Assembly: GCA_016281335.1 (NCBI GenBank)
Contig: JAEEIK010000133.1
Span: 62,001-126,000 of the forward strand
Reading direction: 5' to 3'
Source of the DNA: Lachnospiraceae bacterium
GTDB lineage: Bacteria > Bacillota > Clostridia > Lachnospirales > Lachnospiraceae
DNA: 64,000 nt
The notes beneath the pieces were generated by a model. The model saw only the letters and a list, made by a program, of their open reading frames with translations, made no database searches and was not told the origin of the DNA. This document shows, in pieces, positions 1 to 64,000 of this stretch. The position numbers and the translations under genes were made by a program. The stretch's first letter is position 1; each line of letters starts with the position of its first letter.

Positions 1-2
1 CG

Positions 3-1448
3 CTTTCCGAATATATCCATTCCAAAGGGCTTAAGTTCGGTATGTACAATGATATAGGTACAAATCTCTGCGCCGGAGCTGCGGTGGGTACCTGCGGTCA
101 TGAGAAGGAGGATGCGAAAACCTATCTGGAATGGGGGATAGATTTCATAAAGGTGGATAACTGCTATTATCTTTGGGATAATGCAACTTTTTCGGATAAA
201 GAGAATGCAAGGTATACTTATGCCCCATATATAAAGGAAGTACAGATAAGCGGTATTGTAAACAGCATAATGAAAGCTGAGGAGGGTGAACTCTTCGGCG
301 GGAATATCAGGCTGGAAAACGGCGCTGCAATAAACATAGGGACCTTTGACGGAACGGGACCCGAGCACAGCCCTGTGGGTGAGATGAGCGGAGAACTCAG
401 ATTCAGCATAAATGCCGATGCTGACGGAGAAGCAGAGATAAAGCTCTCATATGAAAGCGGAAAAGAAGAAGGAAAAGGTGAGTGGCTGCAGCTGAATGTT
501 GAGGAGGAGAATTTCTATGATGATCTGCTTCCTGAGACAGAGGGCTTTGAATGGTCACAGCCGATAAAGATAAAGCTTAAAAAAGGCGAAAACCTAATCC
601 GTATCATGAACCACCGAAGGCAGGAGAATACGCTCTGTTCCTATGCGGCTCTGAAAGAGGCCTTTTATGAAGCTGATCCGGATAATGAGATAGTGCTGTC
701 CATCTGCGAATGGGGAAAGACCCAGCCGCAGAACTGGGGATATAAAGTGGGTGACTGCTGGAGAATACTGAATGATATAACCTTCCAGGTGGGAGCAGAC
801 GGAAATCCGGGTCAGGGCGCATGGAGCGGTGATTATACCTGTTCTGTCACATCACAGTACAATAAGGCCGTGATCATGGATGAGTATGCCGGACCGGATA
901 AGGGCTGGAACGATCCGGATATGCTGATGGTGGGGATGGACGGACTGGACCCTGATATGAACAGAACCCATTTTGCGATGTGGTGTATGATGAACGCACC
1001 GCTTATGCTTGGACTGGATCTGAGACGTGTAAAGAAGGGAGATGAACTACATAGCATCATCGCCAATAAGGAGCTGATCGCTCTGAATCAGGACAGGCTG
1101 GGCGTTCAGGCCAAGAGAGTATACTGTTCTCTTTCGGATAAGCCGGATAAAGAATATGTAAGAGATAATAACAGGATCGATATACTCGCCAAGCCGCTTG
1201 CGGACGGCAGCGTCGCAGTCTCCTGCATCAACCTGAGTGAAGAAGTATGGGAGAAGGCTGAGATATCAATGGAAACCATAGCCGCATTTTTTATGGGCAG
1301 GCTGGATCCGGCAAAGTTTCACAGAGCACCGGAGATATGGATAAAAGATCTGTGGACAGGAAAGGTGCACGGACTGGCTTCGGAGGTGCTGACATTTGAA
1401 AATATACCGGCTCACGGAAACATTACGATAAAGGTAACGCCGGCATAG
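3..1448 (+). CDS. GH27 alpha-galactosidase, 5' end cut by window edge
   Basis: Retaining glycoside hydrolase of family GH27, expected to release terminal alpha-galactosyl residues from galacto-oligosaccharides or galactomannan. The frame is open from base 3, so the N-terminus and any signal peptide lie outside the window. The barrel strand ending in KVDNC carries the nucleophile Asp (nt 156-158); SICEWG follows at nt 699-716, the acid/base Asp in WRILND at nt 774-776, then WNDPDML and a beta-rich C-terminal domain. About 145 residues (nt 180-625) between the nucleophile strand and the next barrel helix have no GH27 counterpart and look like a beta-sandwich insert, possibly carbohydrate binding. 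The unknown gene at 1453 follows after 4 bases. The family call is firm; the substrate is inferred. Confidence 0.93.
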   Translation, partial: LSEYIHSKGLKFGMYNDIGTNLCAGAAVGTCGHEKEDAKTYLEWGIDFIKVDNCYYLWDNATFSDKENARYTYAPYIKEVQISGIVNSIMKAEEGELFGGNIRLENGAAINIGTFDGTGPEHSPVGEMSGELRFSINADADGEAEIKLSYESGKEEGKGEWLQLNVEEENFYDDLLPETEGFEWSQPIKIKLKKGENLIRIMNHRRQENTLCSYAALKEAFYEADPDNEIVLSICEWGKTQPQNWGYKVGDCWRILNDITFQVGADGNPGQGAWSGDYTCSVTSQYNKAVIMDEYAGPDKGWNDPDMLMVGMDGLDPDMNRTHFAMWCMMNAPLMLGLDLRRVKKGDELHSIIANKELIALNQDRLGVQAKRVYCSLSDKPDKEYVRDNNRIDILAKPLADGSVAVSCINLSEEVWEKAEISMETIAAFFMGRLDPAKFHRAPEIWIKDLWTGKVHGLASEVLTFENIPAHGNITIKVTPA

Positions 1449-1452
1449 TAAG

Positions 1453-1893
1453 ATGTCATATATAAGCAAAGCAGAGTTTATCAGAAAAATCGGCAAAGTG
1501 GCGGGGTTATCCGATATGGATAACGCGCCGGAAGCCGCGCTTAACTGCGGATGGATAGAAGCACAGGATATAAGGGATGCGGATGCTGATATCAGCAGAT
1601 ATGAGGCAGCAAGGATCACACATCTGTTCCTTCTTAAAGAAAAGCTTAAGAAGGATATTCCTGACATCAGCAAAGCCCGGATACTCCGGGATCTTTATGA
1701 CTGCAGAGTATGCGTAAACCATGTGGCGCAGGTATTCTTAAGAGGGCTGATAGGACCAAGGGAAATACCGGGAGTGACTAAGGGCAGTTTCCTTATATTT
1801 GACGGAAGAGACAGACTGAAAGAAGAGGAAGCAGGGTACCTGTTAGAAAAATTGAGAGAATTGTGTGGTGAAACACATAATGAAGTACCATAG
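1453..1893 (+). CDS. Hypothetical protein, possible SLH-like repeats
   Basis: I do not recognise a family with confidence. The 146-residue product has no signal peptide or membrane segment. Two stretches, around ISRYEAARI and GLIGPRE...DGRDRLKEEEAGYLLEKL, resemble the layout of S-layer-homology motifs (Arg-Glu-Ala-Ala, then Gly-Ile-x-Gly, then Phe-Asp-x-x-x-x-Leu-x-x-x-Glu-Ala), but the match is loose and S-layer domains normally occur in secreted proteins. It starts 4 bases after the alpha-galactosidase stop, with no strong ribosome site of its own, so translation may be coupled. A hairpin downstream (1954-1985) could end the transcript. Function unknown. Confidence 0.6.
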   Translation: MSYISKAEFIRKIGKVAGLSDMDNAPEAALNCGWIEAQDIRDADADISRYEAARITHLFLLKEKLKKDIPDISKARILRDLYDCRVCVNHVAQVFLRGLIGPREIPGVTKGSFLIFDGRDRLKEEEAGYLLEKLRELCGETHNEVP

Positions 1894-1918
1894 GTTTACA
1901 TAACCACTATATGTGGTA

Positions 1919-1948
1919 TTAGACAGTGGGCTGTATATCTGATAAAAT
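1919..1948 (+). promoter_or_regulatory. Candidate promoter for the L,D-transpeptidase gene
   Basis: TTAGAC at 1919-1924 and TAAAAT at 1943-1948, 18 bases apart. A short inverted repeat (ACCAC, five bases, GTGGT; 1903-1917) lies immediately upstream. The start point would fall at the foot of the hairpin at 1954-1974, so that hairpin would then form the 5' end of the message. Assigned from consensus match only. Confidence 0.35.
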
Positions 1949-1953
1949 ACATA

Positions 1954-1985
1954 AGCGCAGGGGTGACCCTGTGCTTTGTGTTGTA
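1954..1985 (+). terminator. Hairpin with U-rich tail
   Basis: A nine-pair stem (1954-1962 with 1967-1975, one G-T wobble) closed by a GTGA tetraloop of the GNRA kind, followed by TTTGTGTTGT. It probably ends the alpha-galactosidase transcript. The interrupted T-run makes it a modest terminator. Confidence 0.5.
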
Positions 1986-2033
1986 TAAATATTTGACATA
2001 AGATTAAGACTAAATGGGTTTTCGGAGGAAGAA

Positions 2034-2912
2034 ATGAAAAAGCTGTACAAGGGCAGAAGGCCGTTATCTCTGGTGCTGGCTCTGATAACAATGATCACAG
2101 GTTTATGGATGAATCCGGCAACGATAAAGGCCGGAGAGAGCGAGTATACCATATATGTAAATATCACTAAGAATGTGGTGACTGCATATAAAGACGGAGT
2201 GCCGGTCAGAGCCATGATATGTTCTTCCGGTGCAGCTACTCATGAGAGCGGAACTTTTAAGATACCCAATAAGTACAGATGGCATATGTTAAATGGTGGG
2301 GTCTGCGGACAGTATTGCAGCCGTATTTCTTCACATATCCTTTTCCATTCCGTACCGCTGTACGGCTGGCAGAATCCCGGATCACTGAAACCCAGTTATT
2401 ATGATAAACTCGGGACCAAAGCTTCTGCAGGCTGTATCAGGCTTAATGTTTCGGATGCCAAATGGATATATGAAAACTGCCCTGTGGGAACACAGGTTAC
2501 TTTCTATAAGGATGCTGAAGATCCGGGACCTCTCGGACAGCCCTTCTTCTCAAAGATAGGTTCTTTCCCTAAGCCTTTATGTAATTGGGATCCCACGGAT
2601 CCGGCAGAGGACAGCCCGTGGAACGTATACGCCGGAGCTGCTTTTGATGCTGAGTTTTATCTTGAGAACAATCCTGACCTTAAGGAAATGGGCTATTACT
2701 GGACCGAGGACAGCCTGCGTCATCACTGGTTTACAAACGGTATTAAAGAGGGAAGGCAGGCATCCGCGGAGTTTTCCTTCGAAGAGTTTAAAAAACAGCG
2801 TCCCGATCTGTATGCCAAATACGGAGACGATAACTATTACGCATATGTTGAAGCTTTTAATACAGGGAAAGTCTCAGCGCTTACGGACAGCATGGGACGG
2901 AGAAAAAAATAA
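2034..2912 (+). CDS. Secreted L,D-transpeptidase (YkuD domain)
   Basis: Cell-wall enzyme expected to form 3-3 peptide cross-links or attach proteins to peptidoglycan outside the membrane. The start is fixed by GGAGGA eight bases upstream. The N-terminus is a signal peptide (Lys-rich start, hydrophobic core, cleavage near residue 33). The YkuD domain spans about residues 38-165 and ends in SAGCIRL with the catalytic Cys at residue 134. After a linker, residues 200-245 carry a small module with FDAEFYLENNPDL and a later GIKEGR motif, which recurs at the N-terminus of the hydrolase at 57584. This module may be a wall or surface-targeting repeat, but its role is inferred. The stop is 21 bases before metH. 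Confidence 0.9.
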   Translation: MKKLYKGRRPLSLVLALITMITGLWMNPATIKAGESEYTIYVNITKNVVTAYKDGVPVRAMICSSGAATHESGTFKIPNKYRWHMLNGGVCGQYCSRISSHILFHSVPLYGWQNPGSLKPSYYDKLGTKASAGCIRLNVSDAKWIYENCPVGTQVTFYKDAEDPGPLGQPFFSKIGSFPKPLCNWDPTDPAEDSPWNVYAGAAFDAEFYLENNPDLKEMGYYWTEDSLRHHWFTNGIKEGRQASAEFSFEEFKKQRPDLYAKYGDDNYYAYVEAFNTGKVSALTDSMGRRKK

Positions 2913-2933
2913 GGAGTTTACGTTTCAGAGAAT

Positions 2934-5405
2934 ATGGATATAAGAAAAAAGCTGGAAGAAGGCTTCGTGTTTTTTGACGGAGGGTTCGGAACTCTGTTGC
3001 AGGCAGCGGGGCTTAAGCCCGGGGAACTGCCCGAGAGATGGAATATCGATAAGGCCGAAGTGATTTCAAAGCTTCATTATGATTATCTCCTTGCGGGAGC
3101 AAACATACTGAAGACCAATACCTTCGGAGCCAACAGCTTTAAATATCCCGATGACGATACTGAATACGGATTGAAGAATATAGTCACCGCCGGTATAGCC
3201 TGTGCGAGGAGAGCAGTAGAGATGCTTGAGCATAAGGAGAATACCGGAGATGACTTTTCTTCTGCTTCTGAAGATCATTATGTTGCGCTTGATATAGGCT
3301 CCCTCGGCAAATTGTTAAAGCCCCTCGGAGATCTTGAATTCGAAAGCGCCTATGAAATATTCAAACAGATAGTGGATGCCGGAAAAGATGCGGATCTGAT
3401 ACTCATAGAGACCATGAATGATATCTATGAGGCGAAGGCGGCAATACTGGCGGCCAAGACTTCGGGACTGCCTGTATTCCTTACTACTGCATACGATGAA
3501 AGCGGCAAGCTCTTAACGGGCGCAGATCCCAGGACCGTAGTAGCGATAGCCGAAGGCCTCGGCGTTGATGCGGTGGGCGTTAACTGCAGCTTGGGTCCCG
3601 AAGAAATGATGGGTATAGTTGATGAACTATGCATATATGCCAGTGTTCCGGTCATTGTGAATCCCAATGCAGGCCTGCCGAGAAGCGAGAACGGCAAAAC
3701 GGTATTTGATGTTACGCCTGAAGATTTTAAGGGATCCATGATCAGGATAGCCGGTAAGGGAGCAAGAGTGCTCGGAGGCTGTTGCGGAACCACGCCTGCC
3801 CATATCAAAGAGATGACGGCAGCGGTCCGTAAGCTCACACCGCTTCCTTTATGTGAAAAGGAACAAACACTTATCAGTTCTTACACGCATTCGGTGGAAT
3901 TCGGAAAGAAGCCTGTACTGATAGGCGAACGCATCAACCCTACAGGTAAGAAAAAGTTCAAAGAAGCGCTGAGGGCTGCAGATATGGATTACATACTGCA
4001 GCAGGGGCTGAATCAGCAGGACCAGGGGGCTGATGTACTTGATGTTAACGTGGGCCTGCCCGAGATCGATGAACCTCAGATGATGGAAGATGTGGTGCGC
4101 GGACTGCAGGCGATCTGTGACCTTCCGCTGCAGATAGATACCACGGATCCCGTGGCAATGGAACGTGCCCTCAGGCTATATAACGGAAAGGCTATGATCA
4201 ATTCCGTTAACGGCAAAGAGGAAGTGATGAAGCAGGTGTTTCCTCTGGCAAAGAAATACGGAGGACTTGTTGTTGCACTTACCATAGATGAAGACGGCAT
4301 ACCGAATACTGCGGAAGGCAGGATAAGAATAGCAGAGAATATATACAGGAAAGCCGCCGAATACGGAATAAAGAAGAAGGATATTATAATAGACCCTCTG
4401 GCAATGAGTATCAGCGCCGAGGCGGATTCGGCAAAGGTGACACTGAAAGCTATAGAAAGGATCAGGGACGAGCTTCACGGATTAAGCTCTCTCGGTGTAT
4501 CCAATATTTCCTTCGGTCTGCCGGAGAGGGAGCTGGTTAACTCCACCTTCTTTACGATGGCGATGAACAACGGCCTCAGCGCAGCGATCATGAATCCTGC
4601 GTCTGTAGAGATGATGAAAGCATATTATGCTTTCTGTGCGCTTAAGAATCTGGACGAAAACTGTACGGATTATATTGAATTTGCCGGAAGATATCAGGCA
4701 CTTGTACCGGACAAAAAGGAAGGCGGCGCAGAGAAGAAGGCACCCGCAACCGCCATAGAGTATGACGGTGACGAGAAATACAGGGAACTGGTGACTGCTA
4801 TAGTAAAGGGTATGAAAGACAGGGCCGGAAACATTACCGCAGAACTGTTGTCCGCGGATATTCCGGCTATGGAGATAATCAATAACGGCCTTATCACTGC
4901 GCTTGATATAGTGGGGAAAGGTTTTGAAAAGAAGACGGTCTTTTTACCGCAGCTGCTGATGAGCGCGGAAGCTGCGGGCGGCGCTTTTGACGTGATAAGG
5001 GAGAACATGCGTAAGAGCGGTAAGAAGCAGGAGATAAAAGGCCGGATGATACTGGCAACCGTGAAGGGTGACATTCACGACATAGGTAAGAATATAGTTA
5101 AGGTTTTACTTGAAAACTATGGTTTTGACGTGATAGATCTCGGAAAGGATGTGGATCCCGAACTGATACTTGAGACTGCTAAAAAGGAAAATATAAAGCT
5201 GGTGGGCTTAAGCGCGCTGATGACGACAACGGTTCCCGCGATGGAAGAAACCATAAAACTGCTGAATAAGGAGATCCCCGATTGCAAGACTGTGGTGGGA
5301 GGAGCCGTGATGACTCCCGAATACGCGAAGATGATTAATGCGGATAAATACTGCAAAGATGCGCTGGAAACCGTAAGATATGCGGAGGAAGTGTTTGGCG
5401 CGTAA
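2934..5405 (+). CDS. metH: Cobalamin-dependent methionine synthase, no reactivation domain
   Basis: Transfers the methyl group of 5-methyltetrahydrofolate to homocysteine through methylcobalamin in the cytoplasm. Domains in order: homocysteine-binding barrel (residues 1-290) with the zinc-ligand cysteines in GVNCS and GGCCGT; pterin-binding barrel (about 310-570) starting near GERINPTGKKK; B12 cap helices (about 620-690); and the B12 Rossmann domain with the DIHDIG motif whose His ligates cobalt. At 823 residues it lacks the roughly 330-residue S-adenosylmethionine reactivation domain of the long enzyme, as in many Clostridia where that domain is a separate protein. No such partner lies nearby. 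The ribosome site AAGGAG is 17 bases from the ATG, unusually far, but the protein start matches the family. Confidence 0.95.
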   Translation: MDIRKKLEEGFVFFDGGFGTLLQAAGLKPGELPERWNIDKAEVISKLHYDYLLAGANILKTNTFGANSFKYPDDDTEYGLKNIVTAGIACARRAVEMLEHKENTGDDFSSASEDHYVALDIGSLGKLLKPLGDLEFESAYEIFKQIVDAGKDADLILIETMNDIYEAKAAILAAKTSGLPVFLTTAYDESGKLLTGADPRTVVAIAEGLGVDAVGVNCSLGPEEMMGIVDELCIYASVPVIVNPNAGLPRSENGKTVFDVTPEDFKGSMIRIAGKGARVLGGCCGTTPAHIKEMTAAVRKLTPLPLCEKEQTLISSYTHSVEFGKKPVLIGERINPTGKKKFKEALRAADMDYILQQGLNQQDQGADVLDVNVGLPEIDEPQMMEDVVRGLQAICDLPLQIDTTDPVAMERALRLYNGKAMINSVNGKEEVMKQVFPLAKKYGGLVVALTIDEDGIPNTAEGRIRIAENIYRKAAEYGIKKKDIIIDPLAMSISAEADSAKVTLKAIERIRDELHGLSSLGVSNISFGLPERELVNSTFFTMAMNNGLSAAIMNPASVEMMKAYYAFCALKNLDENCTDYIEFAGRYQALVPDKKEGGAEKKAPATAIEYDGDEKYRELVTAIVKGMKDRAGNITAELLSADIPAMEIINNGLITALDIVGKGFEKKTVFLPQLLMSAEAAGGAFDVIRENMRKSGKKQEIKGRMILATVKGDIHDIGKNIVKVLLENYGFDVIDLGKDVDPELILETAKKENIKLVGLSALMTTTVPAMEETIKLLNKEIPDCKTVVGGAVMTPEYAKMINADKYCKDALETVRYAEEVFGA

Positions 5406-5435
5406 AAGTGAGGCCGGTCGTATACTGCCGGTAAC

Positions 5436-5464
5436 TTGACGATACTGCCGCGTATATTTATAAT
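5436..5464 (+). promoter_or_regulatory. Promoter for leuS
   Basis: TTGACG (5436-5441) and a perfect TATAAT (5459-5464) with a 17-base spacer, about 47 bases before the leuS start. The leader is too short for a T-box. The operon leuS-pta probably starts here. Confidence 0.8.
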
Positions 5465-5510
5465 AAACAGGTATTTTTAAGGACAAACTTATAGAAAGAA
5501 GGATATAAAA

Positions 5511-7949
5511 ATGGCTATTCAGTACAATCACCGCGAGGTGGAAGAAAAGTGGAGAAAACGCTGGGAAGAGAAGCCGGTCAATGTAGATGACGGCAAAAAG
5601 CCCAAGTATTACTGCCTTGATATGTTTCCCTATCCTTCGGGATCGGGCCTGCATGTGGGACACTGGAGAGGATATGTGATCTCGGATGTCTGGAGCAGAT
5701 ATAAAATGCTGAACGGCTATTATCTGATACATCCCATGGGCTGGGATGCTTTCGGTCTGCCTGCAGAAAACTATGCGATAAAGAACGGAGTACATCCTGC
5801 GGTTTCTACAGCGCAGAACGTGGCAAACATCAAGAAGCAGATCAACCAGATCGCTGCTGTATATGACTGGGACAGGGAAGTAAATACCACGGATCCGGCT
5901 TTTTACAAATGGACACAGTGGATCTTCGTGCAGATGTTCAAGAAAGGCCTTGCATATGAAAAGGAGATGCCTATTAACTGGTGTCCTTCCTGTAAGACAG
6001 GTCTTGCAAATGAGGAAGTGGTGGACGGAAAGTGTGAGAGATGCCACACCGAAGTCACTAAGAAGAACTTAAAGCAGTGGATGCTGAAGATAACGGCATA
6101 TGCGGACAGACTGCTTGATGATCTTGACCAGCTTGATTGGCCGGAAAAGGTCAAGAAGATGCAGACCGAGTGGATAGGACGTTCCTACGGCGCAGAAGTT
6201 GATTTTGCCATCGAAGGAAGGGACGAGAAACTCACCGTATATACTACCAGACCGGATACCCTTTACGGAGCAACCTTTATGGTGCTTGCTCCCGAGCATG
6301 CGTTGGCGAAGAGCCTGGCAACGGATGAGACCAGGGCGGCTGTTGAAGAGTATATCTATAAAGCGTCAACCAGATCAAACGTGGACAGACTGCAGGATAA
6401 GGAGAAGACCGGCGTCTTCACAGGAAGCTATGCAATCAATCCTTTAAATAAAGAAAAGGTACCTATCTGGCTTTCGGATTATGTACTTGCGGATTACGGT
6501 ACCGGCGCCATCATGTGCGTTCCTGCCCATGATGACAGAGACTTTGCTTTCGCAAAGAAATTCGACCTGCCCATCATACAGGTTATCGCCAAAGACGGTG
6601 AAGAAATAAAGGATATGCAGGAAGCATATACTTTAGCCCAGGGTACGATGATCAACAGCGGCGAGTGGAACGGCATGGAAAGCTCCGTGCTCAAGAAGGA
6701 AGCTCCTGCAATGATAGAGAAGATGGGTTACGGACGCAAGACCACCAATTATAAATTAAGAGACTGGGTATTCTCACGCCAGAGATACTGGGGTGAGCCC
6801 ATACCTATCGTGCATTGTCCGGATTGCGGCTGTGTGCCTGTGCCGGAAGATCAGCTCCCGCTCCTGCTTCCCGAAGTGGAGAAGTATGAGCCTACCGGAA
6901 CAGGTGAGTCTCCTCTGGCTGCTATCGACAGCTGGATGAACACAACCTGTCCCAAGTGCGGCAAGCCTGCAAGAAGAGAGGCAAATACCATGCCTCAATG
7001 GGCAGGTTCATCCTGGTACTTCCTTCGTTATGTGGACAGCAAGAATGATAAGATGCTGGTAGACAGGGAAAAAGCAGACAAGTATCTGCCTGTAGATATG
7101 TATGTGGGCGGTGTAGAGCATGCAGTGCTGCATCTGCTGTATTCACGCTTCTATACCAAGTTCCTGAAGGATATAGGAGTGCTTGATTTTGACGAGCCTT
7201 TTAAGAGACTCTTCAATCAGGGTATGATACTGAAAAAGGCTGCCGACACAGAGAAGTGGGGAGACAAGCCCGTAAAGATGAGTAAATCCCAGGGCAATGT
7301 GGTATCTCCTGACGAACTGGTGATGGATTACGGCTGCGATTCACTCCGTATGTATGAGCTGTTTGTAGGTCCTCCCGAGCTGGACAGTGAGTGGGATTCC
7401 AGAGGTATCGACGGAGTTTACCGTTTCCTCATGAGATTCTACACGATGGCTATGGAGAATAAGGACAGGAATGCAGCTGAGACAGAGGAACTCGTACGTC
7501 TCAGGAATAAGCTTACTCATGACGTGACCACGAGACTTGAGAATTTCAGCCTCAATACTGTTATCTCCGCATTCATGGAATACAACAATAAGTTTGTGGA
7601 TCTTACAAAGACCGGCGGAGTGGACAAAGCAACCATAGAGACAGCTATAATACTCCTGGCTCCCTTCGCGCCTCATATGGCAGAAGAACTCTGGGAACAG
7701 TACGGACACAGTGACAGCGTATTCAGTCAGACCTGGCCCGTTGCTGATAAGTCCAAGATGAAAGAAAATGAGGTTGAGATCGCAGTACAGCTTAGCGGAA
7801 AAGTAAAGTGCACGATCAAGATAGCCAAGGATGCGGATAAGGACAGTGTGCTTGCAATGGCTAAGGAAGCGCTCGGAAACAGACTTCCGGCAAACATCAT
7901 CAAAGAAATATATGTACCCGGAAGGATAGTCAACATCGTAGGAAAATAA
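5511..7949 (+). CDS. leuS: Leucyl-tRNA synthetase
   Basis: Class I aminoacyl-tRNA synthetase charging tRNA-Leu. The 812-residue length and motif order fit the bacterial enzyme: the HIGH-type signature HVGH with FPYPSGSGLHVGH near residue 45; the CP1 editing domain with TTRPDT at about residue 245; a zinc-finger-like cysteine set in the connective region (CPSC, CERC; CPDCGC, CPKCGK); and VKMSKSQGN before the anticodon-binding helices. It is preceded by its own consensus promoter and a GAAGGA ribosome site, and pta follows 29 bases after its stop. No leucine-responsive leader is visible. Confidence 0.98.
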   Translation: MAIQYNHREVEEKWRKRWEEKPVNVDDGKKPKYYCLDMFPYPSGSGLHVGHWRGYVISDVWSRYKMLNGYYLIHPMGWDAFGLPAENYAIKNGVHPAVSTAQNVANIKKQINQIAAVYDWDREVNTTDPAFYKWTQWIFVQMFKKGLAYEKEMPINWCPSCKTGLANEEVVDGKCERCHTEVTKKNLKQWMLKITAYADRLLDDLDQLDWPEKVKKMQTEWIGRSYGAEVDFAIEGRDEKLTVYTTRPDTLYGATFMVLAPEHALAKSLATDETRAAVEEYIYKASTRSNVDRLQDKEKTGVFTGSYAINPLNKEKVPIWLSDYVLADYGTGAIMCVPAHDDRDFAFAKKFDLPIIQVIAKDGEEIKDMQEAYTLAQGTMINSGEWNGMESSVLKKEAPAMIEKMGYGRKTTNYKLRDWVFSRQRYWGEPIPIVHCPDCGCVPVPEDQLPLLLPEVEKYEPTGTGESPLAAIDSWMNTTCPKCGKPARREANTMPQWAGSSWYFLRYVDSKNDKMLVDREKADKYLPVDMYVGGVEHAVLHLLYSRFYTKFLKDIGVLDFDEPFKRLFNQGMILKKAADTEKWGDKPVKMSKSQGNVVSPDELVMDYGCDSLRMYELFVGPPELDSEWDSRGIDGVYRFLMRFYTMAMENKDRNAAETEELVRLRNKLTHDVTTRLENFSLNTVISAFMEYNNKFVDLTKTGGVDKATIETAIILLAPFAPHMAEELWEQYGHSDSVFSQTWPVADKSKMKENEVEIAVQLSGKVKCTIKIAKDADKDSVLAMAKEALGNRLPANIIKEIYVPGRIVNIVGK

Positions 7950-7978
7950 GTGAGCCGGGATAAAAAGGGGGTTTAAAG

Positions 7979-8977
7979 ATGGCTTATATCGATATAATCA
8001 AAGATAAGGCAAGAGCGGACAAAAAGACCATAGTTCTTCCGGAGACCACGGATAAAAGAACGCTGATCGCAGCTGCGCATGTTATCGAAGAAAGACTTGC
8101 CAATATAATCATGGTTGGCAAGGAGGAAAAGATCAGGGACGGCGCAGGCTGGCTGGAGCTGGATCTTGATAAGGTGACGATCATCGATCCCGAAAATACC
8201 GATAAGCTGGACTATTACACAAATATCCTTTATGAATGCAGAAAGCATAAGGGTATGACCGAGGAAAAAGCGAGAGAGATACTTCTTTCCGATTATCTTA
8301 CTTTCGGTGTGGTAATGGTTAAGGCAGGAGATGCAGATGGCATGGTGGCAGGTTGCTGTCACGCGACTGCAGATGTGCTCAGACCGTCCTTGCAGATATT
8401 AAAGACGGCTCCGGGAACCAAGCTGGTAAGCGGTTTCTTTATCATGGAAGTACCGGATTGCGAATACGGCGAGAACGGCCTGTTTGTCTTCTCGGACTGC
8501 GGGCTCAATCAGGACCCGACTGCAGAGGAACTGGCAGAGATAGCAGCTTCTTCAGCCGAAAGCTTTAAGAAACTTATAGGCGCAAATCCCGTGATAGCAA
8601 TGCTTTCACATTCTACAAAGGGAAGCGCGCATCACCCCCTGGTGGATAAAGTCATTGAGGCTGAACGTATAGCGATGGAGAGATATCCTGAGCTGATACT
8701 GGACGGCGAGCTGCAGACCGATGCAGCAATAGTGCCCAAGGTGGCAAAGAGCAAGGCGCCGGGATCTCCGGTTGCAGGCAAGGCTAATGTTTTGATATTC
8801 CCCAATCTCGATTGCGGGAATATATCATATAAGCTCGTGGAGAGACTGGGCAAGGCCTGCGCTTACGGCCCCATGCTCCAGGGCATAGCAAGACCCGTAA
8901 ACGATCTGTCGAGAGGCTGCTCGTGGGAAGATATAGTTGGCGTGGTCGCACTGACCGCAGTACAGGCACAGGAATGA
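7979..8977 (+). CDS. pta: Phosphate acetyltransferase
   Basis: Converts acetyl-CoA and phosphate to acetyl phosphate and CoA, the first half of the acetate-forming, ATP-yielding route. The 332-residue product is the short form without N-terminal regulatory domains, and shows the family blocks [41 protein letters not shown] and the C-terminal ISYKLVERL...GPMLQG. Ribosome site AAGGGGG precedes the ATG. The usual partner, acetate kinase, is not next to it; the following gene is an M3 peptidase whose start lies 8 bases past the pta stop. The enzyme call is firm. Confidence 0.97.
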
Positions 8978-8985
8978 GGGGAGTA

Positions 8986-11478
8986 ATGAAGAGAAAAAGT
9001 TTTTGCAAGGTAAAAAGAGCGGTTTTCGGTATGATGACCGCTTTATTGCTGTTACCGGGCATGAAAGTATATGCCGAGGGCGAGCATGACGGCAGGCTCA
9101 CAGACAGGACCGAGCATACCGACAAGGAATTTGATGAGTGGGAATATTCCCGCGTGGACAAGGCAGAATTCGACAAGATAGTCGAGAACATTGATGAGGT
9201 GATCGCGGATACGGCTAACGCCGACCAGGTACTTGATATCATCGTGGGCATGGAGGATTGCCTGAATGAAATGCGCAGGAACTATGGTGTGGCGCATATC
9301 CATTCGGATCTTGTTGCCGATGACAAGTATTGGGATGATGAAGTGCAGTATTACAGTGATCTGTTGACGGATGTTGGCGATGCAATACAGATCAATTACA
9401 GGAAGATCGCCGAATCCCCGAATTTCCAGGTCTTAAAGGACAGGGTTACTGATGAAGAGTGGGAAGATATACTCGAATATGAAGAGATGACCCAGGAGCA
9501 GAAGGATCTGTCTTCCAAAGAAACGGAACTTTCACTGAAATATGACGTACTGGCCGTAAAGGAGTATAAGACAACTGTCGGCGGAAAGCAGTATACCTCC
9601 GATGAACTGCAGAAGGAATATGCCGACGGGAATATTGAACTGAACGATTACATGAGCGCCGATGCAGAGATACTGAAGAAGAAGAATGAAGAATTCGGTG
9701 AACTGTATCTGGAGCTGGTGGATGTAAGAAATAAGCTGGCAAAGAGCTACGGTTATGACAATTATGCCGATTATGCCTATGCCGAGATCTATGAGAGGGA
9801 TTATACTCCGGAAGAACTTGAGGATTACAGGGAAGGCGTAAAGAAATACCTGGTTCCTTTCAAAGATGATATGACAATGCTGATCTATGGTGAGCATTAT
9901 GAAGAAGTAAGCAATCTTTATAATGAGCAGCGCAGCGAACAGGAATGCCTGGATACTCTTAGGGAATACCTTCCTAAGATATCATCTGATATGCTTGTCT
10001 CCCTGGATTTCATGGAGAGCCGTAAAGCATATGATCTGAGTGTTGATTCAAAGAAAGCGCCCGGCGGATATACGACTTCAATAGCAGGATACAATGCGCC
10101 TTATATGTACAACTGCGCAAGCGGAAGCATTTCGGATATGGAAACACTCATACATGAATTCGGTCATTATAACCAGATGTATTATATGAGTGAGGACAGC
10201 TGGTATTACGGGGATACGGATATCGACCTGGCTGAGATACATTCCCAGGGACTGGAAATGCTCTTTATGGATTTCGCCGAGGATATCTACGGAGACCAGG
10301 CCGAGATCATGAAGCTGAACACCATCTTCCAGCTGGCCTATGCTGCAATAGAAGGCGTGAAGGAAGATGAATTCCAGTATAAGGTATATACCAATGCCGA
10401 TGGCCTTACCCTGGATGATGTAAATAAATACTATTATGACGTGGCTTCCGAATATGGCGGAAATTATGCCTATATGTATTCAAACAGCCTCTACTACGCG
10501 ATGAGCGGGTATATCGATAAGGGCGTTGATTATGACTGGATCAGCGTCCATCATACTTTCCAGTCGCCGATGTATTATATCAGCTATTCGACTTCCGTAG
10601 CGGCAGTATTTGAACTGTTTGACGTGATACTTGAGGACAGGGATGAGGGCATCGATACCTATCTTGCTTTTGTTGATAAGGAGTTCCAGGATAGTTTCCA
10701 GGATACCATTGAGGAGATAGGGCTTAACAATCCGATCAAGGAACCCAGATTCGATCTTTACGCCGATGATCTTTCCTATTTCGTCGGACTTACCGATGAA
10801 AGAACGGTTTATAAGGATTATCCCGAGCATGCCAATACGACCTATTGGGGAGAGGCCAGACCCAAAAAGGAAAGCGTAAGCGAAGAGGATGAAGAAGAGG
10901 GAAAAGAAGAAAAAGAAAAGGATGAAGACGAAAAGGAAGCCAGAGGAAGGGAAGCAAAACCCGGGGCGGAAAAGAGCGGAGTAAGTACTGTCGTTAAGAT
11001 CTTTGCGGTAATTGCAGGTATATTACTGATAGGAATGATCATTGCTATCGTACTGCTTGTAAAGTCGTCCAATAAGAGAAAGAAAGAGGCCGCAGCACAG
11101 CAGGCACAGGCACAGATGAATGTCGGAATGCAGCAGATGCCGCAGTATCAGGCACCGCAATATCAGGCTCCACAGTATCAGGCTCCGCAGTACCAGACGC
11201 CGCAGTACCAGGCACCGGTACAGGGGGAACAAAGTCCTTATCAGTCGGCGCAGCCGGTAACTCCGACAGCGATGCCAGCAGGAGGAGAAGCCTACGGGCA
11301 GCCGGTACAGCAGCCTGTACAGCAGCCTGTACAGCAGCCTGTACAGCAACCGGTGCAACAACCGGTACAGCAACCGGTACAGCAACCGGTACAGCAACCG
11401 GTGCAGCAGCCTCAGGCTGATATGCCTTCATGGTATACACCGCCCGGAAGTGACAACAGCGGAAATAACGGAGTATAA
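8986..11478 (+). CDS. Membrane-tethered M3-family (oligoendopeptidase F-like) peptidase with repeat tail
   Basis: Zinc metallopeptidase of family M3, predicted to act outside the membrane. The ATG at 8986 is chosen because GAGGGGA lies just before it and a signal peptide (MKRKSFCKVKRAV plus hydrophobic core, ending near VYAEG) begins there; upstream in-frame starts overlap pta. The catalytic domain carries HEFGH at residues 390-394 with the third zinc ligand Glu417 in LAEIHSQGLE. An acidic Glu/Lys linker (about 625-660), one membrane helix (about 668-692) and a basic KSSNKRKK stop-transfer follow. The last 135 residues hold five PQYQA and nine VQQP repeats and would be cytoplasmic. Family and anchor are visible; substrate and the role of the tail are unknown. 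Confidence 0.88.
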   Translation: MKRKSFCKVKRAVFGMMTALLLLPGMKVYAEGEHDGRLTDRTEHTDKEFDEWEYSRVDKAEFDKIVENIDEVIADTANADQVLDIIVGMEDCLNEMRRNYGVAHIHSDLVADDKYWDDEVQYYSDLLTDVGDAIQINYRKIAESPNFQVLKDRVTDEEWEDILEYEEMTQEQKDLSSKETELSLKYDVLAVKEYKTTVGGKQYTSDELQKEYADGNIELNDYMSADAEILKKKNEEFGELYLELVDVRNKLAKSYGYDNYADYAYAEIYERDYTPEELEDYREGVKKYLVPFKDDMTMLIYGEHYEEVSNLYNEQRSEQECLDTLREYLPKISSDMLVSLDFMESRKAYDLSVDSKKAPGGYTTSIAGYNAPYMYNCASGSISDMETLIHEFGHYNQMYYMSEDSWYYGDTDIDLAEIHSQGLEMLFMDFAEDIYGDQAEIMKLNTIFQLAYAAIEGVKEDEFQYKVYTNADGLTLDDVNKYYYDVASEYGGNYAYMYSNSLYYAMSGYIDKGVDYDWISVHHTFQSPMYYISYSTSVAAVFELFDVILEDRDEGIDTYLAFVDKEFQDSFQDTIEEIGLNNPIKEPRFDLYADDLSYFVGLTDERTVYKDYPEHANTTYWGEARPKKESVSEEDEEEGKEEKEKDEDEKEARGREAKPGAEKSGVSTVVKIFAVIAGILLIGMIIAIVLLVKSSNKRKKEAAAQQAQAQMNVGMQQMPQYQAPQYQAPQYQAPQYQTPQYQAPVQGEQSPYQSAQPVTPTAMPAGGEAYGQPVQQPVQQPVQQPVQQPVQQPVQQPVQQPVQQPVQQPQADMPSWYTPPGSDNSGNNGV
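11140..11214 (+). repeat. Five 15-base tandem repeats coding PQYQA
   Basis: Five consecutive in-frame 15-base units encoding Pro-Gln-Tyr-Gln-Ala (the fourth reads PQYQT) in the cytoplasmic tail of the M3 peptidase. Codon choice varies between copies, so the array is not freshly duplicated. Confidence 0.9.
11305..11412 (+). repeat. Nine 12-base tandem repeats coding VQQP
   Basis: Nine in-frame 12-base units encoding Val-Gln-Gln-Pro. They fall into blocks that use CAGCAG with CCT and blocks that use CAACCG, which points to stepwise local duplication. Unit length is a multiple of three, so copy-number change would keep the frame. Confidence 0.93.
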
Positions 11479-11493
11479 AACTAAAAAAAGTTC

Positions 11494-11523
11494 TTGACAA
11501 ACAGGCGGGCGAGTGAGTATAAT
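11494..11523 (+). promoter_or_regulatory. Promoter for rpmF
   Basis: Perfect TTGACA (11494-11499) and perfect TATAAT (11518-11523) with an 18-base spacer, about 48 bases before the rpmF start. Among the best consensus matches in the window. Confidence 0.85.
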
Positions 11524-11571
11524 AGCTTTTGCGTGTGAATGAAACAATAATACGGATGGGAGGTGTTAGAA

Positions 11572-11751
11572 ATGTCCATTTGTCCTAAGAATAAATCTTC
11601 CAGAGGAAGAAGAGATAAAAGAAGAGCGAACTGGAAAATGACCGCTCCGACATTGGTAAAGTGCAGCAAGTGCGGTGAGCTGATGATGCCGCATCGTGTA
11701 TGCAAGGCTTGCGGCGCATACAATATGAAGACAGTTATCGAGACTGCATAA
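11572..11751 (+). CDS. rpmF: 50S ribosomal protein L32
   Basis: Small zinc-ribbon protein of the large ribosomal subunit, 59 residues. It has the family core RGRRDKRRANWK and two Cys pairs, CSKC and CKAC, that bind zinc. The ATG at 11572 is preferred over the in-frame GTG nine bases upstream because GGGAGG ends nine bases before it. A consensus promoter sits upstream and a strong terminator downstream (11777-11807), so it can be transcribed alone. A DUF177/YceD gene often sits directly upstream of rpmF in Firmicutes and is absent here. Confidence 0.96.
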   Translation: MSICPKNKSSRGRRDKRRANWKMTAPTLVKCSKCGELMMPHRVCKACGAYNMKTVIETA

Positions 11752-11776
11752 GAAGAACGGCTTATCTTTTGATTTC

Positions 11777-11807
11777 AAGCTCCGAGACTGATGCTCGGAG
11801 CTTTTTT
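11777..11807 (+). terminator. Rho-independent terminator after rpmF
   Basis: Ten-base perfect stem (AAGCTCCGAG with CTCGGAGCTT), seven-base loop and a run of six T, 25 bases after the rpmF stop. Confidence 0.9.
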
Positions 11808-11821
11808 GTGTGTTGTTTTGC

Positions 11822-11850
11822 TTGATTTTTAGAGTGAGATTTAGTAAAAT
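11822..11850 (+). promoter_or_regulatory. Promoter for the plsX-acpP-rnc-smc-ftsY group
   Basis: TTGATT (11822-11827) and TAAAAT (11845-11850), 17 bases apart, about 48 bases before plsX. No FapR-type palindrome is visible in the leader. Confidence 0.65.
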
Positions 11851-11898
11851 ATACGTCGTGTGTGCAAACGCGAGAGTTTGAAATAAGGGAGATGTCGT

Positions 11899-12921
11899 AT
11901 GGGTAAAATGGTCAGCGTGGCAGTGGATGCCATGGGCGGTGACAATGCTCCGCTTGAGATAGTAAAAGGAGTCGTTGATGCACTGAATGAAGCTGATGAT
12001 ATAACGGTCAGCCTGGTAGGCAGGGAAGAGGATATAAAAGAGGCTCTTAAGGGGCTGAATTATGATGAGAGCCGTTTAAAGATCGTTAATGCAACGGAAG
12101 TAATAGAGATGGCTGAACCTCCTGTTATGGCGATCAGAAGGAAGAAGGATTCTTCAATCGTAAAAGCACTTCATATGGTTAGGGACGGAGAATGCGATGC
12201 CTTTATTTCGGCCGGATCCAGCGGCGCGATCCTTGTCGGAGGACAGCTGATAGTAGGACGTATTCCCGGAGTGGAAAGGGCTCCTCTTGCCCCGATCATA
12301 CCTAACGAAAAAGGCTGTTCACTGCTTATAGACTGCGGAGCCAATGTGGATGCCAGACCTGATATGCTGCTTCAGTTTGCGCAGATGGGAAGCATATACA
12401 TGGAAGGCGCCCTGAACATTAAGAATCCCAGGGTTGCCATAGTCAATATCGGCGCCGAGGAAGAAAAGGGAAATGCGCTTGTCAAAGAGACTATCCCCCT
12501 GTTAAAAGAATGTAAAGACATTAACTATATTGGCTGCATAGAAGCAAGAGAGATACCCTTCGGTGCGGCGGATGTCATCGTATGTGAAGCTTTCGTCGGA
12601 AACGTTATTTTAAAGCTTTATGAAGGAACAGGAAAGTGGATATTGAAGACGATAAAGAGCGCGTTGATGTCGACTTTCCGAAGCAAGCTCGGAGCATTGC
12701 TTATCAAGCCGGTTCTTAAATCAAAACTCAAGACTTTTGATGTCAAGAGATACGGGGGAGCGCCTCTTCTCGGACTTAACGGTCTTGTGGTTAAGACTCA
12801 CGGATCGGCAGAGGCTGTAGAAGTAAAGAATTCGGTTCTGCAATGCAGAACATTTAAGGAACAGAACATAAATGAGAGGATCAAGGAGAATCTGAAGACC
12901 GGAGGCAGCGATGGCGTATGA
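11899..12921 (+). CDS. plsX: Phosphate acyltransferase PlsX
   Basis: Makes acyl phosphate from acyl-ACP and phosphate, feeding PlsY in phospholipid synthesis at the inner face of the membrane. The 340-residue protein starts with the family signature VAVDAMGGDNAP and contains VMAIRRKKDSS, SAGSSGAILVGG, and IGAEEEKGN. It is the first gene after its own promoter, and its last 11 bases overlap acpP, which fits translational coupling of lipid-synthesis genes. Confidence 0.97.
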   Translation: MGKMVSVAVDAMGGDNAPLEIVKGVVDALNEADDITVSLVGREEDIKEALKGLNYDESRLKIVNATEVIEMAEPPVMAIRRKKDSSIVKALHMVRDGECDAFISAGSSGAILVGGQLIVGRIPGVERAPLAPIIPNEKGCSLLIDCGANVDARPDMLLQFAQMGSIYMEGALNIKNPRVAIVNIGAEEEKGNALVKETIPLLKECKDINYIGCIEAREIPFGAADVIVCEAFVGNVILKLYEGTGKWILKTIKSALMSTFRSKLGALLIKPVLKSKLKTFDVKRYGGAPLLGLNGLVVKTHGSAEAVEVKNSVLQCRTFKEQNINERIKENLKTGGSDGV

Positions 12922-13150
12922 TGTATTAAAAAACTCGATCCGTATAGTCTTGCAGGTATATGATAAGGAAATACAGCCCGAAGCTGTATTTGAGACTACG
13001 CTTGGGGCTGATTCTATAGATATGGCACAGATATTCAAGCTGGTGGAAGATGAGCTGGATATCAGTCTGAGCAATATTGATCTGGAAAGTATCGTGACGG
13101 TTGAAGATGCGCATCAGGCCATCCTCAGGGCATTGAATGATGAACAGTGA
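12911..13150 (+). CDS. acpP: Acyl carrier protein
   Basis: Carries fatty-acyl intermediates on a phosphopantetheine arm. The 79-residue acidic four-helix protein has the attachment site as GADSIDM with Ser35; the usual DSL reads DSI, a conservative change. It overlaps both neighbours, plsX by 11 bases and rnc by 14, matching the common plsX-acpP-rnc arrangement. It may be the housekeeping carrier or a second one; another copy outside the window cannot be excluded. Confidence 0.93.
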   Translation: MAYDVLKNSIRIVLQVYDKEIQPEAVFETTLGADSIDMAQIFKLVEDELDISLSNIDLESIVTVEDAHQAILRALNDEQ

Positions 13151-13835
13151 ATCAGCTGCCAGGATAAAAAAGATCGAAGAGCTGGCGGGCTACGAATTCT
13201 CGGATAAGAATCTGCCGCTTACGGCCCTGACTCATTCCTCGTATGCAAATGAGAGAAAGATCAATCTTACAGGCTGTAATGAACGGCTGGAATTCCTCGG
13301 GGATGCGGTACTTGAAATGATATCAAGCGCTTTAATCTACAGAAAGTATCCTGATATGCCTGAAGGAAGGATGAGCAGATTGAGGGCTGCGCTGGTATGC
13401 GAAGGCGCGCTGGCTGAGGCAGCTTCAAAGATAGACCTTAAAGACGAGATACTTTTGGGCAAGGGTGAAAGACTTACGGGAGGGGCCATGAAGCCTTCCG
13501 TGATCTCCGATGCCTTCGAAGCTCTGATAGGTGCAATCTATCTTGATGGAGGATATGAACCGGCTGCGGCTTTTGTAGAAAGGTTTGTCCTGGATGATAC
13601 GGATAAGTTTATTAACGAAAACGATCCCAAGTCGGCATTGCAGGAATATCTGCAGACAGGCGGAGCGGTAAGTATAGAATATTCGGTGACCGGCATCAGC
13701 GGCCCTGACCATGACAAAGTGTTTGAAGTGGAAGTAAAGCTTAACGGAAAAGTGCTGGGAAAGGGCAGCGGTCATAAAAAGAAAGATGCCGAAAAAGCTG
13801 CTGCAGCGGCAGCTTTAAAGAATCTTAAAAAGTAA
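13137..13835 (+). CDS. rnc: Ribonuclease III
   Basis: Double-strand-specific endoribonuclease acting in rRNA and mRNA processing. The 232-residue product has the endonuclease domain with the signature ERLEFLGDAVLE near residue 42 and the second metal-site cluster SDAFEALIGAIYLDGG near residue 125, then a dsRNA-binding domain with GSGHKKKDAEKAAAAAAL at the C-terminus. The first of two adjacent ATG codons is chosen because CAGGG lies six bases before it. It overlaps acpP and is followed 19 bases later by smc. Confidence 0.97.
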   Translation: MMNSESAARIKKIEELAGYEFSDKNLPLTALTHSSYANERKINLTGCNERLEFLGDAVLEMISSALIYRKYPDMPEGRMSRLRAALVCEGALAEAASKIDLKDEILLGKGERLTGGAMKPSVISDAFEALIGAIYLDGGYEPAAAFVERFVLDDTDKFINENDPKSALQEYLQTGGAVSIEYSVTGISGPDHDKVFEVEVKLNGKVLGKGSGHKKKDAEKAAAAAALKNLKK

Positions 13836-13854
13836 ACGGAACAGGAAACGGAAT

Positions 13855-16800
13855 ATGTATTTAAAGAGTATAGAGGTACAGGGTTTTAAATCCTTTGCCA
13901 ACAGGATTAAATTTGAGTTTCATAACGGGATAACCTGTATAGTAGGACCTAACGGAAGCGGTAAGTCTAATGTTGCGGATGCAGTAAGGTGGGTGCTCGG
14001 CGAACAGCGTGTAAAGCAGCTTAGAGGCGCTGCTATGCAGGATGTCATCTTCTCGGGAACAGAGATGCGTAAGCCGCTTGGTTACGCTTATGTTGCCATC
14101 ACACTTGATAATTCGGATCACCAGTTAAATGTGGATTATGATGAAGTTACGGTTGCCAGAAAGATATACCGTTCCGGCGACAGCGAATACCTGATGAACG
14201 GCAGCGTATGCCGTCTTAAAGACGTGAATGAGCTCTTCTATGATACGGGTATAGGAAAAGAGGGATACTCGATCATAGGACAGGGGCAGATAGACCGCAT
14301 ACTTTCCGGCAAGCCGGAGGAGAGGCGTGAACTCTTTGATGAGGCTGCGGGCATAGTAAAATATAAAAAGCGCAAGGCGGCTTCCGTTAAGAAGCTTGAG
14401 GATGAGAGACAGAACCTGCTGCGTGTCAACGATATCCTTGCAGAGCTTGAAAAACAGGTGGGACCTCTGGAGAAGCAGGCTGAGAAGGCCAGGGAATACC
14501 TTAAGAAAAAGGAAGAACTTAAGAAACTTGATATCAATTATTTCCTTTTGGAAAATGAGCGTAAGCTGGGTGAAAAAGATTCGCTTGAAGAGAAGCTAAA
14601 GCTAGCCAATGAGGAACTTGAAAAACATAAGGCCGAATATGATGAGATAAAAAAAGAATATGAGGCCATGGAAACCGAAGCAGCGGCTCTTGATGCACAG
14701 ATAGAAGAAGCCAGGAACTCTCTGAGTAATACCGGAGCTATCCGTACCAAGCTGGAAGGCGAGATAAATCTGAGAAAGGAACAGATACGTTCTGCATCCG
14801 ACAGTAATGAGCATTTCAGGTCAAGGCTTGAAACGCTGGCAAAAGATATAGAAGAAAAGCAGGCTGAAAAAGACAATATGGCCGCAGGCAAGGCTGATGT
14901 TGACAGTGTTCTGAAAGAGGCAGAGGAAAAGAGGGATGCGGCTAAGGAAGTCCTCGGTTCGATCCAGAGCAGGATCGATGCCGTTAATTCAGCCATAGAG
15001 GAAGATAAGAATGCCATAATCAATCTGCTCAATGAGCGGGCTAATGTCAAATCTTCCAAGGAACGTTATGATACCATGCTGGAGCAGACTCAGGTCAGGA
15101 GATCCGAGCTTAATTCACGTTTCCTTCAGGCAAAGAGTAATGAGGAAGAGCAGCTTTCGATCATAGAACAGCTGAAGAAAGAGTTCGATGAAGTACAGAA
15201 GAAGATAGAAGAACTCAATTTCGAGCAGAAGAAAAAAGAAGAACGTGCCGGAGAGATACATGATGAACTGGCAGAGCACGATAAGAAGCTGCAGGAAGTA
15301 CAGCTGAAGCACCAGCAGGAGAAGACCAAGCTGGAAGCCATAAGCAACCTGACGGAGAGGTATGACGGATACAATCATCCCATACGCCGCGTCATGGAGA
15401 AGAAGAGCGAAATAAAGAGCATCATAGGTGTTGTAGCGGATATCATAAAAGTCGACAGGAAATATGAGACGGCCATAGAGACAGCCCTGGGCGGAAATAT
15501 CCAGAACATTGTGACAGAGGATGAAGATACCGCCAAGAAGATGATAGAGCTGTTAAAGAACGAGAAAGCAGGGCGCGCAACTTTTCTTCCGCTCACATCC
15601 ATAACCAATCCCCAGGAGTTCAAGACGCCGGAAGTGCTTGATGAAAAAGGCGTTGTGGGCATGGCTGACGAGATCGTCAATACAGAGGAAAAGTATCGTA
15701 ACGTAGCAAAGGCCATGCTGGGCAGGATAGTCGTGATAGATAACATAGACAATGCCCTGAAGATAGCGAGAAAATATAACTACGGTGTACGTATGGTCAC
15801 CGTTGAGGGTGAACTGCTGGTACCGGGCGGAGCAATAAGCGGCGGCGCATACAAGAACAATTCCAATCTGCTGGGACGCAGAAGGGAAATGGAAGAACTT
15901 GAAAAAAGCGTAAAGGAGTCCCTGAAAGAAATAGATAAGGAACTGAATGCGCTGGAAGCTGCCAAGAAGGAAAGAAGCGCGCTCAGAGTACAGATAGAAG
16001 ATGTAAAGTATGAGATACAGCAACAGTTCATCAAGCTGAATACCGCTACACTGAATCTGCAGAAGGCTCAGGAAAAGATAGATGAGACCAGCAGAGGAGT
16101 GGACGATCTCAATGAAGAACAGAGCCGTATCGATGAGCAGGTCAAGGAAATAAAAGAGAATCAGGATCAGCTTAATGAACTCCTGGCAGGCTCGGAAGAG
16201 AACAGGAAGAAGCTGGAAGAACGGATAGATCTTGCCCAGAAACAGCTTGAAGAGATGCGGGACGAGGAGACCGAGCAGGCTCTTAAGGTCACGGAATGCG
16301 AAGTGGAGCTGGAGAAGATCATGCAGAAGCATGAGTTTGAACAGCAGAATGCGGACCGTATAGAGAATGAACTGGAGAAGCTCCTTAAAGAAAAGGAAGA
16401 TGCAGAGAATACGATAAAGGAAAATGAGGAGCGGATCAAAGACAGAGAGAATGACATAAGCGAGATAGAAAAGACCATTGAAGCGTCCTATTCCAGTGAA
16501 GAAGATTCACAGAAAGATCTGAATGAGAAGATCAACCGTAAGGAAGAACTGACTGCTAAACAGAAGCAGTTCTTCTCAAGACGTGAAGAAGTGTCCGAGC
16601 ATATGAACGGGCTTGATAAGGAGACTTACAGGCTGAATTCCCAGCTGGAAAAGACCGTTCAGGAAATAGACTCCCTCATAGGATATATGTGGAATGAATA
16701 TGAGGTGAGCATTAATGATGCCAAAGAACTCAGGGACGAGGAATATAAGGATGTGGTGTTCTTAAAGAGAAGCATTGCGGAAATAAGGGACGGCATCAAA

Positions 16801-17415
16801 CGACTTGGCGATGTGAACGTTAATGCAATAGAAGACTACAAAGCTGTTTCCGAAAGATACGAATTCTTAAAAGGACAGCATGATGATCTGGTGGAAGCAG
16901 AAAAAGAACTGACAGGCATCATAGAAGAACTGGATAATGCGATGCGCAAACAGTTCACCGAGAAGTTTGCCGAGATAGGCAGGGAATTTGACCGCGTATT
17001 CAAAGAAATGTTCGGCGGCGGAAAAGGCGAGCTGAAGCTGATGGAGGATGAGGATATCCTTGAAGCCGGAATACAGATCATAGCGCAGCCCCCCGGAAAG
17101 AAGCTTCAGAACATGATGCAGCTATCCGGTGGTGAAAAAGCGCTTGCGGCAATTGCGCTGCTGTTTGCGATACAGAATCTGAAGCCCTCACCCTTCTGTC
17201 TGCTGGATGAGATAGAGGCAGCGCTGGATGAGAGCAATGTCGGCAGATATGCGGGTTATCTCCATAAGCTGACAAAGCATACCCAGTTCATAGTCATTAC
17301 CCACAGACGAGGAACCATGGAAAAGGCAGACAGGCTTTACGGTATCACGATGCAGGAAAAAGGCGTATCCACGCTGGTCAGCGTGAATCTTATCGATGAG
17401 GAGCTGGATAACTGA
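13855..17415 (+). CDS. smc: Chromosome segregation protein SMC
   Basis: ATPase of the Smc-ScpA-ScpB condensin complex that organises and segregates the chromosome. The 1186-residue product has the N-terminal Walker A in GPNGSGKSNVADAVRW (about residues 32-47), a long coiled coil, a hinge around residues 510-680, a second coiled coil, and a C-terminal ABC signature LSGGEKALAAIALLFAIQ with Walker B CLLDEIEAALDESN. Its partners scpA and scpB are in this window at 46253-47776 in a separate operon. The stop overlaps the ftsY start by one base. Confidence 0.98.
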   Translation: MYLKSIEVQGFKSFANRIKFEFHNGITCIVGPNGSGKSNVADAVRWVLGEQRVKQLRGAAMQDVIFSGTEMRKPLGYAYVAITLDNSDHQLNVDYDEVTVARKIYRSGDSEYLMNGSVCRLKDVNELFYDTGIGKEGYSIIGQGQIDRILSGKPEERRELFDEAAGIVKYKKRKAASVKKLEDERQNLLRVNDILAELEKQVGPLEKQAEKAREYLKKKEELKKLDINYFLLENERKLGEKDSLEEKLKLANEELEKHKAEYDEIKKEYEAMETEAAALDAQIEEARNSLSNTGAIRTKLEGEINLRKEQIRSASDSNEHFRSRLETLAKDIEEKQAEKDNMAAGKADVDSVLKEAEEKRDAAKEVLGSIQSRIDAVNSAIEEDKNAIINLLNERANVKSSKERYDTMLEQTQVRRSELNSRFLQAKSNEEEQLSIIEQLKKEFDEVQKKIEELNFEQKKKEERAGEIHDELAEHDKKLQEVQLKHQQEKTKLEAISNLTERYDGYNHPIRRVMEKKSEIKSIIGVVADIIKVDRKYETAIETALGGNIQNIVTEDEDTAKKMIELLKNEKAGRATFLPLTSITNPQEFKTPEVLDEKGVVGMADEIVNTEEKYRNVAKAMLGRIVVIDNIDNALKIARKYNYGVRMVTVEGELLVPGGAISGGAYKNNSNLLGRRREMEELEKSVKESLKEIDKELNALEAAKKERSALRVQIEDVKYEIQQQFIKLNTATLNLQKAQEKIDETSRGVDDLNEEQSRIDEQVKEIKENQDQLNELLAGSEENRKKLEERIDLAQKQLEEMRDEETEQALKVTECEVELEKIMQKHEFEQQNADRIENELEKLLKEKEDAENTIKENEERIKDRENDISEIEKTIEASYSSEEDSQKDLNEKINRKEELTAKQKQFFSRREEVSEHMNGLDKETYRLNSQLEKTVQEIDSLIGYMWNEYEVSINDAKELRDEEYKDVVFLKRSIAEIRDGIKRLGDVNVNAIEDYKAVSERYEFLKGQHDDLVEAEKELTGIIEELDNAMRKQFTEKFAEIGREFDRVFKEMFGGGKGELKLMEDEDILEAGIQIIAQPPGKKLQNMMQLSGGEKALAAIALLFAIQNLKPSPFCLLDEIEAALDESNVGRYAGYLHKLTKHTQFIVITHRRGTMEKADRLYGITMQEKGVSTLVSVNLIDEELDN

Positions 17416-18551
17416 TGGCGTTTTGGGATATATTCAAGAAAAAAGATAATACAGCTGAAGAGGAAATAAGGCCTGAAGAGGAAGCTATACAGGAAGAAGC
17501 AACAGCCGCAGATGAAAATGCGGAAGAAGAGCTTGCGGCGGAATCCGAGGAGAGTCAGGGGGAGACAAGCCCTGAAGAGGAAGAAGAGCCTGAAGAGAAA
17601 GAAGAGCCTGAAGAGGAAGAGGCTCCGAAGAAGAAGGGGTTCTTTGCAAGGCTAAAGGAAGGGCTTAAGAAGACAAGGGAGAATTTCGTTTACAGTCTTG
17701 ATGTGGTCTTTGACGGAGCCGAAGCCATAGATGATGACTTCTTTGATGAGCTGGAAGAGACGCTGATCATGGGAGATATGGGAGCGGTAACGACCGAAAT
17801 GCTGCTTGACAAGCTGAGAGATGCGGTGGATTCCCAGGCAATAGTAAAGCCGTCCGAATGCAAGGGCGTGATGATAGACAGTCTCAGGGAGCAGATGCAT
17901 GTAGATAAGGCAGCCTACCGCTTTGAGACAGAACCTTCGGTAGTCTTTGTGATAGGTGTTAACGGTGTAGGTAAGACGACGACCATAGGTAAGCTGGCAA
18001 GCCAGCTTAAAAAGAAAAGGAAAAAAGTACTGATCGCAGCTGCAGATACTTTCAGGGCAGCGGCAGGAGACCAGCTGAAGACCTGGGCCGAAAGAGCCGG
18101 AGTCGATATGATAGGCGGCGTGGAGGGAGCCGATCCCGCCAGCGTGCTTTATGATGCGGTACATGCAGCAAAGGCCAGAAAGATCGATGTATTGCTGGTG
18201 GATACTGCAGGCAGACTCCATAATAAGAAGAATCTTATGGAAGAGCTTAAGAAGATGAACCGTGTGATCGACAGGGAATATCCCGAGGCTTACAGGGAAA
18301 ATCTGATAGTCCTGGATGCCACGACGGGACAGAATGCGATGCAGCAGGCCAGGGATTTTAATGATGTGGCAGACCTTTCGGGAATAGTACTGACCAAGAT
18401 GGACGGAACCGCAAAAGGCGGTATAGCCGTTGCGATACAGAGCGAGCTGAAGATACCCGTAAAATACATAGGAGTCGGAGAGAAAATAGATGATCTGCAG
18501 AAATTCGATCCCGATGATTTTGTAAATGCCTTGTTTGAAGTGGAGAAGTGA
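17415..18551 (+). CDS. ftsY: Signal recognition particle receptor FtsY
   Basis: GTPase that docks SRP-ribosome complexes at the membrane. The first 75 residues are a very acidic Glu-rich A region with repeated PEE/EEPEE units and no membrane helix; the NG domain follows, with GVNGVGKTTTIGKLA (G1), DTFRAAAGDQL, DTAGR (G3) and TKMDGTAKGG (G4/G5). The start ATG shares one base with the smc stop (TGATG), so translation is probably coupled. Length 378 residues, normal for the family. Confidence 0.97.
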   Translation: MAFWDIFKKKDNTAEEEIRPEEEAIQEEATAADENAEEELAAESEESQGETSPEEEEEPEEKEEPEEEEAPKKKGFFARLKEGLKKTRENFVYSLDVVFDGAEAIDDDFFDELEETLIMGDMGAVTTEMLLDKLRDAVDSQAIVKPSECKGVMIDSLREQMHVDKAAYRFETEPSVVFVIGVNGVGKTTTIGKLASQLKKKRKKVLIAAADTFRAAAGDQLKTWAERAGVDMIGGVEGADPASVLYDAVHAAKARKIDVLLVDTAGRLHNKKNLMEELKKMNRVIDREYPEAYRENLIVLDATTGQNAMQQARDFNDVADLSGIVLTKMDGTAKGGIAVAIQSELKIPVKYIGVGEKIDDLQKFDPDDFVNALFEVEK

Positions 18552-18553
18552 TA

Positions 18554-19771
18554 ATGGAAATGCTTACGCTTGAGGCCTTTGAAGAGGCTTCCGAAAAAGT
18601 AAAAGAGGTGACACTGGAGACGAAACTGGTCTATAGTGATCATTTCAGCCATCTTACCGGAAATAAAGTATATCTGAAGCCTGAGAACATGCAGTTTACA
18701 GGCGCATATAAGGTAAGGGGAGCATACTATAAGACCAGTACTCTTACCGAAGAAGAAAAGAAAAAAGGCGTGATCACCGCATCCGCGGGGAATCATGCAC
18801 AGGGTGTTGCCTATGCCGCAAAGTGCGGAAACATGAAAGCGACCATAGTAATGCCTACCACAACACCGCTGATCAAGGTCAACAGGACCAAGAATTTCGG
18901 CGCAGAAGTGGTGCTTTACGGAGATGTGTATGATGAAGCCTGCGAAAAAGCTTATGAACTGGCGGAAGAACACGGATATACGTTCATACATCCCTTTGAC
19001 GATCCGGCTGTAGCTACCGGCCAGGGAACCATTGCCATGGAGATAATCAAGGAACTTCCGCTGGTGGATGTGATACTGGTACCCATAGGCGGAGGCGGAC
19101 TGGCTGCGGGTGTATCCACGCTGGCCAAGCTCCTTAATCCCAAGATAAAAGTGATAGGAGTCGAACCTTCGGGAGCAGCCTGTATGAAGGCATCACTTGC
19201 CGAGGGAAAGGTAGTGACACTGCCGGGGGTGGATACTATCGCAGACGGTACCGCCGTAAAGACTCCGGGTACGAAGATATTCCCCTATATCCAGCAGAAT
19301 ATTGATGATATCATTACTGTGGATGATGAAGAACTGATCGTGGCTTTCCTCGACATGGTGGAAAATCATAAGATGATAGTTGAGAACTCCGGCCTGCTTA
19401 CGGTGGCTGCACTTAAGCAGCTGAAAGCGTCGGGAAAAAAGGTGGTATCCATACTCTCCGGCGGAAATATGGATGTGATAACCATGTCCAGCGTGGTACA
19501 GCAGGGACTTATCTTCAGGAACAGGATTTTTACCGTATCGGTGCTGCTTCCCGACAAGCCGGGTGAACTGCAGCGTGTTGCAGGTGTTATCGCTGCCGAG
19601 AACGGTAATGTCATCAAACTTGAGCATAACCAGTTTGTTACCACAAACAGAAAGAGCGCCGTGGAGCTGCGTATCACCATAGAAGCTTTCGGTACTGAGC
19701 ATAAAGAAAAGATAATGCACGAACTCGAAGTAAACGGGTATAAGCCCAAATCGGTCCGTACACTCATTTAA
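18554..19771 (+). CDS. ilvA: Threonine ammonia-lyase
   Basis: Pyridoxal-phosphate enzyme that converts threonine to 2-oxobutanoate, the entry to isoleucine synthesis or a catabolic route. The PLP lysine lies in FTGAYKVRGA, with the phosphate loop as SAGNHAQGVA and the later glycine-rich PIGGGGLAAG. The last 75 residues (VSVLLPDKPGELQRVAGVIA) form one ACT domain. At 405 residues with a single ACT domain it is the short form typical of Firmicutes. The ATG at 18554 is chosen over a GTG at 18548 because GGAG is eight bases upstream. It is just downstream of ftsY, and a DUF1015 gene follows after 12 bases. Confidence 0.92.
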   Translation: MEMLTLEAFEEASEKVKEVTLETKLVYSDHFSHLTGNKVYLKPENMQFTGAYKVRGAYYKTSTLTEEEKKKGVITASAGNHAQGVAYAAKCGNMKATIVMPTTTPLIKVNRTKNFGAEVVLYGDVYDEACEKAYELAEEHGYTFIHPFDDPAVATGQGTIAMEIIKELPLVDVILVPIGGGGLAAGVSTLAKLLNPKIKVIGVEPSGAACMKASLAEGKVVTLPGVDTIADGTAVKTPGTKIFPYIQQNIDDIITVDDEELIVAFLDMVENHKMIVENSGLLTVAALKQLKASGKKVVSILSGGNMDVITMSSVVQQGLIFRNRIFTVSVLLPDKPGELQRVAGVIAAENGNVIKLEHNQFVTTNRKSAVELRITIEAFGTEHKEKIMHELEVNGYKPKSVRTLI

Positions 19772-19783
19772 GGAGGAATAATA

Positions 19784-21034
19784 ATGGCAGATATCAAAGC
19801 ATTCAGGGCATTGCGCCCGGTAAAGGATATGATAGAAAAGTCCGCAGCTCTTCCCTACGACGTTTACAGCAGGGCAGAAGCAAAGGAAGAAGTAAAAAAG
19901 AATCCCGAATCCTTTCTTGCGATAGACAGGGCTGAAACTTCTTTCTCCGATGAGGTGGATACCTATGCCGATGTCGTATATGAAAAAGCGGCATCCCTGA
20001 TGAAAGAACGCATTGAAAAGGGCGTATATAAGAGTGACGAAAAGCCCTGCTATTATATCTATGAGCAGACCATGGAGGGCAGGGTACAGACCGGTATAGT
20101 TGCCTGCGCTTCAATAGATGATTATGAGAACGGGATCATAAAGAAACATGAAAATACCCGTGCGGATAAGGAAGAGGACAGAGTAAGGCATGTGGATGCG
20201 CTGAGTGCGCAGACAGGCCCCATCTTCCTTGCATACAGGGAAAACAGTCAGATAAGAAAGATCATGGAAAGAGTTAAGGCTGATGAAGGCGCCCTGCTCT
20301 ATGATTTTGTATCTGTAGGAGATATAAGGAACCGCTGCTTCATCATTTCCGATGATGAGGATATAAAGACTATTAAAGAAGCCTTTGCGGGAATAGACCA
20401 TATCTATATTGCGGACGGACATCACCGCTGCGCATCTGCGGTCAGAGTCGGAAAGATGAGAAGAAAAGCTCATCCCGATTATACGGGAAACGAGGAATTC
20501 AATCATTTCCTTGCAGTGCTGTTTCCGGATGAAGAACTTAAGATCATGGATTACAACCGTGTCGTACATGATCTGAACGGTATGGACAAGGAAGCTTTTA
20601 TGGCTGCCATTGAAAAGGGATTCAGTATTTCAGCGCCTGAAGATGAAGAGGTACATCCTTTAGCTAAGGGTGAGATAGGTATGTATCTTGAGCATAAGTG
20701 GTACAGACTTACGATGAAGGATGAGATAAAGAGCGATGATCCGGTGGACGGGCTGGATGTGGCAATACTTCAGAACGAAGTACTCGATAAGTTGCTTGGC
20801 ATAAAAGATCCGAAGACAGACAAGCGGATCGATTTTGTCGGAGGCATAAGAGGACTTAAGGAACTGAAGAAGCGTGTGGATCAGCAGGGAGAGGGTGTTG
20901 CTTTTGCAATGTACCCGACACAGATCAGCGAGCTCTTTGCGGTAGCGGATGCAGGCAGGCTGATGCCGCCCAAATCCACCTGGTTTGAGCCGAAGCTGTT
21001 AAGCGGGATCTTTATTCACGAATTTGAGGAGTAA
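19784..21034 (+). CDS. DUF1015 family protein
   Basis: Conserved family of uncertain function, 416 residues, cytoplasmic. It has the family hallmarks: N-terminal FRALRPV...LPYDV, a central KHENTRADKEEDRVRH block, the IADGHHRCASA motif near residue 208 and a C-terminal FAMYPT...MPPKSTWFEPKLLSGIF. The DGHHR loop is reminiscent of ParB-fold free serine kinases (SerK, SbnI), and DUF1015 genes often lie beside serine-biosynthesis genes in Clostridia. Here the neighbour is threonine ammonia-lyase, so a role in hydroxy-amino-acid metabolism is a reasonable but unproven inference. GGAGG precedes the ATG. Confidence 0.85.
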   Translation: MADIKAFRALRPVKDMIEKSAALPYDVYSRAEAKEEVKKNPESFLAIDRAETSFSDEVDTYADVVYEKAASLMKERIEKGVYKSDEKPCYYIYEQTMEGRVQTGIVACASIDDYENGIIKKHENTRADKEEDRVRHVDALSAQTGPIFLAYRENSQIRKIMERVKADEGALLYDFVSVGDIRNRCFIISDDEDIKTIKEAFAGIDHIYIADGHHRCASAVRVGKMRRKAHPDYTGNEEFNHFLAVLFPDEELKIMDYNRVVHDLNGMDKEAFMAAIEKGFSISAPEDEEVHPLAKGEIGMYLEHKWYRLTMKDEIKSDDPVDGLDVAILQNEVLDKLLGIKDPKTDKRIDFVGGIRGLKELKKRVDQQGEGVAFAMYPTQISELFAVADAGRLMPPKSTWFEPKLLSGIFIHEFEE

Positions 21035-21041
21035 ATAGCAG

Positions 21042-23465
21042 ATGAACAAGAAACTTTACGATCTGATGGACTGGGCTAGGATAGAAGAGGTGGTATACGG
21101 CGAATGTGACCATCCTTCGGATTTTTTGGGACCTCACCATGCAGGCACTTCCACCCTTGTACAGGCATTCTTTCCCGGAGCCGAAGGTGTGCTGATACTG
21201 ATCGAAGGCGCTGAGGGAAGCAGGGGAAAGAAGGTCAAGCAGGAGATCAGCATGGAACTTGCGGATGATGCGGGCTTTTTTGCGGCGCTTGTCGGCGGCA
21301 GGAACATCAGATACAGCTATCTTGTGAGTTATGCTGCGGCAGCCGGTAGCAAGAAAAAGAAGAATGCCGCTTCCGAAAGCCTGATAACGGTAGAAAAGAA
21401 GGATCCGTATTCATTTAAACGCATATTAAAGGCTGAGGAGGAGGAAAGATTCCTCTCCGGCTGTGATGACAAAGCCTTTAAATATATGGGAAGCCATAAA
21501 GCCACGGTTGACGGAGTAAGAGGCTGTGTATTCAGGGTATGGGCGCCTGCGGCTGTCAGGGTATCGGTCATAGGTGAATTCAATAATAACAACGGTCTTG
21601 AGAATCCCATGAACCGTCTGGATGATTCGGGAATATTCGAACTTTTCATTCCGGGCATAGAAGAAGGAACTGCCTACAGATATGAAGTACTGACAAGGGA
21701 CGGGGCCATAGTAAAGAGGGATCCCTATGCGCTGTGTACTGATGAGAAAGGCCTTGATGTCAGCGCATATACCGCTGTCTATGAATGGAAAGACGAAAAG
21801 TGGATGGCGGGCAGAAAGAAGGGAAACTGGGCTTCTAAGCCGTTGAATATATATGAGTTCCATCCCGGCAGTCTTAAGGATAAAACGAAGGCAGGACTTA
21901 AGAAATTTGCTGCTTATGTAAAAAAACTCGGATATACGCATGTTATGATGATGCCGCAGATGAGCGCTGAGGATGCTCTCGGATATCATCCTCTTCAGTT
22001 GTTTACGAGCTCCTTTGATAACGGGGAACCCGAAAAACTTATGCAATTCGTGGATGAGCTTCATGCCGAGAATATCGGTGTGATCATGGAATGGGCACCG
22101 GGGGATTTTTCAAACAGAGCCGAAGCTCTGGGCAGCTTTGACGGAGCGGCTTTGTATGAGTATCCGGATTTTAAGCGCGGAGTTGACCCGAGAACAGGCA
22201 AGTATATCTTCAATTTCGGCAAGGCAGGGGTAAAGGATTATCTTTTCTCTGCACTGGAATACTGGATAGAGAACTATCATCTTGACGGCCTGTGCACTCT
22301 GGATATGGACAGCATCATGTATCTGGATTATTACAGGGGCTACGGTGAATGGGTCCCGAATATCTTCGGAGGAGTGGAACATCTCGAGGCGATAGAGTTC
22401 ATAAAAGAGATGAACAGGAAACTCCATGATAAAAAGAACGGTCTGATACTGATCGCATCACAGGCCGGAGGAAACGGTCAGATAACCGGAAACGGCAGGG
22501 AAGAACTGGGCTTTGATCTGACTACCGATAATAACTGCATAAGAGAACTGGAAGAGTATCTTGCCGCAGATCCTATACAGAGGGCAGGACTTCATCAGAA
22601 ACTTACGGAATCCATGTTGTATCAGTATTGTGAGAATTATCTCTTAGGCATCATGCATGAGAGGTTCTCCTTTGATCAGCCCGGGCTTCTGGAAAAGATG
22701 TGGGGCGATAACGAAAAGAAAGCAGCAAATCTCAAACTCTTATATACCTATCTTGCAATGCATGTGGGCAGAACAGTGAACTTCATGGGGCAGGAGTACG
22801 GTGAAAGAGTAAGCTTCGCTCCTGACGGAAATATCAATCTGTTTGAAAAGAGGAGTGATGAGGAAGAAAAGCTGCTGGAATTCTCAAAAGAACTGGGAAA
22901 ACTCATCAATGCCCATCCTTCGCTTTACGCATATGAAGATAAGGATGAGGGGTTTGAATGGATCAGGGAGACAGCAGCCGCAGATAATGTGCTGGCATTT
23001 ATGAGAGCCGGCAAGAGCGGTGACGAACTGCTGGCAGTATTCAACTTTGCCAATGCTCCGAGAGATGATTACCGTCTCGGAGTGCCTAAAGAGGGTAAAT
23101 ATGAGGAGATATTCGCAAGTGACACAGAAGCATTCGGCGGCGAAAGAAAAAAAGCCGGAGATATGAGTATCAGCAGATACGAAAAGAATGACGGATACGA
23201 GTATTCGGTAAAGCTTTCCCTTGCACCGCTTTCTGCACATGTATACCGCTTCGTGCCTTATACCAAAGAAGAGAATGAGGCAATAGCAAAGAGGCGCAAA
23301 GAGATAGAAGACAGACGGGCAGAGGCCGAAGCAAAACGAAGGGAACTTAAGGAAAAACGAGGTAAGATAAGGCGTGACCTCAAGAAAGAACTGGAAGATA
23401 AGATAAGAAATGCCGAAGCTGCAATAGCGGGCGGCAGTGAAGATAAGGGCGGTAAGAAACATTGA
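21042..23465 (+). CDS. glgB: GlgB-family branching enzyme homologue with all catalytic residues replaced
   Basis: The fold is that of 1,4-alpha-glucan branching enzyme: an N1 domain (about 1-100; ECDHPSDFLGPH), a CBM48 domain (about 150-245; FRVWAPAAVRVSVIGEFN), the GH13 barrel (about 260-640) and a C-terminal beta domain. It then adds a highly charged Arg/Lys/Glu helix (about 740-807). Read against the E. coli enzyme without gaps, the four GH13 regions have lost the active site. DWVPGH reads EWAPGD (350-355). The nucleophile position is Leu420 and the Arg two before it is Cys418. The acid/base Glu is Ser473, and the HD pair is His539-Glu540. It is therefore probably a pseudoenzyme, perhaps a glycogen-binding or regulatory protein. 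It overlaps mscS by one base. Confidence 0.9.
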   Translation: MNKKLYDLMDWARIEEVVYGECDHPSDFLGPHHAGTSTLVQAFFPGAEGVLILIEGAEGSRGKKVKQEISMELADDAGFFAALVGGRNIRYSYLVSYAAAAGSKKKKNAASESLITVEKKDPYSFKRILKAEEEERFLSGCDDKAFKYMGSHKATVDGVRGCVFRVWAPAAVRVSVIGEFNNNNGLENPMNRLDDSGIFELFIPGIEEGTAYRYEVLTRDGAIVKRDPYALCTDEKGLDVSAYTAVYEWKDEKWMAGRKKGNWASKPLNIYEFHPGSLKDKTKAGLKKFAAYVKKLGYTHVMMMPQMSAEDALGYHPLQLFTSSFDNGEPEKLMQFVDELHAENIGVIMEWAPGDFSNRAEALGSFDGAALYEYPDFKRGVDPRTGKYIFNFGKAGVKDYLFSALEYWIENYHLDGLCTLDMDSIMYLDYYRGYGEWVPNIFGGVEHLEAIEFIKEMNRKLHDKKNGLILIASQAGGNGQITGNGREELGFDLTTDNNCIRELEEYLAADPIQRAGLHQKLTESMLYQYCENYLLGIMHERFSFDQPGLLEKMWGDNEKKAANLKLLYTYLAMHVGRTVNFMGQEYGERVSFAPDGNINLFEKRSDEEEKLLEFSKELGKLINAHPSLYAYEDKDEGFEWIRETAAADNVLAFMRAGKSGDELLAVFNFANAPRDDYRLGVPKEGKYEEIFASDTEAFGGERKKAGDMSISRYEKNDGYEYSVKLSLAPLSAHVYRFVPYTKEENEAIAKRRKEIEDRRAEAEAKRRELKEKRGKIRRDLKKELEDKIRNAEAAIAGGSEDKGGKKH

Positions 23466-24364
23466 TGACAGACACCGGAGTATCCGCAAATACCATAATA
23501 GAAGCAGCAGAGAGCGGCAAGGAGGAAATGGTTGAGAGCATCGGCATGGTCCAGCAGTTTCTGAATGAGCTGCCGGAAAAGTTTTTCCGTTTCGGAGCGA
23601 AACTGTTATTTGCAATTGTTGTGCTCTTTATCGCTTCGAAGGTGATCAAGCTGATCAGGCGCCTGGTGAAAAAATCACTGATCCGCGCAAAAGCGGATAT
23701 CAGCATCAGGAATTTCCTGGATTCGCTGATAAGGGTAGTGCTTTATGCGCTTGTGCTGATATATCTTGCAACCTATTTCGGCGTTGAGAGCGCAAGCCTT
23801 ATAGCGCTTTTGGGTTCTGCCGGAGTGGCAGTGGCGCTGGCATTGCAGGGCAGTCTTTCAAATCTCACCGGAGGAATACTTCTGCTGATACTGAAACCCT
23901 TCAGGATAGGTGACTATATAAAGGAAGACAGTAAAGGCAATGAGGGCACAGTCACCGAGATAGGCCTGTTCTATACAAAGCTGCTAACCATTGATGAAAA
24001 GACGGTGATATTGCCGAACGGTTCACTGGCCAATACCTCGCTTACAAACAATAATGCGGCAACAACCAGAACTCTGGTGCAGTTCTTTGATATCTCCTAT
24101 GATGCGGATATAAAGAAGGCAAAAGAGCTGATAAAAGAAATACTCGCTAAGGACGAACGCGTGATAAAAGAAAAGCCTTTAAAGATCTATGTTGATTCAC
24201 TGGAGGCATCGGGCGTCAGGATAGGTGTAAGGGCCCAGGTAAAGAGCGGAGAACTCTTCGATTTCAAATGGGATTTCATTGAAAGGGTTAAAGCGGTATT
24301 TGAAGAGAACGGTATAGAGATACCCTATAACCAGCTTGATGTACATATTAAGAGAGAAGATTAA
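23465..24364 (+). CDS. mscS: Small-conductance mechanosensitive channel MscS
   Basis: Tension-gated channel that releases solutes on osmotic downshift. The 299-residue protein has three membrane helices (about 40-65, 87-105 and the pore helix near 115-140 with GSAGVAVALALQGSLSN), followed by the beta domain starting LKPFRIGDYI and the C-terminal cytoplasmic cage. The ATG at 23465 shares one base with the previous stop; a TTG three bases earlier is less likely. The N-terminal 40 residues are a short amphipathic extension. It lies between the GlgB-like gene and queA. Confidence 0.95.
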   Translation: MTDTGVSANTIIEAAESGKEEMVESIGMVQQFLNELPEKFFRFGAKLLFAIVVLFIASKVIKLIRRLVKKSLIRAKADISIRNFLDSLIRVVLYALVLIYLATYFGVESASLIALLGSAGVAVALALQGSLSNLTGGILLLILKPFRIGDYIKEDSKGNEGTVTEIGLFYTKLLTIDEKTVILPNGSLANTSLTNNNAATTRTLVQFFDISYDADIKKAKELIKEILAKDERVIKEKPLKIYVDSLEASGVRIGVRAQVKSGELFDFKWDFIERVKAVFEENGIEIPYNQLDVHIKRED

Positions 24365-24374
24365 GAAGATATAG

Positions 24375-25418
24375 ATGTACGAGAAGAAAGATTATTATTA
24401 TGAATTGCCGGAAGAATTGATAGCCCAGGATCCGTTAAGGGACAGAGCTTCATCAAGGCTGATGGTGCTGGATAAGGAAACGGGGGGCGTGACCCACAGG
24501 ACATTCAGGGATATCATTGAATATCTTGAACCCGGTGACTGTCTGGTAATGAACGATACAAAGGTGATACCCGCAAGGCTTTTGGGACAGCGTGAAGGCA
24601 GTACAGGCGCGATAGAAGTACTCCTGCTTAAACGTACCGATAAGGATGTATGGGAATGTCTGGTAAAGCCGGGAAAGAAAATGAGACCTGGTATGAGGGC
24701 TGTATTCGGTGATCCCGGTTCTCCTGAACTTAAGGCTGAAGTGCTGGAAGAACTGGATGACGGGAAGCGCAGCGTAAGGTTTGAATATGAGGGAATCTTT
24801 GAAGAGGTTCTGGACAGGCTCGGAGAGATGCCGCTGCCGCCATATATCACCCACAAGCTGGCTAAAGAAGACAGGGACAGGTATCAGACAGTATATGCAA
24901 AGAACAGCGGATCAGCGGCGGCGCCGACGGCAGGACTGCATTTTACCAATGAACTTATAGCGGCTATAGAAGCTAAAGGGGTAAAGACAGCAAAGGTAAC
25001 TCTGCATGTGGGGCTGGGAACCTTCAGGCCGGTAAAGGCCGATAATATCCTGGATCATCATATGCACAGTGAACACTGTGAAGTCAGTAAAGAAACGGCA
25101 GAACTGGTGAATTCCTGCAGGAATGCAGGGGGCAGGATAATCTGTGTAGGTACCACTTCGGTAAGAACACTGGAAAGCATGAGCAGTGATGACGGAGTGC
25201 TTAATGCCGGGACCAAAGAAACGGAGATCTTCATTTATCCCGGATATAAGTTTAAGATCACGGATGCGCTGATCACCAATTTTCATCTGCCGGAATCCAC
25301 GCTGATAATGCTTGTTTCCGCACTGGCGGGACGTGAGAAAGTGCTTAAGGCTTATGAAGAAGCAGTGAAGGAAAGATACCGCTTTTTCAGTTTCGGTGAT
25401 GCGATGTATATACATTGA
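24375..25418 (+). CDS. queA: S-adenosylmethionine:tRNA ribosyltransferase-isomerase
   Basis: Transfers and rearranges the ribose of S-adenosylmethionine onto 7-aminomethyl-7-deazaguanine in tRNA to give epoxyqueuosine. The 347-residue product shows [23 protein letters not shown] at the start, then [42 protein letters not shown] and [10 protein letters not shown] in the usual order and the expected length. It is the last gene of its operon, 10 bases after mscS. The usual operon partners ruvB and tgt are not adjacent. Confidence 0.97.
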
Positions 25419-25422
25419 TGGT

Positions 25423-25451
25423 TTGCGCATTATGTGAACTTGTGATAAAAT
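25423..25451 (+). promoter_or_regulatory. Promoter for the PilZ-degV-degV-tyrA group
   Basis: TTGCGC (25423-25428), 17-base spacer and TAAAAT (25446-25451) with a TGTG extension just upstream. The whole 11-mer TGTGATAAAAT also occurs at 33559 and 45335. A perfect small hairpin (AGATCG-TGA-CGATCT, 25457-25471) would lie in the 5' leader. Confidence 0.65.
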
Positions 25452-25523
25452 GTGTAAGATCGTGACGATCTGTAAAAATAAGCGATTCTGAACAGATAAG
25501 TAAAATAGATCAGGGGGTACAAG

Positions 25524-25871
25524 ATGGAAGAAAAACGTCATGCAAAACGTATGGATCTTGAGTGTAAGCTTCTGTTGAAAAGACTGGACAACGAAGACGG
25601 GAATGCCAGAGAAGTAAGCGTCGGGGTCAAAGATGTATCAAAGACGGGAATAGGTTTTTCCTGCGAAGAGCAGTTGACCATGGGAGCTGTCTATGAGTGT
25701 CTTCTGAAGATATGGACAGGTGAGACACTGCATACATTTGTGGAGATAATACGTATTGTTCCCAAGGGCGGAAGTAATTTCTACGGCGGTATCTTTATCG
25801 GAATGCCTGAGATGGATCAGAATCGCATACAGATATATTCCGAGTTTTCGGATGCAGGTAGTGATCAATAA
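25524..25871 (+). CDS. PilZ domain protein
   Basis: Small soluble cyclic-di-GMP receptor, 115 residues made almost wholly of one PilZ domain. Both binding motifs are present: the RxxxR loop as RHAKR at residues 5-9 and the DxSxxG turn as DVSKTG near residue 33. This suggests it binds the messenger, though the output is unknown. GGGGG lies in front of the ATG and a promoter about 75 bases upstream. It is the first gene of a group with two DegV proteins, prephenate dehydrogenase and a sulphate-type transporter. Confidence 0.88.
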   Translation: MEEKRHAKRMDLECKLLLKRLDNEDGNAREVSVGVKDVSKTGIGFSCEEQLTMGAVYECLLKIWTGETLHTFVEIIRIVPKGGSNFYGGIFIGMPEMDQNRIQIYSEFSDAGSDQ

Positions 25872-25883
25872 GCTGGTGAGGAA

Positions 25884-26771
25884 ATGAGCGATTTTATATT
25901 AAGCTGTTGTTCCGCCGTCGATCTGACTGCGGAACAGATGAAGAAAAGGAATATTAATTATGTTCCTTTTCATTTTGAGTTGAACGGTGTTGATTATCTG
26001 GATGATCTGGGTATAACCGTTCCTTATCCCGAGTTTTATAGAAGGATGCTGGCCGGGGAGATGACCAAGACTTCCCAGGTCAATGTGGAAGAATTTGTTG
26101 ACTATTTTGAACCTTTTTTGAAAGAGGGAAAAGCTGTGCTTCACGTCACGCTTTCTTCCGGGCTTTCGGGTACACTTAACTCCGCCAAGATCGCCCGGGA
26201 GATGCTTATGGAAAAGTATCCCGAGGCGAAGCTTTATATCGTGGATTCACTTGCTGCTTCGGGCGGTTACGGCATGCTTATGGATGCGCTTGCGGATCTC
26301 AGGGATGAAGGTAAGAGCATAGAAGAAGTATATGAGTTTGCCGAAGCGCATAAAAAGGAACTGCATCACTGGTTCTTTTCATCGGATCTGACCTTCTTTA
26401 TCAGAGGAGGGAGAGTATCGAAAACAGCAGGCTTTTTCGGTTCGATGCTGGGCATCTGTCCGCTGCTCAACGTGGACTATATGGGCAGGCTTATACCACG
26501 TGAGAAGGTCAGGACTAAGGCCAAGGCCATACGAAGGATCGTAGACGTGATGGAGGAACATGCAAAGGACGGAAGGGATTACAGCGGCAAATGTTTTATG
26601 ACCCACTCGGATTGCTACGAAGATGCTAAAGCTGTTGCAGACCTTATAAAAGAGCGTTTCCCTAAGATAAAAGGCGATATTGTTATAAATTATATAGGCA
26701 ATCTTATCGGTTCTCATACCGGCCCGGGAACAGTGACACTGTTTTTCTGGGGGGATGAGCGAAAAGACTGA
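25884..26771 (+). CDS. DegV family fatty-acid-binding protein (first copy)
   Basis: DegV proteins bind a single fatty acid, and in Firmicutes some (FakB) present it to a fatty-acid kinase. This 295-residue copy has the family layout: a CSAVDLT start, the TSQVN substrate loop, LSSGLSGTLNSA, then the FFIRGGRVSKTA and GSMLGICPLLNVD blocks, and SHTGPGTVTLFFWG at the end. It begins 12 bases after the PilZ gene. The second copy at 26787 is clearly divergent in sequence, so the two may bind different fatty acids. Confidence 0.93.
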   Translation: MSDFILSCCSAVDLTAEQMKKRNINYVPFHFELNGVDYLDDLGITVPYPEFYRRMLAGEMTKTSQVNVEEFVDYFEPFLKEGKAVLHVTLSSGLSGTLNSAKIAREMLMEKYPEAKLYIVDSLAASGGYGMLMDALADLRDEGKSIEEVYEFAEAHKKELHHWFFSSDLTFFIRGGRVSKTAGFFGSMLGICPLLNVDYMGRLIPREKVRTKAKAIRRIVDVMEEHAKDGRDYSGKCFMTHSDCYEDAKAVADLIKERFPKIKGDIVINYIGNLIGSHTGPGTVTLFFWGDERKD

Positions 26772-26786
26772 TCGGAGGATAAGTTA

Positions 26787-27662
26787 TTGAAAACTGCGGT
26801 TGTTACGGATTCTAACAGCGGTATCTTCGGTGAAGAGGCCAGAAGCCTCGGGATACATGTGATCCCCATGCCGATAATCATTAATGACCAGACTTATTAT
26901 GAAAATGAAGATATCACGCCGGGACAGTTTTTTGAGGCTCAGATCGGCGGAAAGAATGTGGGAAGTTCACAGCCGTCCCCGGCATCCATAATGGATATCT
27001 GGGAGCTGGTGCTGGAGAATGCCGATGAACTGGTATATATCCCCATGTCCAGCGGACTTTCCGGAGCCTGCCAGACAGCTATGGTACTTGCTGATGATTA
27101 TGACGGAAGGGTTCAGGTGGTAGATAATCACAGAATTTCCGTTTCATTAAGACAGTCGGTAATGCGGGCGTTGTTCCTTGCAGAGCAGGGGATGGATGCA
27201 GGTCAGATAAAAGCAAAGCTGGAAGAGGAGTCTTATACCACTACCATATATCTGACAGTGGAGACTCTGAATTATTTCAAAAAGACAGGACGCATCACAC
27301 CTGCCGTAGCGGCTCTCGGTGAGATGCTGAATATTAAACCGGTGCTGAGCACCAGAGGAGATACCTTTGATACCTACAGTAAGGTAAGAGGACTGGAAAA
27401 GGCAAGAAGCTCTCTGTTCGAGCTGATAAAGCATGAGAGGGAGACCACTTACGCGCAGTATGATGATAATGAGATACTCATACCTACTGCCGGAAGTTTT
27501 GTGAATGAAGAGGATGCAAAAAGCTGGTATCAGCGCGCAGTAGATTACTTTCCCAACAATAAAGTGTTTTATAATATGCTTTCGTTAAGCATAGCCTGCC
27601 ATACGGGGCCGAATGCCTGCGGACTCGGAATACTGTTAAATCCGGAGAATAAACTGAAATGA
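26787..27662 (+). CDS. DegV family fatty-acid-binding protein (second copy)
   Basis: Second DegV-family protein, 291 residues, starting with VVTDSNSGI and carrying GSSQPSPASIMD, IPMSSGLSGACQTA, TLNYFKKTGRITPA and the C-terminal ACHTGPNACGLGILLN. The start is a TTG fixed by GGAGGA seven bases upstream. It overlaps tyrA by four bases (ATGA). A FakA kinase gene is not in the window, so a role as acyl donor carrier is inferred from the family. Confidence 0.93.
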   Translation: MKTAVVTDSNSGIFGEEARSLGIHVIPMPIIINDQTYYENEDITPGQFFEAQIGGKNVGSSQPSPASIMDIWELVLENADELVYIPMSSGLSGACQTAMVLADDYDGRVQVVDNHRISVSLRQSVMRALFLAEQGMDAGQIKAKLEEESYTTTIYLTVETLNYFKKTGRITPAVAALGEMLNIKPVLSTRGDTFDTYSKVRGLEKARSSLFELIKHERETTYAQYDDNEILIPTAGSFVNEEDAKSWYQRAVDYFPNNKVFYNMLSLSIACHTGPNACGLGILLNPENKLK

Positions 27663-28774
27663 GATTCCAGGAAAGATTTAAGACATATCTTTTTGTCGGA
27701 ATGGGACTGATAGGCGGTTCCATCGCGAGAGCCATAAGGCTGATCCAGCCGGATGCAGTGATAGTGGGATATGCCAGGAATAAAGAAAAACTGAAAAAAG
27801 CAGTTGATGATAAGGTTGTAGACCGCCTCTGTGATGATTTTACAAAAGAGGCAGGAAGCTCTGATCTTATTTTTTTGTGTGCACCGACGCTGGCAAATAT
27901 GAAAAACCTTGAGACTCTTGCTCCGTATCTGACAGGGGATACCCTGGTCACAGATGTGGGAAGCGTTAAAGGAGATATCCAGAGCTGTGCGGAACGGCTG
28001 GGGATAAGCGCTCATTTTCTCGGGGGACATCCGATGACCGGTAAGGAAAAAAGCGGTTATATCTCTGCCGATCCCGGTATACTTGAAAATGCTTATTATA
28101 TAATCACTCCGACGCCGGACAATAAGAAAGAAGATGTTGAAGCTTTTACGGATCTGGTAAGAGGCATAAAGTCTCTTCCCCTGCATGCTGATCCGGAACA
28201 TCATGATCATGCGGTTGCGGCAATAAGCCATGTGCCTCATCTGATAGCCGCCAGCCTTGTTAATACCGTAAGGGATGCGGATGATGAAGAGGGCTTCATG
28301 AAGACAATAGCCGCCGGAGGTTTTAAGGATATAACCAGGATAGCATCCTCGGATCCTGATATGTGGGAGAGTATCTGCAGGAGCAATACCGCAGAGATAA
28401 GGAACATATTGAAGCGATACATGAACAGCCTGGAGAAAGTTGACGACATATTGAAAAAGGGCGAGTTTGAAGAGATAAACCGTCTGTTTTCCGAGAGCGG
28501 AGAATACAGAAGCGGTATGGCAGACCGCAGGGGCACCAGAATGTATAAGGAGTACAAGCTCTATATCGATATTCCCGATGAAGCCGGACAGATCGCGAAG
28601 GTGGCCGGAATACTGGCTTCCGAGAACGTGAACATTAAGAACATCGGCATAACCCATAACAGAGAAATGGCTGAGGGTGCCCTGTATATAGCTTTTGATC
28701 ATGAGGCTGACATGCAGCGGAGCATACCGCTGCTTGACGGTAAAGGATATAAGATAATAAAGACAACGGAGTAG
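27659..28774 (+). CDS. tyrA: Prephenate dehydrogenase
   Basis: NAD-dependent oxidative decarboxylation of prephenate to 4-hydroxyphenylpyruvate in tyrosine synthesis. The N-terminal Rossmann domain has FVGMGLIGGSIA; LGGHPMTGKEKSG and AISHVPHLIAASL carry the substrate-site residues; and residues 300-371 form a C-terminal ACT domain (YIDIPDEAGQIAKVAGILASENVNI), probably the tyrosine feedback site. Length 371, normal for the ACT-bearing form. It is translationally coupled to the second degV, and no other aromatic-pathway gene is adjacent. Confidence 0.94.
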   Translation: MRFQERFKTYLFVGMGLIGGSIARAIRLIQPDAVIVGYARNKEKLKKAVDDKVVDRLCDDFTKEAGSSDLIFLCAPTLANMKNLETLAPYLTGDTLVTDVGSVKGDIQSCAERLGISAHFLGGHPMTGKEKSGYISADPGILENAYYIITPTPDNKKEDVEAFTDLVRGIKSLPLHADPEHHDHAVAAISHVPHLIAASLVNTVRDADDEEGFMKTIAAGGFKDITRIASSDPDMWESICRSNTAEIRNILKRYMNSLEKVDDILKKGEFEEINRLFSESGEYRSGMADRRGTRMYKEYKLYIDIPDEAGQIAKVAGILASENVNIKNIGITHNREMAEGALYIAFDHEADMQRSIPLLDGKGYKIIKTTE

Positions 28775-28780
28775 AAAAAA

Positions 28781-30448
28781 ATGCCTAAAGACAAGATCAA
28801 ACCCATGCTCTTCAGTACAATGAAGCATTACAATGCAGGACAGTTTGCCAAGGATCTGGTGAGCGGCATTATCGTAGCAATAATAGCCTTACCGCTATCA
28901 ATCGCACTGGCACTGGCCAGCGGAGTAGGACCTGAGGAAGGACTTTACACCGCCATTGTGGCGGGTTTTATTATTTCATTCCTCGGCGGCAGCCGTGTAC
29001 AGATAGCCGGTCCCACTGCGGCTTTTGCTACCATAGTGGCGGGGATAGTGGCTAAGAACGGTATGGAAGGACTGATGCTGGCCACGATAACTGCCGGAGT
29101 GCTGCTGATACTGATGGGTGTTTTCAGGCTCGGAGGTCTTATAAGATTTATACCCTATACCATAACTACGGGCTTTACTTCGGGTATCGCAGTCACCATA
29201 CTCATAGGACAGATCAAGGATTTCCTGGGATTAACTTATCCTGCGGGAACACCGACTATAGAGACTCTTGATAAGATAAAGGCTATAGGCGCCAATATTT
29301 CGGGCTTTAATTTCAATGCTTTCATAGTAGGCGTTGTCTGTCTTGCGATATTGATCATCTGGCCGAAGATAAGCGAAAAGATTCCCGGATCGCTGATCGC
29401 GGTAATTGTCGGTATACTTATGGTTAAGCTGCTGAAACTTCCGGTAAATACGATAGGTGATCTCTATACTATTTCAGGCAAACTGCCCGAATTCAGAATG
29501 CCGGTCTTAAGTTTTGAAGCCTTCAGGGAGACCCTCGGAGACGGCTTTACCATAGCAATACTGGCGGCCATAGAATCACTGCTTTCCTGCGTGGTGGCCG
29601 ATTCCATGATCAATTCACATCATCGTTCCAATATGGAACTGATAGCTCAGGGCTGCGGAAACATAGGCTCTGCATTTTTCGGCGGAATACCTGCTACAGG
29701 CGCAATAGCAAGGACAGCGGCAAATATCAAGAACGGCGGACGTACACCGGTAGCCGGAATGGTACATGCTATTGTACTGGTGCTGGTACTTGTTGTTCTG
29801 ATGCCTTATGCGGCAATGATACCCATGCCCTGCATAGCTGCCATACTTTTTATGGTGGCATATAATATGTGCCAGTGGAGGACTTTTGTTCATCTGTGCA
29901 AAACAGCGCCGAAGAGTGATATCATAGTACTTGTACTGACCTTTATACTGACGGTGGTATTTGATCTCGTGATCGCCATCGAGATAGGCATGGGCATGGC
30001 CATAGTACTCTTCATGAAGAGGATGAGCGAGGAAAGCCAGATTACCGGCTGGAAGCGTTATGATGCTGAAGATGATCCCGACGGAATGAACTTAAAGCCG
30101 CTTCCTAAGCATGTAAGGGTATATGAGATATCCGGCCCTATGTTTTTCGGTGATGCGGACCGCATAGCGTCTATAGAGTTTAAGGAGACCACAAGGGTGA
30201 TAATCATGCGAATGAGAGGTGTACCGGCGCTTGATGCTACTGCGATGCATTCGCTCGAACTCCTGTATGAGCGCTGTCAGGAACAGGGACTTACAATGGT
30301 ATTCTCACATGTGAACGAACAGCCCATGCGAACCATGACAAAGGCAGGTTTTGTGAACAGAGTCGGTAAGGAGAACTTCCGGCCTCATATAGATGATGCG
30401 ATAGACTGGGCAGGAAAAGTGGCCGAAAAGGGAGAAAACAAAAAATGA
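28781..30448 (+). CDS. SulP family anion transporter with STAS domain
   Basis: Membrane transporter of the SulP/SLC26 type (sulphate, bicarbonate or carboxylate). Hydrophobic helices run from about residue 28 to 410, with the family signature near the first helices (ALPLSIALALASGVGPEEGLYTAIVAG) and GPTAAFATIVAG. A cytoplasmic STAS domain covers about 440-545, where the usual phosphorylatable loop reads LDATAMHSL. It starts seven bases after tyrA and overlaps the next gene by four bases. The transported ion cannot be told from sequence. Confidence 0.93.
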   Translation: MPKDKIKPMLFSTMKHYNAGQFAKDLVSGIIVAIIALPLSIALALASGVGPEEGLYTAIVAGFIISFLGGSRVQIAGPTAAFATIVAGIVAKNGMEGLMLATITAGVLLILMGVFRLGGLIRFIPYTITTGFTSGIAVTILIGQIKDFLGLTYPAGTPTIETLDKIKAIGANISGFNFNAFIVGVVCLAILIIWPKISEKIPGSLIAVIVGILMVKLLKLPVNTIGDLYTISGKLPEFRMPVLSFEAFRETLGDGFTIAILAAIESLLSCVVADSMINSHHRSNMELIAQGCGNIGSAFFGGIPATGAIARTAANIKNGGRTPVAGMVHAIVLVLVLVVLMPYAAMIPMPCIAAILFMVAYNMCQWRTFVHLCKTAPKSDIIVLVLTFILTVVFDLVIAIEIGMGMAIVLFMKRMSEESQITGWKRYDAEDDPDGMNLKPLPKHVRVYEISGPMFFGDADRIASIEFKETTRVIIMRMRGVPALDATAMHSLELLYERCQEQGLTMVFSHVNEQPMRTMTKAGFVNRVGKENFRPHIDDAIDWAGKVAEKGENKK

Positions 30449-31863
30449 AAGTATGCTTATTGAATGATTCCTTCCCGCCTGTAATAGACGGTGTGGCAAA
30501 TGTGGTGATGAACTACGGACGTATAATGCAGAACGAACTGGGAGCCGAAGTGGTGGTGGCAACGCCGAAATACCCTGATACGGATTATGACTGTTATCCA
30601 TACAGAGTTATAGCGTATCCCAGTATCGATACCACAAAGATCGTGGCAGGTTACAGGGCAGGGAATCCCCTGGCGATGAAAGAGATAGGACAGATGTCGG
30701 AATTTGCGCCGGACATAATCCATGCGCACTGCCCGGCATCTTCGATGTTTATGGCGCGTATACTGCAGAATGATACGGGAGCGCCTATAGTCTTTACCTA
30801 CCATACGAAATTTGACGTGGATATAGCGAGGGCAGTCGGGGAAGGTTTCCTGAAAAAAGAAACCGTAAAAGCCATGGTCAGCAATATATCTGCGGCAGAT
30901 GAGGTATGGGTGGTATCAAAAGGAGCCGGGGAAAACCTGAAGTCGCTGGGATATGAAGGTAATTACAGGGTGGTAAACAACGGCGTGGACTTTGCAAGGG
31001 GAAGGGCCGAACAGAATTTTGTAAAAGAAGTTACGAAAGAATATGATCTGCCTGAAAACGTACCGATGTTTTTATTTGTCGGAAGACTTATGAAGTATAA
31101 AGGCCTGCCCATGATAGTTGATGCCATGAAAATACTGGATGAAGAGGGCCTGGACTTCCGTATGGTATTTGTGGGGGGCGGCGCTGATGCAGATGAAATG
31201 AAAACTTCAGTAAAGGAAAAAGGACTTGAAGGAAAAGTATTCTTTACCGGAGCGATCCATGACAGAGAGGTATTAAGAGCCTGGAATACCAGGGCAGATC
31301 TGTTCCTGTTTCCGTCCTCTTATGATACCAACGGCATAGTGGTAAGGGAGGCTGCGGCCTGCGGCCTTGCAAGCGTGCTGATAAAGGATTCCTGCGCAGC
31401 TGAAGGTATCACACCCGGACATAACGGCTATGTTATCGATGAGAACGCAGCTGCAATGGCTGCATTGCTCAAGGAAGTATGCGCAGACATTGACAGGGTT
31501 CACGAAGTGGGACAGAATGCCATGGATGAGATATACATTTCATGGGAGGAGAGTGTCAGGGAGGCATATAACAGATACGGGGAATTGCTGGAAATGCAGG
31601 AAGCAGGAGAACTTAAGAGGAGGAAGCCTCACGCTTCGGATGTGGTGCTTGAGCTGACGGCAGGTGTTGCAGAGGCAGGAATGAAGGTGTTTGATCTGCC
31701 CATAAACCTTTATGAAGGCATGATGGAGAATATGGCGGAGATAAAGGATGATATAGAAAAAAGTCTTAAGGATTTCAGATTTTCACTGCCGGCCGAATTG
31801 CAGCAGACAGGGAAGAACATTAAGCAGGGACTTAAAAAGCTGGTGAAGAGTGATGAAACGTAA
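30445..31863 (+). CDS. Glycosyltransferase family 4, glycolipid-type
   Basis: Retaining GT-B glycosyltransferase resembling the diacylglycerol glucosyltransferases that make membrane glycolipids. The N-terminal acceptor domain has NDSFPPVIDGVANVV and IIHAHCPASSM with FTYHTKFD; the donor domain has VGRLMKYKG and PSSYDTNGIVVREAAACG, where the first Glu of the EX7E motif is Asp. Residues 395-472 are an extra amphipathic, charged C-terminal stretch that could lie on the membrane. It overlaps the transporter by four bases and the GH13 gene by 11. The acceptor is inferred. Confidence 0.88.
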   Translation: MKVCLLNDSFPPVIDGVANVVMNYGRIMQNELGAEVVVATPKYPDTDYDCYPYRVIAYPSIDTTKIVAGYRAGNPLAMKEIGQMSEFAPDIIHAHCPASSMFMARILQNDTGAPIVFTYHTKFDVDIARAVGEGFLKKETVKAMVSNISAADEVWVVSKGAGENLKSLGYEGNYRVVNNGVDFARGRAEQNFVKEVTKEYDLPENVPMFLFVGRLMKYKGLPMIVDAMKILDEEGLDFRMVFVGGGADADEMKTSVKEKGLEGKVFFTGAIHDREVLRAWNTRADLFLFPSSYDTNGIVVREAAACGLASVLIKDSCAAEGITPGHNGYVIDENAAAMAALLKEVCADIDRVHEVGQNAMDEIYISWEESVREAYNRYGELLEMQEAGELKRRKPHASDVVLELTAGVAEAGMKVFDLPINLYEGMMENMAEIKDDIEKSLKDFRFSLPAELQQTGKNIKQGLKKLVKSDET

Positions 31864-33517
31864 GGAAGACTGGTATAAAAACATGGCTTTTTACCAGATA
31901 TGGGTAAGGAGCTTTTATGACGGTAACGGAGACGGCATCGGGGATCTGTACGGGGTATATGAGAAGCTGGAATACGTGAAGAGCCTGAATGTTGACGGTA
32001 TATGGTTTTCGCCGCTTTATCCTTCGCCCAATGCGGATTACGGTTATGATATATCCGATTACAAAGATATCCACCCCGATTACGGCGATCTGGATCAGTT
32101 TAAGAAGGTGCTGGAGAAGGCTCATTCACTGGGACTCAAGGTGATAATGGATCTGGTGATCAATCATACTTCCGATGAGCATCCCTGGTTTAAAGAGAGC
32201 AGAAAAGGAAAAGACAATCCCTACAGCGATTATTATATCTGGAGGGATAAGCCGAACAACTGGGATTCTCTCTTTGAGGGAAAGGCCTGGGAGTATGACG
32301 AAGAAAGAGGCCAGTATTATCTGCATCTGTTTGCGAAAAAACAGCCTGATCTTAACATGGACAATCCTAAGGTCAGGGAAGAAGTGAAGAGTATAATGCG
32401 TTTCTGGCTGGATATGGGAGTGGACGGTTTCAGGGAAGACGTCATTAATTTCATATCAAAAAAAGAGGGGCTCCCCAACGGCATCCCTTTCCTTCCGGTG
32501 ATAGGCAGCATGATGCATTATAAAGACGGACCCCATATCCATGAGTATATGCGTGAATTCAGGGATGTGTGTGAGGAATACGACTGCTTCCAGATAGGCG
32601 AAGGTCCGATGACTACCGTGGATTCGGCCCTTGATTATGTGGCGGGACCTGACAGGACGCTGGATATGATGATCTCCTTCGATCATATGATGGCGGACTG
32701 TATGTATACGGAATACATACACAGACCTTTCGACCTAAGAAAGTATAAGAAGGCGCTTACGCGCTGGCAGGAGAAGCTGGCGGGAAGAGCCTGGAATGTA
32801 CTGTATCTTGAGAACCATGATCATCCGAGGATAATAAGCAGATACGGCTCGCCTTTCTTCCACAGGGAGAGCGGAACAAGCCTTGCGGCTTCTTATATCT
32901 TTCTGCAGGGAACGCCTTTTATATACCAGGGGCAGGAGATAGGCATGACAAATATCAGGCTGGGTTCTATAGATAACTATGCGGATGTATCTTCGAAGAA
33001 TAATTTCAACAGATACCATATAAAAGATGATCTGAAGAAAAGACTGGCCCGCATCCACGTATCCAGCAGGGATTCGGCCAGAACGCCGGTGCAGTGGAAC
33101 GGCGGTAAAAATGCGGGTTTTTCAAAAGCTAAGCCCTGGTTCTTTATTAATAAAAATTATAAGAGGATAAACGTAGCGCTGCAGGAGAAAGAACCGGACA
33201 GCATACTTAATTTCTACAGGAAATGCCTGGAACTCAGAAAGAAGAGCCGGACACTGATCTACGGCGATTACAGGGAGTATTTTGCATCAAGCAGGGAAAT
33301 ATATATGTATGAGAGAAGGCTGAATGATATCTCATATCTGATAGTCTGCTCATTCATGCCTATACCTGTAAGAGTACGTTTTCCGAGAGGCTTTGAAGGC
33401 AGAGAGGGAGAAATGGTGCTTTGCAATTACAGGGAAGGCAGACATAAGGTAACATTGCCGGAAGGCGGAGTAAGTTTCAAACCCTATGAATGCAGGGTAT
33501 ACAGGATACGCAAATAG
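31853..33517 (+). CDS. GH13 oligo-1,6-glucosidase / alpha-glucosidase
   Basis: Cytoplasmic GH13 (subfamily 31 type) enzyme cleaving short alpha-glucosides such as isomaltose or maltose. All three catalytic residues are present: nucleophile Asp196 in GFREDVIN, acid/base Glu250 in IGEGP and Asp323 in ENHDHPR; region I reads DLVINHTSDEH. Val after the nucleophile Asp is typical of alpha-1,6-active members. The 554-residue protein has no signal peptide. The ATG at 31853 is preferred to the adjacent GTG. Together with the GT4 gene it ends this operon, followed by a 61-base gap. Confidence 0.95.
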   Translation: MKRKEDWYKNMAFYQIWVRSFYDGNGDGIGDLYGVYEKLEYVKSLNVDGIWFSPLYPSPNADYGYDISDYKDIHPDYGDLDQFKKVLEKAHSLGLKVIMDLVINHTSDEHPWFKESRKGKDNPYSDYYIWRDKPNNWDSLFEGKAWEYDEERGQYYLHLFAKKQPDLNMDNPKVREEVKSIMRFWLDMGVDGFREDVINFISKKEGLPNGIPFLPVIGSMMHYKDGPHIHEYMREFRDVCEEYDCFQIGEGPMTTVDSALDYVAGPDRTLDMMISFDHMMADCMYTEYIHRPFDLRKYKKALTRWQEKLAGRAWNVLYLENHDHPRIISRYGSPFFHRESGTSLAASYIFLQGTPFIYQGQEIGMTNIRLGSIDNYADVSSKNNFNRYHIKDDLKKRLARIHVSSRDSARTPVQWNGGKNAGFSKAKPWFFINKNYKRINVALQEKEPDSILNFYRKCLELRKKSRTLIYGDYREYFASSREIYMYERRLNDISYLIVCSFMPIPVRVRFPRGFEGREGEMVLCNYREGRHKVTLPEGGVSFKPYECRVYRIRK

Positions 33518-33540
33518 TAGGTGAAATCCCGCCTGTATTG

Positions 33541-33569
33541 TTGATTTGTGTCTTGTAATGTGATAAAAT
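33541..33569 (+). promoter_or_regulatory. Promoter placed 10 bases before the FtsA-like start codon
   Basis: TTGATT (33541-33546), 17-base spacer, TAAAAT (33564-33569) with the TGTG extension at 33559. The ATG is at 33579, so transcription should begin only 1-4 bases before it, and no ribosome site is visible. This suggests a leaderless message. Confidence 0.65.
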
Positions 33570-33578
33570 AGATATGTT

Positions 33579-35711
33579 ATGGCAGAGACAAAAGCGCAGG
33601 GAAATCTTGTATTCGGACTTGATATAGGGACACGTTCCATTGTGGGTACCGTAGGGTATCGTGAAGGGGACGTTTTTATTGTGCTTGCGCAGGAAGTCAA
33701 GGAACATGAGACCAGGGCCATGCTGGACGGACAGATCCACGATATAGGCCAGGTGGGCAATTCCATAAGCCAGGTTAAAAAGCAGCTGGAAAAGAAGCTG
33801 GATGTTAAACTTACCGATGTATGCATAGCCGCAGCAGGACGTGTGCTGGAGACCGTTGAAGTCAATGTGGAGTGGGAACTCGATAAGGAGACGGTGGTGA
33901 CACCCGAGGAAGTCGCGGCGCTTACTTCGATGGGAATAGAGAAGGCATATAACAGCTTTCAGGCAAATAACAAAACGGATATGCATTTCTATTGTGTCGG
34001 CAATTCCGTGATCCGTTATTATCTTAACGGATATCAGATAGGAAATCTTGAGAATCACAAGGCCAGGACCATAGGGGCGGATATGATAGCTACCTTCCTT
34101 CCCGATGATGTGGTGGATGGTCTGTATAAAGCTGTGGAACTTGCAGGCTTAAGGGTAGTGAATATGACACTCGAGCCCATAGCCGCTATTTCCGTAGCAA
34201 TTCCCGAGATGTACAGAATGCTCAATATCGGTCTTGTTGATGTGGGAGCCGGTACGTCGGATATCTGTATCACAAAGGATGGCTGTATTATCGCATACGG
34301 CATGATACCCTGTGCAGGAGATCATCTTACCGAAAAGATCGCAAAAGGCTGTCTGGTAGATTTTAATACTGCGGAAGCAATAAAGAAGGGCATAGAAAAT
34401 TCCGACAGCGTGGAATACAAGGATATCATGGGCCTGCCCCAGACTATAAGCAAAGATGCGGTACTCGAGATGGTCAGCGACGAGATAGACGAGATGACCT
34501 CACTGGTTGCCGAGAAGTTCAAGGAGTTGAACGGCGGCAAGCCGGTAAGCGCAGTGTTTGTTGTAGGCGGCGGCGGAAGGATCGAAGGCTATACGAATAA
34601 GCTCAGCGAATATCTGGGGATAGTTGCGGAGCGTGTTGCCGTAAGAGGCGAAGAAGTGATGCAGAAGATCCGCTTTAAGGATGAGAGCATCAGGAAAGAT
34701 TCGCTGATAGTAACACCTATCGGTATCTGCCTTAACTACTATGAACAGAGCAATAATTTCATCTATGTTACTTTCAATGATGAACTGATAAAGATCTATG
34801 ACAGCGGAAACCTTGCTGTGGTCGATGCGGCTATGCATGCTGATTTCCCCAATGAAGGACTGTTCCCGAAGCGCGGAAAAGCCATCAATTATACGGTCAA
34901 CGGTAAAGTGGCGATGAAGCGCGGTGAAGCAGGAGAGCCGGCAAAGATCAGGCTTAACGGAGAGGATGCGGATATGCATACTCCCATACGCGCAAATGAT
35001 GTGATAAGCGTAGAAGAATCCACGGCCGGAGCCGATGCCAAGCTTATGATAGCGGAACTTCCGGAGTTTAAGTCAATGATAGTCGTTCATGTGGACGGAA
35101 GGAAGATACTCCTGCCCAAGATCGCAATGGTAAACGGTGAGACCAAGACTGAGTATTATGAGATACAGGATAACGATGAGATAGTCATGAGAGACTATTA
35201 TACGGTCAGGGAAGTCCGCGAATTTATGGACGTGCCTCTCAAAAAGGGCTCAAAGGTCCGTGTGAATAATGAAGAAGCAAATGACGAGACCAAAGTATAT
35301 GAGAATTTCAGCATACGCTGGGATATGAAGAAGGATAAACCAAAGCTTAAAGCTGAAACGCATAAAGAGGTGACAGCGGCAGAGGAAGAAGTTAAATCTG
35401 ATGAGGACAGCTTTGATAATCTGCCTGAAGATGACGGAAGCTATGTACCTTCGGAAAAAGAAACGGAGAAGGTAAAAGAGCCGGAGAAGATAAGCCTTCC
35501 GCCGATAAGCATCAACGTAAACGTGAACGGAAAGAACATAAAGCTGAAGGGGAAATCTTCTTATGTGTTCGTTGATATATTCGATTATATAGATTTTGAT
35601 CTGCAGAGCGTAAAGGGTAATAAACTTGTGACCGAGATAAACGGTGAAAAAGCAGAGTATATGCAGGCTGTGAAAAACGGTGACGTGATCCTTGTACGCT
35701 GGGAGAATTAG
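33579..35711 (+). CDS. FtsA-like actin-fold protein with C-terminal beta-grasp-like modules
   Basis: Actin/Hsp70-fold protein of the FtsA/PilM group, probably membrane- or divisome-associated. The ATPase core (about 1-400) shows FGLDIGTRS, the inserted subdomain of FtsA type, VDVGAGTSDICI and FVVGGGGRIEGY. FtsA normally ends near 420 residues. This protein has 710, with a first extra module near 450-515 (YTVNGKVAMKRG...NDVISV), more beta-rich sequence to about 590, an acidic linker, and a last module near 640-710 (INVNVNGKNIKLKG...NGDVILVRW) resembling ThiS-like beta-grasp folds. No FtsA-type C-terminal amphipathic anchor is seen. It starts 10 bases after a -10 element with no ribosome site. 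The FtsA relationship is firm; the function is inferred. Confidence 0.85.
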   Translation: MAETKAQGNLVFGLDIGTRSIVGTVGYREGDVFIVLAQEVKEHETRAMLDGQIHDIGQVGNSISQVKKQLEKKLDVKLTDVCIAAAGRVLETVEVNVEWELDKETVVTPEEVAALTSMGIEKAYNSFQANNKTDMHFYCVGNSVIRYYLNGYQIGNLENHKARTIGADMIATFLPDDVVDGLYKAVELAGLRVVNMTLEPIAAISVAIPEMYRMLNIGLVDVGAGTSDICITKDGCIIAYGMIPCAGDHLTEKIAKGCLVDFNTAEAIKKGIENSDSVEYKDIMGLPQTISKDAVLEMVSDEIDEMTSLVAEKFKELNGGKPVSAVFVVGGGGRIEGYTNKLSEYLGIVAERVAVRGEEVMQKIRFKDESIRKDSLIVTPIGICLNYYEQSNNFIYVTFNDELIKIYDSGNLAVVDAAMHADFPNEGLFPKRGKAINYTVNGKVAMKRGEAGEPAKIRLNGEDADMHTPIRANDVISVEESTAGADAKLMIAELPEFKSMIVVHVDGRKILLPKIAMVNGETKTEYYEIQDNDEIVMRDYYTVREVREFMDVPLKKGSKVRVNNEEANDETKVYENFSIRWDMKKDKPKLKAETHKEVTAAEEEVKSDEDSFDNLPEDDGSYVPSEKETEKVKEPEKISLPPISINVNVNGKNIKLKGKSSYVFVDIFDYIDFDLQSVKGNKLVTEINGEKAEYMQAVKNGDVILVRWEN

Positions 35712-35713
35712 AC

Positions 35714-36511
35714 ATGCGCATGATGAGCATCGCCAGCGGGAGCAGCGGCAACGCAATATATGCAGGAAGTGATACAACACATCTGTTACTGGATGCGGGG
35801 ATAAGCAAGAAAAGGATAGAAGAAGGACTAAACGGGATAGGCTTAAGCGTAGCTGACCTTTCGGGAGTACTTATCAGTCACGAGCATTCAGATCATATCA
35901 GTTCTCTTTGTACAGTTTTAAAGGCATGCAGCGCAAATGTATATGCCACGAAAGATACCATCGAAGCAATGCTTCGTATGAAAGGCTTTGAAAAGGTGGA
36001 CAGGGAACGTTTTGTCCCGGTGGAAAAAGGAAAGAGATTCAGCATCGGAGATATGGATATCACACCCTTTGCGATACCTCATGATGCAGCGGATCCGGTC
36101 ATGTATACCGTGGCCTACGGAAAGAAAAAAGCCGCGGTTGCCACGGACCTCGGTGAATATGATGAAGGCATCGTTAATGCGCTTAAAGGCCTTGATGCAA
36201 TATATCTTGAAGCCAATCATGATATAAGGATGCTGCAGACAGGTCCCTATCCTTATTACCTGAAACAGAGAATACTGGGCAGGCGGGGACATCTTTCCAA
36301 CGAGACGGCGGGACGGCTTTTATCCCGCATCCTGTGTGACAGGACAAGTCATGTGTTCTTAAGCCATCTGAGCAAAGAAAACAACATGCCCCTGCTTGCA
36401 CATGAAGCAGTCAGGCTGGAAGTAAATATGGCAGACAATCCATATACTGACCGGGACTTTGATCTGCAGGTCGCTAAAAGGGATGAGCCATCGGAGTGCA
36501 TAGAATTATAA
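35714..36511 (+). CDS. YycJ/WalJ-type MBL-fold hydrolase
   Basis: Metallo-beta-lactamase-fold protein of the YycJ/WalJ group, in other Firmicutes an exonuclease-like protein linked to wall and replication control. The 265-residue product has the group start SIASGSSGNA, the metal motif SHEHSDHI, and the later PHDAADP, ATDLGEY, LEANHD and LSHLSKENN blocks. It begins two bases after the stop of the FtsA-like gene. The WalRK two-component genes that often accompany yycJ are absent here. Confidence 0.92.
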   Translation: MRMMSIASGSSGNAIYAGSDTTHLLLDAGISKKRIEEGLNGIGLSVADLSGVLISHEHSDHISSLCTVLKACSANVYATKDTIEAMLRMKGFEKVDRERFVPVEKGKRFSIGDMDITPFAIPHDAADPVMYTVAYGKKKAAVATDLGEYDEGIVNALKGLDAIYLEANHDIRMLQTGPYPYYLKQRILGRRGHLSNETAGRLLSRILCDRTSHVFLSHLSKENNMPLLAHEAVRLEVNMADNPYTDRDFDLQVAKRDEPSECIEL

Positions 36512-36524
36512 GAGGAGAGATCAG

Positions 36525-36797
36525 ATGAAAAAAACGATCATTACAGTAGTCGGAAAAGATACGGTGGGTATCATAGCCAAGGTATGTACTTACCTGGCAA
36601 ACAACAGGATCAATATCCTTGATATCTCACAGACTATCGTTGACGGTTTCTTTAACATGATGATGATAGTCGATCTTTCGGCATCGGACAAGGAATTTGA
36701 TAACGTATCGGATGAACTTGAACAGATAGGCCAGGAGATCGGCGTTATAGTCAAGTGCCAGAGAGAAGAGATATTCGACTCAATGCACAGGATATAG
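36525..36797 (+). CDS. ACT domain protein (UPF0237)
   Basis: A single 90-residue ACT domain of the GcvR-like UPF0237 group, starting TVVGKDTVGIIAKVC and containing NILDISQTI and FNMMMIVDL. ACT domains bind amino acids or similar small ligands; the ligand here is not known. It lies 10 bases ahead of the UPF0210 gene, its regular partner in Firmicutes, so the two very likely act together. GAGGAGA lies before the ATG. Confidence 0.93.
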   Translation: MKKTIITVVGKDTVGIIAKVCTYLANNRINILDISQTIVDGFFNMMMIVDLSASDKEFDNVSDELEQIGQEIGVIVKCQREEIFDSMHRI

Positions 36798-36807
36798 GAG
36801 ATAAGGG

Positions 36808-38172
36808 ATGATCAATATTTCCGAGGTCATTGAGACCAATCAGATGATAGAAAAAGAAAACCTGGATGTCAGGACTATAACCCTGGGCATCAGTCTTTTG
36901 GATTGCATAGATGCAGATGTTGATAAAGTCTGCGAGAACATTCACCGGAAGATAGTGGCCAAGGCAGGAGATCTGGTACATACAGGCAGAGAGATAGAAA
37001 AGAAATACGCTATACCCATCGTGAACAAGCGTATCTCTGTGACACCGATAGCTCTTATCGGCGCTGCAGCCTGCAGGGAAACGGCTGATTTCGTTAAGAT
37101 CGCAAAAACGCTGGATGAGACGGCTAAAGAAGTCGGAGTCAATTTTATCGGAGGTTTTTCCGCGCTGGTATCCAAGGGAATGACGGCGGCCGATGAACTG
37201 CTGATACGCTCCATACCTGAAGCTCTGGCTGTTACCGACAGGGTGTGTTCCTCGGTGAACTGCGGTTCCACCAAGACCGGACTCAATATGGATGCGGTCA
37301 GGCTTATGGGGGAGATCGTACGCGAAACTGCCGAAAGGACAGCCGATCGTGATTCACTGGGCTGCGCAAAGCTGGTGGTATTTTGTAATGCACCGGATGA
37401 TAATCCTTTTATGGCAGGCGCCTTTCACGGAGTTACTGAGGCAGATGCCGTGATCAATGTGGGAGTAAGCGGCCCCGGAGTAGTGAAGACCGCACTTGAA
37501 AAAGTAAGGGGCGAGAGCTTTGAAGTATTATGTGAGACAATAAAGCGTACTGCTTTTAAGGTGACGAGAGTGGGACAGCTGGTGGCAAGGGAAGCTTCCG
37601 AACAGCTGGGTGTTCCTTTCGGGATCATAGACTTAAGTCTGGCACCCACACCTGCAGTAGGAGATTCTGTTGCCGATATATTAAAAGAGATAGGTCTTGA
37701 GCAGCCGGGCGCACCGGGGACGACAGCGGCCCTTGCTCTTTTGAACGATCAGGTCAAAAAGGGCGGAGTCATGGCATCCTCATATGTGGGCGGACTATCG
37801 GGCGCATTCATACCTGTATCGGAGGATCAGGGTATGATAGAAGCAGTGGAAGCGGGAGCGCTCTCCTTGGAAAAACTTGAGGCCATGACCTGTGTATGTT
37901 CAGTTGGCCTGGATATGATAGCCGTACCGGGTGATACAAAGGCAAGTACGATCTCCGGAATAATAGCGGATGAAATGGCTATAGGAATGGTCAATCAGAA
38001 GACTACGGCAGTAAGGCTTATTCCCGCTATCGGCAAGAAGGTCGGAGACAATGTGGAATTCGGCGGACTGCTGGGACATGCGCCTGTAATGGCAGTGAAC
38101 GGCTTTGCCTGCGATGCTTTTGTGAACAGAAAGGGACGCATACCTGCGCCCATACATTCTTTTAAAAACTGA
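36808..38172 (+). CDS. UPF0210 (DUF711, PFL-like) protein
   Basis: Conserved 454-residue cytoplasmic protein of the UPF0210/DUF711 family, distantly related in fold to pyruvate formate-lyase-type barrels; no catalytic activity is established. Recognisable blocks are [65 protein letters not shown] and the C-terminal GHAPVMAVN. It is paired with the ACT protein just upstream. No radical-SAM activating enzyme is adjacent. Confidence 0.92.
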
Positions 38173-38193
38173 AATAAATAAAACGGGGTTACG

Positions 38194-39549
38194 ATGAAAA
38201 AGAATCTGATGCTGATCCCGGCTATACTGATACTCACGCTGGTCTTTTCATATATCACTGCCGATAATGGACAGAAATACATGGAAGAGGAGGCAGGAGG
38301 AGAAGATAAGCCGGTGATCGAAAGAACAATCAGTGTTTCCGGCGATGCCGTTTTCGAAGAAGAGGCTAAAGAGCGTTCTTTGAACGAGACGGTTGAAGCA
38401 GGCGAAGAAGCTGCTGAAGAGGCAGTTGATGTTGTCATGCAGGCAGCTCTGCCTGTCACAACCCTTCCCGGTCTTGATATTTCCGACGAACAGAATGAAA
38501 GAATCTCATATATGAGTATGGATTTTCCGCCTTATGAAGCAGAGGAGGAAGGGCCGCCTAAGATAAACATGGTCGTCGATCTGGATTATGATACCGATGT
38601 CGATGATGTAGTGGCTCTTCGTGTTGCTGCCCAGCTTCACAGATATGAGAGAATTGAGCTGAAAGCGGTAATGGCATCCAGTGCAGGTGAGAAGCCCTGT
38701 CAGGCCATGCACGCGCAGCTTGCTCATGACGGGCTGAACAATGTGCCCATAGGCTATGCAAGAGGCGGAATAGAGACGGGATCTCCCTACTGGAAGGCTC
38801 TGACAGACAGTTATTTCAGTTTATACGGTTATCAGCTTTATGACAGTGTGGAACTGTATAAAAAAGCCATCAGGGAATGCATGGCGAAGGATGAAAAACT
38901 GAGGATAGTCACCACAGGCTATCTGGTAAATATCGAAGCGTTGCTCATGGACCCTCAGGGATATTCTCTGGTAAAGAACGGAGTGGAATCCATATGGATA
39001 ACCGGCGGAGTATACCCTAAAGGATACGATCATAACCTGGCGCATACCGAAGCAGCTATGAGGTCGGCCAATTATGTGTCGCTGGCATCGCCGGTGCCGC
39101 TGGTATACAGTTCACAGCTTTCCATACAGAATGCAAATGAAGATGTGGTAACGGTCGGGCAGATGGTCCTTGCTGCTGATACTTATGAGACCGATCCCGT
39201 TACGCTCTCCTTCAGGGCATATGAGAAGAGGAACAAGACGGATCTGAGCTGCGGAAGATTTGCCTGGGATCCTTTCTGCGTATGGGCAGCTGCTCTTACG
39301 CCGGAGGAAACTATGACACATACAGTGCCGGTAAACATGACTATAGGAACAAACGGCTGGAATGAGTTTTCCTATGACAAGCCTGCAAACAGCAGTCTGC
39401 TTCTTCGTGACCACGAGGATGTGTCCTGGTATGCACTGCAGCTGGAAGCCTGGGACATAGCGGGAATAAGCGGCATGAGTCTGCCTGCTTACGCATATAT
39501 TATGGGAAATGACATTTATGACAGTTCACATCCTGATGAGGAACCTTGA
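38194..39549 (+). CDS. Secreted or membrane-anchored nucleoside hydrolase-like protein
   Basis: The first 23 residues are a signal peptide or anchor, followed by about 100 residues of acidic linker. The rest resembles inosine-uridine nucleoside hydrolases: the calcium-binding DxDxxxDD signature appears as DYDTDVDD in NMVVDLDYDTDVDDVVAL, followed by a WITGGV strand and a FAWDPFC segment at the place of the C-terminal metal Asp. The second signature differs from the usual EFN (here KGYDHNLAH). It may cleave nucleosides or a related N-glycoside outside the cell; activity is inferred. GGGGTT is the weak ribosome site. The last 24 bases overlap the convergent tmcAL gene. Confidence 0.78.
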   Translation: MKKNLMLIPAILILTLVFSYITADNGQKYMEEEAGGEDKPVIERTISVSGDAVFEEEAKERSLNETVEAGEEAAEEAVDVVMQAALPVTTLPGLDISDEQNERISYMSMDFPPYEAEEEGPPKINMVVDLDYDTDVDDVVALRVAAQLHRYERIELKAVMASSAGEKPCQAMHAQLAHDGLNNVPIGYARGGIETGSPYWKALTDSYFSLYGYQLYDSVELYKKAIRECMAKDEKLRIVTTGYLVNIEALLMDPQGYSLVKNGVESIWITGGVYPKGYDHNLAHTEAAMRSANYVSLASPVPLVYSSQLSIQNANEDVVTVGQMVLAADTYETDPVTLSFRAYEKRNKTDLSCGRFAWDPFCVWAAALTPEETMTHTVPVNMTIGTNGWNEFSYDKPANSSLLLRDHEDVSWYALQLEAWDIAGISGMSLPAYAYIMGNDIYDSSHPDEEP

Positions 39550-40653
39550 GTATTCCGAAGTAAAGGGAAGAGTGCGGGCCGAAGTCATATGGTAGATGTC
39601 GGCGGCCCTGATCTCGTGCATAAGAAGGTCGTAGCCCGACGCGTCAAGCAGCTTTTTTGCTTCTCCCAAACGACTGATCACGGGAACAGAAGCATTGCTG
39701 CCGAAAGAATGAAGAAGCTCTGCGGCTTCTTTTTTTATTCCGAGTATCCTGAGGTAAGGACAGAAAGAAAAGTCATTTGAAAAGATATCAAGGCATTCTT
39801 CGCGGATATCAAGCAGTATATGCAATAACGCACGTGAAATATAAGTGTAAGTCAGATCTTTGGATTTTAAACTATCGATAAAGCCTGAAAAATCCGTATA
39901 TGAATTAAGCTTCTTTATTATCTTATCTGCAAGATCGGGATAGATGCCTGCATATGCGCAAAGTTCATTACGATCCTTAAGGGCAAGGGCATAGCGCAGT
40001 TTTTCCGAATAGACGGATATATCCATAAGGCGTGAGGAGGAAATATAAGAGCATAAAAGTTCTTTTGAAAAAGCCGGCATGAAGTTGAAGGCTTCTTCGG
40101 ATGATGATTTAAGGAAGCCTCTTATGCAGGCGGCAGATGCGCTGTCCTTATCAGGCTTGAGATCATTATAAGCAGCGCCTTCTCTTTTAAGCGTAACTGC
40201 GGAAATATCCGAATTAAAAAAGCTGAGTGCCCGTAAGTATTCCGTTGCGAGAGAGTCATTCGGGGAAGGGCGGCCTGAATAGTCTTTTATGAATGAAGTA
40301 TCTTCATTGGCTCTGTTCTGCAATTCTCTGATATCTCCGGTTTCGGAACCGAAGAGCAATACATCCGTAACTCCCGTATTCAGCAGAGCGGCAACGGCCC
40401 CCTTTGCAAATACAGCTGCATTTGAAAGTGAAGAAAACACCGGGAGCTCCAGTACCAGATCAGCACCGGCCATAAGTGCTGCCCCGGTTCTTAAATATTT
40501 ATCGCAGACAGCAGGTTCGCCGCGCTGTACATGCTCTCCGCTCATGACAACTATGATATAGTCGGCGCCGATAGTATCTTTAGCATATTCAAAAAGCTTT
40601 GCATGTCCGTTATGAAAGGGATTGAATTCAGCAATGATACCGCAGGTCTTCAC
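39526..40653 (-). CDS. tmcAL: tRNA(Met) cytidine acetate ligase
   Basis: Makes acetyladenylate from acetate and ATP and transfers the acetyl group to the wobble cytidine of elongator tRNA-Met. The N-terminal nucleotidyltransferase signature CGIIAEFNPFHNGH (HxGH type) is followed by VVMSGEHVQRGEPAV and LVLELPVFSSLSNA. I place the start at a GTG at 40653 because AAAGGA lies ten bases before it and the signature begins five residues later; upstream in-frame codons extend beyond the family norm. Length 375. It runs against the surrounding operons, and its 3' end overlaps the nucleoside hydrolase-like gene. Confidence 0.9.
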   Translation of the reverse strand: MKTCGIIAEFNPFHNGHAKLFEYAKDTIGADYIIVVMSGEHVQRGEPAVCDKYLRTGAALMAGADLVLELPVFSSLSNAAVFAKGAVAALLNTGVTDVLLFGSETGDIRELQNRANEDTSFIKDYSGRPSPNDSLATEYLRALSFFNSDISAVTLKREGAAYNDLKPDKDSASAACIRGFLKSSSEEAFNFMPAFSKELLCSYISSSRLMDISVYSEKLRYALALKDRNELCAYAGIYPDLADKIIKKLNSYTDFSGFIDSLKSKDLTYTYISRALLHILLDIREECLDIFSNDFSFCPYLRILGIKKEAAELLHSFGSNASVPVISRLGEAKKLLDASGYDLLMHEIRAADIYHMTSARTLPFTSEYSRFLIRM

Positions 40654-40701
40654 TTTGGGGCATCCTTTCCGTAAAAATATGATGAAATGTACCGTGGAAA
40701 A

Positions 40702-40717
40702 TGGTATCATAATACCA
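40702..40717. promoter_or_regulatory. 16-base palindrome in the divergent tmcAL-moxR gap
   Basis: TGGTAT-CATA-ATACCA, perfect six-base arms, covering a CATAAT that could serve as the moxR -10 (40708-40713) and lying upstream of tmcAL on the other strand. No clear -35 is visible for either gene. The position would suit an operator acting on both. Confidence 0.35.
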
Positions 40718-40742
40718 GTCAGTATTCAAGTAAGGGGGAAGT

Positions 40743-41669
40743 ATGGAAAAGATAAAAGAATTCAGAAAACAGATGAACAGTCTGTTTCTCGGAAAAGAAG
40801 AGATAGTGGATAATGTGCTGTGCTCGTTTCTTGCAGGAGGACATGTACTTCTGGAAGATGTGCCGGGAGTAGGAAAGACTACACTGGCAAGCTGTTTTGC
40901 ATATACGCTGGGGCTGGATTTCGGCCGGGTGCAGTTTACTCCGGATACGATGCCCGGAGATGTGACGGGACTCACCATATATAACATGAAGAGCGGAGAG
41001 TTCGATTACAGGGAAGGCGCTATAATGAAAAACATAGTACTGGCGGATGAACTTAACCGTACACCGCCAAAAACCCAGTCTGCTCTGCTTGAAGCAATGG
41101 CAGAGGGACAGGTGACGGTAGACGGCATCAGACACAAACTGCCGGATCCTTTTATGGTGATAGCCACACAGAATCCTGTCAGTTTTGCCGGTACTTATCC
41201 GCTGCCGGAGGCTCAGCTTGACCGTTTCATGATGAGGCTGTCCATAGGTTATCCCTCCGAGGAAGCCGAACTGGATATGCTTAAGTCAAAGATAAAGGAA
41301 AACACTGCCGATAAGGCGAAAGCCGTTATCGATAAAAAGGATATCGGCGAGCTTAAGAAAAAAGCGGAGGAAGTGCATATAAGCGACGGAATGCTAACAT
41401 ATATGCAGAACATAGTGCGTTCATCAAGGAAAAGCGGTGATTTTGTTTTGGGATTAAGCCCCAGGGCGCTTATACATCTGATGCAGGCTTCGCGGGCAAA
41501 AGCGTTTCTTTCCGAAAGGGATTTTGTCAAGCCTGATGATGTAAAGCAGATAGCATTGCCGGTCCTGGCTCACAGGCTTGTTCTTACAACTGAGGCAAGG
41601 CTTAAAAAGAGAGAAGCTTCCCAGCTGTTAAATGAGCTGATACTTAAGATAAAGATACCGGTGGAGTGA
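40743..41669 (+). CDS. MoxR family AAA+ ATPase
   Basis: AAA+ ATPase of the MoxR group, chaperone-like proteins usually encoded with DUF58 and transglutaminase or VWA proteins. The 308-residue protein has Walker A in EDVPGVGKTTLASCFA, the sequence DVTGLTIY, Walker B VLADELNRTPPKTQSALLEAM, sensor ATQNPVSFAGTYPLPEAQLDRFMM and a C-terminal helical lid. AGGGGGA precedes the ATG. It is the first gene of a three-gene operon whose starts overlap or sit within a few bases of the previous stop. Confidence 0.95.
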   Translation: MEKIKEFRKQMNSLFLGKEEIVDNVLCSFLAGGHVLLEDVPGVGKTTLASCFAYTLGLDFGRVQFTPDTMPGDVTGLTIYNMKSGEFDYREGAIMKNIVLADELNRTPPKTQSALLEAMAEGQVTVDGIRHKLPDPFMVIATQNPVSFAGTYPLPEAQLDRFMMRLSIGYPSEEAELDMLKSKIKENTADKAKAVIDKKDIGELKKKAEEVHISDGMLTYMQNIVRSSRKSGDFVLGLSPRALIHLMQASRAKAFLSERDFVKPDDVKQIALPVLAHRLVLTTEARLKKREASQLLNELILKIKIPVE

Positions 41670-41671
41670 TA

Positions 41672-42826
41672 ATGAAAAAAAAGCGTTTGATACTTTTGGC
41701 TTTGTTTATTCTGGCTCTGATCGGGATAAGTTTTTACGGCGGCGCCGTTACCTATGTTTTTCTGTGGTCTGTGATCGCGCTGCCGATAGTCTTATACTTT
41801 TACATATTCATGGTGATAATATCCTTAAGGATTTACCAGAAGCCTGACGGACGCAATATGGTATGCGGAAGGCCTTCGGGCTTTTATATTACTTTGCAGA
41901 ACGAGAGCTTTTTTTCCTTTTCGTCATTAAGGATCAGTTTTTATTCATCCTTTTCGACAATCTCTGACATACCCGAGGATGTGATCTACGAGCTCCCTCC
42001 CCATTCAAGGATACAGAAAAAGACCGGACTGCTCTGCAAATATCGAGGGCAATATGACGTGGGTGTAAAGCAGATCTGCGTCACTGATTTTCTCGGAGTT
42101 TTTTCACTTACATTTAATATAAAGGAACCCCTCAATGTCATAGTTGCACCCGCAAGACTCAGGCTGTTTGACAGTTTTACCGAAGGTGAAATGCAGGATG
42201 CCGACAGCGAGAACCGGGCATATCGCAGCATGCCGGATATCCCGGTGCGTGAATACCTGCCCGGTGATGATATACGTTTTGCTAACTGGAAAGCCAGCGC
42301 CGTTACCGGCAAGGTGATGGTAAGGGAACTGACAGGTGAGGAAAGAAGCGGGATAGCGATAGTGCTGGATCCCCGCAGATACGGTGAGGATCCTTTTGAA
42401 TATCTTCCGCCCGAAAATAAAGTGACGGAATGTGTTCTCGGCCTCGCACTCTATTATCTTGAACATAATATACCTGTTGATGTATATCTTCAGGAAAGGG
42501 AAAAATCAGTCTGCAAACTGACGGCGCCTAAAGACTATGAGCTATTATACGAAAAGCTGACCGGCTTTTGTTTCAGTGAGGAAAGGGATATGACCGGGCT
42601 GCTTACTGATTCGCCGGAGTTGTCCGGATACCGCATGCTCATTTATGTATTGCAAAAATGGGATGCCGGGACTGTTGCAGTGACAGAAAGCCTGAACACG
42701 ACGGGAGTTCCGTCAAGGATATATCTGATAGATGATAAGGATTTTGATAAGGAGAGTACAGCGGCAGGGGATACCTTGCTGATACCTGTCGGATGCGAAA
42801 CAGTGATCGGGGAGGGACTTAATTGA
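41672..42826 (+). CDS. DUF58 protein
   Basis: Membrane-anchored DUF58 protein, partner of MoxR. Two hydrophobic helices lie at about residues 5-25 and 28-52, and the rest faces the cytoplasm. The family core is IPVREYLPGDDIRFANWKAS followed by GKVMVRELTGEE near residue 205, which begins a VWA-like fold. The ATG at 41672 is chosen; a GTG six bases earlier overlaps the moxR stop. The role (envelope assembly or stress) is inferred from other MoxR-DUF58-transglutaminase sets. Confidence 0.9.
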   Translation: MKKKRLILLALFILALIGISFYGGAVTYVFLWSVIALPIVLYFYIFMVIISLRIYQKPDGRNMVCGRPSGFYITLQNESFFSFSSLRISFYSSFSTISDIPEDVIYELPPHSRIQKKTGLLCKYRGQYDVGVKQICVTDFLGVFSLTFNIKEPLNVIVAPARLRLFDSFTEGEMQDADSENRAYRSMPDIPVREYLPGDDIRFANWKASAVTGKVMVRELTGEERSGIAIVLDPRRYGEDPFEYLPPENKVTECVLGLALYYLEHNIPVDVYLQEREKSVCKLTAPKDYELLYEKLTGFCFSEERDMTGLLTDSPELSGYRMLIYVLQKWDAGTVAVTESLNTTGVPSRIYLIDDKDFDKESTAAGDTLLIPVGCETVIGEGLN

Positions 42827-45012
42827 TAAACGCAGCATATGACCTGCTTTTCATATTGCCTTTAGTGCTTGCGGGCTATTCCGGCGCGTATTCTTTTATA
42901 GTTCCACAAGATGAAACTGTCGGGCTTATCAGATATCTGCTGCCCGTACTTATAACTGCTGTCTGCCTTTCATATAAACATATGAAAAACAAAGGACGCA
43001 TAATCATAAGCGCAGTGCTGCTTACGGGAATGCTCGGCTTTTTCCTGAATCTTCCGGCCGGGGAACGTCTTAAAGGGCTCGGAACTTACGAAGCAGTATT
43101 TGAACTGGCGCTTATATGCTTCGGACTTTATCTTGCAGGGGAGCTGTTCAACAGGAGTCTTAAGCTGAGATGCGTTGTCTCCGGTCTGATGTTTCTGGCT
43201 CTTCCGATAAGTATGGTATGCGGATACACTGCAGGCAAGATGTGCAGTAGTATGGTACTGCTGTATCTTTTGCTGAATCTGACCGATCTGTATCAATATG
43301 TTTCAAATAAAGAAGGAGACACCGGGAGAGAGAAGCATCTGTGTTTTGTGGCGCCTTTTATACTTGGGGCTTTTCTTGTTATCGCGATCATTCCTGTTTC
43401 CGAAAAACCATATGACTGGGCAATTGTCAGAAGGATCGGCGGTTTGGTAAAGGAAGCCGTGATCGATCTTGCCGACAGACTCTTTGTATCGGATGAGGGA
43501 GGCGAAGCTTTTATAGGTTTTTCCGGCAGGGGTACGCTTAACGGAAAGATAAAAAAGAATGATTCGGTATCGCTTATACTGAACACCATGAACGGCAATG
43601 ACCAAAATCTCTATATAGCAGGCAGATATTTTAATGAATTTAACGGAAGAAGCTGGGAGAACGGCTTTGATACGGATAAAGATGAGAGCCGCATGGATGC
43701 GGTGGAAACGGTATGCGCCGCAATGGAGGATACAAAAGACGGCAGGATGACCGATGTGATAATGAAGATATCACTTGATATCTATTGCAGGGATAAACGA
43801 CTGAAGAATCTCTTTATCCCGTCAAAAGCCTATGTGATAAGAGAAGATGAGGAAAAGCCCGGAAGAGCTTTCAAGACGGCGTACTATAAATTAAACCGCA
43901 GAAACGATATCTTTGCTGCGCTGATTGACAGGGAAAATGATATCGACAGCACTTCCTGGGATGAAGCATGTAAAGAACTCGGGATAAAAGACGGGAACAT
44001 ATCATATGAAGCCTATTTGTCATATAGAAACAATATGAACGAAAGATATGGGGAATCAACTGCTATATCCGAAAAAATGAAAGTATATATGGATGAGCTT
44101 TTTGAGGGAGCAGACAGTGATTATGAAAAATGCTGCCGTATCGAAGAGAGTTTGCGTGAAGGCAGATATTCCAATGAGCCCGGAGAGCTGCCGGAGAATA
44201 TCAATGATGCGGCTTCATATCTTGACTGGTTCATGTTTGAAAAGAAAGAAGGTTATTGCAGCCACTATGCCACGGCCTTTGTATTGCTGGCAAGGAGCAG
44301 CGGGATGAAGGCAAGGTATGTTCAGGGTTTTATGACAAAGCTTAACAGTATCGGAGACAGTGAAGTACATGCCGATGCAGCTCATGCCTGGGCCGAAGTA
44401 TATTTTGAAGGTGTAGGCTGGATCGGCTTTGAACCTACACCCGGATACGGGAGCAGAAAAGGCTGGAAAACCTATGCGGAAATTGAGGCAGAGAAGAGTG
44501 AGGTTGAAAGAAAGTATGCTGATCCTCATCAGGGAGAGGGTGAGGAAAGCGAAGAGCCGGGGATCGAAGGTGCAGAGGAAAATAAAAAAATTGAAATACC
44601 CTGGGAGAAGATACTGATCCCTGTTTTCTCGGGAGCGGTACTTGCGCTTATACTCTTTATCGCAGATGGTATGTATAAGAGAAAGAAATACAGGGCAATG
44701 AGCGAAAAGGAAAAATGTCTGTTCCTGTGCAGACAATACCTGCACTATTTCAGACGCATAGGCTGCACACGTGATGAATACGAGACTCTGGGTGAATTCC
44801 GGACAAGGGCTTCAGAAATATCAGAGGATAAATATCTGGCTTTTCTGGATATATATGAGCGCCTGCTGTATGCTGATGAAAATGCCGATGAAGGCAGAAG
44901 GAAAGAACTCGAAGCTATGAAAAAACCGCTTTGTTCATATATAAAAGAAAGAAAAAAAGAACTGAAAAGAGAAAATACAGTGGAAGATAATGAGCAAATA
45001 CTTGACTTTTGA
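42823..45012 (+). CDS. Transglutaminase-like membrane protein (TgpA type)
   Basis: Membrane protein with about six N-terminal helices (residues 5-200), an extracytoplasmic papain-like transglutaminase core and a last membrane helix near 600, ending in a DUF4129-like cytoplasmic tail. The triad is visible as Cys479 in EGYCSHYATAF, His521 in HAWAEVYF and Glu537 in GFEPTPG (Asp in some relatives). It could cross-link or cleave envelope proteins or peptides. The start is a TTG fixed by GGAGGG about seven bases upstream, overlapping the DUF58 stop. The rpsU promoter lies in its last codons. Confidence 0.92.
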   Translation: MINAAYDLLFILPLVLAGYSGAYSFIVPQDETVGLIRYLLPVLITAVCLSYKHMKNKGRIIISAVLLTGMLGFFLNLPAGERLKGLGTYEAVFELALICFGLYLAGELFNRSLKLRCVVSGLMFLALPISMVCGYTAGKMCSSMVLLYLLLNLTDLYQYVSNKEGDTGREKHLCFVAPFILGAFLVIAIIPVSEKPYDWAIVRRIGGLVKEAVIDLADRLFVSDEGGEAFIGFSGRGTLNGKIKKNDSVSLILNTMNGNDQNLYIAGRYFNEFNGRSWENGFDTDKDESRMDAVETVCAAMEDTKDGRMTDVIMKISLDIYCRDKRLKNLFIPSKAYVIREDEEKPGRAFKTAYYKLNRRNDIFAALIDRENDIDSTSWDEACKELGIKDGNISYEAYLSYRNNMNERYGESTAISEKMKVYMDELFEGADSDYEKCCRIEESLREGRYSNEPGELPENINDAASYLDWFMFEKKEGYCSHYATAFVLLARSSGMKARYVQGFMTKLNSIGDSEVHADAAHAWAEVYFEGVGWIGFEPTPGYGSRKGWKTYAEIEAEKSEVERKYADPHQGEGEESEEPGIEGAEENKKIEIPWEKILIPVFSGAVLALILFIADGMYKRKKYRAMSEKEKCLFLCRQYLHYFRRIGCTRDEYETLGEFRTRASEISEDKYLAFLDIYERLLYADENADEGRRKELEAMKKPLCSYIKERKKELKRENTVEDNEQILDF

Positions 45013-45031
45013 AAGAGAGTAGAGGTATAAT
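45002..45031 (+). promoter_or_regulatory. Promoter for rpsU
   Basis: TTGACT (45002-45007), 18-base spacer and perfect TATAAT (45026-45031). The -35 overlaps the last codons and stop of the transglutaminase gene. The leader of about 50 bases precedes a strong ribosome site. Confidence 0.8.
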
Positions 45032-45088
45032 AGCACTCGTGCGAAATCTAAAGCATAGTTTACGGCTGAGGAGGGAGGTTGAGTTTAG

Positions 45089-45265
45089 GTGTCAAGGATA
45101 GAAGTAAAGCCGAATGAAGATTTGGAAAGCGCATTACGCCGTTTCAAGAGAAGCTGCGCAAAGGCAGGTATCCAGCAGGAGATCCGTAAGCGTGAGCATT
45201 ATGAGAAGCCCAGCGTAAGACGCAAGAAGAAATCCGAAGCCGCAAGAAAACGCAAATACAATTGA
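45089..45265 (+). CDS. rpsU: 30S ribosomal protein S21
   Basis: Small basic protein of the 30S subunit that helps the anti-Shine-Dalgarno region pair with messages. The 58-residue product begins [19 protein letters not shown] and ends in a Lys/Arg-rich tail ending RKRKYN, the family pattern. The start is a GTG, preceded by GGGAGG with a ten-base spacing. It has its own promoter and a terminator 20 bases after the stop, so it is a single-gene unit between two unrelated operons. GatB/YqeY, a frequent neighbour, is absent. Confidence 0.95.
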
Positions 45266-45283
45266 TCATAAGATCATGATATA

Positions 45284-45310
45284 AAAACCGCCTTTTCAGG
45301 CGGTTTTTTT
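45284..45310 (+). terminator. Rho-independent terminator after rpsU
   Basis: AAAACCGCC stem paired with GGCGGTTTT, six-base loop TTTTCA, ending in eight T. Confidence 0.92.
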
Positions 45311-45316
45311 TGCCTC

Positions 45317-45345
45317 TTCACAAACGGGATATCTTGTGATAAAAT
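45317..45345 (+). promoter_or_regulatory. Promoter for the metallophosphoesterase-scpA-scpB operon
   Basis: TTCACA (45317-45322), 17-base spacer and TAAAAT (45340-45345) with the TGTG extension, in the same 11-mer seen at 25441 and 33559. Confidence 0.65.
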
Positions 45346-45384
45346 GTCAAGGCACTACAAAATGTGGTAGCCGGGGAGGGCGTT

Positions 45385-46269
45385 TTGGAAGCCATAGTAT
45401 TTCTGATAACAAGCCTTATCACTTTCCTTGCGGGAGTGCTTGCGCATGATCTTAATAATATAAAGACAAGGAAGTATCTGCTTCATTCGGATAAGATCAA
45501 AAAGGATCTTTCTTTTGTGATCCTCTCGGATCTGCACGGCAGGAGCTTCGGAGAGGATAACGAACAGCTTATAGATAAGATAGAGGCATTAAAGCCCGAT
45601 ATGGTGATCATGTCGGGAGATATCATGACGGCCAAGGATCCCTTCTTTTCAATAGAAAGGGGAGTGGACAGGACAGAGAGCCTGATAAAGAGGCTCGCAG
45701 AGAAATATCCGGTATATTTCGGACCGGGCAATCACGAGGAAAGGATTAAGTGGGAACAGTGGAAGTATTCCTTTTCTTATGAAGATATGATGCGGCGTTT
45801 TAAGGAAGCGGGAGCCGTGATCTTAAGTAATCAAAGCGTTGATATAGATGAATATAATCTGCGCATAAGCTGTCTGAACATGCCGGAGAAGTATTATAAA
45901 AAAGGAAATAAAGGACTTCATGAGTCGGATATGGATAGGTTGATGGGAAAGGCCCGGGCGGAAAGATATCAGATACTGATAGCTCATAATCCGGAGTATG
46001 TACCGACCTATGCTGCCTGGGGAGCGGATCTTTCGATTTCAGGTCATTACCACGGCGGCCTGGTAAGATTGCCCTTATTCGGAGGACTTATCAGTCCCAA
46101 GCTGGAAATCTTTCCTAAATACAGTGGGGGAGTCTATCACAAGGGCGGAAAGAGGCAGATAGTAAGCTGCGGATTGGGAACGCATACATATCCTTTAAGG
46201 TTTTTCAATCCTGCGGAGCTGACATATGTAAAAATGGAAAAGGAGCAGAGTAATGGCATTACAGGTTAA
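45385..46269 (+). CDS. Membrane-associated metallophosphoesterase
   Basis: Calcineurin-like phosphoesterase of the YkuE/YaeI kind, anchored by an N-terminal hydrophobic helix (VFLITSLITFLAGVLAHDL). Metal motifs in order are SDLHGR, MSGDIM, GPGNHEE and the C-terminal SGHYHGG. I favour a TTG start at 45385 because GGGGAGGG ends five bases before it; a GTG at 45364 would place that site inside the gene. The substrate is unknown (lipid A-like precursors or nucleotides in relatives). It overlaps scpA by 17 bases. Confidence 0.88.
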   Translation: MEAIVFLITSLITFLAGVLAHDLNNIKTRKYLLHSDKIKKDLSFVILSDLHGRSFGEDNEQLIDKIEALKPDMVIMSGDIMTAKDPFFSIERGVDRTESLIKRLAEKYPVYFGPGNHEERIKWEQWKYSFSYEDMMRRFKEAGAVILSNQSVDIDEYNLRISCLNMPEKYYKKGNKGLHESDMDRLMGKARAERYQILIAHNPEYVPTYAAWGADLSISGHYHGGLVRLPLFGGLISPKLEIFPKYSGGVYHKGGKRQIVSCGLGTHTYPLRFFNPAELTYVKMEKEQSNGITG

Positions 46270-47038
46270 ACTTGAAGTTTTTGAAGGTCCCCTGGATCTC
46301 TTGCTTCACCTTATTGAAAAAAACAAGGTGGATATCTATGACATACCCATAGTCGAGATCACGGCCCAGTATCTTGAATATATAAAGGCTATGGAAAGCG
46401 AAGACATGGATGTGATGAGTGAATTCCTCGTTATGGCCTGCACACTTCTTGATATAAAGAGCAGAATGTTGCTTCCCAGAGAGGTGGATGAACAGGGCGA
46501 GGAAGTGGATCCGAGAGCCGAGCTGGTACAGAAGCTGCTTGAGTATAAGATGTATAAATACATGGCTTACGAACTCAAGGACAGATATGTGGATGCGGGA
46601 AAAGCAGTCTATAAGAAACCAAGCATACCCGATGCCGTGCTGCAGTACAGAGAGCCGCTGGATTACGACAAGCTGGTCGGGGACCTGAATCTTAAGAAAC
46701 TGAACAGTATTTACCAGGATGTGCTGAAGCGTGTCGAAGACAGGATAGATCCGATACGTTCCAAATTCGGTAACATCACAAGGGATGAAGTGAGCCTTGA
46801 AAACAAACAGCGGCAGATCATCGACTATCTAAATGAGCATGAGATCTGCTCTTTCAGAGAACTGCTGGAAGAACAGCACAGAAAGATAGATGTGATCGTA
46901 AGTTTCCTGGTAGTGCTGGAACTGATCAAAATGGGACAGATAGTGATAAAACAGGACAATATCTTTGATGATATCCTGATAGAACGGGCACAGGATGCGG
47001 CCCTTGTAAGTCTCGGCGAGGATTTCGCCATACTGTAA
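46253..47038 (+). CDS. scpA: Segregation and condensation protein A
   Basis: Kleisin subunit bridging the heads of the Smc dimer. The 261-residue product opens with the signature [29 protein letters not shown], has [23 protein letters not shown], and ends with the winged-helix [24 protein letters not shown] that binds an Smc head. scpB follows after 15 bases, and smc itself is at 13855. The start overlaps the phosphoesterase end. Confidence 0.97.
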   Translation: [261 protein letters not shown]

Positions 47039-47053
47039 GGAGAATAATGACCG

Positions 47054-47776
47054 ATGGAAGATCTCGGAATAATAAATGAAGTAGAACTTGATAAGGTAAA
47101 TGAGAGTGAAGCAGTCGTAAATACGGAAGAGCAGGCGCAGCCGGCAAAAGAGGAGGAAGAGGGCAGCCTGAAAAAACCGGAAAATCCGGCGGCTGCAATA
47201 GAAGCGGTGCTGTTTGCCAGCGGCAATTCGGTTAGCAAGGATAAGCTCTGCGAGATACTGTCGCTTACACGTGAGGAACTTGATGCGGCTGTAGCGGAAC
47301 TCACGGAACGATATTCACAGGATGACAGAGGCATCAATATAACCGAACTGGATGATGCCCTGCAGCTGGGAACCAAGGGCGAGTATTATGAATATCTGAT
47401 AAAACTGTCAAAGAGCGCCAAGCAGTATTCACTGTCGGATACCGTTATAGAGACACTTTCGATAATCGCATACAAGCAGCCTGTGACCCGTGCGCAGATA
47501 GAAAGCATCAGGGGCGTCAGCTCCGATCATGCGATCAACAGGCTTTTGGAGTATGATCTGATAGAAGAGGTGGGGCGGCTGGAGGCACCGGGTAAGCCTT
47601 TGCTTTTCGGAACCACCGAGCAGTTCTTAAGAAGTTTCGGTGTAAAGAATGTGGGTGAGCTGCCTACGATATCACCGGAGATCATGGAAGATTTTAAACT
47701 TCAGGCTGAGGCTGAAGCGGGGGCAGAAGCCACGGACGAAGCCGGTGAAGAAGGGCCTGTGACCGTAGAAATCTGA
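47054..47776 (+). CDS. scpB: Segregation and condensation protein B
   Basis: Dimeric winged-helix partner of ScpA and Smc. The core runs from about residue 48 (AAIEAVLFASGNSVS) through ETLSIIAYKQPVTRAQIESIRGVSSDHAINRLLEYDLIEEVGR to KPLLFGTTEQFLRSFG. Acidic extensions of about 45 residues at the N-terminus and 35 at the C-terminus are longer than usual. The ribosome site AAGGAGA is about ten bases from the ATG, with an out-of-frame ATG between them. No terminator is seen before the promoter at 47791. Confidence 0.95.
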   Translation: MEDLGIINEVELDKVNESEAVVNTEEQAQPAKEEEEGSLKKPENPAAAIEAVLFASGNSVSKDKLCEILSLTREELDAAVAELTERYSQDDRGINITELDDALQLGTKGEYYEYLIKLSKSAKQYSLSDTVIETLSIIAYKQPVTRAQIESIRGVSSDHAINRLLEYDLIEEVGRLEAPGKPLLFGTTEQFLRSFGVKNVGELPTISPEIMEDFKLQAEAEAGAEATDEAGEEGPVTVEI

Positions 47777-47790
47777 GGAAAAATTAGTAC

Positions 47791-47819
47791 TTTCATTTTA
47801 TAACTTCCTATGATATAAT
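47791..47819 (+). promoter_or_regulatory. Promoter for the decarboxylase operon
   Basis: TTTCAT (47791-47796), 17-base spacer and perfect TATAAT (47814-47819) with an extended TG one base upstream. It sits about 60 bases before the carboxyltransferase start. Confidence 0.75.
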
Positions 47820-47835
47820 CATTTTCGTGCGCAAT

Positions 47836-47849
47836 TTGTACTTGTACAA
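47836..47849. promoter_or_regulatory. 14-base palindrome in the decarboxylase leader
   Basis: TTGTAC-TT-GTACAA, perfect six-base arms, roughly 10-25 bases downstream of the expected start of transcription and followed by six T. The two-base centre is too short for a good RNA hairpin, so a protein-binding site is more likely. Confidence 0.4.
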
Positions 47850-47881
47850 TTTTTTATAGTATTAAATGGAGGAATGAACAA

Positions 47882-49264
47882 ATGAGTAGTTCAACAAGCC
47901 AGGCGGGCAGAAGAATAGAATCTCTGCTCGATGAAAAAAGTTTCGTTGAAATCGGCTCCCTTGTAAGAGCACGTGCGACTGATTTCAATATGAAACCTGA
48001 CGATACCCCGTCTGACGGCGTGATCACGGGCTACGGCACCATTGATGGCGCCAGAGTCTATGTTTACAGCCAGGACGCTTCTGTGATGGGCGGCAGTATC
48101 GGCGAAATGCATGCAAAGAAGATCTGTAACCTTTATGATCTTGCGATGAAGACGGGAACACCGATCATAGGTATCCTTGATTCTTCGGGAGTACGTCTGC
48201 AGGAGTCTACCGATGCTCTCAATGCTATCGGTGAGATCTACCAGAAGGCTTCAATGGCCAAGGGTGTTGTACTGCAGATAGCAGCTGTATACGGAAACTG
48301 CGGCGGTGGTCTTTCACTGATCCCCGCGCTTTCCGATTTTACCTTTATGGAGACAAAGGCAAAACTCTTTGTTAACTCTCCCGATGCGATACCCGGCAAT
48401 TACACTGCAAAGAATGACACTTCTGCCTGCGCTTTCCAGAGCGAAGACAGCGGCAATGCTGATTTTGTAGGTGATGCGGATACTATCGCAGCCCAGATAA
48501 GACAGCTGGTGGGAATGCTTCCCGCAAACAATGAGGATGTGGCTGTCATTGATTCTACAGACGATCTGAACAGGGCAGTGGAAGGCGCTGCCGGATGTGC
48601 TTCAGATACCTCCATTTTGCTTTCCAATATAGCGGATGATAACCTCTTCGTTGAAGCAGGCGCTGCATACGCAAAAGAAATGGTTACGGGCTTTATACGT
48701 CTTGACGGTATCACCGTAGGCTGTGTTGCCAACAGAAACGAAGTGATAGGTGAGGATGGCAAGGCCGCAGAAAAATTCGACGGTGTTCTTACCGTCAAGG
48801 GCTGCCGCAAGGCCGCAGATTTCATCTATTTCTGTGACAGCTTCGGCATTCCCGTACTTTCAATAACAAATGTCAAGGGTTATGAAGCAAGCATGTGCTC
48901 CGAGAAGAATATCGCAAGAGCTGCAGCTGAGCTGATCGGCGCATTCACCAACTGCGATGTTCCCAGGGTTAACCTTATAGTAGGAAAAGCTCTCGGAAGC
49001 GCTTATGCTGTAATGAATTCCAAAGCCTGCGGTTGTGATCTCACATACTGCTGGCCCGATGCCGAGATAGGCGCAATGGAATCCAAGCTTGCTGCCAAGC
49101 TGATATCCAAGGACGCCGCTGATATAAACAAGACTGCAGATGCTCTTGCCAGTCTCCAGAACAGCGCAGCCGGAGCTGCCGCTCACGGATATGTTGACGG
49201 CGTGATCGAACCCGACGATACCAGAAAGCATCTTATATATGCATTTGAAATGCTCTTTGCATAA
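47882..49264 (+). CDS. Acyl-CoA carboxyltransferase subunit (MmdA/PccB type)
   Basis: Carboxyltransferase moving CO2 between a CoA thioester (methylmalonyl/propionyl-CoA or similar) and biotin. The crotonase-fold halves are visible: DGVITGYGTIDG, SVMGGSIGEMHAKKICNLYD, LDSSGVRLQE, GNCGGGLSLIPALSDFTFM in the first, and VGCVANRNEV, FCDSFGIPVLSITNVKGY, ALGSAYAVMNSK and DAEIGAMESK in the second. At 460 residues it is about 40-50 shorter than the classical enzyme, lacking the N-terminal helical region. GGAGGA precedes the ATG. It is the first gene of the five-gene biotin-dependent operon. The exact CoA substrate is not determinable from sequence. Confidence 0.9.
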   Translation: MSSSTSQAGRRIESLLDEKSFVEIGSLVRARATDFNMKPDDTPSDGVITGYGTIDGARVYVYSQDASVMGGSIGEMHAKKICNLYDLAMKTGTPIIGILDSSGVRLQESTDALNAIGEIYQKASMAKGVVLQIAAVYGNCGGGLSLIPALSDFTFMETKAKLFVNSPDAIPGNYTAKNDTSACAFQSEDSGNADFVGDADTIAAQIRQLVGMLPANNEDVAVIDSTDDLNRAVEGAAGCASDTSILLSNIADDNLFVEAGAAYAKEMVTGFIRLDGITVGCVANRNEVIGEDGKAAEKFDGVLTVKGCRKAADFIYFCDSFGIPVLSITNVKGYEASMCSEKNIARAAAELIGAFTNCDVPRVNLIVGKALGSAYAVMNSKACGCDLTYCWPDAEIGAMESKLAAKLISKDAADINKTADALASLQNSAAGAAAHGYVDGVIEPDDTRKHLIYAFEMLFA

Positions 49265-49289
49265 AAAACCGGAGGAAAGGATAAGAGTA

Positions 49290-50105
49290 ATGAAGAAAAA
49301 GATTCAAATACTCATGCTCATGTTGGTAAGTATCTTTGCTTTTGCCGGTTGCGGTAAGGAACCCGATCATATCTCTGCGGCGGATATGGAGACTATCATC
49401 CAGTATGATGTCCAGAGAACACAGGGGACCTTTGCGGATCCCGCAAGCATATATCAGATCATCCAGCTTTTTTCCGCGCAGATCGAAAGCGGAGTGATCG
49501 ATGACGGGTATCTTAATGTTATGGAACACAACATTAAAAAATCCGGAGAGAGCCGCAAGGAAGATGCAGTGATCTTAAAGGGTATAAGATCTTACATGGA
49601 TAACCTTGAAGATATCGGCAATCCCCGCCTGGCAGATGAAATGACACCCTATTATTACATAGTGAAAGAAGACAGCTATACTGCTGTCATGGATCTGAAG
49701 GGTGATAAGCATGATGCTACCATCGAGTATGTCTACAATGAGTTCAATGAACTTGAAAACATCAACGTAAGTGTACAGCTTCTGCTGAATGAGTCTATGA
49801 AGAAAGCCGGAGTCAATACCCTGATTGGTATGGGGACGGTGTTCTGCATGCTGATACTCATAATGTTCATTATCATGGCTCTCGGTCTGGTGCCTAAGGT
49901 AGTTGATTCCTTCAAGAGCAATGAGACTGAAAAGGAAGCATCCATAGATAACACCATAGCAGGAATAATCGAAAGAGAAGAAGCTGCAGACACAGATGAT
50001 AACGAGCTGATCGCCGTGATCGCCGCAGCCATAGCGGCAGCATCCGAAGCGTCGTCAGTTTCAACAGATAACTTTGTAGTACGCAGTATCAAGAGAATCA
50101 GATAA
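49290..50105 (+). CDS. Lipoprotein-type OadG-like gamma subunit
   Basis: Likely the small membrane anchor of the decarboxylase, but enlarged. The ATG at 49290 follows GGAGGA; upstream in-frame codons overlap the previous gene. Residues 1-21 form a lipoprotein signal with lipobox FAGC (Cys21). Residues 25-170 are a hydrophilic outer-face domain without recognised homology. A single helix (about 175-203, LIGMGTVFCMLILIMFIIMA) and the charged, Ala-rich cytoplasmic tail then match OadG layout, including the C-terminal VVRSIKRIR. Ordinary OadG is about 80-100 residues. The gamma assignment rests on this pattern and the operon position. Confidence 0.8.
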   Translation: MKKKIQILMLMLVSIFAFAGCGKEPDHISAADMETIIQYDVQRTQGTFADPASIYQIIQLFSAQIESGVIDDGYLNVMEHNIKKSGESRKEDAVILKGIRSYMDNLEDIGNPRLADEMTPYYYIVKEDSYTAVMDLKGDKHDATIEYVYNEFNELENINVSVQLLLNESMKKAGVNTLIGMGTVFCMLILIMFIIMALGLVPKVVDSFKSNETEKEASIDNTIAGIIEREEAADTDDNELIAVIAAAIAAASEASSVSTDNFVVRSIKRIR

Positions 50106-50123
50106 TATTAGGAGGAATAAACA

Positions 50124-50495
50124 ATGAAAAACTATACTATAACCGTTAACGGAAACGTTTATGATGTTACTGTTGAGGAAGGCGCTTCCACAGGCGCAGC
50201 TGCTGCAGCTCCCAAGGCTGCCGCTCCCGCTCCCAAGAAGGCTGCACCCGCAGCACCCAAGGCTGCTTCTGCAGGCGCAGGAAACATAAAGATCGAAGCC
50301 GGCGCTGCAGGTAAGGTATTTAAGATCGAGAAGAATGTCGGTGATTCCGTAAAGAAGGGTGATGCAGTGCTGATCATCGAAGCTATGAAGATGGAGATCC
50401 CTCAGGTAGCTCCGGAAGACGGAACCGTAGCAAGCATTGATGTTGCTGTAGGTGACGCATGTGAAGCAGGACAGGTACTGGCAACACTGAAATAA
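50124..50495 (+). CDS. Biotin carboxyl carrier protein of the decarboxylase
   Basis: Carries carboxybiotin between the carboxyltransferase subunits and the membrane pump. The 123-residue protein has a short N-terminal domain, a flexible Ala/Pro/Lys linker (about residues 20-52), and a biotinyl domain with EAMKMEI and the biotinylated Lys89. GGAGGA is seven bases upstream. It resembles the 1.3S transcarboxylase subunit and MmdC. Neither the 460-residue carboxyltransferase nor OadA in this operon has its own biotinyl domain, so both should depend on it. Confidence 0.95.
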   Translation: MKNYTITVNGNVYDVTVEEGASTGAAAAAPKAAAPAPKKAAPAAPKAASAGAGNIKIEAGAAGKVFKIEKNVGDSVKKGDAVLIIEAMKMEIPQVAPEDGTVASIDVAVGDACEAGQVLATLK

Positions 50496-50520
50496 TTGAT
50501 TCTATCGGAGGTAAGTTACA

Positions 50521-51687
50521 ATGGGTGAGATTTTAAATAATCTGCTCGGCCAGATGGCGTTCATGAATCCGGACTTTTCATATAAGAACGTGATCATGAT
50601 CTGCGTTGCGCTCTTCTTTCTGTTTCTGGCTATCAGGTACGAGTTTGAGCCCCTTCTGCTTCTGCCTATCGCATTCGGTATGTTGCTGGTAAACATCTAT
50701 CCGGACATAATGCAGAGCATTGAGGACTCGCCTAACGGTACGGGCGGATTACTGTATTACTTTTATCTTTTGGATGAGTGGGCTATACTGCCGTCACTCA
50801 TATTCCTGGGCGTAGGCGCCATGACGGATTTCGGTCCCCTGATCGCCAACCCCACCAGCTTCCTTCTGGGAGCAGCAGCGCAGTTCGGTATCTTCGCTGC
50901 ATACTTCGGAGCACTCTTTGCAGGCGCAATGGGATGGGCAGACTTTAACGACAAGGCTGCAGCAGCTATATCAATAATCGGTGGCGCTGACGGTCCTACA
51001 TCCATCTTCCTTGCAGGCAAGCTCCAGCAGACCAAATACCTGGGACCCATCGCTGTGGCAGCTTACTCATACATGTCACTGGTTCCCATCATTCAGCCTC
51101 CTATCATGAAGGCACTTACGACAAAAGAAGAGAGAAAGATCAAGATGGCACAGCTTCGTCCGGTATCCAAGCTTGAGAAGATCCTCTTCCCCATAATCAT
51201 AACCATAGTAGTTTGTCTTATACTGCCCACAACGGCTCCTCTCGTAGGTATGCTGATGCTCGGTAACCTCTTCAGAGAGTCAGGCGTGGTAAGACAGCTG
51301 ACAGATACGGCATCTAATGCGCTTATGTACATCGTGGTCATCATCCTCGGTACTTCCGTTGGCGCTACCACATCGGCAGAAGCTTTCCTGAATACCGATA
51401 CACTCTTCATAGTAGCTCTCGGTCTGGTAGCTTTCGCCTTCGGTACTGCTGCGGGTGTTCTCTTCGGAAAGATCATGTGTGTGCTGACGAAAGGCAAGGT
51501 CAATCCGCTGATCGGTTCGGCAGGCGTATCCGCGGTGCCTATGGCCGCCAGAGTTTCCCAGAGGGTAGGTGCGGAATCCGATCCCACCAACTTCCTGCTG
51601 ATGCATGCCATGGGACCCAACGTTGCCGGAGTTATCGGTACTGCCGTGGCTGCAGGTACATTCATGGCTATATTCGGTGTGATCTAA
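50521..51687 (+). CDS. Sodium-pumping decarboxylase beta subunit (OadB/MmdB/GcdB)
   Basis: Integral membrane subunit that decarboxylates carboxybiotin and exports sodium ions. The 388-residue protein has around ten hydrophobic segments and both conserved functional regions: [17 protein letters not shown] with the essential Asp near residue 160, and [23 protein letters not shown] near the C-terminus, where a conserved Ser of the Klebsiella protein is Thr. It lies 25 bases after the biotin carrier, with GGAGGT upstream. Which CoA or oxo-acid drives it depends on the carboxyltransferases in the operon. Confidence 0.95.
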
Positions 51688-51703
51688 TTAGGAGGATAAG
51701 ATA

Positions 51704-53170
51704 ATGTCAAAGAATAACAATAATAATGAGGGTAATGCACCCGTAGCAAAGAAGCCTATCGGTATCACAGAGACCATACTCCGTGATGCGCATCAGTCTC
51801 TTATAGCAACACGTATGCCTACCGAAGTGATGCTTCCCATACTGGACAAGCTTGACAAAGTAGGATATCACTCAATAGAGTGCTGGGGCGGAGCAACTTT
51901 CGATGCATCCTTACGTTTCCTTAAGGAAGATCCCTGGGAAAGATTAAGGAAGATCCGTGACGGTCTTAAGAATACCAAGACACAGATGCTCTTCAGAGGA
52001 CAGAATATCCTCGGTTACAGACCTTACGCAGATGATGTGGTTTATAAGTTTGTTGAGAAGTCCATTGCAAACGGTATCGATATCATCCGTATATTCGACT
52101 GCCTGAATGATCTTCGTAACCTTCAGGCTGCCGTAGATGCAACCAACAAGATCAAGAAGCAGGAGGGAAGAGGAGAGTCCCAGATAGCTCTTTCCTATAC
52201 CCTCGGTGATGCATATACGCTTGATTACTGGGCTTCAATGGCTAAGAAGATCGAGGAGATGGGAGCTGATTCCATCTGTATCAAGGATATGGCAGGTCTG
52301 CTTGTTCCTTACAAGGCAGAAGAACTTGTTAAGACACTTAAGAGCGCTACCAAGCTTCCTATCCAGTTGCATACTCACTACACCTCAGGTGTGGCTTCAA
52401 TGACCTACTTAAAGGCAGTTGAGAGTGGTGTGGACGTTATCGACTGCGCTATGTCACCTTTTGCTCTTGGTACTTCACAGCCCGCTACAGAAGTTATGGT
52501 TGAGACTTTCAAGGGCACACCATACGATACAGGTTATGATCAGAAGCTTCTGGCTGAGATAGCTGATTACTTCAGACCATACAGGGAAGAGTGCCTCGCA
52601 AACGGTCTTCTTTCACCGAAGGTACTGGGTGTTAACATCAAGACACTGCTTTATCAGGTACCCGGCGGTATGCTTTCCAACATGGTATCCCAGCTTAAAG
52701 AGCAGAATGCGGAAGATAAATACAATGAAGTGCTTGAAGAGATCCCCAGAGTTCGTAAGGACTGCGGTGAGCCTCCTCTGGTTACACCTTCATCACAGAT
52801 TGTCGGAACACAGGCTATTTTCAACGTCCTCATGGGCGAGAGATACAAGATGGCTACCGGTGAGTTCAAGGATCTGCTCCGCGGTAACTACGGTCAGACA
52901 GTTAAGCCGATGAACCAGGAAGTTATCGATAAAGTCATCCCCGGCGAGAAACGTTCGACTGCAAGAAGCGCCGAAGCTACCGGACATGACAAGCCTGAGC
53001 TTGAGAGCATCGAGGCAGAGATGAAGCAGTATAAGCAGCAGGAAGAGGATGTGCTCTCTTATGCACTGTTCCCTCAGGTTGCTACTGACTTCTTCAAGTA
53101 TCGTGAAGCTCAGCAGACCAAGGTTGATGCCGCAAAGGCTGATGCAGAGAATAAGGCTTATCCTGTATAA
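51704..53170 (+). CDS. oadA: Pyruvate/oxaloacetate carboxyltransferase (OadA/5S type)
   Basis: Transfers a carboxyl group between oxaloacetate/pyruvate and biotin. The HMGL-like barrel has ETILRDAHQSLIATRM with the metal Asp, IECWGGATFD, FRGQNILGYR, the carbamylated lysine in CIKDMAGLL and the metal His pair in LHTHYTSG. The helical carboxylase-conserved domain follows to about residue 460. There is no C-terminal biotinyl domain, so it should use the separate carrier at 50124. At 488 residues it matches the 5S transcarboxylase subunit or truncated OadA. It is the last gene of the operon, before the hairpin at 53190. Confidence 0.94.
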   Translation: MSKNNNNNEGNAPVAKKPIGITETILRDAHQSLIATRMPTEVMLPILDKLDKVGYHSIECWGGATFDASLRFLKEDPWERLRKIRDGLKNTKTQMLFRGQNILGYRPYADDVVYKFVEKSIANGIDIIRIFDCLNDLRNLQAAVDATNKIKKQEGRGESQIALSYTLGDAYTLDYWASMAKKIEEMGADSICIKDMAGLLVPYKAEELVKTLKSATKLPIQLHTHYTSGVASMTYLKAVESGVDVIDCAMSPFALGTSQPATEVMVETFKGTPYDTGYDQKLLAEIADYFRPYREECLANGLLSPKVLGVNIKTLLYQVPGGMLSNMVSQLKEQNAEDKYNEVLEEIPRVRKDCGEPPLVTPSSQIVGTQAIFNVLMGERYKMATGEFKDLLRGNYGQTVKPMNQEVIDKVIPGEKRSTARSAEATGHDKPELESIEAEMKQYKQQEEDVLSYALFPQVATDFFKYREAQQTKVDAAKADAENKAYPV

Positions 53171-53189
53171 GTATATCTGAAATGATCAT

Positions 53190-53229
53190 GAGCCGGTGTT
53201 GCCGTTATGACAACGCCGGCTCTGTATTT
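53190..53229 (+). terminator. Terminator-like hairpin after the decarboxylase operon
   Basis: Twelve-pair stem (53190-53201 with 53211-53222, one G-T wobble) and a nine-base loop, followed by the weak T-rich TGTATTT. It separates the decarboxylase operon from the RpiR regulator. Confidence 0.65.
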
Positions 53230-53246
53230 AAAGGGGTTATAATATA

Positions 53247-54113
53247 ATGCTTGAAGAGATCAAAAAAAGATACGACCTTATGAGCAAGGGGCAGAAGCGT
53301 ATCGCGGATTATATCAGCGATAATTATGAGCAGGCTGCCTTTATGACAGCAGCAAGACTCGGAGAGGCCGCTAAGGTGAGTGAGTCCACCGTCGTACGTT
53401 TTGCGGTGATGATGGGCTATGCGGGTTATACCGAGTTTCAGGAGGAGATGGCCGGCCGTATACGTGAAAAACTGGTCTCACCTAAAAAAACACTTACCAA
53501 TCATTACAGGGAAAATAAGAACGATCTGCTGCGCGGAGTACTGGTGGCCGATGCGCAGAATATCGTTGATACCATACATCTTGTTGATTCCGGGGCTTTT
53601 GAAAGGGCCGTGGATATCATTGAAAGCGCAAGAAAGGTGTATATAGTGGGCATAAGGACCTGTGCCCCCTTGGCCTCTTACCTTGCATATTATCTTAATA
53701 TGATCAGGGAGGACGTGATCAGCGTTACCTCACCTAACATAACCGAATTATATGAACAGCTGTACTGGATGAATTCCGAGGATGCGCTGTTAGGCATAAG
53801 CTTTCCGAGATATTCCTTAAGGACGCTGAAAGCCATGGAGTTCGGGAATGAAAGGAATGCAAGACTCATAACCATAAGTGACAGCGAGTATTCTCCGATG
53901 AACATGTACTCCTCATGCAATCTCTGGGCCAAGACCGATATGGTGACGGTGGCTGATTCGCTGGTGGCACCAATGAGTATAATAAATGCTTTGACGGTAG
54001 CGCTGTTTATGAGAAATGAAGAGAAAGTTACGAAGAATCTTAAGGATATGGAAAAGGTCTGGAATGATTTCCAGATATATGAAACCGACGATATGACCAA
54101 GATAGGCGAATGA
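53247..54113 (+). CDS. MurR/RpiR family transcriptional regulator
   Basis: DNA-binding regulator sensing a phosphosugar. An N-terminal RpiR helix-turn-helix domain (residues 1-77; MSKGQKRIADYI, SESTVVRFAVMMGYAGYTEFQ) is followed by a SIS domain (about 125-260; VYIVGIRTCAPLASYLAYYL, LGISFPRYSLRTLKAMEFG). Unlike sugar-operon regulators it is not beside a sugar gene: it follows the decarboxylase operon and overlaps the flavoprotein gene by four bases. AAGGGG is ten bases before the ATG. Its target is unknown, and the palindrome at 47836 is one candidate. Confidence 0.93.
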   Translation: MLEEIKKRYDLMSKGQKRIADYISDNYEQAAFMTAARLGEAAKVSESTVVRFAVMMGYAGYTEFQEEMAGRIREKLVSPKKTLTNHYRENKNDLLRGVLVADAQNIVDTIHLVDSGAFERAVDIIESARKVYIVGIRTCAPLASYLAYYLNMIREDVISVTSPNITELYEQLYWMNSEDALLGISFPRYSLRTLKAMEFGNERNARLITISDSEYSPMNMYSSCNLWAKTDMVTVADSLVAPMSIINALTVALFMRNEEKVTKNLKDMEKVWNDFQIYETDDMTKIGE

Positions 54114-55348
54114 AGATAGCAGTTATAGGAGGGGGAGCCGCAGGAATGATGGCGGCTGCTGTCGCTGCGGAGGCAGGAGCCAAAGTAACCCTCTATGAAA
54201 AAAACGAAAAACTCGGAAAGAAGCTTTTCATTACCGGTAAGGGCAGATGCAATCTGACCAACAGCTGTGATGATGCCGATTTCTTTTCGAATGTAATGAG
54301 CAATCCGAAATTCTTATACAGTGCGATCTATGGCTTTGATCAGGAAAGAGTCAGAGCCTTTTTTGAAGAGAACGGCTGTCCGCTTAAGGAAGAAAGAGGA
54401 GGCAGGATATTTCCGCTATCCGATCATTCTTCTGATGTGATAAAAACTCTGGAAAAAGTCCTTAAAAGAAACTCTGTCGATATCAGGCTTAATACAAGGA
54501 TAAGCTTTGTTGAAAAGAAAGCTGAGGGCTTTCTGATAAGGACAAATGCCGGTGAGGATAATGTTGAACGTGTGATACTTGCCTGCGGAGGACCGGCTTA
54601 TCCCTCAACAGGAGCGGATATGAAAGGCTATTCCCTGGCAGAGAACCTGGGACACAGCAAGACGGGACTGTATCCGGCGCTCGTGCCTTTGGAAGTAGAG
54701 GAAGTTGAAGAATGCAAGGCAGTGATGGGACTGGCGCTGAAAAATGTCTCGCTTTGCATGAAGAGCAGCGGTAAAAAGATATATGAGGGATTCGGGGAAA
54801 TGCTCTATACCCATTTCGGCTTAAGCGGCCCGCTTGTATTAAGCGCCTCATCCGTATACAGCGGAAAATACGGAGAAAAAGAGACAAAACTTTTCATTGA
54901 CCTGAAACCTGCGCTATCGCATGAACAGCTGGACAAACGTATTCTCAGGGATTTTGAGGAGAATATGAATAAGCAGTTTAAGAATGTTCTGCGTCTTCTG
55001 TTACCGGGAAGTCTCGCGGAAGTATTTCCGAAAAGGGTGGAGATAAGCCCGGATAAATATGTAAGGGAGATAAGCAGGGCCGAAAGGGAAAGGCTGGTAA
55101 AGGTTTTAAAGAGCCTTGAATATACGGTAACGGGGACCAGAGGCTTTGAGGAAGCCATAATAACAAAAGGCGGTATAAAGGTTAAGGAAGTGGATCCCTC
55201 CACTATGGGATCAAAACTCGTAAAAGGTTTATATTTTGCGGGTGAGATGCTGGATGTGGATGCACTTACCGGAGGATATAATCTCCAGATAGCCTGGTCG
55301 ACAGGATATGCGGCCGGCAAAGCAGCAGCGGAGGAAGTATGGGAATAA
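54110..55348 (+). CDS. HI0933/YhiN-family FAD oxidoreductase (BaiN-like)
   Basis: FAD-binding flavoprotein of the HI0933 family; relatives are annotated as aminoacetone oxidases or, for BaiN, bile-acid-modifying reductases. The 412-residue product has the dinucleotide fold VIGGGAAGMMAAAVAAEAG, GKKLFITGKGRCNLTNS, RIFPLSDHSSDV, ACGGPAYPSTGADMKGY and the C-terminal FAGEMLDVDALTGGYNLQIAWSTGYAAG. No substrate can be assigned. The start overlaps the RpiR stop (ATGA), and the end overlaps the next gene by ten bases. Confidence 0.92.
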   Translation: MKIAVIGGGAAGMMAAAVAAEAGAKVTLYEKNEKLGKKLFITGKGRCNLTNSCDDADFFSNVMSNPKFLYSAIYGFDQERVRAFFEENGCPLKEERGGRIFPLSDHSSDVIKTLEKVLKRNSVDIRLNTRISFVEKKAEGFLIRTNAGEDNVERVILACGGPAYPSTGADMKGYSLAENLGHSKTGLYPALVPLEVEEVEECKAVMGLALKNVSLCMKSSGKKIYEGFGEMLYTHFGLSGPLVLSASSVYSGKYGEKETKLFIDLKPALSHEQLDKRILRDFEENMNKQFKNVLRLLLPGSLAEVFPKRVEISPDKYVREISRAERERLVKVLKSLEYTVTGTRGFEEAIITKGGIKVKEVDPSTMGSKLVKGLYFAGEMLDVDALTGGYNLQIAWSTGYAAGKAAAEEVWE

Positions 55349-56478
55349 TCGAGAATCCCGAGAGAAACGGACATCTGATATATTCCAAAAATACAAGACG
55401 GCATGAATACGGCTACAGGGCAAGGGTAAGGAAACAGCGTATAAAGATATTGCTGACAGTCCTTGCAATTGTACTCGTACTCGCTGCCGGTGTTTTTGCA
55501 GTGGTCAGGATTGTAAAAAAGATAAGCTCGATGAAGCAGGAACCGGAGAAAGAGGTTATTGCACTTGAAGGCTTTGATGATCCGGATAAGCCTGCAGCTG
55601 AAGAGATAGTCGGTGAATTTGTTGAAACCGAGATACCTGAAGAAACAGAGAAGCTTCCTTTTTTTGAAGGTTATGAGGTTTATAAGGACAGCGAAACCAA
55701 AGCGATCTACAGTGAAGAGATCATCAGCAATTATGCCATACTGATAGATCTTCAGACCGGACACGTGGTTGCCGAAAGAAACGGTTTTTCAAAGATGTAT
55801 CCGGCATCCATGACCAAGGTGCTGACTCTGCTTGTGGCCGTTGAACATCTTGATGATATGACTGCTACGTTTACTATGACCCAGGATATAGCAGACTTTG
55901 TTTACAAGAACGACTGCTCTCAGGTGGGCTATTCCGTTGGCGAAACAATGACCATGAGAGAACTGCTCTTCGGACTTATAATGCCATCCGGCGGGGATGC
56001 TGCCCTTGCGCTTGCAAGATGCGTGGCAGGAGATACGGAAAGCTTCGTGGAAATGATGAATGACAAAGTCAGGGAACTGGGACTTTCCGATGTGGCGCAT
56101 TTTACGAATCCGATAGGCATATTTGATGAAGAAAACTATTGTACTCCTGCAGCCATGGCAATGATCATGAAAGCCGCTCTGGAAAACTCAACCTGCAGGG
56201 AAGTACTGGGACAGCATATATATAAGACTGAACCCACCGAGGAACATCCTGAGGGCATCACTCTCAGCAATCTTTTCTTAAGACGTATCGAAGATAAGGA
56301 GACCGGGGGAGAAGTGCTCGGAGCAAAGACCGGCTATGTTAACGAGTCGGGTAACTGTGCGGTAAGCTATTCGATACAAAACAGCGATAACAGATATATC
56401 TGTGTGACCGGGGGCTCAAAAGGCGCCTGGAGATGCATATACGATCATTGTGATATCTATACCGGCTTTGCCGAGTAA
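55339..56478 (+). CDS. Membrane-anchored S11 D-Ala-D-Ala carboxypeptidase (DacA-like)
   Basis: Penicillin-binding-type peptidase trimming the terminal D-Ala of wall peptides outside the membrane. A basic cytoplasmic start and one helix (about 34-57) anchor it; the catalytic domain begins near residue 125. Catalytic motifs are SMTK (Ser157, Lys160) and KTG (Lys330). The second motif reads SGG (217-219) where many S11 enzymes have SGN, in MPSGGDAALALA. The usual C-terminal beta domain and amphipathic anchor are missing, so membrane attachment is N-terminal instead. It ends two bases from the convergent unknown gene. Confidence 0.9.
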   Translation: MGIIENPERNGHLIYSKNTRRHEYGYRARVRKQRIKILLTVLAIVLVLAAGVFAVVRIVKKISSMKQEPEKEVIALEGFDDPDKPAAEEIVGEFVETEIPEETEKLPFFEGYEVYKDSETKAIYSEEIISNYAILIDLQTGHVVAERNGFSKMYPASMTKVLTLLVAVEHLDDMTATFTMTQDIADFVYKNDCSQVGYSVGETMTMRELLFGLIMPSGGDAALALARCVAGDTESFVEMMNDKVRELGLSDVAHFTNPIGIFDEENYCTPAAMAMIMKAALENSTCREVLGQHIYKTEPTEEHPEGITLSNLFLRRIEDKETGGEVLGAKTGYVNESGNCAVSYSIQNSDNRYICVTGGSKGAWRCIYDHCDIYTGFAE

Positions 56479-56486
56479 GCTTACTC
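56473..56486. repeat. 14-base perfect palindrome spanning two convergent stop codons
   Basis: GAGTAAGCTTACTC holds the TAA of the carboxypeptidase gene and the TAA of the minus-strand gene, with two bases between them. It has no loop and no T-run, so it is not a normal terminator. Confidence 0.8.
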
Positions 56487-57116
56487 AAGGATATCCCTGG
56501 GACTGATACCTTCGGTTTTGAATTCCGGAAGGGCGGGGACTTCGGGAGTATATGCAAGAGGAATGCGGCTTACCGGCATGGAATTCTGCAGACGGCTGAT
56601 ATTCCTGCAGGTCTCATCCAGTTCGCCGTCTATCCAGGAAAAATCAATTATACCGCGGCTAAAGCTCTTGTCGACGGAAGCTTCCTTAAGGATAAACTCT
56701 CTTTTGATGGGGGGGATGCGTACGGAACCGCCGCTTCCTATGTCATCGGAATATCCGCCTGTAGAAAGAGTGAGTTTGTAATCATGCTTACCCGAGGGCT
56801 TTACGCGCACATCCATTTTTCCGTTGTATTTAGCATAGGTGCTCTGCATAAGATTGGAGATCTGAACCAGTTCGGCAAGTTCCTCAAGCCTGACGCATAA
56901 TGCCTTTAAGTTTTCATCGGAATCCATAAGGCCTCTGAATCTCATAGGGAAGAGCATAAGCTTGAGTTTCCCTGCGAGTATTGAAAAAAGCCCCAGCTTA
57001 GGATCTGAAGCCGGATCTATCACGGGAAGATAAGCCTGTCTGAATGACTGTATTTCGTCGATGGCAAGCTTTATGTCTTCATAGCTGTTTCTGCTGTAGA
57101 TAAGCTCGGTTCTCAT
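56481..57116 (-). CDS. Hypothetical protein
   Basis: Unrecognised 211-residue soluble protein with no signal peptide or membrane helix. The N-terminal half is helical and leucine-rich (ALCVRLEELAELVQISNLMQ); the middle is beta-like (KMDVRVKPSGKHDYKLTLSTGGYSDDIGSGG). It overlaps the small gene upstream on the same strand by four bases, so the two are translationally coupled. Uninterrupted frame and coupled start support a real gene. Function unknown. Confidence 0.75.
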   Translation of the reverse strand: MRTELIYSRNSYEDIKLAIDEIQSFRQAYLPVIDPASDPKLGLFSILAGKLKLMLFPMRFRGLMDSDENLKALCVRLEELAELVQISNLMQSTYAKYNGKMDVRVKPSGKHDYKLTLSTGGYSDDIGSGGSVRIPPIKREFILKEASVDKSFSRGIIDFSWIDGELDETCRNISRLQNSMPVSRIPLAYTPEVPALPEFKTEGISPRDILE

Positions 57117-57382
57117 GCTTCGGGACTCTTTTCAAGCTTACGCAGCAGCGTGACAGCATCAAAAAGCGGACGTTTTACCATATGTTCAGGACCCACGCGG
57201 TTTATCATTTCTTCGATCATGTCCTCTATATACTCATCGGTATATAAGCCGTCCGGGCGAAGATAATCAAGAGCAGAGATGCGGGAAGTAAGACCGCTGT
57301 CTACAAGACTTCTTTTGAGCTTTACTACGGCTTCATCATATTCTTCGGCAGTTTCGTTTTCACGGATAAGTAAGAGTTTCAT
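57113..57382 (-). CDS. Small hypothetical protein
   Basis: 89-residue acidic, mostly helical protein (MKLLLIRENETAEEYDEAVV at the start) with no recognised family. AAGGAGG lies six bases before the ATG. It is the first gene of a two-gene minus-strand operon with the hypothetical protein at 56481. Its leader contains the double-hairpin element at 57421-57477. Function unknown. Confidence 0.75.
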   Translation of the reverse strand: MKLLLIRENETAEEYDEAVVKLKRSLVDSGLTSRISALDYLRPDGLYTDEYIEDMIEEMINRVGPEHMVKRPLFDAVTLLRKLEKSPEA

Positions 57383-57420
57383 ATGGACCTCCTTAGGAAA
57401 GAGTTAACCTGAGTGTGTTG

Positions 57421-57477
57421 TGCCCCTCATCAGTCAGCCTAAAGGCTGACAGCTTCTCCCCGGGGGGAGAAGCCTTT
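57421..57477. repeat. Double-palindrome intergenic element
   Basis: Two adjacent perfect hairpins: GTCAGCCT-AA-AGGCTGAC (57433-57450) and GCTTCTCCCC-GG-GGGGAGAAGC (57452-57473), preceded by CCCCTCATCA. The pattern matches a repeat family I recall as scattered through Clostridial intergenic regions. Only this copy lies in the window. It falls in the predicted leader of the minus-strand gene pair. Confidence 0.75.
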
Positions 57478-57482
57478 AATCA

Positions 57483-57511
57483 ATTATAATATAGTTATGT
57501 GAGAAAGACAA
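57483..57511 (-). promoter_or_regulatory. Promoter for the minus-strand hypothetical pair
   Basis: On the minus strand TTGTCT (57511-57506), 17-base spacer and perfect TATAAT (57488-57483). Transcription would start near 57476, so the double hairpin becomes part of the 5' leader. Confidence 0.7.
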
Positions 57512-57520
57512 TAAAAGGTC

Positions 57521-57549
57521 TTGAAATCAGCAAATTATTGAGGTAATAT
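57521..57549 (+). promoter_or_regulatory. Promoter for the GDSL hydrolase gene
   Basis: TTGAAA (57521-57526), 17-base spacer and TAATAT (57544-57549), 34 bases before the ATG. It is back to back with the minus-strand promoter. Confidence 0.6.
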
Positions 57550-57583
57550 CAGAAATGAATGAAATAGAATCCAGGAGTTTGAT

Positions 57584-58549
57584 ATGTCTTTAAGTATGAG
57601 AAAAATCATCATATATGCAGCGGCTTTTCTGTCGATGCTCATTTTATTGCCGTTAAAAGTATATGCGGAGCCGGAACTGATGCCGGACGGACAGTATTTT
57701 GATACGGAGTATTATGCGGAGCATAATCCCGATGTGGTGAAGGTATGCGGGACATCAAAGGAGAGGCTTTACGCGCATTATCTTGAGTTTGGCCAGGCAG
57801 AGGGAAGGGATCCTTTCGATCCGGAACTCTTAAACGATCCCGATGCATTTATGATACCGGGAGCCAATCTGTCACCTATAGATGCAAAGGATGCCTTCAC
57901 GCTTAAAGGCTATTTCAGCAGATCCGTATTCATCGGTGATTCCATTATGGTGGGATATCACAATCATCTTGCATACACCAAAGACGGTAATATGAGCGGA
58001 GCGCAGTTTCTTGCAAAGGTAAGCTACAGCGCGGTACATGCAAATAATGAGGTGGACAAGCTGCATCCTGCTTTCCTGGGTGTAAGCCGCCCGGTCTGGG
58101 AGAGTATCTCCATGATGCCGGTTGACAGGGTATTCATAATGTTCGGTACCAATGATCTTGTCAGCTTTTCGCCCGAACAGACGGTGGAGAGGGTAAGCCT
58201 GCTCGTTGATAAGATAAAGGCCAAATGTCCTTACGTTGATATCAATATTATCAGCATGACACCGGTATACGCCGGAACCAATAAAGGCTTTTTATCCAAT
58301 CCCTTTATAGCACAGTATGACCAGCTGATGGCTGTACGCTGCGCCGAGAGAGGCTGGGGCTTTGTCAATCTTCTTCCGGCTATGAGCGATGAGAACGGAA
58401 ATATCAGAGCCGATTATTCTTCGGATAAATATGTACATCTTACAAATAAGGCATATTCGGAAGTATGGGATCTGGCACTTCAGAATCATGCACTGAGCCA
58501 GATAGGAGAGAAGGCCAGGGTGGAAGTAAGGGGCCCGGCGCTTCAGTAA
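57584..58549 (+). CDS. Secreted SGNH/GDSL-family hydrolase
   Basis: Extracellular esterase-fold protein, possibly a wall or exopolysaccharide deacetylase. A signal peptide (to about residue 29, ending VYAEP) is followed by a small module (about 37-82: YFDTEYYAEHNPDVV, then a later GQAEGRDPF) also found in the L,D-transpeptidase at 2034. The SGNH domain then shows the Ser in VFIGDSIMVGY, FGTNDLV with the Asn, and the C-terminal DKYVHLTNKAY with the likely Asp and His. GGAG precedes the ATG. It is a single-gene unit with promoter and terminator. Substrate unknown. Confidence 0.9.
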   Translation: MSLSMRKIIIYAAAFLSMLILLPLKVYAEPELMPDGQYFDTEYYAEHNPDVVKVCGTSKERLYAHYLEFGQAEGRDPFDPELLNDPDAFMIPGANLSPIDAKDAFTLKGYFSRSVFIGDSIMVGYHNHLAYTKDGNMSGAQFLAKVSYSAVHANNEVDKLHPAFLGVSRPVWESISMMPVDRVFIMFGTNDLVSFSPEQTVERVSLLVDKIKAKCPYVDINIISMTPVYAGTNKGFLSNPFIAQYDQLMAVRCAERGWGFVNLLPAMSDENGNIRADYSSDKYVHLTNKAYSEVWDLALQNHALSQIGEKARVEVRGPALQ

Positions 58550-58561
58550 TGTAAGTATAGA

Positions 58562-58583
58562 GGGGGCGGAAGCCCCTTTTTTT
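58562..58583 (+). terminator. Rho-independent terminator after the GDSL gene
   Basis: Short GGGGC-GGAA-GCCCC stem with a GNRA-type loop, followed by eight T. Confidence 0.85.
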
Positions 58584-58587
58584 ATTG

Positions 58588-58616
58588 TTGCAAAATACTA
58601 TATCTTGTGTTAAAGT
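58588..58616 (+). promoter_or_regulatory. Promoter for argH
   Basis: TTGCAA (58588-58593), 17-base spacer and TAAAGT (58611-58616), about 48 bases before argH. A perfect AT-only inverted repeat (AATTAAA-A-TTTAATT, 58635-58649) lies in the leader just before the ribosome site. Confidence 0.6.
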
Positions 58617-58664
58617 AGAAAAGTATATTTGTATAATTAAAATTTAATTTAGGGAGCAATATAT

Positions 58665-60041
58665 ATGGCACAGCTTTGGGGAGGAAGATTTACAAAGGAA
58701 ACCGACCGGAATGTATATCTTTTTAATGCGTCTATTTCGTTTGACAAGAGATTATACAGACAGGATATAGAAGGAAGCATAGCCCATGCGGTCATGCTTG
58801 AAAAGCAGGGCATACTCACAGAAGAAGAAAAGGATGCCATAGTGAAGGGCTTAAGCACCATAAGGAGCAGACTGGAAGAAGGCAGTCTTGAGATAAGCGA
58901 TGAGTATGAAGATATCCACAGCTTTGTGGAGAGTACACTGACAAAGATGATCGGGGATGCCGGGAAGAAACTGCATACCGGCAGGAGCCGTAACGATCAG
59001 GTGGCTCTTGATATGAAGATGTATGTCAGGGGAGAGATCATAGAAATCGACAATCTCCTGAAAGAATTCCAGAAGATACTCCTTAAGATAATGGAAGAGA
59101 ATCTGGAAACCTATATGCCGGGCTTTACACATATGCAGAAAGCCCAGCCCGTGACTCTGGCTCATCACATGGGAGCATACTTTGAGATGCTAAGAAGAGA
59201 CAGATCAAGGCTTCAGGATATATATGAGAGGCTTAATATCTGTCCTCTCGGAGCGGGGGCGCTGGCCGGTACTACCTATCCGCTGGACCGCGGATATACC
59301 GCATCTCTTCTCGGTTTTGAATCTCCGACGCTGAATTCAATGGATTCTGTATCGGACAGGGATTATGTGATAGAACTCTTAAGCGCGCTTTCAACCATAA
59401 TGATGCATCTTTCACGTTTCTCAGAAGAGATCATCATATGGAATTCAAATGAATACGGCTTTGTTGAGATAGATGATGCATATTCAACAGGTTCATCCAT
59501 AATGCCCCAGAAGAAAAATCCTGATATTGCAGAACTTGTAAGAGGTAAAACCGGAAGAGTATACGGGGCGCTGATGGGAATGCTGACAACCATGAAAGGT
59601 CTGCCTTTGGCATATAATAAAGATATGCAGGAGGATAAGGAAGGCAGCTTCGATGCTATAGATACCACCAAGGAATGTCTGCTCATGTTCATGCAGATGA
59701 TGGATACCATGAAGTTCAGGAAAGACGTGATGGCAAGGTCTGCCGCAAAGGGCTTTACAAATGCCACGGATGCGGCTGATTACCTGGTTAAGAGAGGAGT
59801 ACCATTCAGGGATGCCCACGGAATTATAGGACAGTTGGTGCTATCCTGTATAGAAAAGGGCAAGAGCATAGATGAGATGACCCTGGAGGAATTGAAGAGC
59901 ATTTCTGAGGTATTCGATGCGGATATCTATGATGCTGTATCACTGAAGACCTGTGTGGAGAAAAGGCTTACGACCGGAGCCCCCGGCATATCGGCAATGA
60001 GGGGCGTGATCGCTGAATACAGGAAATATTTAAAGGACTAA
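58665..60041 (+). CDS. argH: Argininosuccinate lyase
   Basis: Last step of arginine synthesis, splitting argininosuccinate into arginine and fumarate. The 458-residue product has the start MAQLWGGRF, the HTGRSRNDQVALDMKMY block, the TGFTHMQ-like PGFTHMQKAQPVTLAHH, and the superfamily signature GSSIMPQKKNPD with the catalytic Ser loop. argG is not adjacent; asd follows after 21 bases. AGGGAG precedes the ATG. Confidence 0.98.
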   Translation: MAQLWGGRFTKETDRNVYLFNASISFDKRLYRQDIEGSIAHAVMLEKQGILTEEEKDAIVKGLSTIRSRLEEGSLEISDEYEDIHSFVESTLTKMIGDAGKKLHTGRSRNDQVALDMKMYVRGEIIEIDNLLKEFQKILLKIMEENLETYMPGFTHMQKAQPVTLAHHMGAYFEMLRRDRSRLQDIYERLNICPLGAGALAGTTYPLDRGYTASLLGFESPTLNSMDSVSDRDYVIELLSALSTIMMHLSRFSEEIIIWNSNEYGFVEIDDAYSTGSSIMPQKKNPDIAELVRGKTGRVYGALMGMLTTMKGLPLAYNKDMQEDKEGSFDAIDTTKECLLMFMQMMDTMKFRKDVMARSAAKGFTNATDAADYLVKRGVPFRDAHGIIGQLVLSCIEKGKSIDEMTLEELKSISEVFDADIYDAVSLKTCVEKRLTTGAPGISAMRGVIAEYRKYLKD

Positions 60042-60062
60042 GAATAAAGGGAGGAAAAGAAA

Positions 60063-61145
60063 ATGGGAAAGTTAAGAGCAGGAGTACTTGGAGCAACGGG
60101 AATGGTAGGACAGAGATTTATCTCTATACTTGAGAATCATCCCTGGTTTGAGGTGACCAAGGTGGCAGCAAGCCCCAGGTCAGCCGGCAAGACATACGAA
60201 GAGGCAGTCGGTGACAGGTGGAAAATGGATACACCCATGCCTGAGGCTGTAAAGAAGCTGGTTGTCGCAAACGTAAATGAAGTAGCAGAGGTAGCAAAGG
60301 ATGTCGATCTGGTATTCTCTGCAGTTGATATGACCAAGGACGAGATAAGAGCGATAGAGGAGGAGTACGCTAAGACAGAAACTCCTGTAGTCTCCAACAA
60401 CAGCGCTCATCGCTGGACACCGGATGTACCTATGGTAGTGCCCGAAATCAATCCGGAACATATGCGTGTCATCGAGTTCCAGAAGAAGAGACTGGGTACC
60501 GAGAGAGGCTTTATAGCTGTTAAGCCCAACTGCTCCATACAGAGCTACGCGCCGGTGCTCACTGCATGGAAAGAGTTTGAACCTTACGAAGTGGTGGCAA
60601 CCACATATCAGGCTATAAGCGGCGCAGGAAAGACCTTCAAGGACTGGCCTGAGATGGTTGGAAACATCATTCCCTACATCGGCGGTGAGGAAGAAAAGAG
60701 CGAGAAGGAACCTTTACGTATCTGGGGTGAGATAAAGGACGGAGTGATAGTTCCGGCAACAAGCCCCGTGATCACCTGCCAGTGCATACGTGTGCCGGTG
60801 CTTAACGGACATACTGCTGCAGTATTTGTTAAGTTTAAGAAGAAAGCTGCCAAAGAGGAGCTTATAGACAGACTCGTCAACTTCTCCGGAGAACCTCAGA
60901 GACTGGGACTGCCCAGCGCTCCGAAGCAGTTCATCCAGTATCTTGAGGAGGACAACCGTCCACAGGTAACTCTTGATGTGAACTATGAAAACGGTATGGG
61001 CATCAGCGTCGGCAGACTTCGTGAAGATACCGTATATGACTGGAAGTTCGTGGGACTTTCACACAATACCTTAAGAGGCGCTGCAGGCGGAGCTGTTGAA
61101 TGTGCGGAACTTCTTAAAGCCATGGATTATATAAAGGAAAAATAA
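60063..61145 (+). CDS. asd: Aspartate-semialdehyde dehydrogenase, archaeal/fungal-type class
   Basis: NADPH-dependent reduction of aspartyl phosphate to the semialdehyde, the branch to lysine, threonine, methionine and diaminopimelate. The NADP loop GATGMVGQRF opens the protein; the catalytic Cys is in KPNCSIQ near residue 155 and the base His in VPVLNGHTAAV. PNCSIQ and the length of 360 fit the shorter class first described in archaea and fungi rather than the E. coli type. It follows argH closely, with GGGAGG before the ATG, and may be cotranscribed with it. Confidence 0.96.
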   Translation: MGKLRAGVLGATGMVGQRFISILENHPWFEVTKVAASPRSAGKTYEEAVGDRWKMDTPMPEAVKKLVVANVNEVAEVAKDVDLVFSAVDMTKDEIRAIEEEYAKTETPVVSNNSAHRWTPDVPMVVPEINPEHMRVIEFQKKRLGTERGFIAVKPNCSIQSYAPVLTAWKEFEPYEVVATTYQAISGAGKTFKDWPEMVGNIIPYIGGEEEKSEKEPLRIWGEIKDGVIVPATSPVITCQCIRVPVLNGHTAAVFVKFKKKAAKEELIDRLVNFSGEPQRLGLPSAPKQFIQYLEEDNRPQVTLDVNYENGMGISVGRLREDTVYDWKFVGLSHNTLRGAAGGAVECAELLKAMDYIKEK

Positions 61146-61151
61146 AGAGTA

Positions 61152-62534
61152 ATGTTTGTAGGCAGGAAGAAGGAATGCAGGTTCCTTGAAGACAACTTCA
61201 AAAAGGAAGGCAGTAACCTGCTGGTTCTGTATGGACATAAAGGCGTCGGAAAGACCGGCCTGGTTTTCCATTTTGCCAGAAAGATGCATATGCATTATTA
61301 TGCCGCGAGACCCTGTGCAGAGGAAGAACAGATACTTCTCTGGAACAGGGAACTTGCGGATGCGGGAAACAGCGGAAAAACTGATGCGGAATACGGTAAA
61401 GACGGTTTTGATGCCATCTTCGGACGCATATATGACGGAACCGAAGATAACAACGGAAAGAAACTGATCGTCATAGATGAGTTTCAGAATATCATCAAGT
61501 ATTCCGAGACCTTTATGGTAAGCCTCCTTAAATTCATAAAGGAAGCCGAAAGTCCTGTTATGGTCCTTCTTCTCTCCTCGTCCATAAGTTTTGTGGAGAA
61601 TGATTTCGTACCCAGGATAGGTTCTTTAGCTCTTGGCATCAGCGGATTCTTCAAAGTTCCGGAGCTGGGTTTTGTTGATATAGTCAATTATTTCTCGGGC
61701 AAGACCACCAAGGAATGCATGGAGATATACAGTATTCTGGGCGGGATACCTCTTTATTGGAGCCATTTTGACAAGGACTTAAGCATTAAGGATAATCTTA
61801 TCAAAAATGTTCTTGCGCCGGGCTGTTTCTTAAGGGAAGAAGGCAGCCGTCTTGTCAGCGCGGAACTCCGGGAACTGAACGTATACTGTACCATACTTTC
61901 CTGTATGGCTAACGGAGAAAATAAATTAAATGACCTGCATCTCCATACGGGTTATTCGAGAGCAAAGATAAGCGTATATATCAAGAATCTGATGGAAAGG
62001 GAACTGGTAGAAAAAGTATTTCCTTTCGACAATGCTTCCAACACAAATGCAAAGAAAGGTTTATACAGGATATCCCTGAGATTTCTTCAGTTCTATTTCC
62101 GCTTTATCTTCAGCAATCTGTCGGCGCTTGAATTTTTAAGCCCTTCAGCCTTTTATGACAGCTATGTTGAGCCGCTGCTGGCAGCATTCCATCAGGAGAA
62201 CTTCAGAAAAGTATGCTTTGAATATCTGGAGATACTTAATGAGAACGGCATGCTTCCGATCAAAGCAAGCAAGAGCGGTGAATGGGTCGGCAAGGAAGGC
62301 AGCATAGATATAGTAATGCAGGATGAGGAGTGGGAAAGTCTGCTGGCATTCTGCAGCTGGGATAAGGAAGAGTTGGGCACGGATGATCTGGATTCCTATC
62401 TCAAGATCATAGAGAATGCGAGACTGCATCCGGATTACGTATATCTCTTTGCGGCTGGCCGCTTCACCGAAGAGCTTAAGAAACTGGCTGAAGAGAACCG
62501 CAATGTGCGTCTGGTAGATATCGATACGCTTTAA
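61152..62534 (+). CDS. Archaeal-type AAA ATPase with degenerate DUF234-like tail
   Basis: P-loop ATPase of the family first noted in archaea. Walker A is GHKGVGKT (residues 29-36) and Walker B LIVIDEFQ; a winged-helix segment with LHTGYSRAKISVYIKNLMERELVEKV comes near residue 270. The C-terminal 110 residues resemble the PD-(D/E)XK-like DUF234 domain. The metal Asp is kept in GSIDIVM, but the expected Glu-x-Lys strand reads AFCSWDK, so nuclease activity is doubtful. No toxin, antitoxin or defence partner is adjacent; topB follows after eight bases. Function unknown. Confidence 0.85.
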   Translation: MFVGRKKECRFLEDNFKKEGSNLLVLYGHKGVGKTGLVFHFARKMHMHYYAARPCAEEEQILLWNRELADAGNSGKTDAEYGKDGFDAIFGRIYDGTEDNNGKKLIVIDEFQNIIKYSETFMVSLLKFIKEAESPVMVLLLSSSISFVENDFVPRIGSLALGISGFFKVPELGFVDIVNYFSGKTTKECMEIYSILGGIPLYWSHFDKDLSIKDNLIKNVLAPGCFLREEGSRLVSAELRELNVYCTILSCMANGENKLNDLHLHTGYSRAKISVYIKNLMERELVEKVFPFDNASNTNAKKGLYRISLRFLQFYFRFIFSNLSALEFLSPSAFYDSYVEPLLAAFHQENFRKVCFEYLEILNENGMLPIKASKSGEWVGKEGSIDIVMQDEEWESLLAFCSWDKEELGTDDLDSYLKIIENARLHPDYVYLFAAGRFTEELKKLAEENRNVRLVDIDTL

Positions 62535-62542
62535 GGTGGTAA

Positions 62543-64000
62543 ATGGGAAAAGCTTTATATATAGCGGAGAAACCTTCCGTAGCTGCAGAGTTCGCAAAAG
62601 CCCTGAAGCTGAACATGAAAAAATATGACGGTTATCTGGAATCGGAGGAAGCCATAGTCACCTGGTGTGTCGGACATCTCGTGAGCATGAGTTATCCGGA
62701 GAGCTATTCACCGGAACTTAAAAGATGGAGTTTTGCAACGATCCCGTTTATTCCGGATAAATATAAATATGAGGTGATACCTTCAACCAGGAAACAGTTC
62801 GGTATCGTTTCTTCTCTTTTGAAGAGACCCGAGGTGGAGACCATATATGTCTGTACCGACTCCGGAAGAGAAGGAGAATATATATATCGTCTGGTGGAGC
62901 AGGAAAGCGGCATCAGCGGCAAAACAAGAAAGCGTGTCTGGATCGATTCCCAGACCGAAGAAGAGATATTAAGGGGCATAAGGGAGGCAAAAGATCTTTC
63001 GGCCTATGATGATCTTGCAAATGCTGCATATCTGCGGGCACAGGAAGATTACCTAATGGGGATCAATTTCTCCAGGGCCCTGACCCTTAAATACGGTACA
63101 CAGATAAAGAATTATCTGAAAGCAGAGAAAGCTGTAGTTGCGGTAGGGCGTGTGATGACCTGCGTACTCGGAATGGTGACTCTGCGTGAACGGGAAATAA
63201 GAAGTTTTGACAAAACACCCTTCTACAGAGTATCCGGCGGTTTTGAGAAAGACGGGGCAGTGATAAACGCCGAATGGAAAGCCGTGGAAGGTTCGGCATA
63301 TTTCGGATCACCGAAGCTATACAAGGAAAACGGATTTAAGAAAAGAGAGGATGCTGCGGAGCTGATAAAGAACCTTTCCGGACATGATGAGAAGGAAGGT
63401 GAGTTTGAGGCCGATATTAACGGAACTCTCAGCTCAAAGGAAAAAAAGAAAGAAAAGAAGAATGCGCCTCTTTTATACAATCTTGCGGAATTGCAGAATG
63501 TCTGCTCGAAGTTTTTCAAGATAAGTCCCGATGAGACCTTAAAGGTCGCGCAGGAACTGTATGAAAAGAAACTTACGACTTATCCGAGGACCGATGCGAG
63601 AGTGCTCTCCAGCGCGGTTGCCAAAGAGATAGATAAGAATCTTAAGGGGCTGTCAAATTATGATAAATGCGGCGATATCGCCAAAGAAGTCCTAAGCGGC
63701 GGGCTTTACAAAGGCATTGAAAAGAGTCGTTACGTTAATGATAAGCAGATAACGGACCATTATGCGATCATACCTACCGGTCAGGGCTTCGGGGCGCTCG
63801 GAAGTTTAACGCCCCTGTGCGCAAAGGTATATGAACTGATAGTCCGACGTTTCCTTGCCATATTCTATCCGGCCCAGGAATTTGAAAAACTGAGTCTCGT
63901 GATAAGTATTAATAACGAAAGTTTCTTTGCAAACTTTAAGACTGAGCTTAAGGAAGGCTGGCAGAAGGTAATGAAATACAGCTTCTTCAAAGACAGGAAG
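62543..64000 (+). CDS. topB: DNA topoisomerase III, 3' end cut by window edge
   Basis: Type IA topoisomerase that decatenates and relaxes DNA. The frame is open from the ATG at 62543 to the window end (486 codons seen). The Toprim domain has YIAEKPSVA at the start and CTDSGREGEYIYR near residue 110; the active-site Tyr is in LTTYPRTDARVL near residue 348, and TDHYAIIPT follows. AAGGTGG lies before the ATG. The missing C-terminal part should hold the rest of the core and perhaps zinc ribbons. Confidence 0.95.
   Translation, partial: MGKALYIAEKPSVAAEFAKALKLNMKKYDGYLESEEAIVTWCVGHLVSMSYPESYSPELKRWSFATIPFIPDKYKYEVIPSTRKQFGIVSSLLKRPEVETIYVCTDSGREGEYIYRLVEQESGISGKTRKRVWIDSQTEEEILRGIREAKDLSAYDDLANAAYLRAQEDYLMGINFSRALTLKYGTQIKNYLKAEKAVVAVGRVMTCVLGMVTLREREIRSFDKTPFYRVSGGFEKDGAVINAEWKAVEGSAYFGSPKLYKENGFKKREDAAELIKNLSGHDEKEGEFEADINGTLSSKEKKKEKKNAPLLYNLAELQNVCSKFFKISPDETLKVAQELYEKKLTTYPRTDARVLSSAVAKEIDKNLKGLSNYDKCGDIAKEVLSGGLYKGIEKSRYVNDKQITDHYAIIPTGQGFGALGSLTPLCAKVYELIVRRFLAIFYPAQEFEKLSLVISINNESFFANFKTELKEGWQKVMKYSFFKDRK

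Follow-up and report, generated by a model that had tools for sequence, protein, structure and literature searches.

The Locus and Its Gene Neighborhood

The window analyzed here, i.e., the whole stretch of 64,000 nucleotides from a Lachnospiraceae genome, carries on its forward strand a gene (positions 21042–23465) for a protein of 807 residues. As judged from the open reading frame, Pfam, alignment, a structure model, and Foldseek, this protein has the full-length fold of a branching enzyme without the catalytic triad, and it is referred to as pseudo-GlgB. It lies between a DUF1015 gene (19784–21034, forward strand), a conserved upstream neighbor according to Pfam and locus comparison, and an mscS-like gene (23465–24364, forward strand). 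This placement, already given in the preliminary description, was recovered from the gene content of the window and Pfam, and it assigns the gene to the subfamily of syntenic GlgBs, recognized by DUF1015 upstream and mscS downstream. The same order, either complete or partial, surrounds many of the orthologues.

The ATG of the mscS-like gene shares one base with the pseudo-glgB stop codon, the two forming the string TGATG at positions 23463–23467, and this overlap makes coupled expression of the two genes, via translational coupling, plausible. The listed mscS reading frame opens three bases upstream of that ATG, with a TTG at 23462 that is probably not the true start.

Domain Organization and Predicted Fold

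The protein begins with a pair of features that overlap: the N-terminal helices, MNKKLYDLMDWARIEEVVYGE (21042–21104), defined by near-invariant residues and the model, and the GlgB_N domain, or N1 (residues 11–98; 21072–21335), which is among the best-kept parts of the copies that lack the triad. Within the former, Y6, W11, E15, and Y19 are almost invariant in the triad-less copies examined; of these residues, all but E15 are likewise almost invariant in the copies that retain the triad. A CBM48 follows (residues 150–230; 21489–21731), in which Asn183 replaces the usual Trp in the genus alignment, then the barrel, the Alpha-amylase_C domain (residues 640–736; 22959–23249), and a charged C-terminal helix seen in the predicted structure (residues 742–797; 23265–23432), all on the forward strand. 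GlgB_N, CBM48, and Alpha-amylase_C are matched in Pfam with E-values from 1e-18 to 1e-20, and the catalytic-domain model at just 2.4e-6. Among the NCBIfam models, the protein passes the branching-enzyme cutoff of TIGR01515 (474.9 vs 463.95) and remains below the curated cutoffs of PRK12313 (518.4 vs 577) and PRK05402 (517.2 vs 741).

One AlphaFold model, computed from the window protein together with 37 proteins of the loci, reached a mean pLDDT of 85.9 and a pTM of 0.83. Foldseek matched this model to the solved GlgB 3k1d with a TM-score of 0.90 on the target and an rmsd of 3.4; the best E-values belonged to Cyanothece structures, yet these superposed with an rmsd near 16 and TM-scores of 0.76–0.77. 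Given these matches, the fold is predicted to be intact, and its order of N1, CBM48, barrel, and C domain is that of E. coli GlgB, 3k1d, and the Cyanothece enzyme 5gqw, all of subfamily GH13_9. By both domains and fold, the protein is thus a GH13_9 GlgB by descent, and its earlier description as a full-length GlgB homologue, in which the N-terminal domains, the barrel spacing, and the reading frame are intact, agrees with the 807-residue frame, the Pfam domains, and the gap-free spacing of the regions considered next.

Loss of the Catalytic Site

Residues were mapped by phmmer alignment to 3k1d and 5gqw, and by MAFFT alignment with E. coli K-12 GlgB. All four GH13 regions are altered, in the very positions first noted from the sequence, and both alignments agree on them. 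Region I reads EWAPGD (residues 350–355; 22089–22106) in place of DWVPGH. Region II, GLCTLDMDSI (416–425; 22287–22316), has Cys418 for Arg and Leu420 for the nucleophile Asp. Region III, ILIASQA (469–475; 22446–22466), has Ser473 for the acid/base Glu, and region IV, LGIMHER (535–541; 22644–22664), has Glu540 for the transition-state Asp and keeps His539; all are on the forward strand. The alignment is free of gaps between the flanking conserved motifs, and the distance from DG (415–416) to YLDY (427–430) is unchanged, so that a hidden register shift is absent and no insertion or deletion could restore the register.

Compared with a GH13_9 GlgB, the window protein therefore lacks the Asp/Glu/Asp triad (it reads L420, S473, E540), the region I signature, and the Arg, and it bears the charged C-terminal helix. 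The claim that every catalytic residue was gone holds for the triad, the Arg, and the Asp and His of region I; it is too broad for Asp415-Gly416 and His539, which remain. At the level of sequence, these replacements establish the window protein as non-catalytic.

Retention and Selection within the Genus

In 33 of 35 genomes of the window's genus, an open frame free of internal stops covers almost the full length of the query; the other two genomes have completeness values of 67% and 81%. Thirty copies were read, namely, the window and 29 loci, three of the 33 not being included. None has the nucleophile Asp (0/30) or the transition-state Asp (0/30), 13 of the 30 have the acid/base Glu, and 15 different triads occur among them. 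Whether orthologues carry the same replacements, a check proposed at the outset, had another outcome than expected: the nucleophile and the transition-state Asp are absent throughout the 30 copies, and the window shares its exact set of replacements with L004/L085 only, the closest relative at 83% identity.

The ratio dN/dS, also proposed as a check, proved low, with values of 0.029–0.076 in seven of the 14 genus pairs tried, those with dS below 1. For the pair formed by the window and L004, the ratio is 0.045 at a dS of 2.6, i.e., saturated, and for this reason it carries no weight; neighboring genes of the same pair give 0.009–0.066 at dS values of 1.4–2.7. When restricted to the barrel, dN/dS is 0.020–0.102 in seven genus pairs with dS below 1, and a barrel under such strong constraint between close species is more than a passive spacer.

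That the gene is instead a decaying relic awaiting deletion is the least probable of the explanations considered. The triad-less copies do evolve faster than those with the triad, as seen from their long branches in the gene tree; against decay stand the low dN/dS, the open frames, the retention in 33 of 35 genomes, and the near-invariant N1 residues, and we regard it as ruled out by the first three. The view of pseudo-GlgB as a maintained pseudoenzyme, triad lost and under purifying selection, is thus sustained by retention, frames, and dN/dS, in a genome that has two GlgBs with an intact triad besides.

Repeated Loss across the Family

The family was sampled with 160 genomes spread evenly over it (159 genera, at least 90% complete), and weak copies were sought again with an N-terminal profile in 71 of the 160. 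Many of the sampled genera have no full-length copy. In all, 114 copies from the sample were available for reading, a small number of which are truncated or masked; the triad is present in most of the copies read (termed DED, or live) and absent in many (termed dead), where the replacements differ. Outside Lachnospiraceae, the complete N-terminal signature seems to be absent: a search of 118 genomes of the class gave only two matches below an E-value of 1e-30, both inside the family and one of them the window, and seven more genomes of the class matched more weakly, at 6e-24 to 2e-16.

A host tree was built from rpoB of 87 genomes, of which 84, each from another genus, were used, 58 with DED and 26 without. 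G000, G116, and G145 had no rpoB match and are not in the tree, nor are eight DED hosts (G035, G089, G113, G122, G124, G143, G171, and G184). G067 (odd RpoB frame), G187 (non-syntenic copy), and G071 (partial, kept for the nucleophile) were dropped from the count of losses, and G065 was scored as live since its triad reads DED, though its regions I and IV are altered. On this tree, the triad was lost a minimum of 20 times, assuming no regain, and when branches with weak SH-aLRT support were collapsed, the count fell to 17 (support below 70–90), 15 (below 95), and 9 (below 99). The nucleophile alone (62 kept, 23 lost) gave 17 losses, and 14, 12, and 8 at the same levels of collapse. Shuffled labels required a mean of 22.8 losses (17–26), and the closeness of the observed number to this mean indicates that the losses are scattered almost randomly over the tree.

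The gene tree requires fewer losses than the host tree, 7–10, and it rejects a single dead clade (p-AU 4e-68, 61 rows); this tree lumps the fastest copies, and the AU test shares the same long-branch pull. With this caveat, both the rpoB tree and the AU test contradict the idea that the dead copies all descend from one ancient loss. The correspondence between genes and hosts was examined by comparing the non-barrel domains: when the 60 live copies are ranked by similarity to that of a dead host, the copy of its rpoB sister (the best one where there are several) falls within the top three for 12 of 19 dead hosts and outside it for 7 of 19, so that some statements of orthology are firmer than others. 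Altogether, the syntenic gene appears to have lost its active site in about 15–20 independent events by rpoB, or 7–10 by the gene tree, counts that assume neither regain nor transfer between lineages.

In seven copies (L073, L074, L075, L077, L080, L082, and L208), the nucleophile, changed from Asp to Asn, is the only altered residue of the triad; the partial copy L224 has the same change and is readable only there. Such copies look like recent catalytic deaths, handy for catching the first step.

Residue 421

The preliminary description named one way in which the window protein might still be catalytic, i.e., through shifted residues such as Asp421 acting as the nucleophile. An acidic residue, Asp or Glu, indeed occupies position 421 in each of the 30 genus copies, as against Ala in 60 of 60 live copies, and also in 12 of the 23 dead copies that lack D420, taken one per genus and including L106. 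Over 28 dead copies, again one per genus with L106 representing the window's genus, the position is Asp in 12, Ser in 7, Asn in 3, Gly in 3, and Glu, Ala, and Met in one each. It is the Ser, Asn, and Gly of other dead lineages that argue against a moved nucleophile, together with the start of the predicted helix at residue 422, which would place Asp421 at its N-cap, and with the genus copies, of which all 30 are missing the transition-state Asp and 17 the acid/base Glu as well. We consider residual catalysis of this kind very improbable, and an alignment slip that hides Asp421 as the true nucleophile is ruled out by the spacing of the motifs and the variety at this position.

Helices have known preferences for the residue at their N-cap. 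In light of the model, the change at 421 may best be understood as a helix-capping repair that took place once the substrate no longer mattered.

Where Constraint Lies in the Dead Copies

Sites were called conserved when at least 90% conserved in the 60 live copies, and their fate was followed in 18 dead copies of other genera, chosen not by the N-terminus but with a full-length profile, A1, for which both live and dead rows had been used. Still conserved in these are 13/15 sites of N1, 34/40 of CBM48, 21/23 of the C domain, and 70/191 of the barrel, which amounts to 68/78 non-barrel vs 70/191 barrel sites (p 7e-15, for sites that are not independent). The 30 genus copies give 15/15, 28/40, 11/21, and 79/191, respectively (p 1.3e-5), and a set of 26 dead copies, some found with the N-terminal profile, gives 14/15, 26/40, 15/23, and 59/189. 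A bias from selecting copies by their N-terminus was discarded as the cause, the recount with the 18 copies of profile A1 having led to the same result. Mean pairwise identity is 0.46 for N1 and 0.70 for the barrel among live copies, and 0.65 and 0.51, respectively, in the genus; the most strongly lost sites cluster, along the sequence, near the GH13 regions. Constraint in the dead copies has shifted away from the active site of the barrel.

Regarding glucan binding, the evidence is mixed. Trp640 is retained in 18/18 dead copies of other genera and in 30/30 genus copies. Asn183 (21588–21590), at the place of the CBM48 Trp, is found in the window and L085 only, Trp being present in 25 of the 30 genus copies and Phe in three. 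The residues of the A1 surface glucan site, mapped from the Cyanothece enzyme, are unconserved even in live copies, and the surface sites mapped from mutants named in PDB titles, each of which we took, partly by assumption, to belong to a given site, gave no clear answer besides Trp640. Asn183 and the unconserved A1-site residues make glucan binding by the window protein uncertain.

The charged C-terminal helix had been regarded as a gain of the dead protein, and this did not hold, as tails are common in live members: a tail of 20 residues or more past position 736 is present in 53 of 60 live copies and in 14 of the 18 dead ones from outside the genus, and one of 60 residues or more in 30 of 30 genus copies. 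Live syntenic GlgBs frequently bear long Lys/Ala-rich or repeat tails, and those of L018, L031, L116, L121, and L132 extend up to about 270 residues past 736. The other GlgBs of the window's own genome, L002 and L003, are free of tails.

These tails bear on the proposal that the kept function is tied to mscS or the membrane, where the charged helix or the Lys-rich tails would dock and the stored glucan would be coupled to the osmotic state. The TGATG overlap in the window speaks for it, as does an MscS gene recognized downstream in 54 of the 84 DED rows of the family sample, a set that includes second, non-syntenic GlgBs, and in 19 of the 30 other rows, counted as dead although L214 (masked) and L224 (cut) are unreadable as such and L227 falls outside the subfamily. 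However, many orthologues miss either the tail or a recognized mscS neighbor, and the gene order may merely mirror an operon of unrelated functions; we consider this proposal improbable.

Other GlgBs in the Same Genomes

The search for a second, intact glgB in the genome, suggested along with the first description of the gene, found two, L002 and L003, both with a triad intact by sequence. L003, on contig C43, is shorter, with a frame of 622 residues that is 31% identical to the window protein. A second GlgB was found in all 30 of the genomes tested, a set made up of G065, with its altered regions, and 29 genomes whose syntenic copy is degenerate. Of these second GlgBs, 29 read DED and the remaining one is truncated at the end of its contig; the second GlgB is split over two frames in G041 and over two contigs in G130. 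Within the genus, the only other GlgB match of G029 is divided between two abutting frames, and just fragments are seen in G007. A glgA gene was found in 30 of the 30 tested genomes.

Among the matches listed, a hand count gave 12 of 58 live hosts with one GlgB match only; a lone GlgB thus occurs in 0/26 dead vs 12/58 live hosts (Fisher p 0.015, with kinship ignored). The presence of a backup GlgB fits a role in permitting the catalytic loss, but it leaves the retention of the protein unexplained.

One explanation for this retention is that the protein serves as the non-catalytic subunit of a hetero-oligomer with a live GlgB, whose affinity, chain-length choice, or placement it would alter, instead of serving by itself as an adaptor for glycogen. 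It would agree with the second GlgB in 30 of 30 tested genomes, with N1 and the N-terminal helices being among the best-kept parts, and with the precedent of plant ISOAMYLASE 2 (ISA2), a GH13 paralogue presented in the accessible text of PMC12510319 as conserved, noncatalytic, and a binding partner of ISA1. On the other hand, in the 12 of 58 live-copy genera without a second GlgB among the matches listed, the kept function cannot depend on one, and we consider a hetero-oligomer unlikely, if still worth weighing, as the general explanation.

Proposed Function

Loss of the active site, repeated while the gene was kept, suggests a second job that needs no catalysis. We favor, with a probability of roughly 0.55, an ancestrally bifunctional GlgB in which selection keeps a non-catalytic role, probably that of a glycogen-associated adaptor or subunit. 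The syntenic GlgB of Lachnospiraceae, encoded at the DUF1015-glgB-mscS locus, would ancestrally have been an active branching enzyme whose second, non-catalytic function was borne by the module of N1, CBM48, and C domain. With branching supplied by another GlgB, the catalytic site would have been lost repeatedly, the second function holding the protein under purifying selection; in the window's genus, the loss is complete and extends to all copies read. The protein would then be an alpha-glucan-associated adaptor or regulatory subunit. Its carbohydrate-binding surfaces may hold glycogen, and its N-terminal helices and charged C-terminal helix may hold a partner, which could be the live GlgB, GlgA, or a protein of the membrane. 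According to the sections of PMC6243121 available, branching enzymes have glucan-binding sites off the active site in both CBM48 and the C domain, and it is these domains, along with N1 and the N-terminal helices, that are best kept here. Against this reading stand Asn183 in the window protein and its nearest relative, the unconserved A1-site residues, the C domain of the genus copies, with just 11/21 sites kept, and the constraint that persists on the barrel. The glucan-sensing or scaffolding role deemed conceivable in the preliminary description is likewise a hypothesis.

A bolder reading, which we hold only tentatively, is that branching is not the main selected function of these proteins: a glycogen-organizing or signaling role of N1, CBM48, and C domain would be essential even in the live members, catalysis would be optional and dropped by some 15 or more lineages, and the active site would then tend to be rebuilt for stability, with Ala421 giving way to an N-capping residue.

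Relation to Known Systems

Several systems resemble that of the favored adaptor or subunit, each with differences. In plants, ISA2 is a GH13 paralogue that is conserved although noncatalytic and that has kept a part in determining alpha-glucan structure (PMC12510319, as far as its accessible text describes it); ISA2 belongs to the isoamylase-type debranching subfamily GH13_11 of plants (PMC12516185, seen in part), and differs in history, as here there are many separate losses at one bacterial locus. In Criblamydiaceae and Waddliaceae, a GlgA-GlgB fusion contains a bacterial branching-enzyme domain that the available portion of PMC11046441 reports as inactive. There, it is the fusion that inactivates the domain, within a defective pathway and with another branching enzyme, GlgB2, also present (same source), whereas the window gene is free-standing and under purifying selection. 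For some archaea, that portion also marks "one inactive isoform" of GH13 among the glycogen enzymes. Finally, PTST2/FLO6 are non-catalytic CBM48 proteins of the starch granule that unite partners or glucan primers, and PTST1 combines coiled coils with a CBM48 and has no GH13 barrel; both belong to plants (PMC6243121, accessible sections).

The usual description of a pseudoenzyme is, to our knowledge, that of one old event. In the present case, a bacterial gene whose neighbors recur has apparently lost catalysis many times within a single family and has yet been kept, which provides natural replicates, and the surfaces that are kept point to where a putative non-catalytic job of a branching enzyme would lie.

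Among the papers listed from the open literature, a scope that takes in neither preprints nor subscription journals, no title or abstract beginning describes a GlgB of Lachnospiraceae that is catalytically dead and yet maintained. The accessible parts of the papers on GlgB N-termini and branching-enzyme phylogeny (PMC6339891 and PMC4236520), and of that on gut glycogen genes (PMC10395257), note duplications and no dead copy. The last of these assigns two or three glgB homologues to Dorea longicatena and Blautia obeum in the portion available. As the window protein still passes the TIGR01515 cutoff, GlgB copy counts in gut bacteria, such as those in the accessible text of PMC10395257, may include dead proteins.
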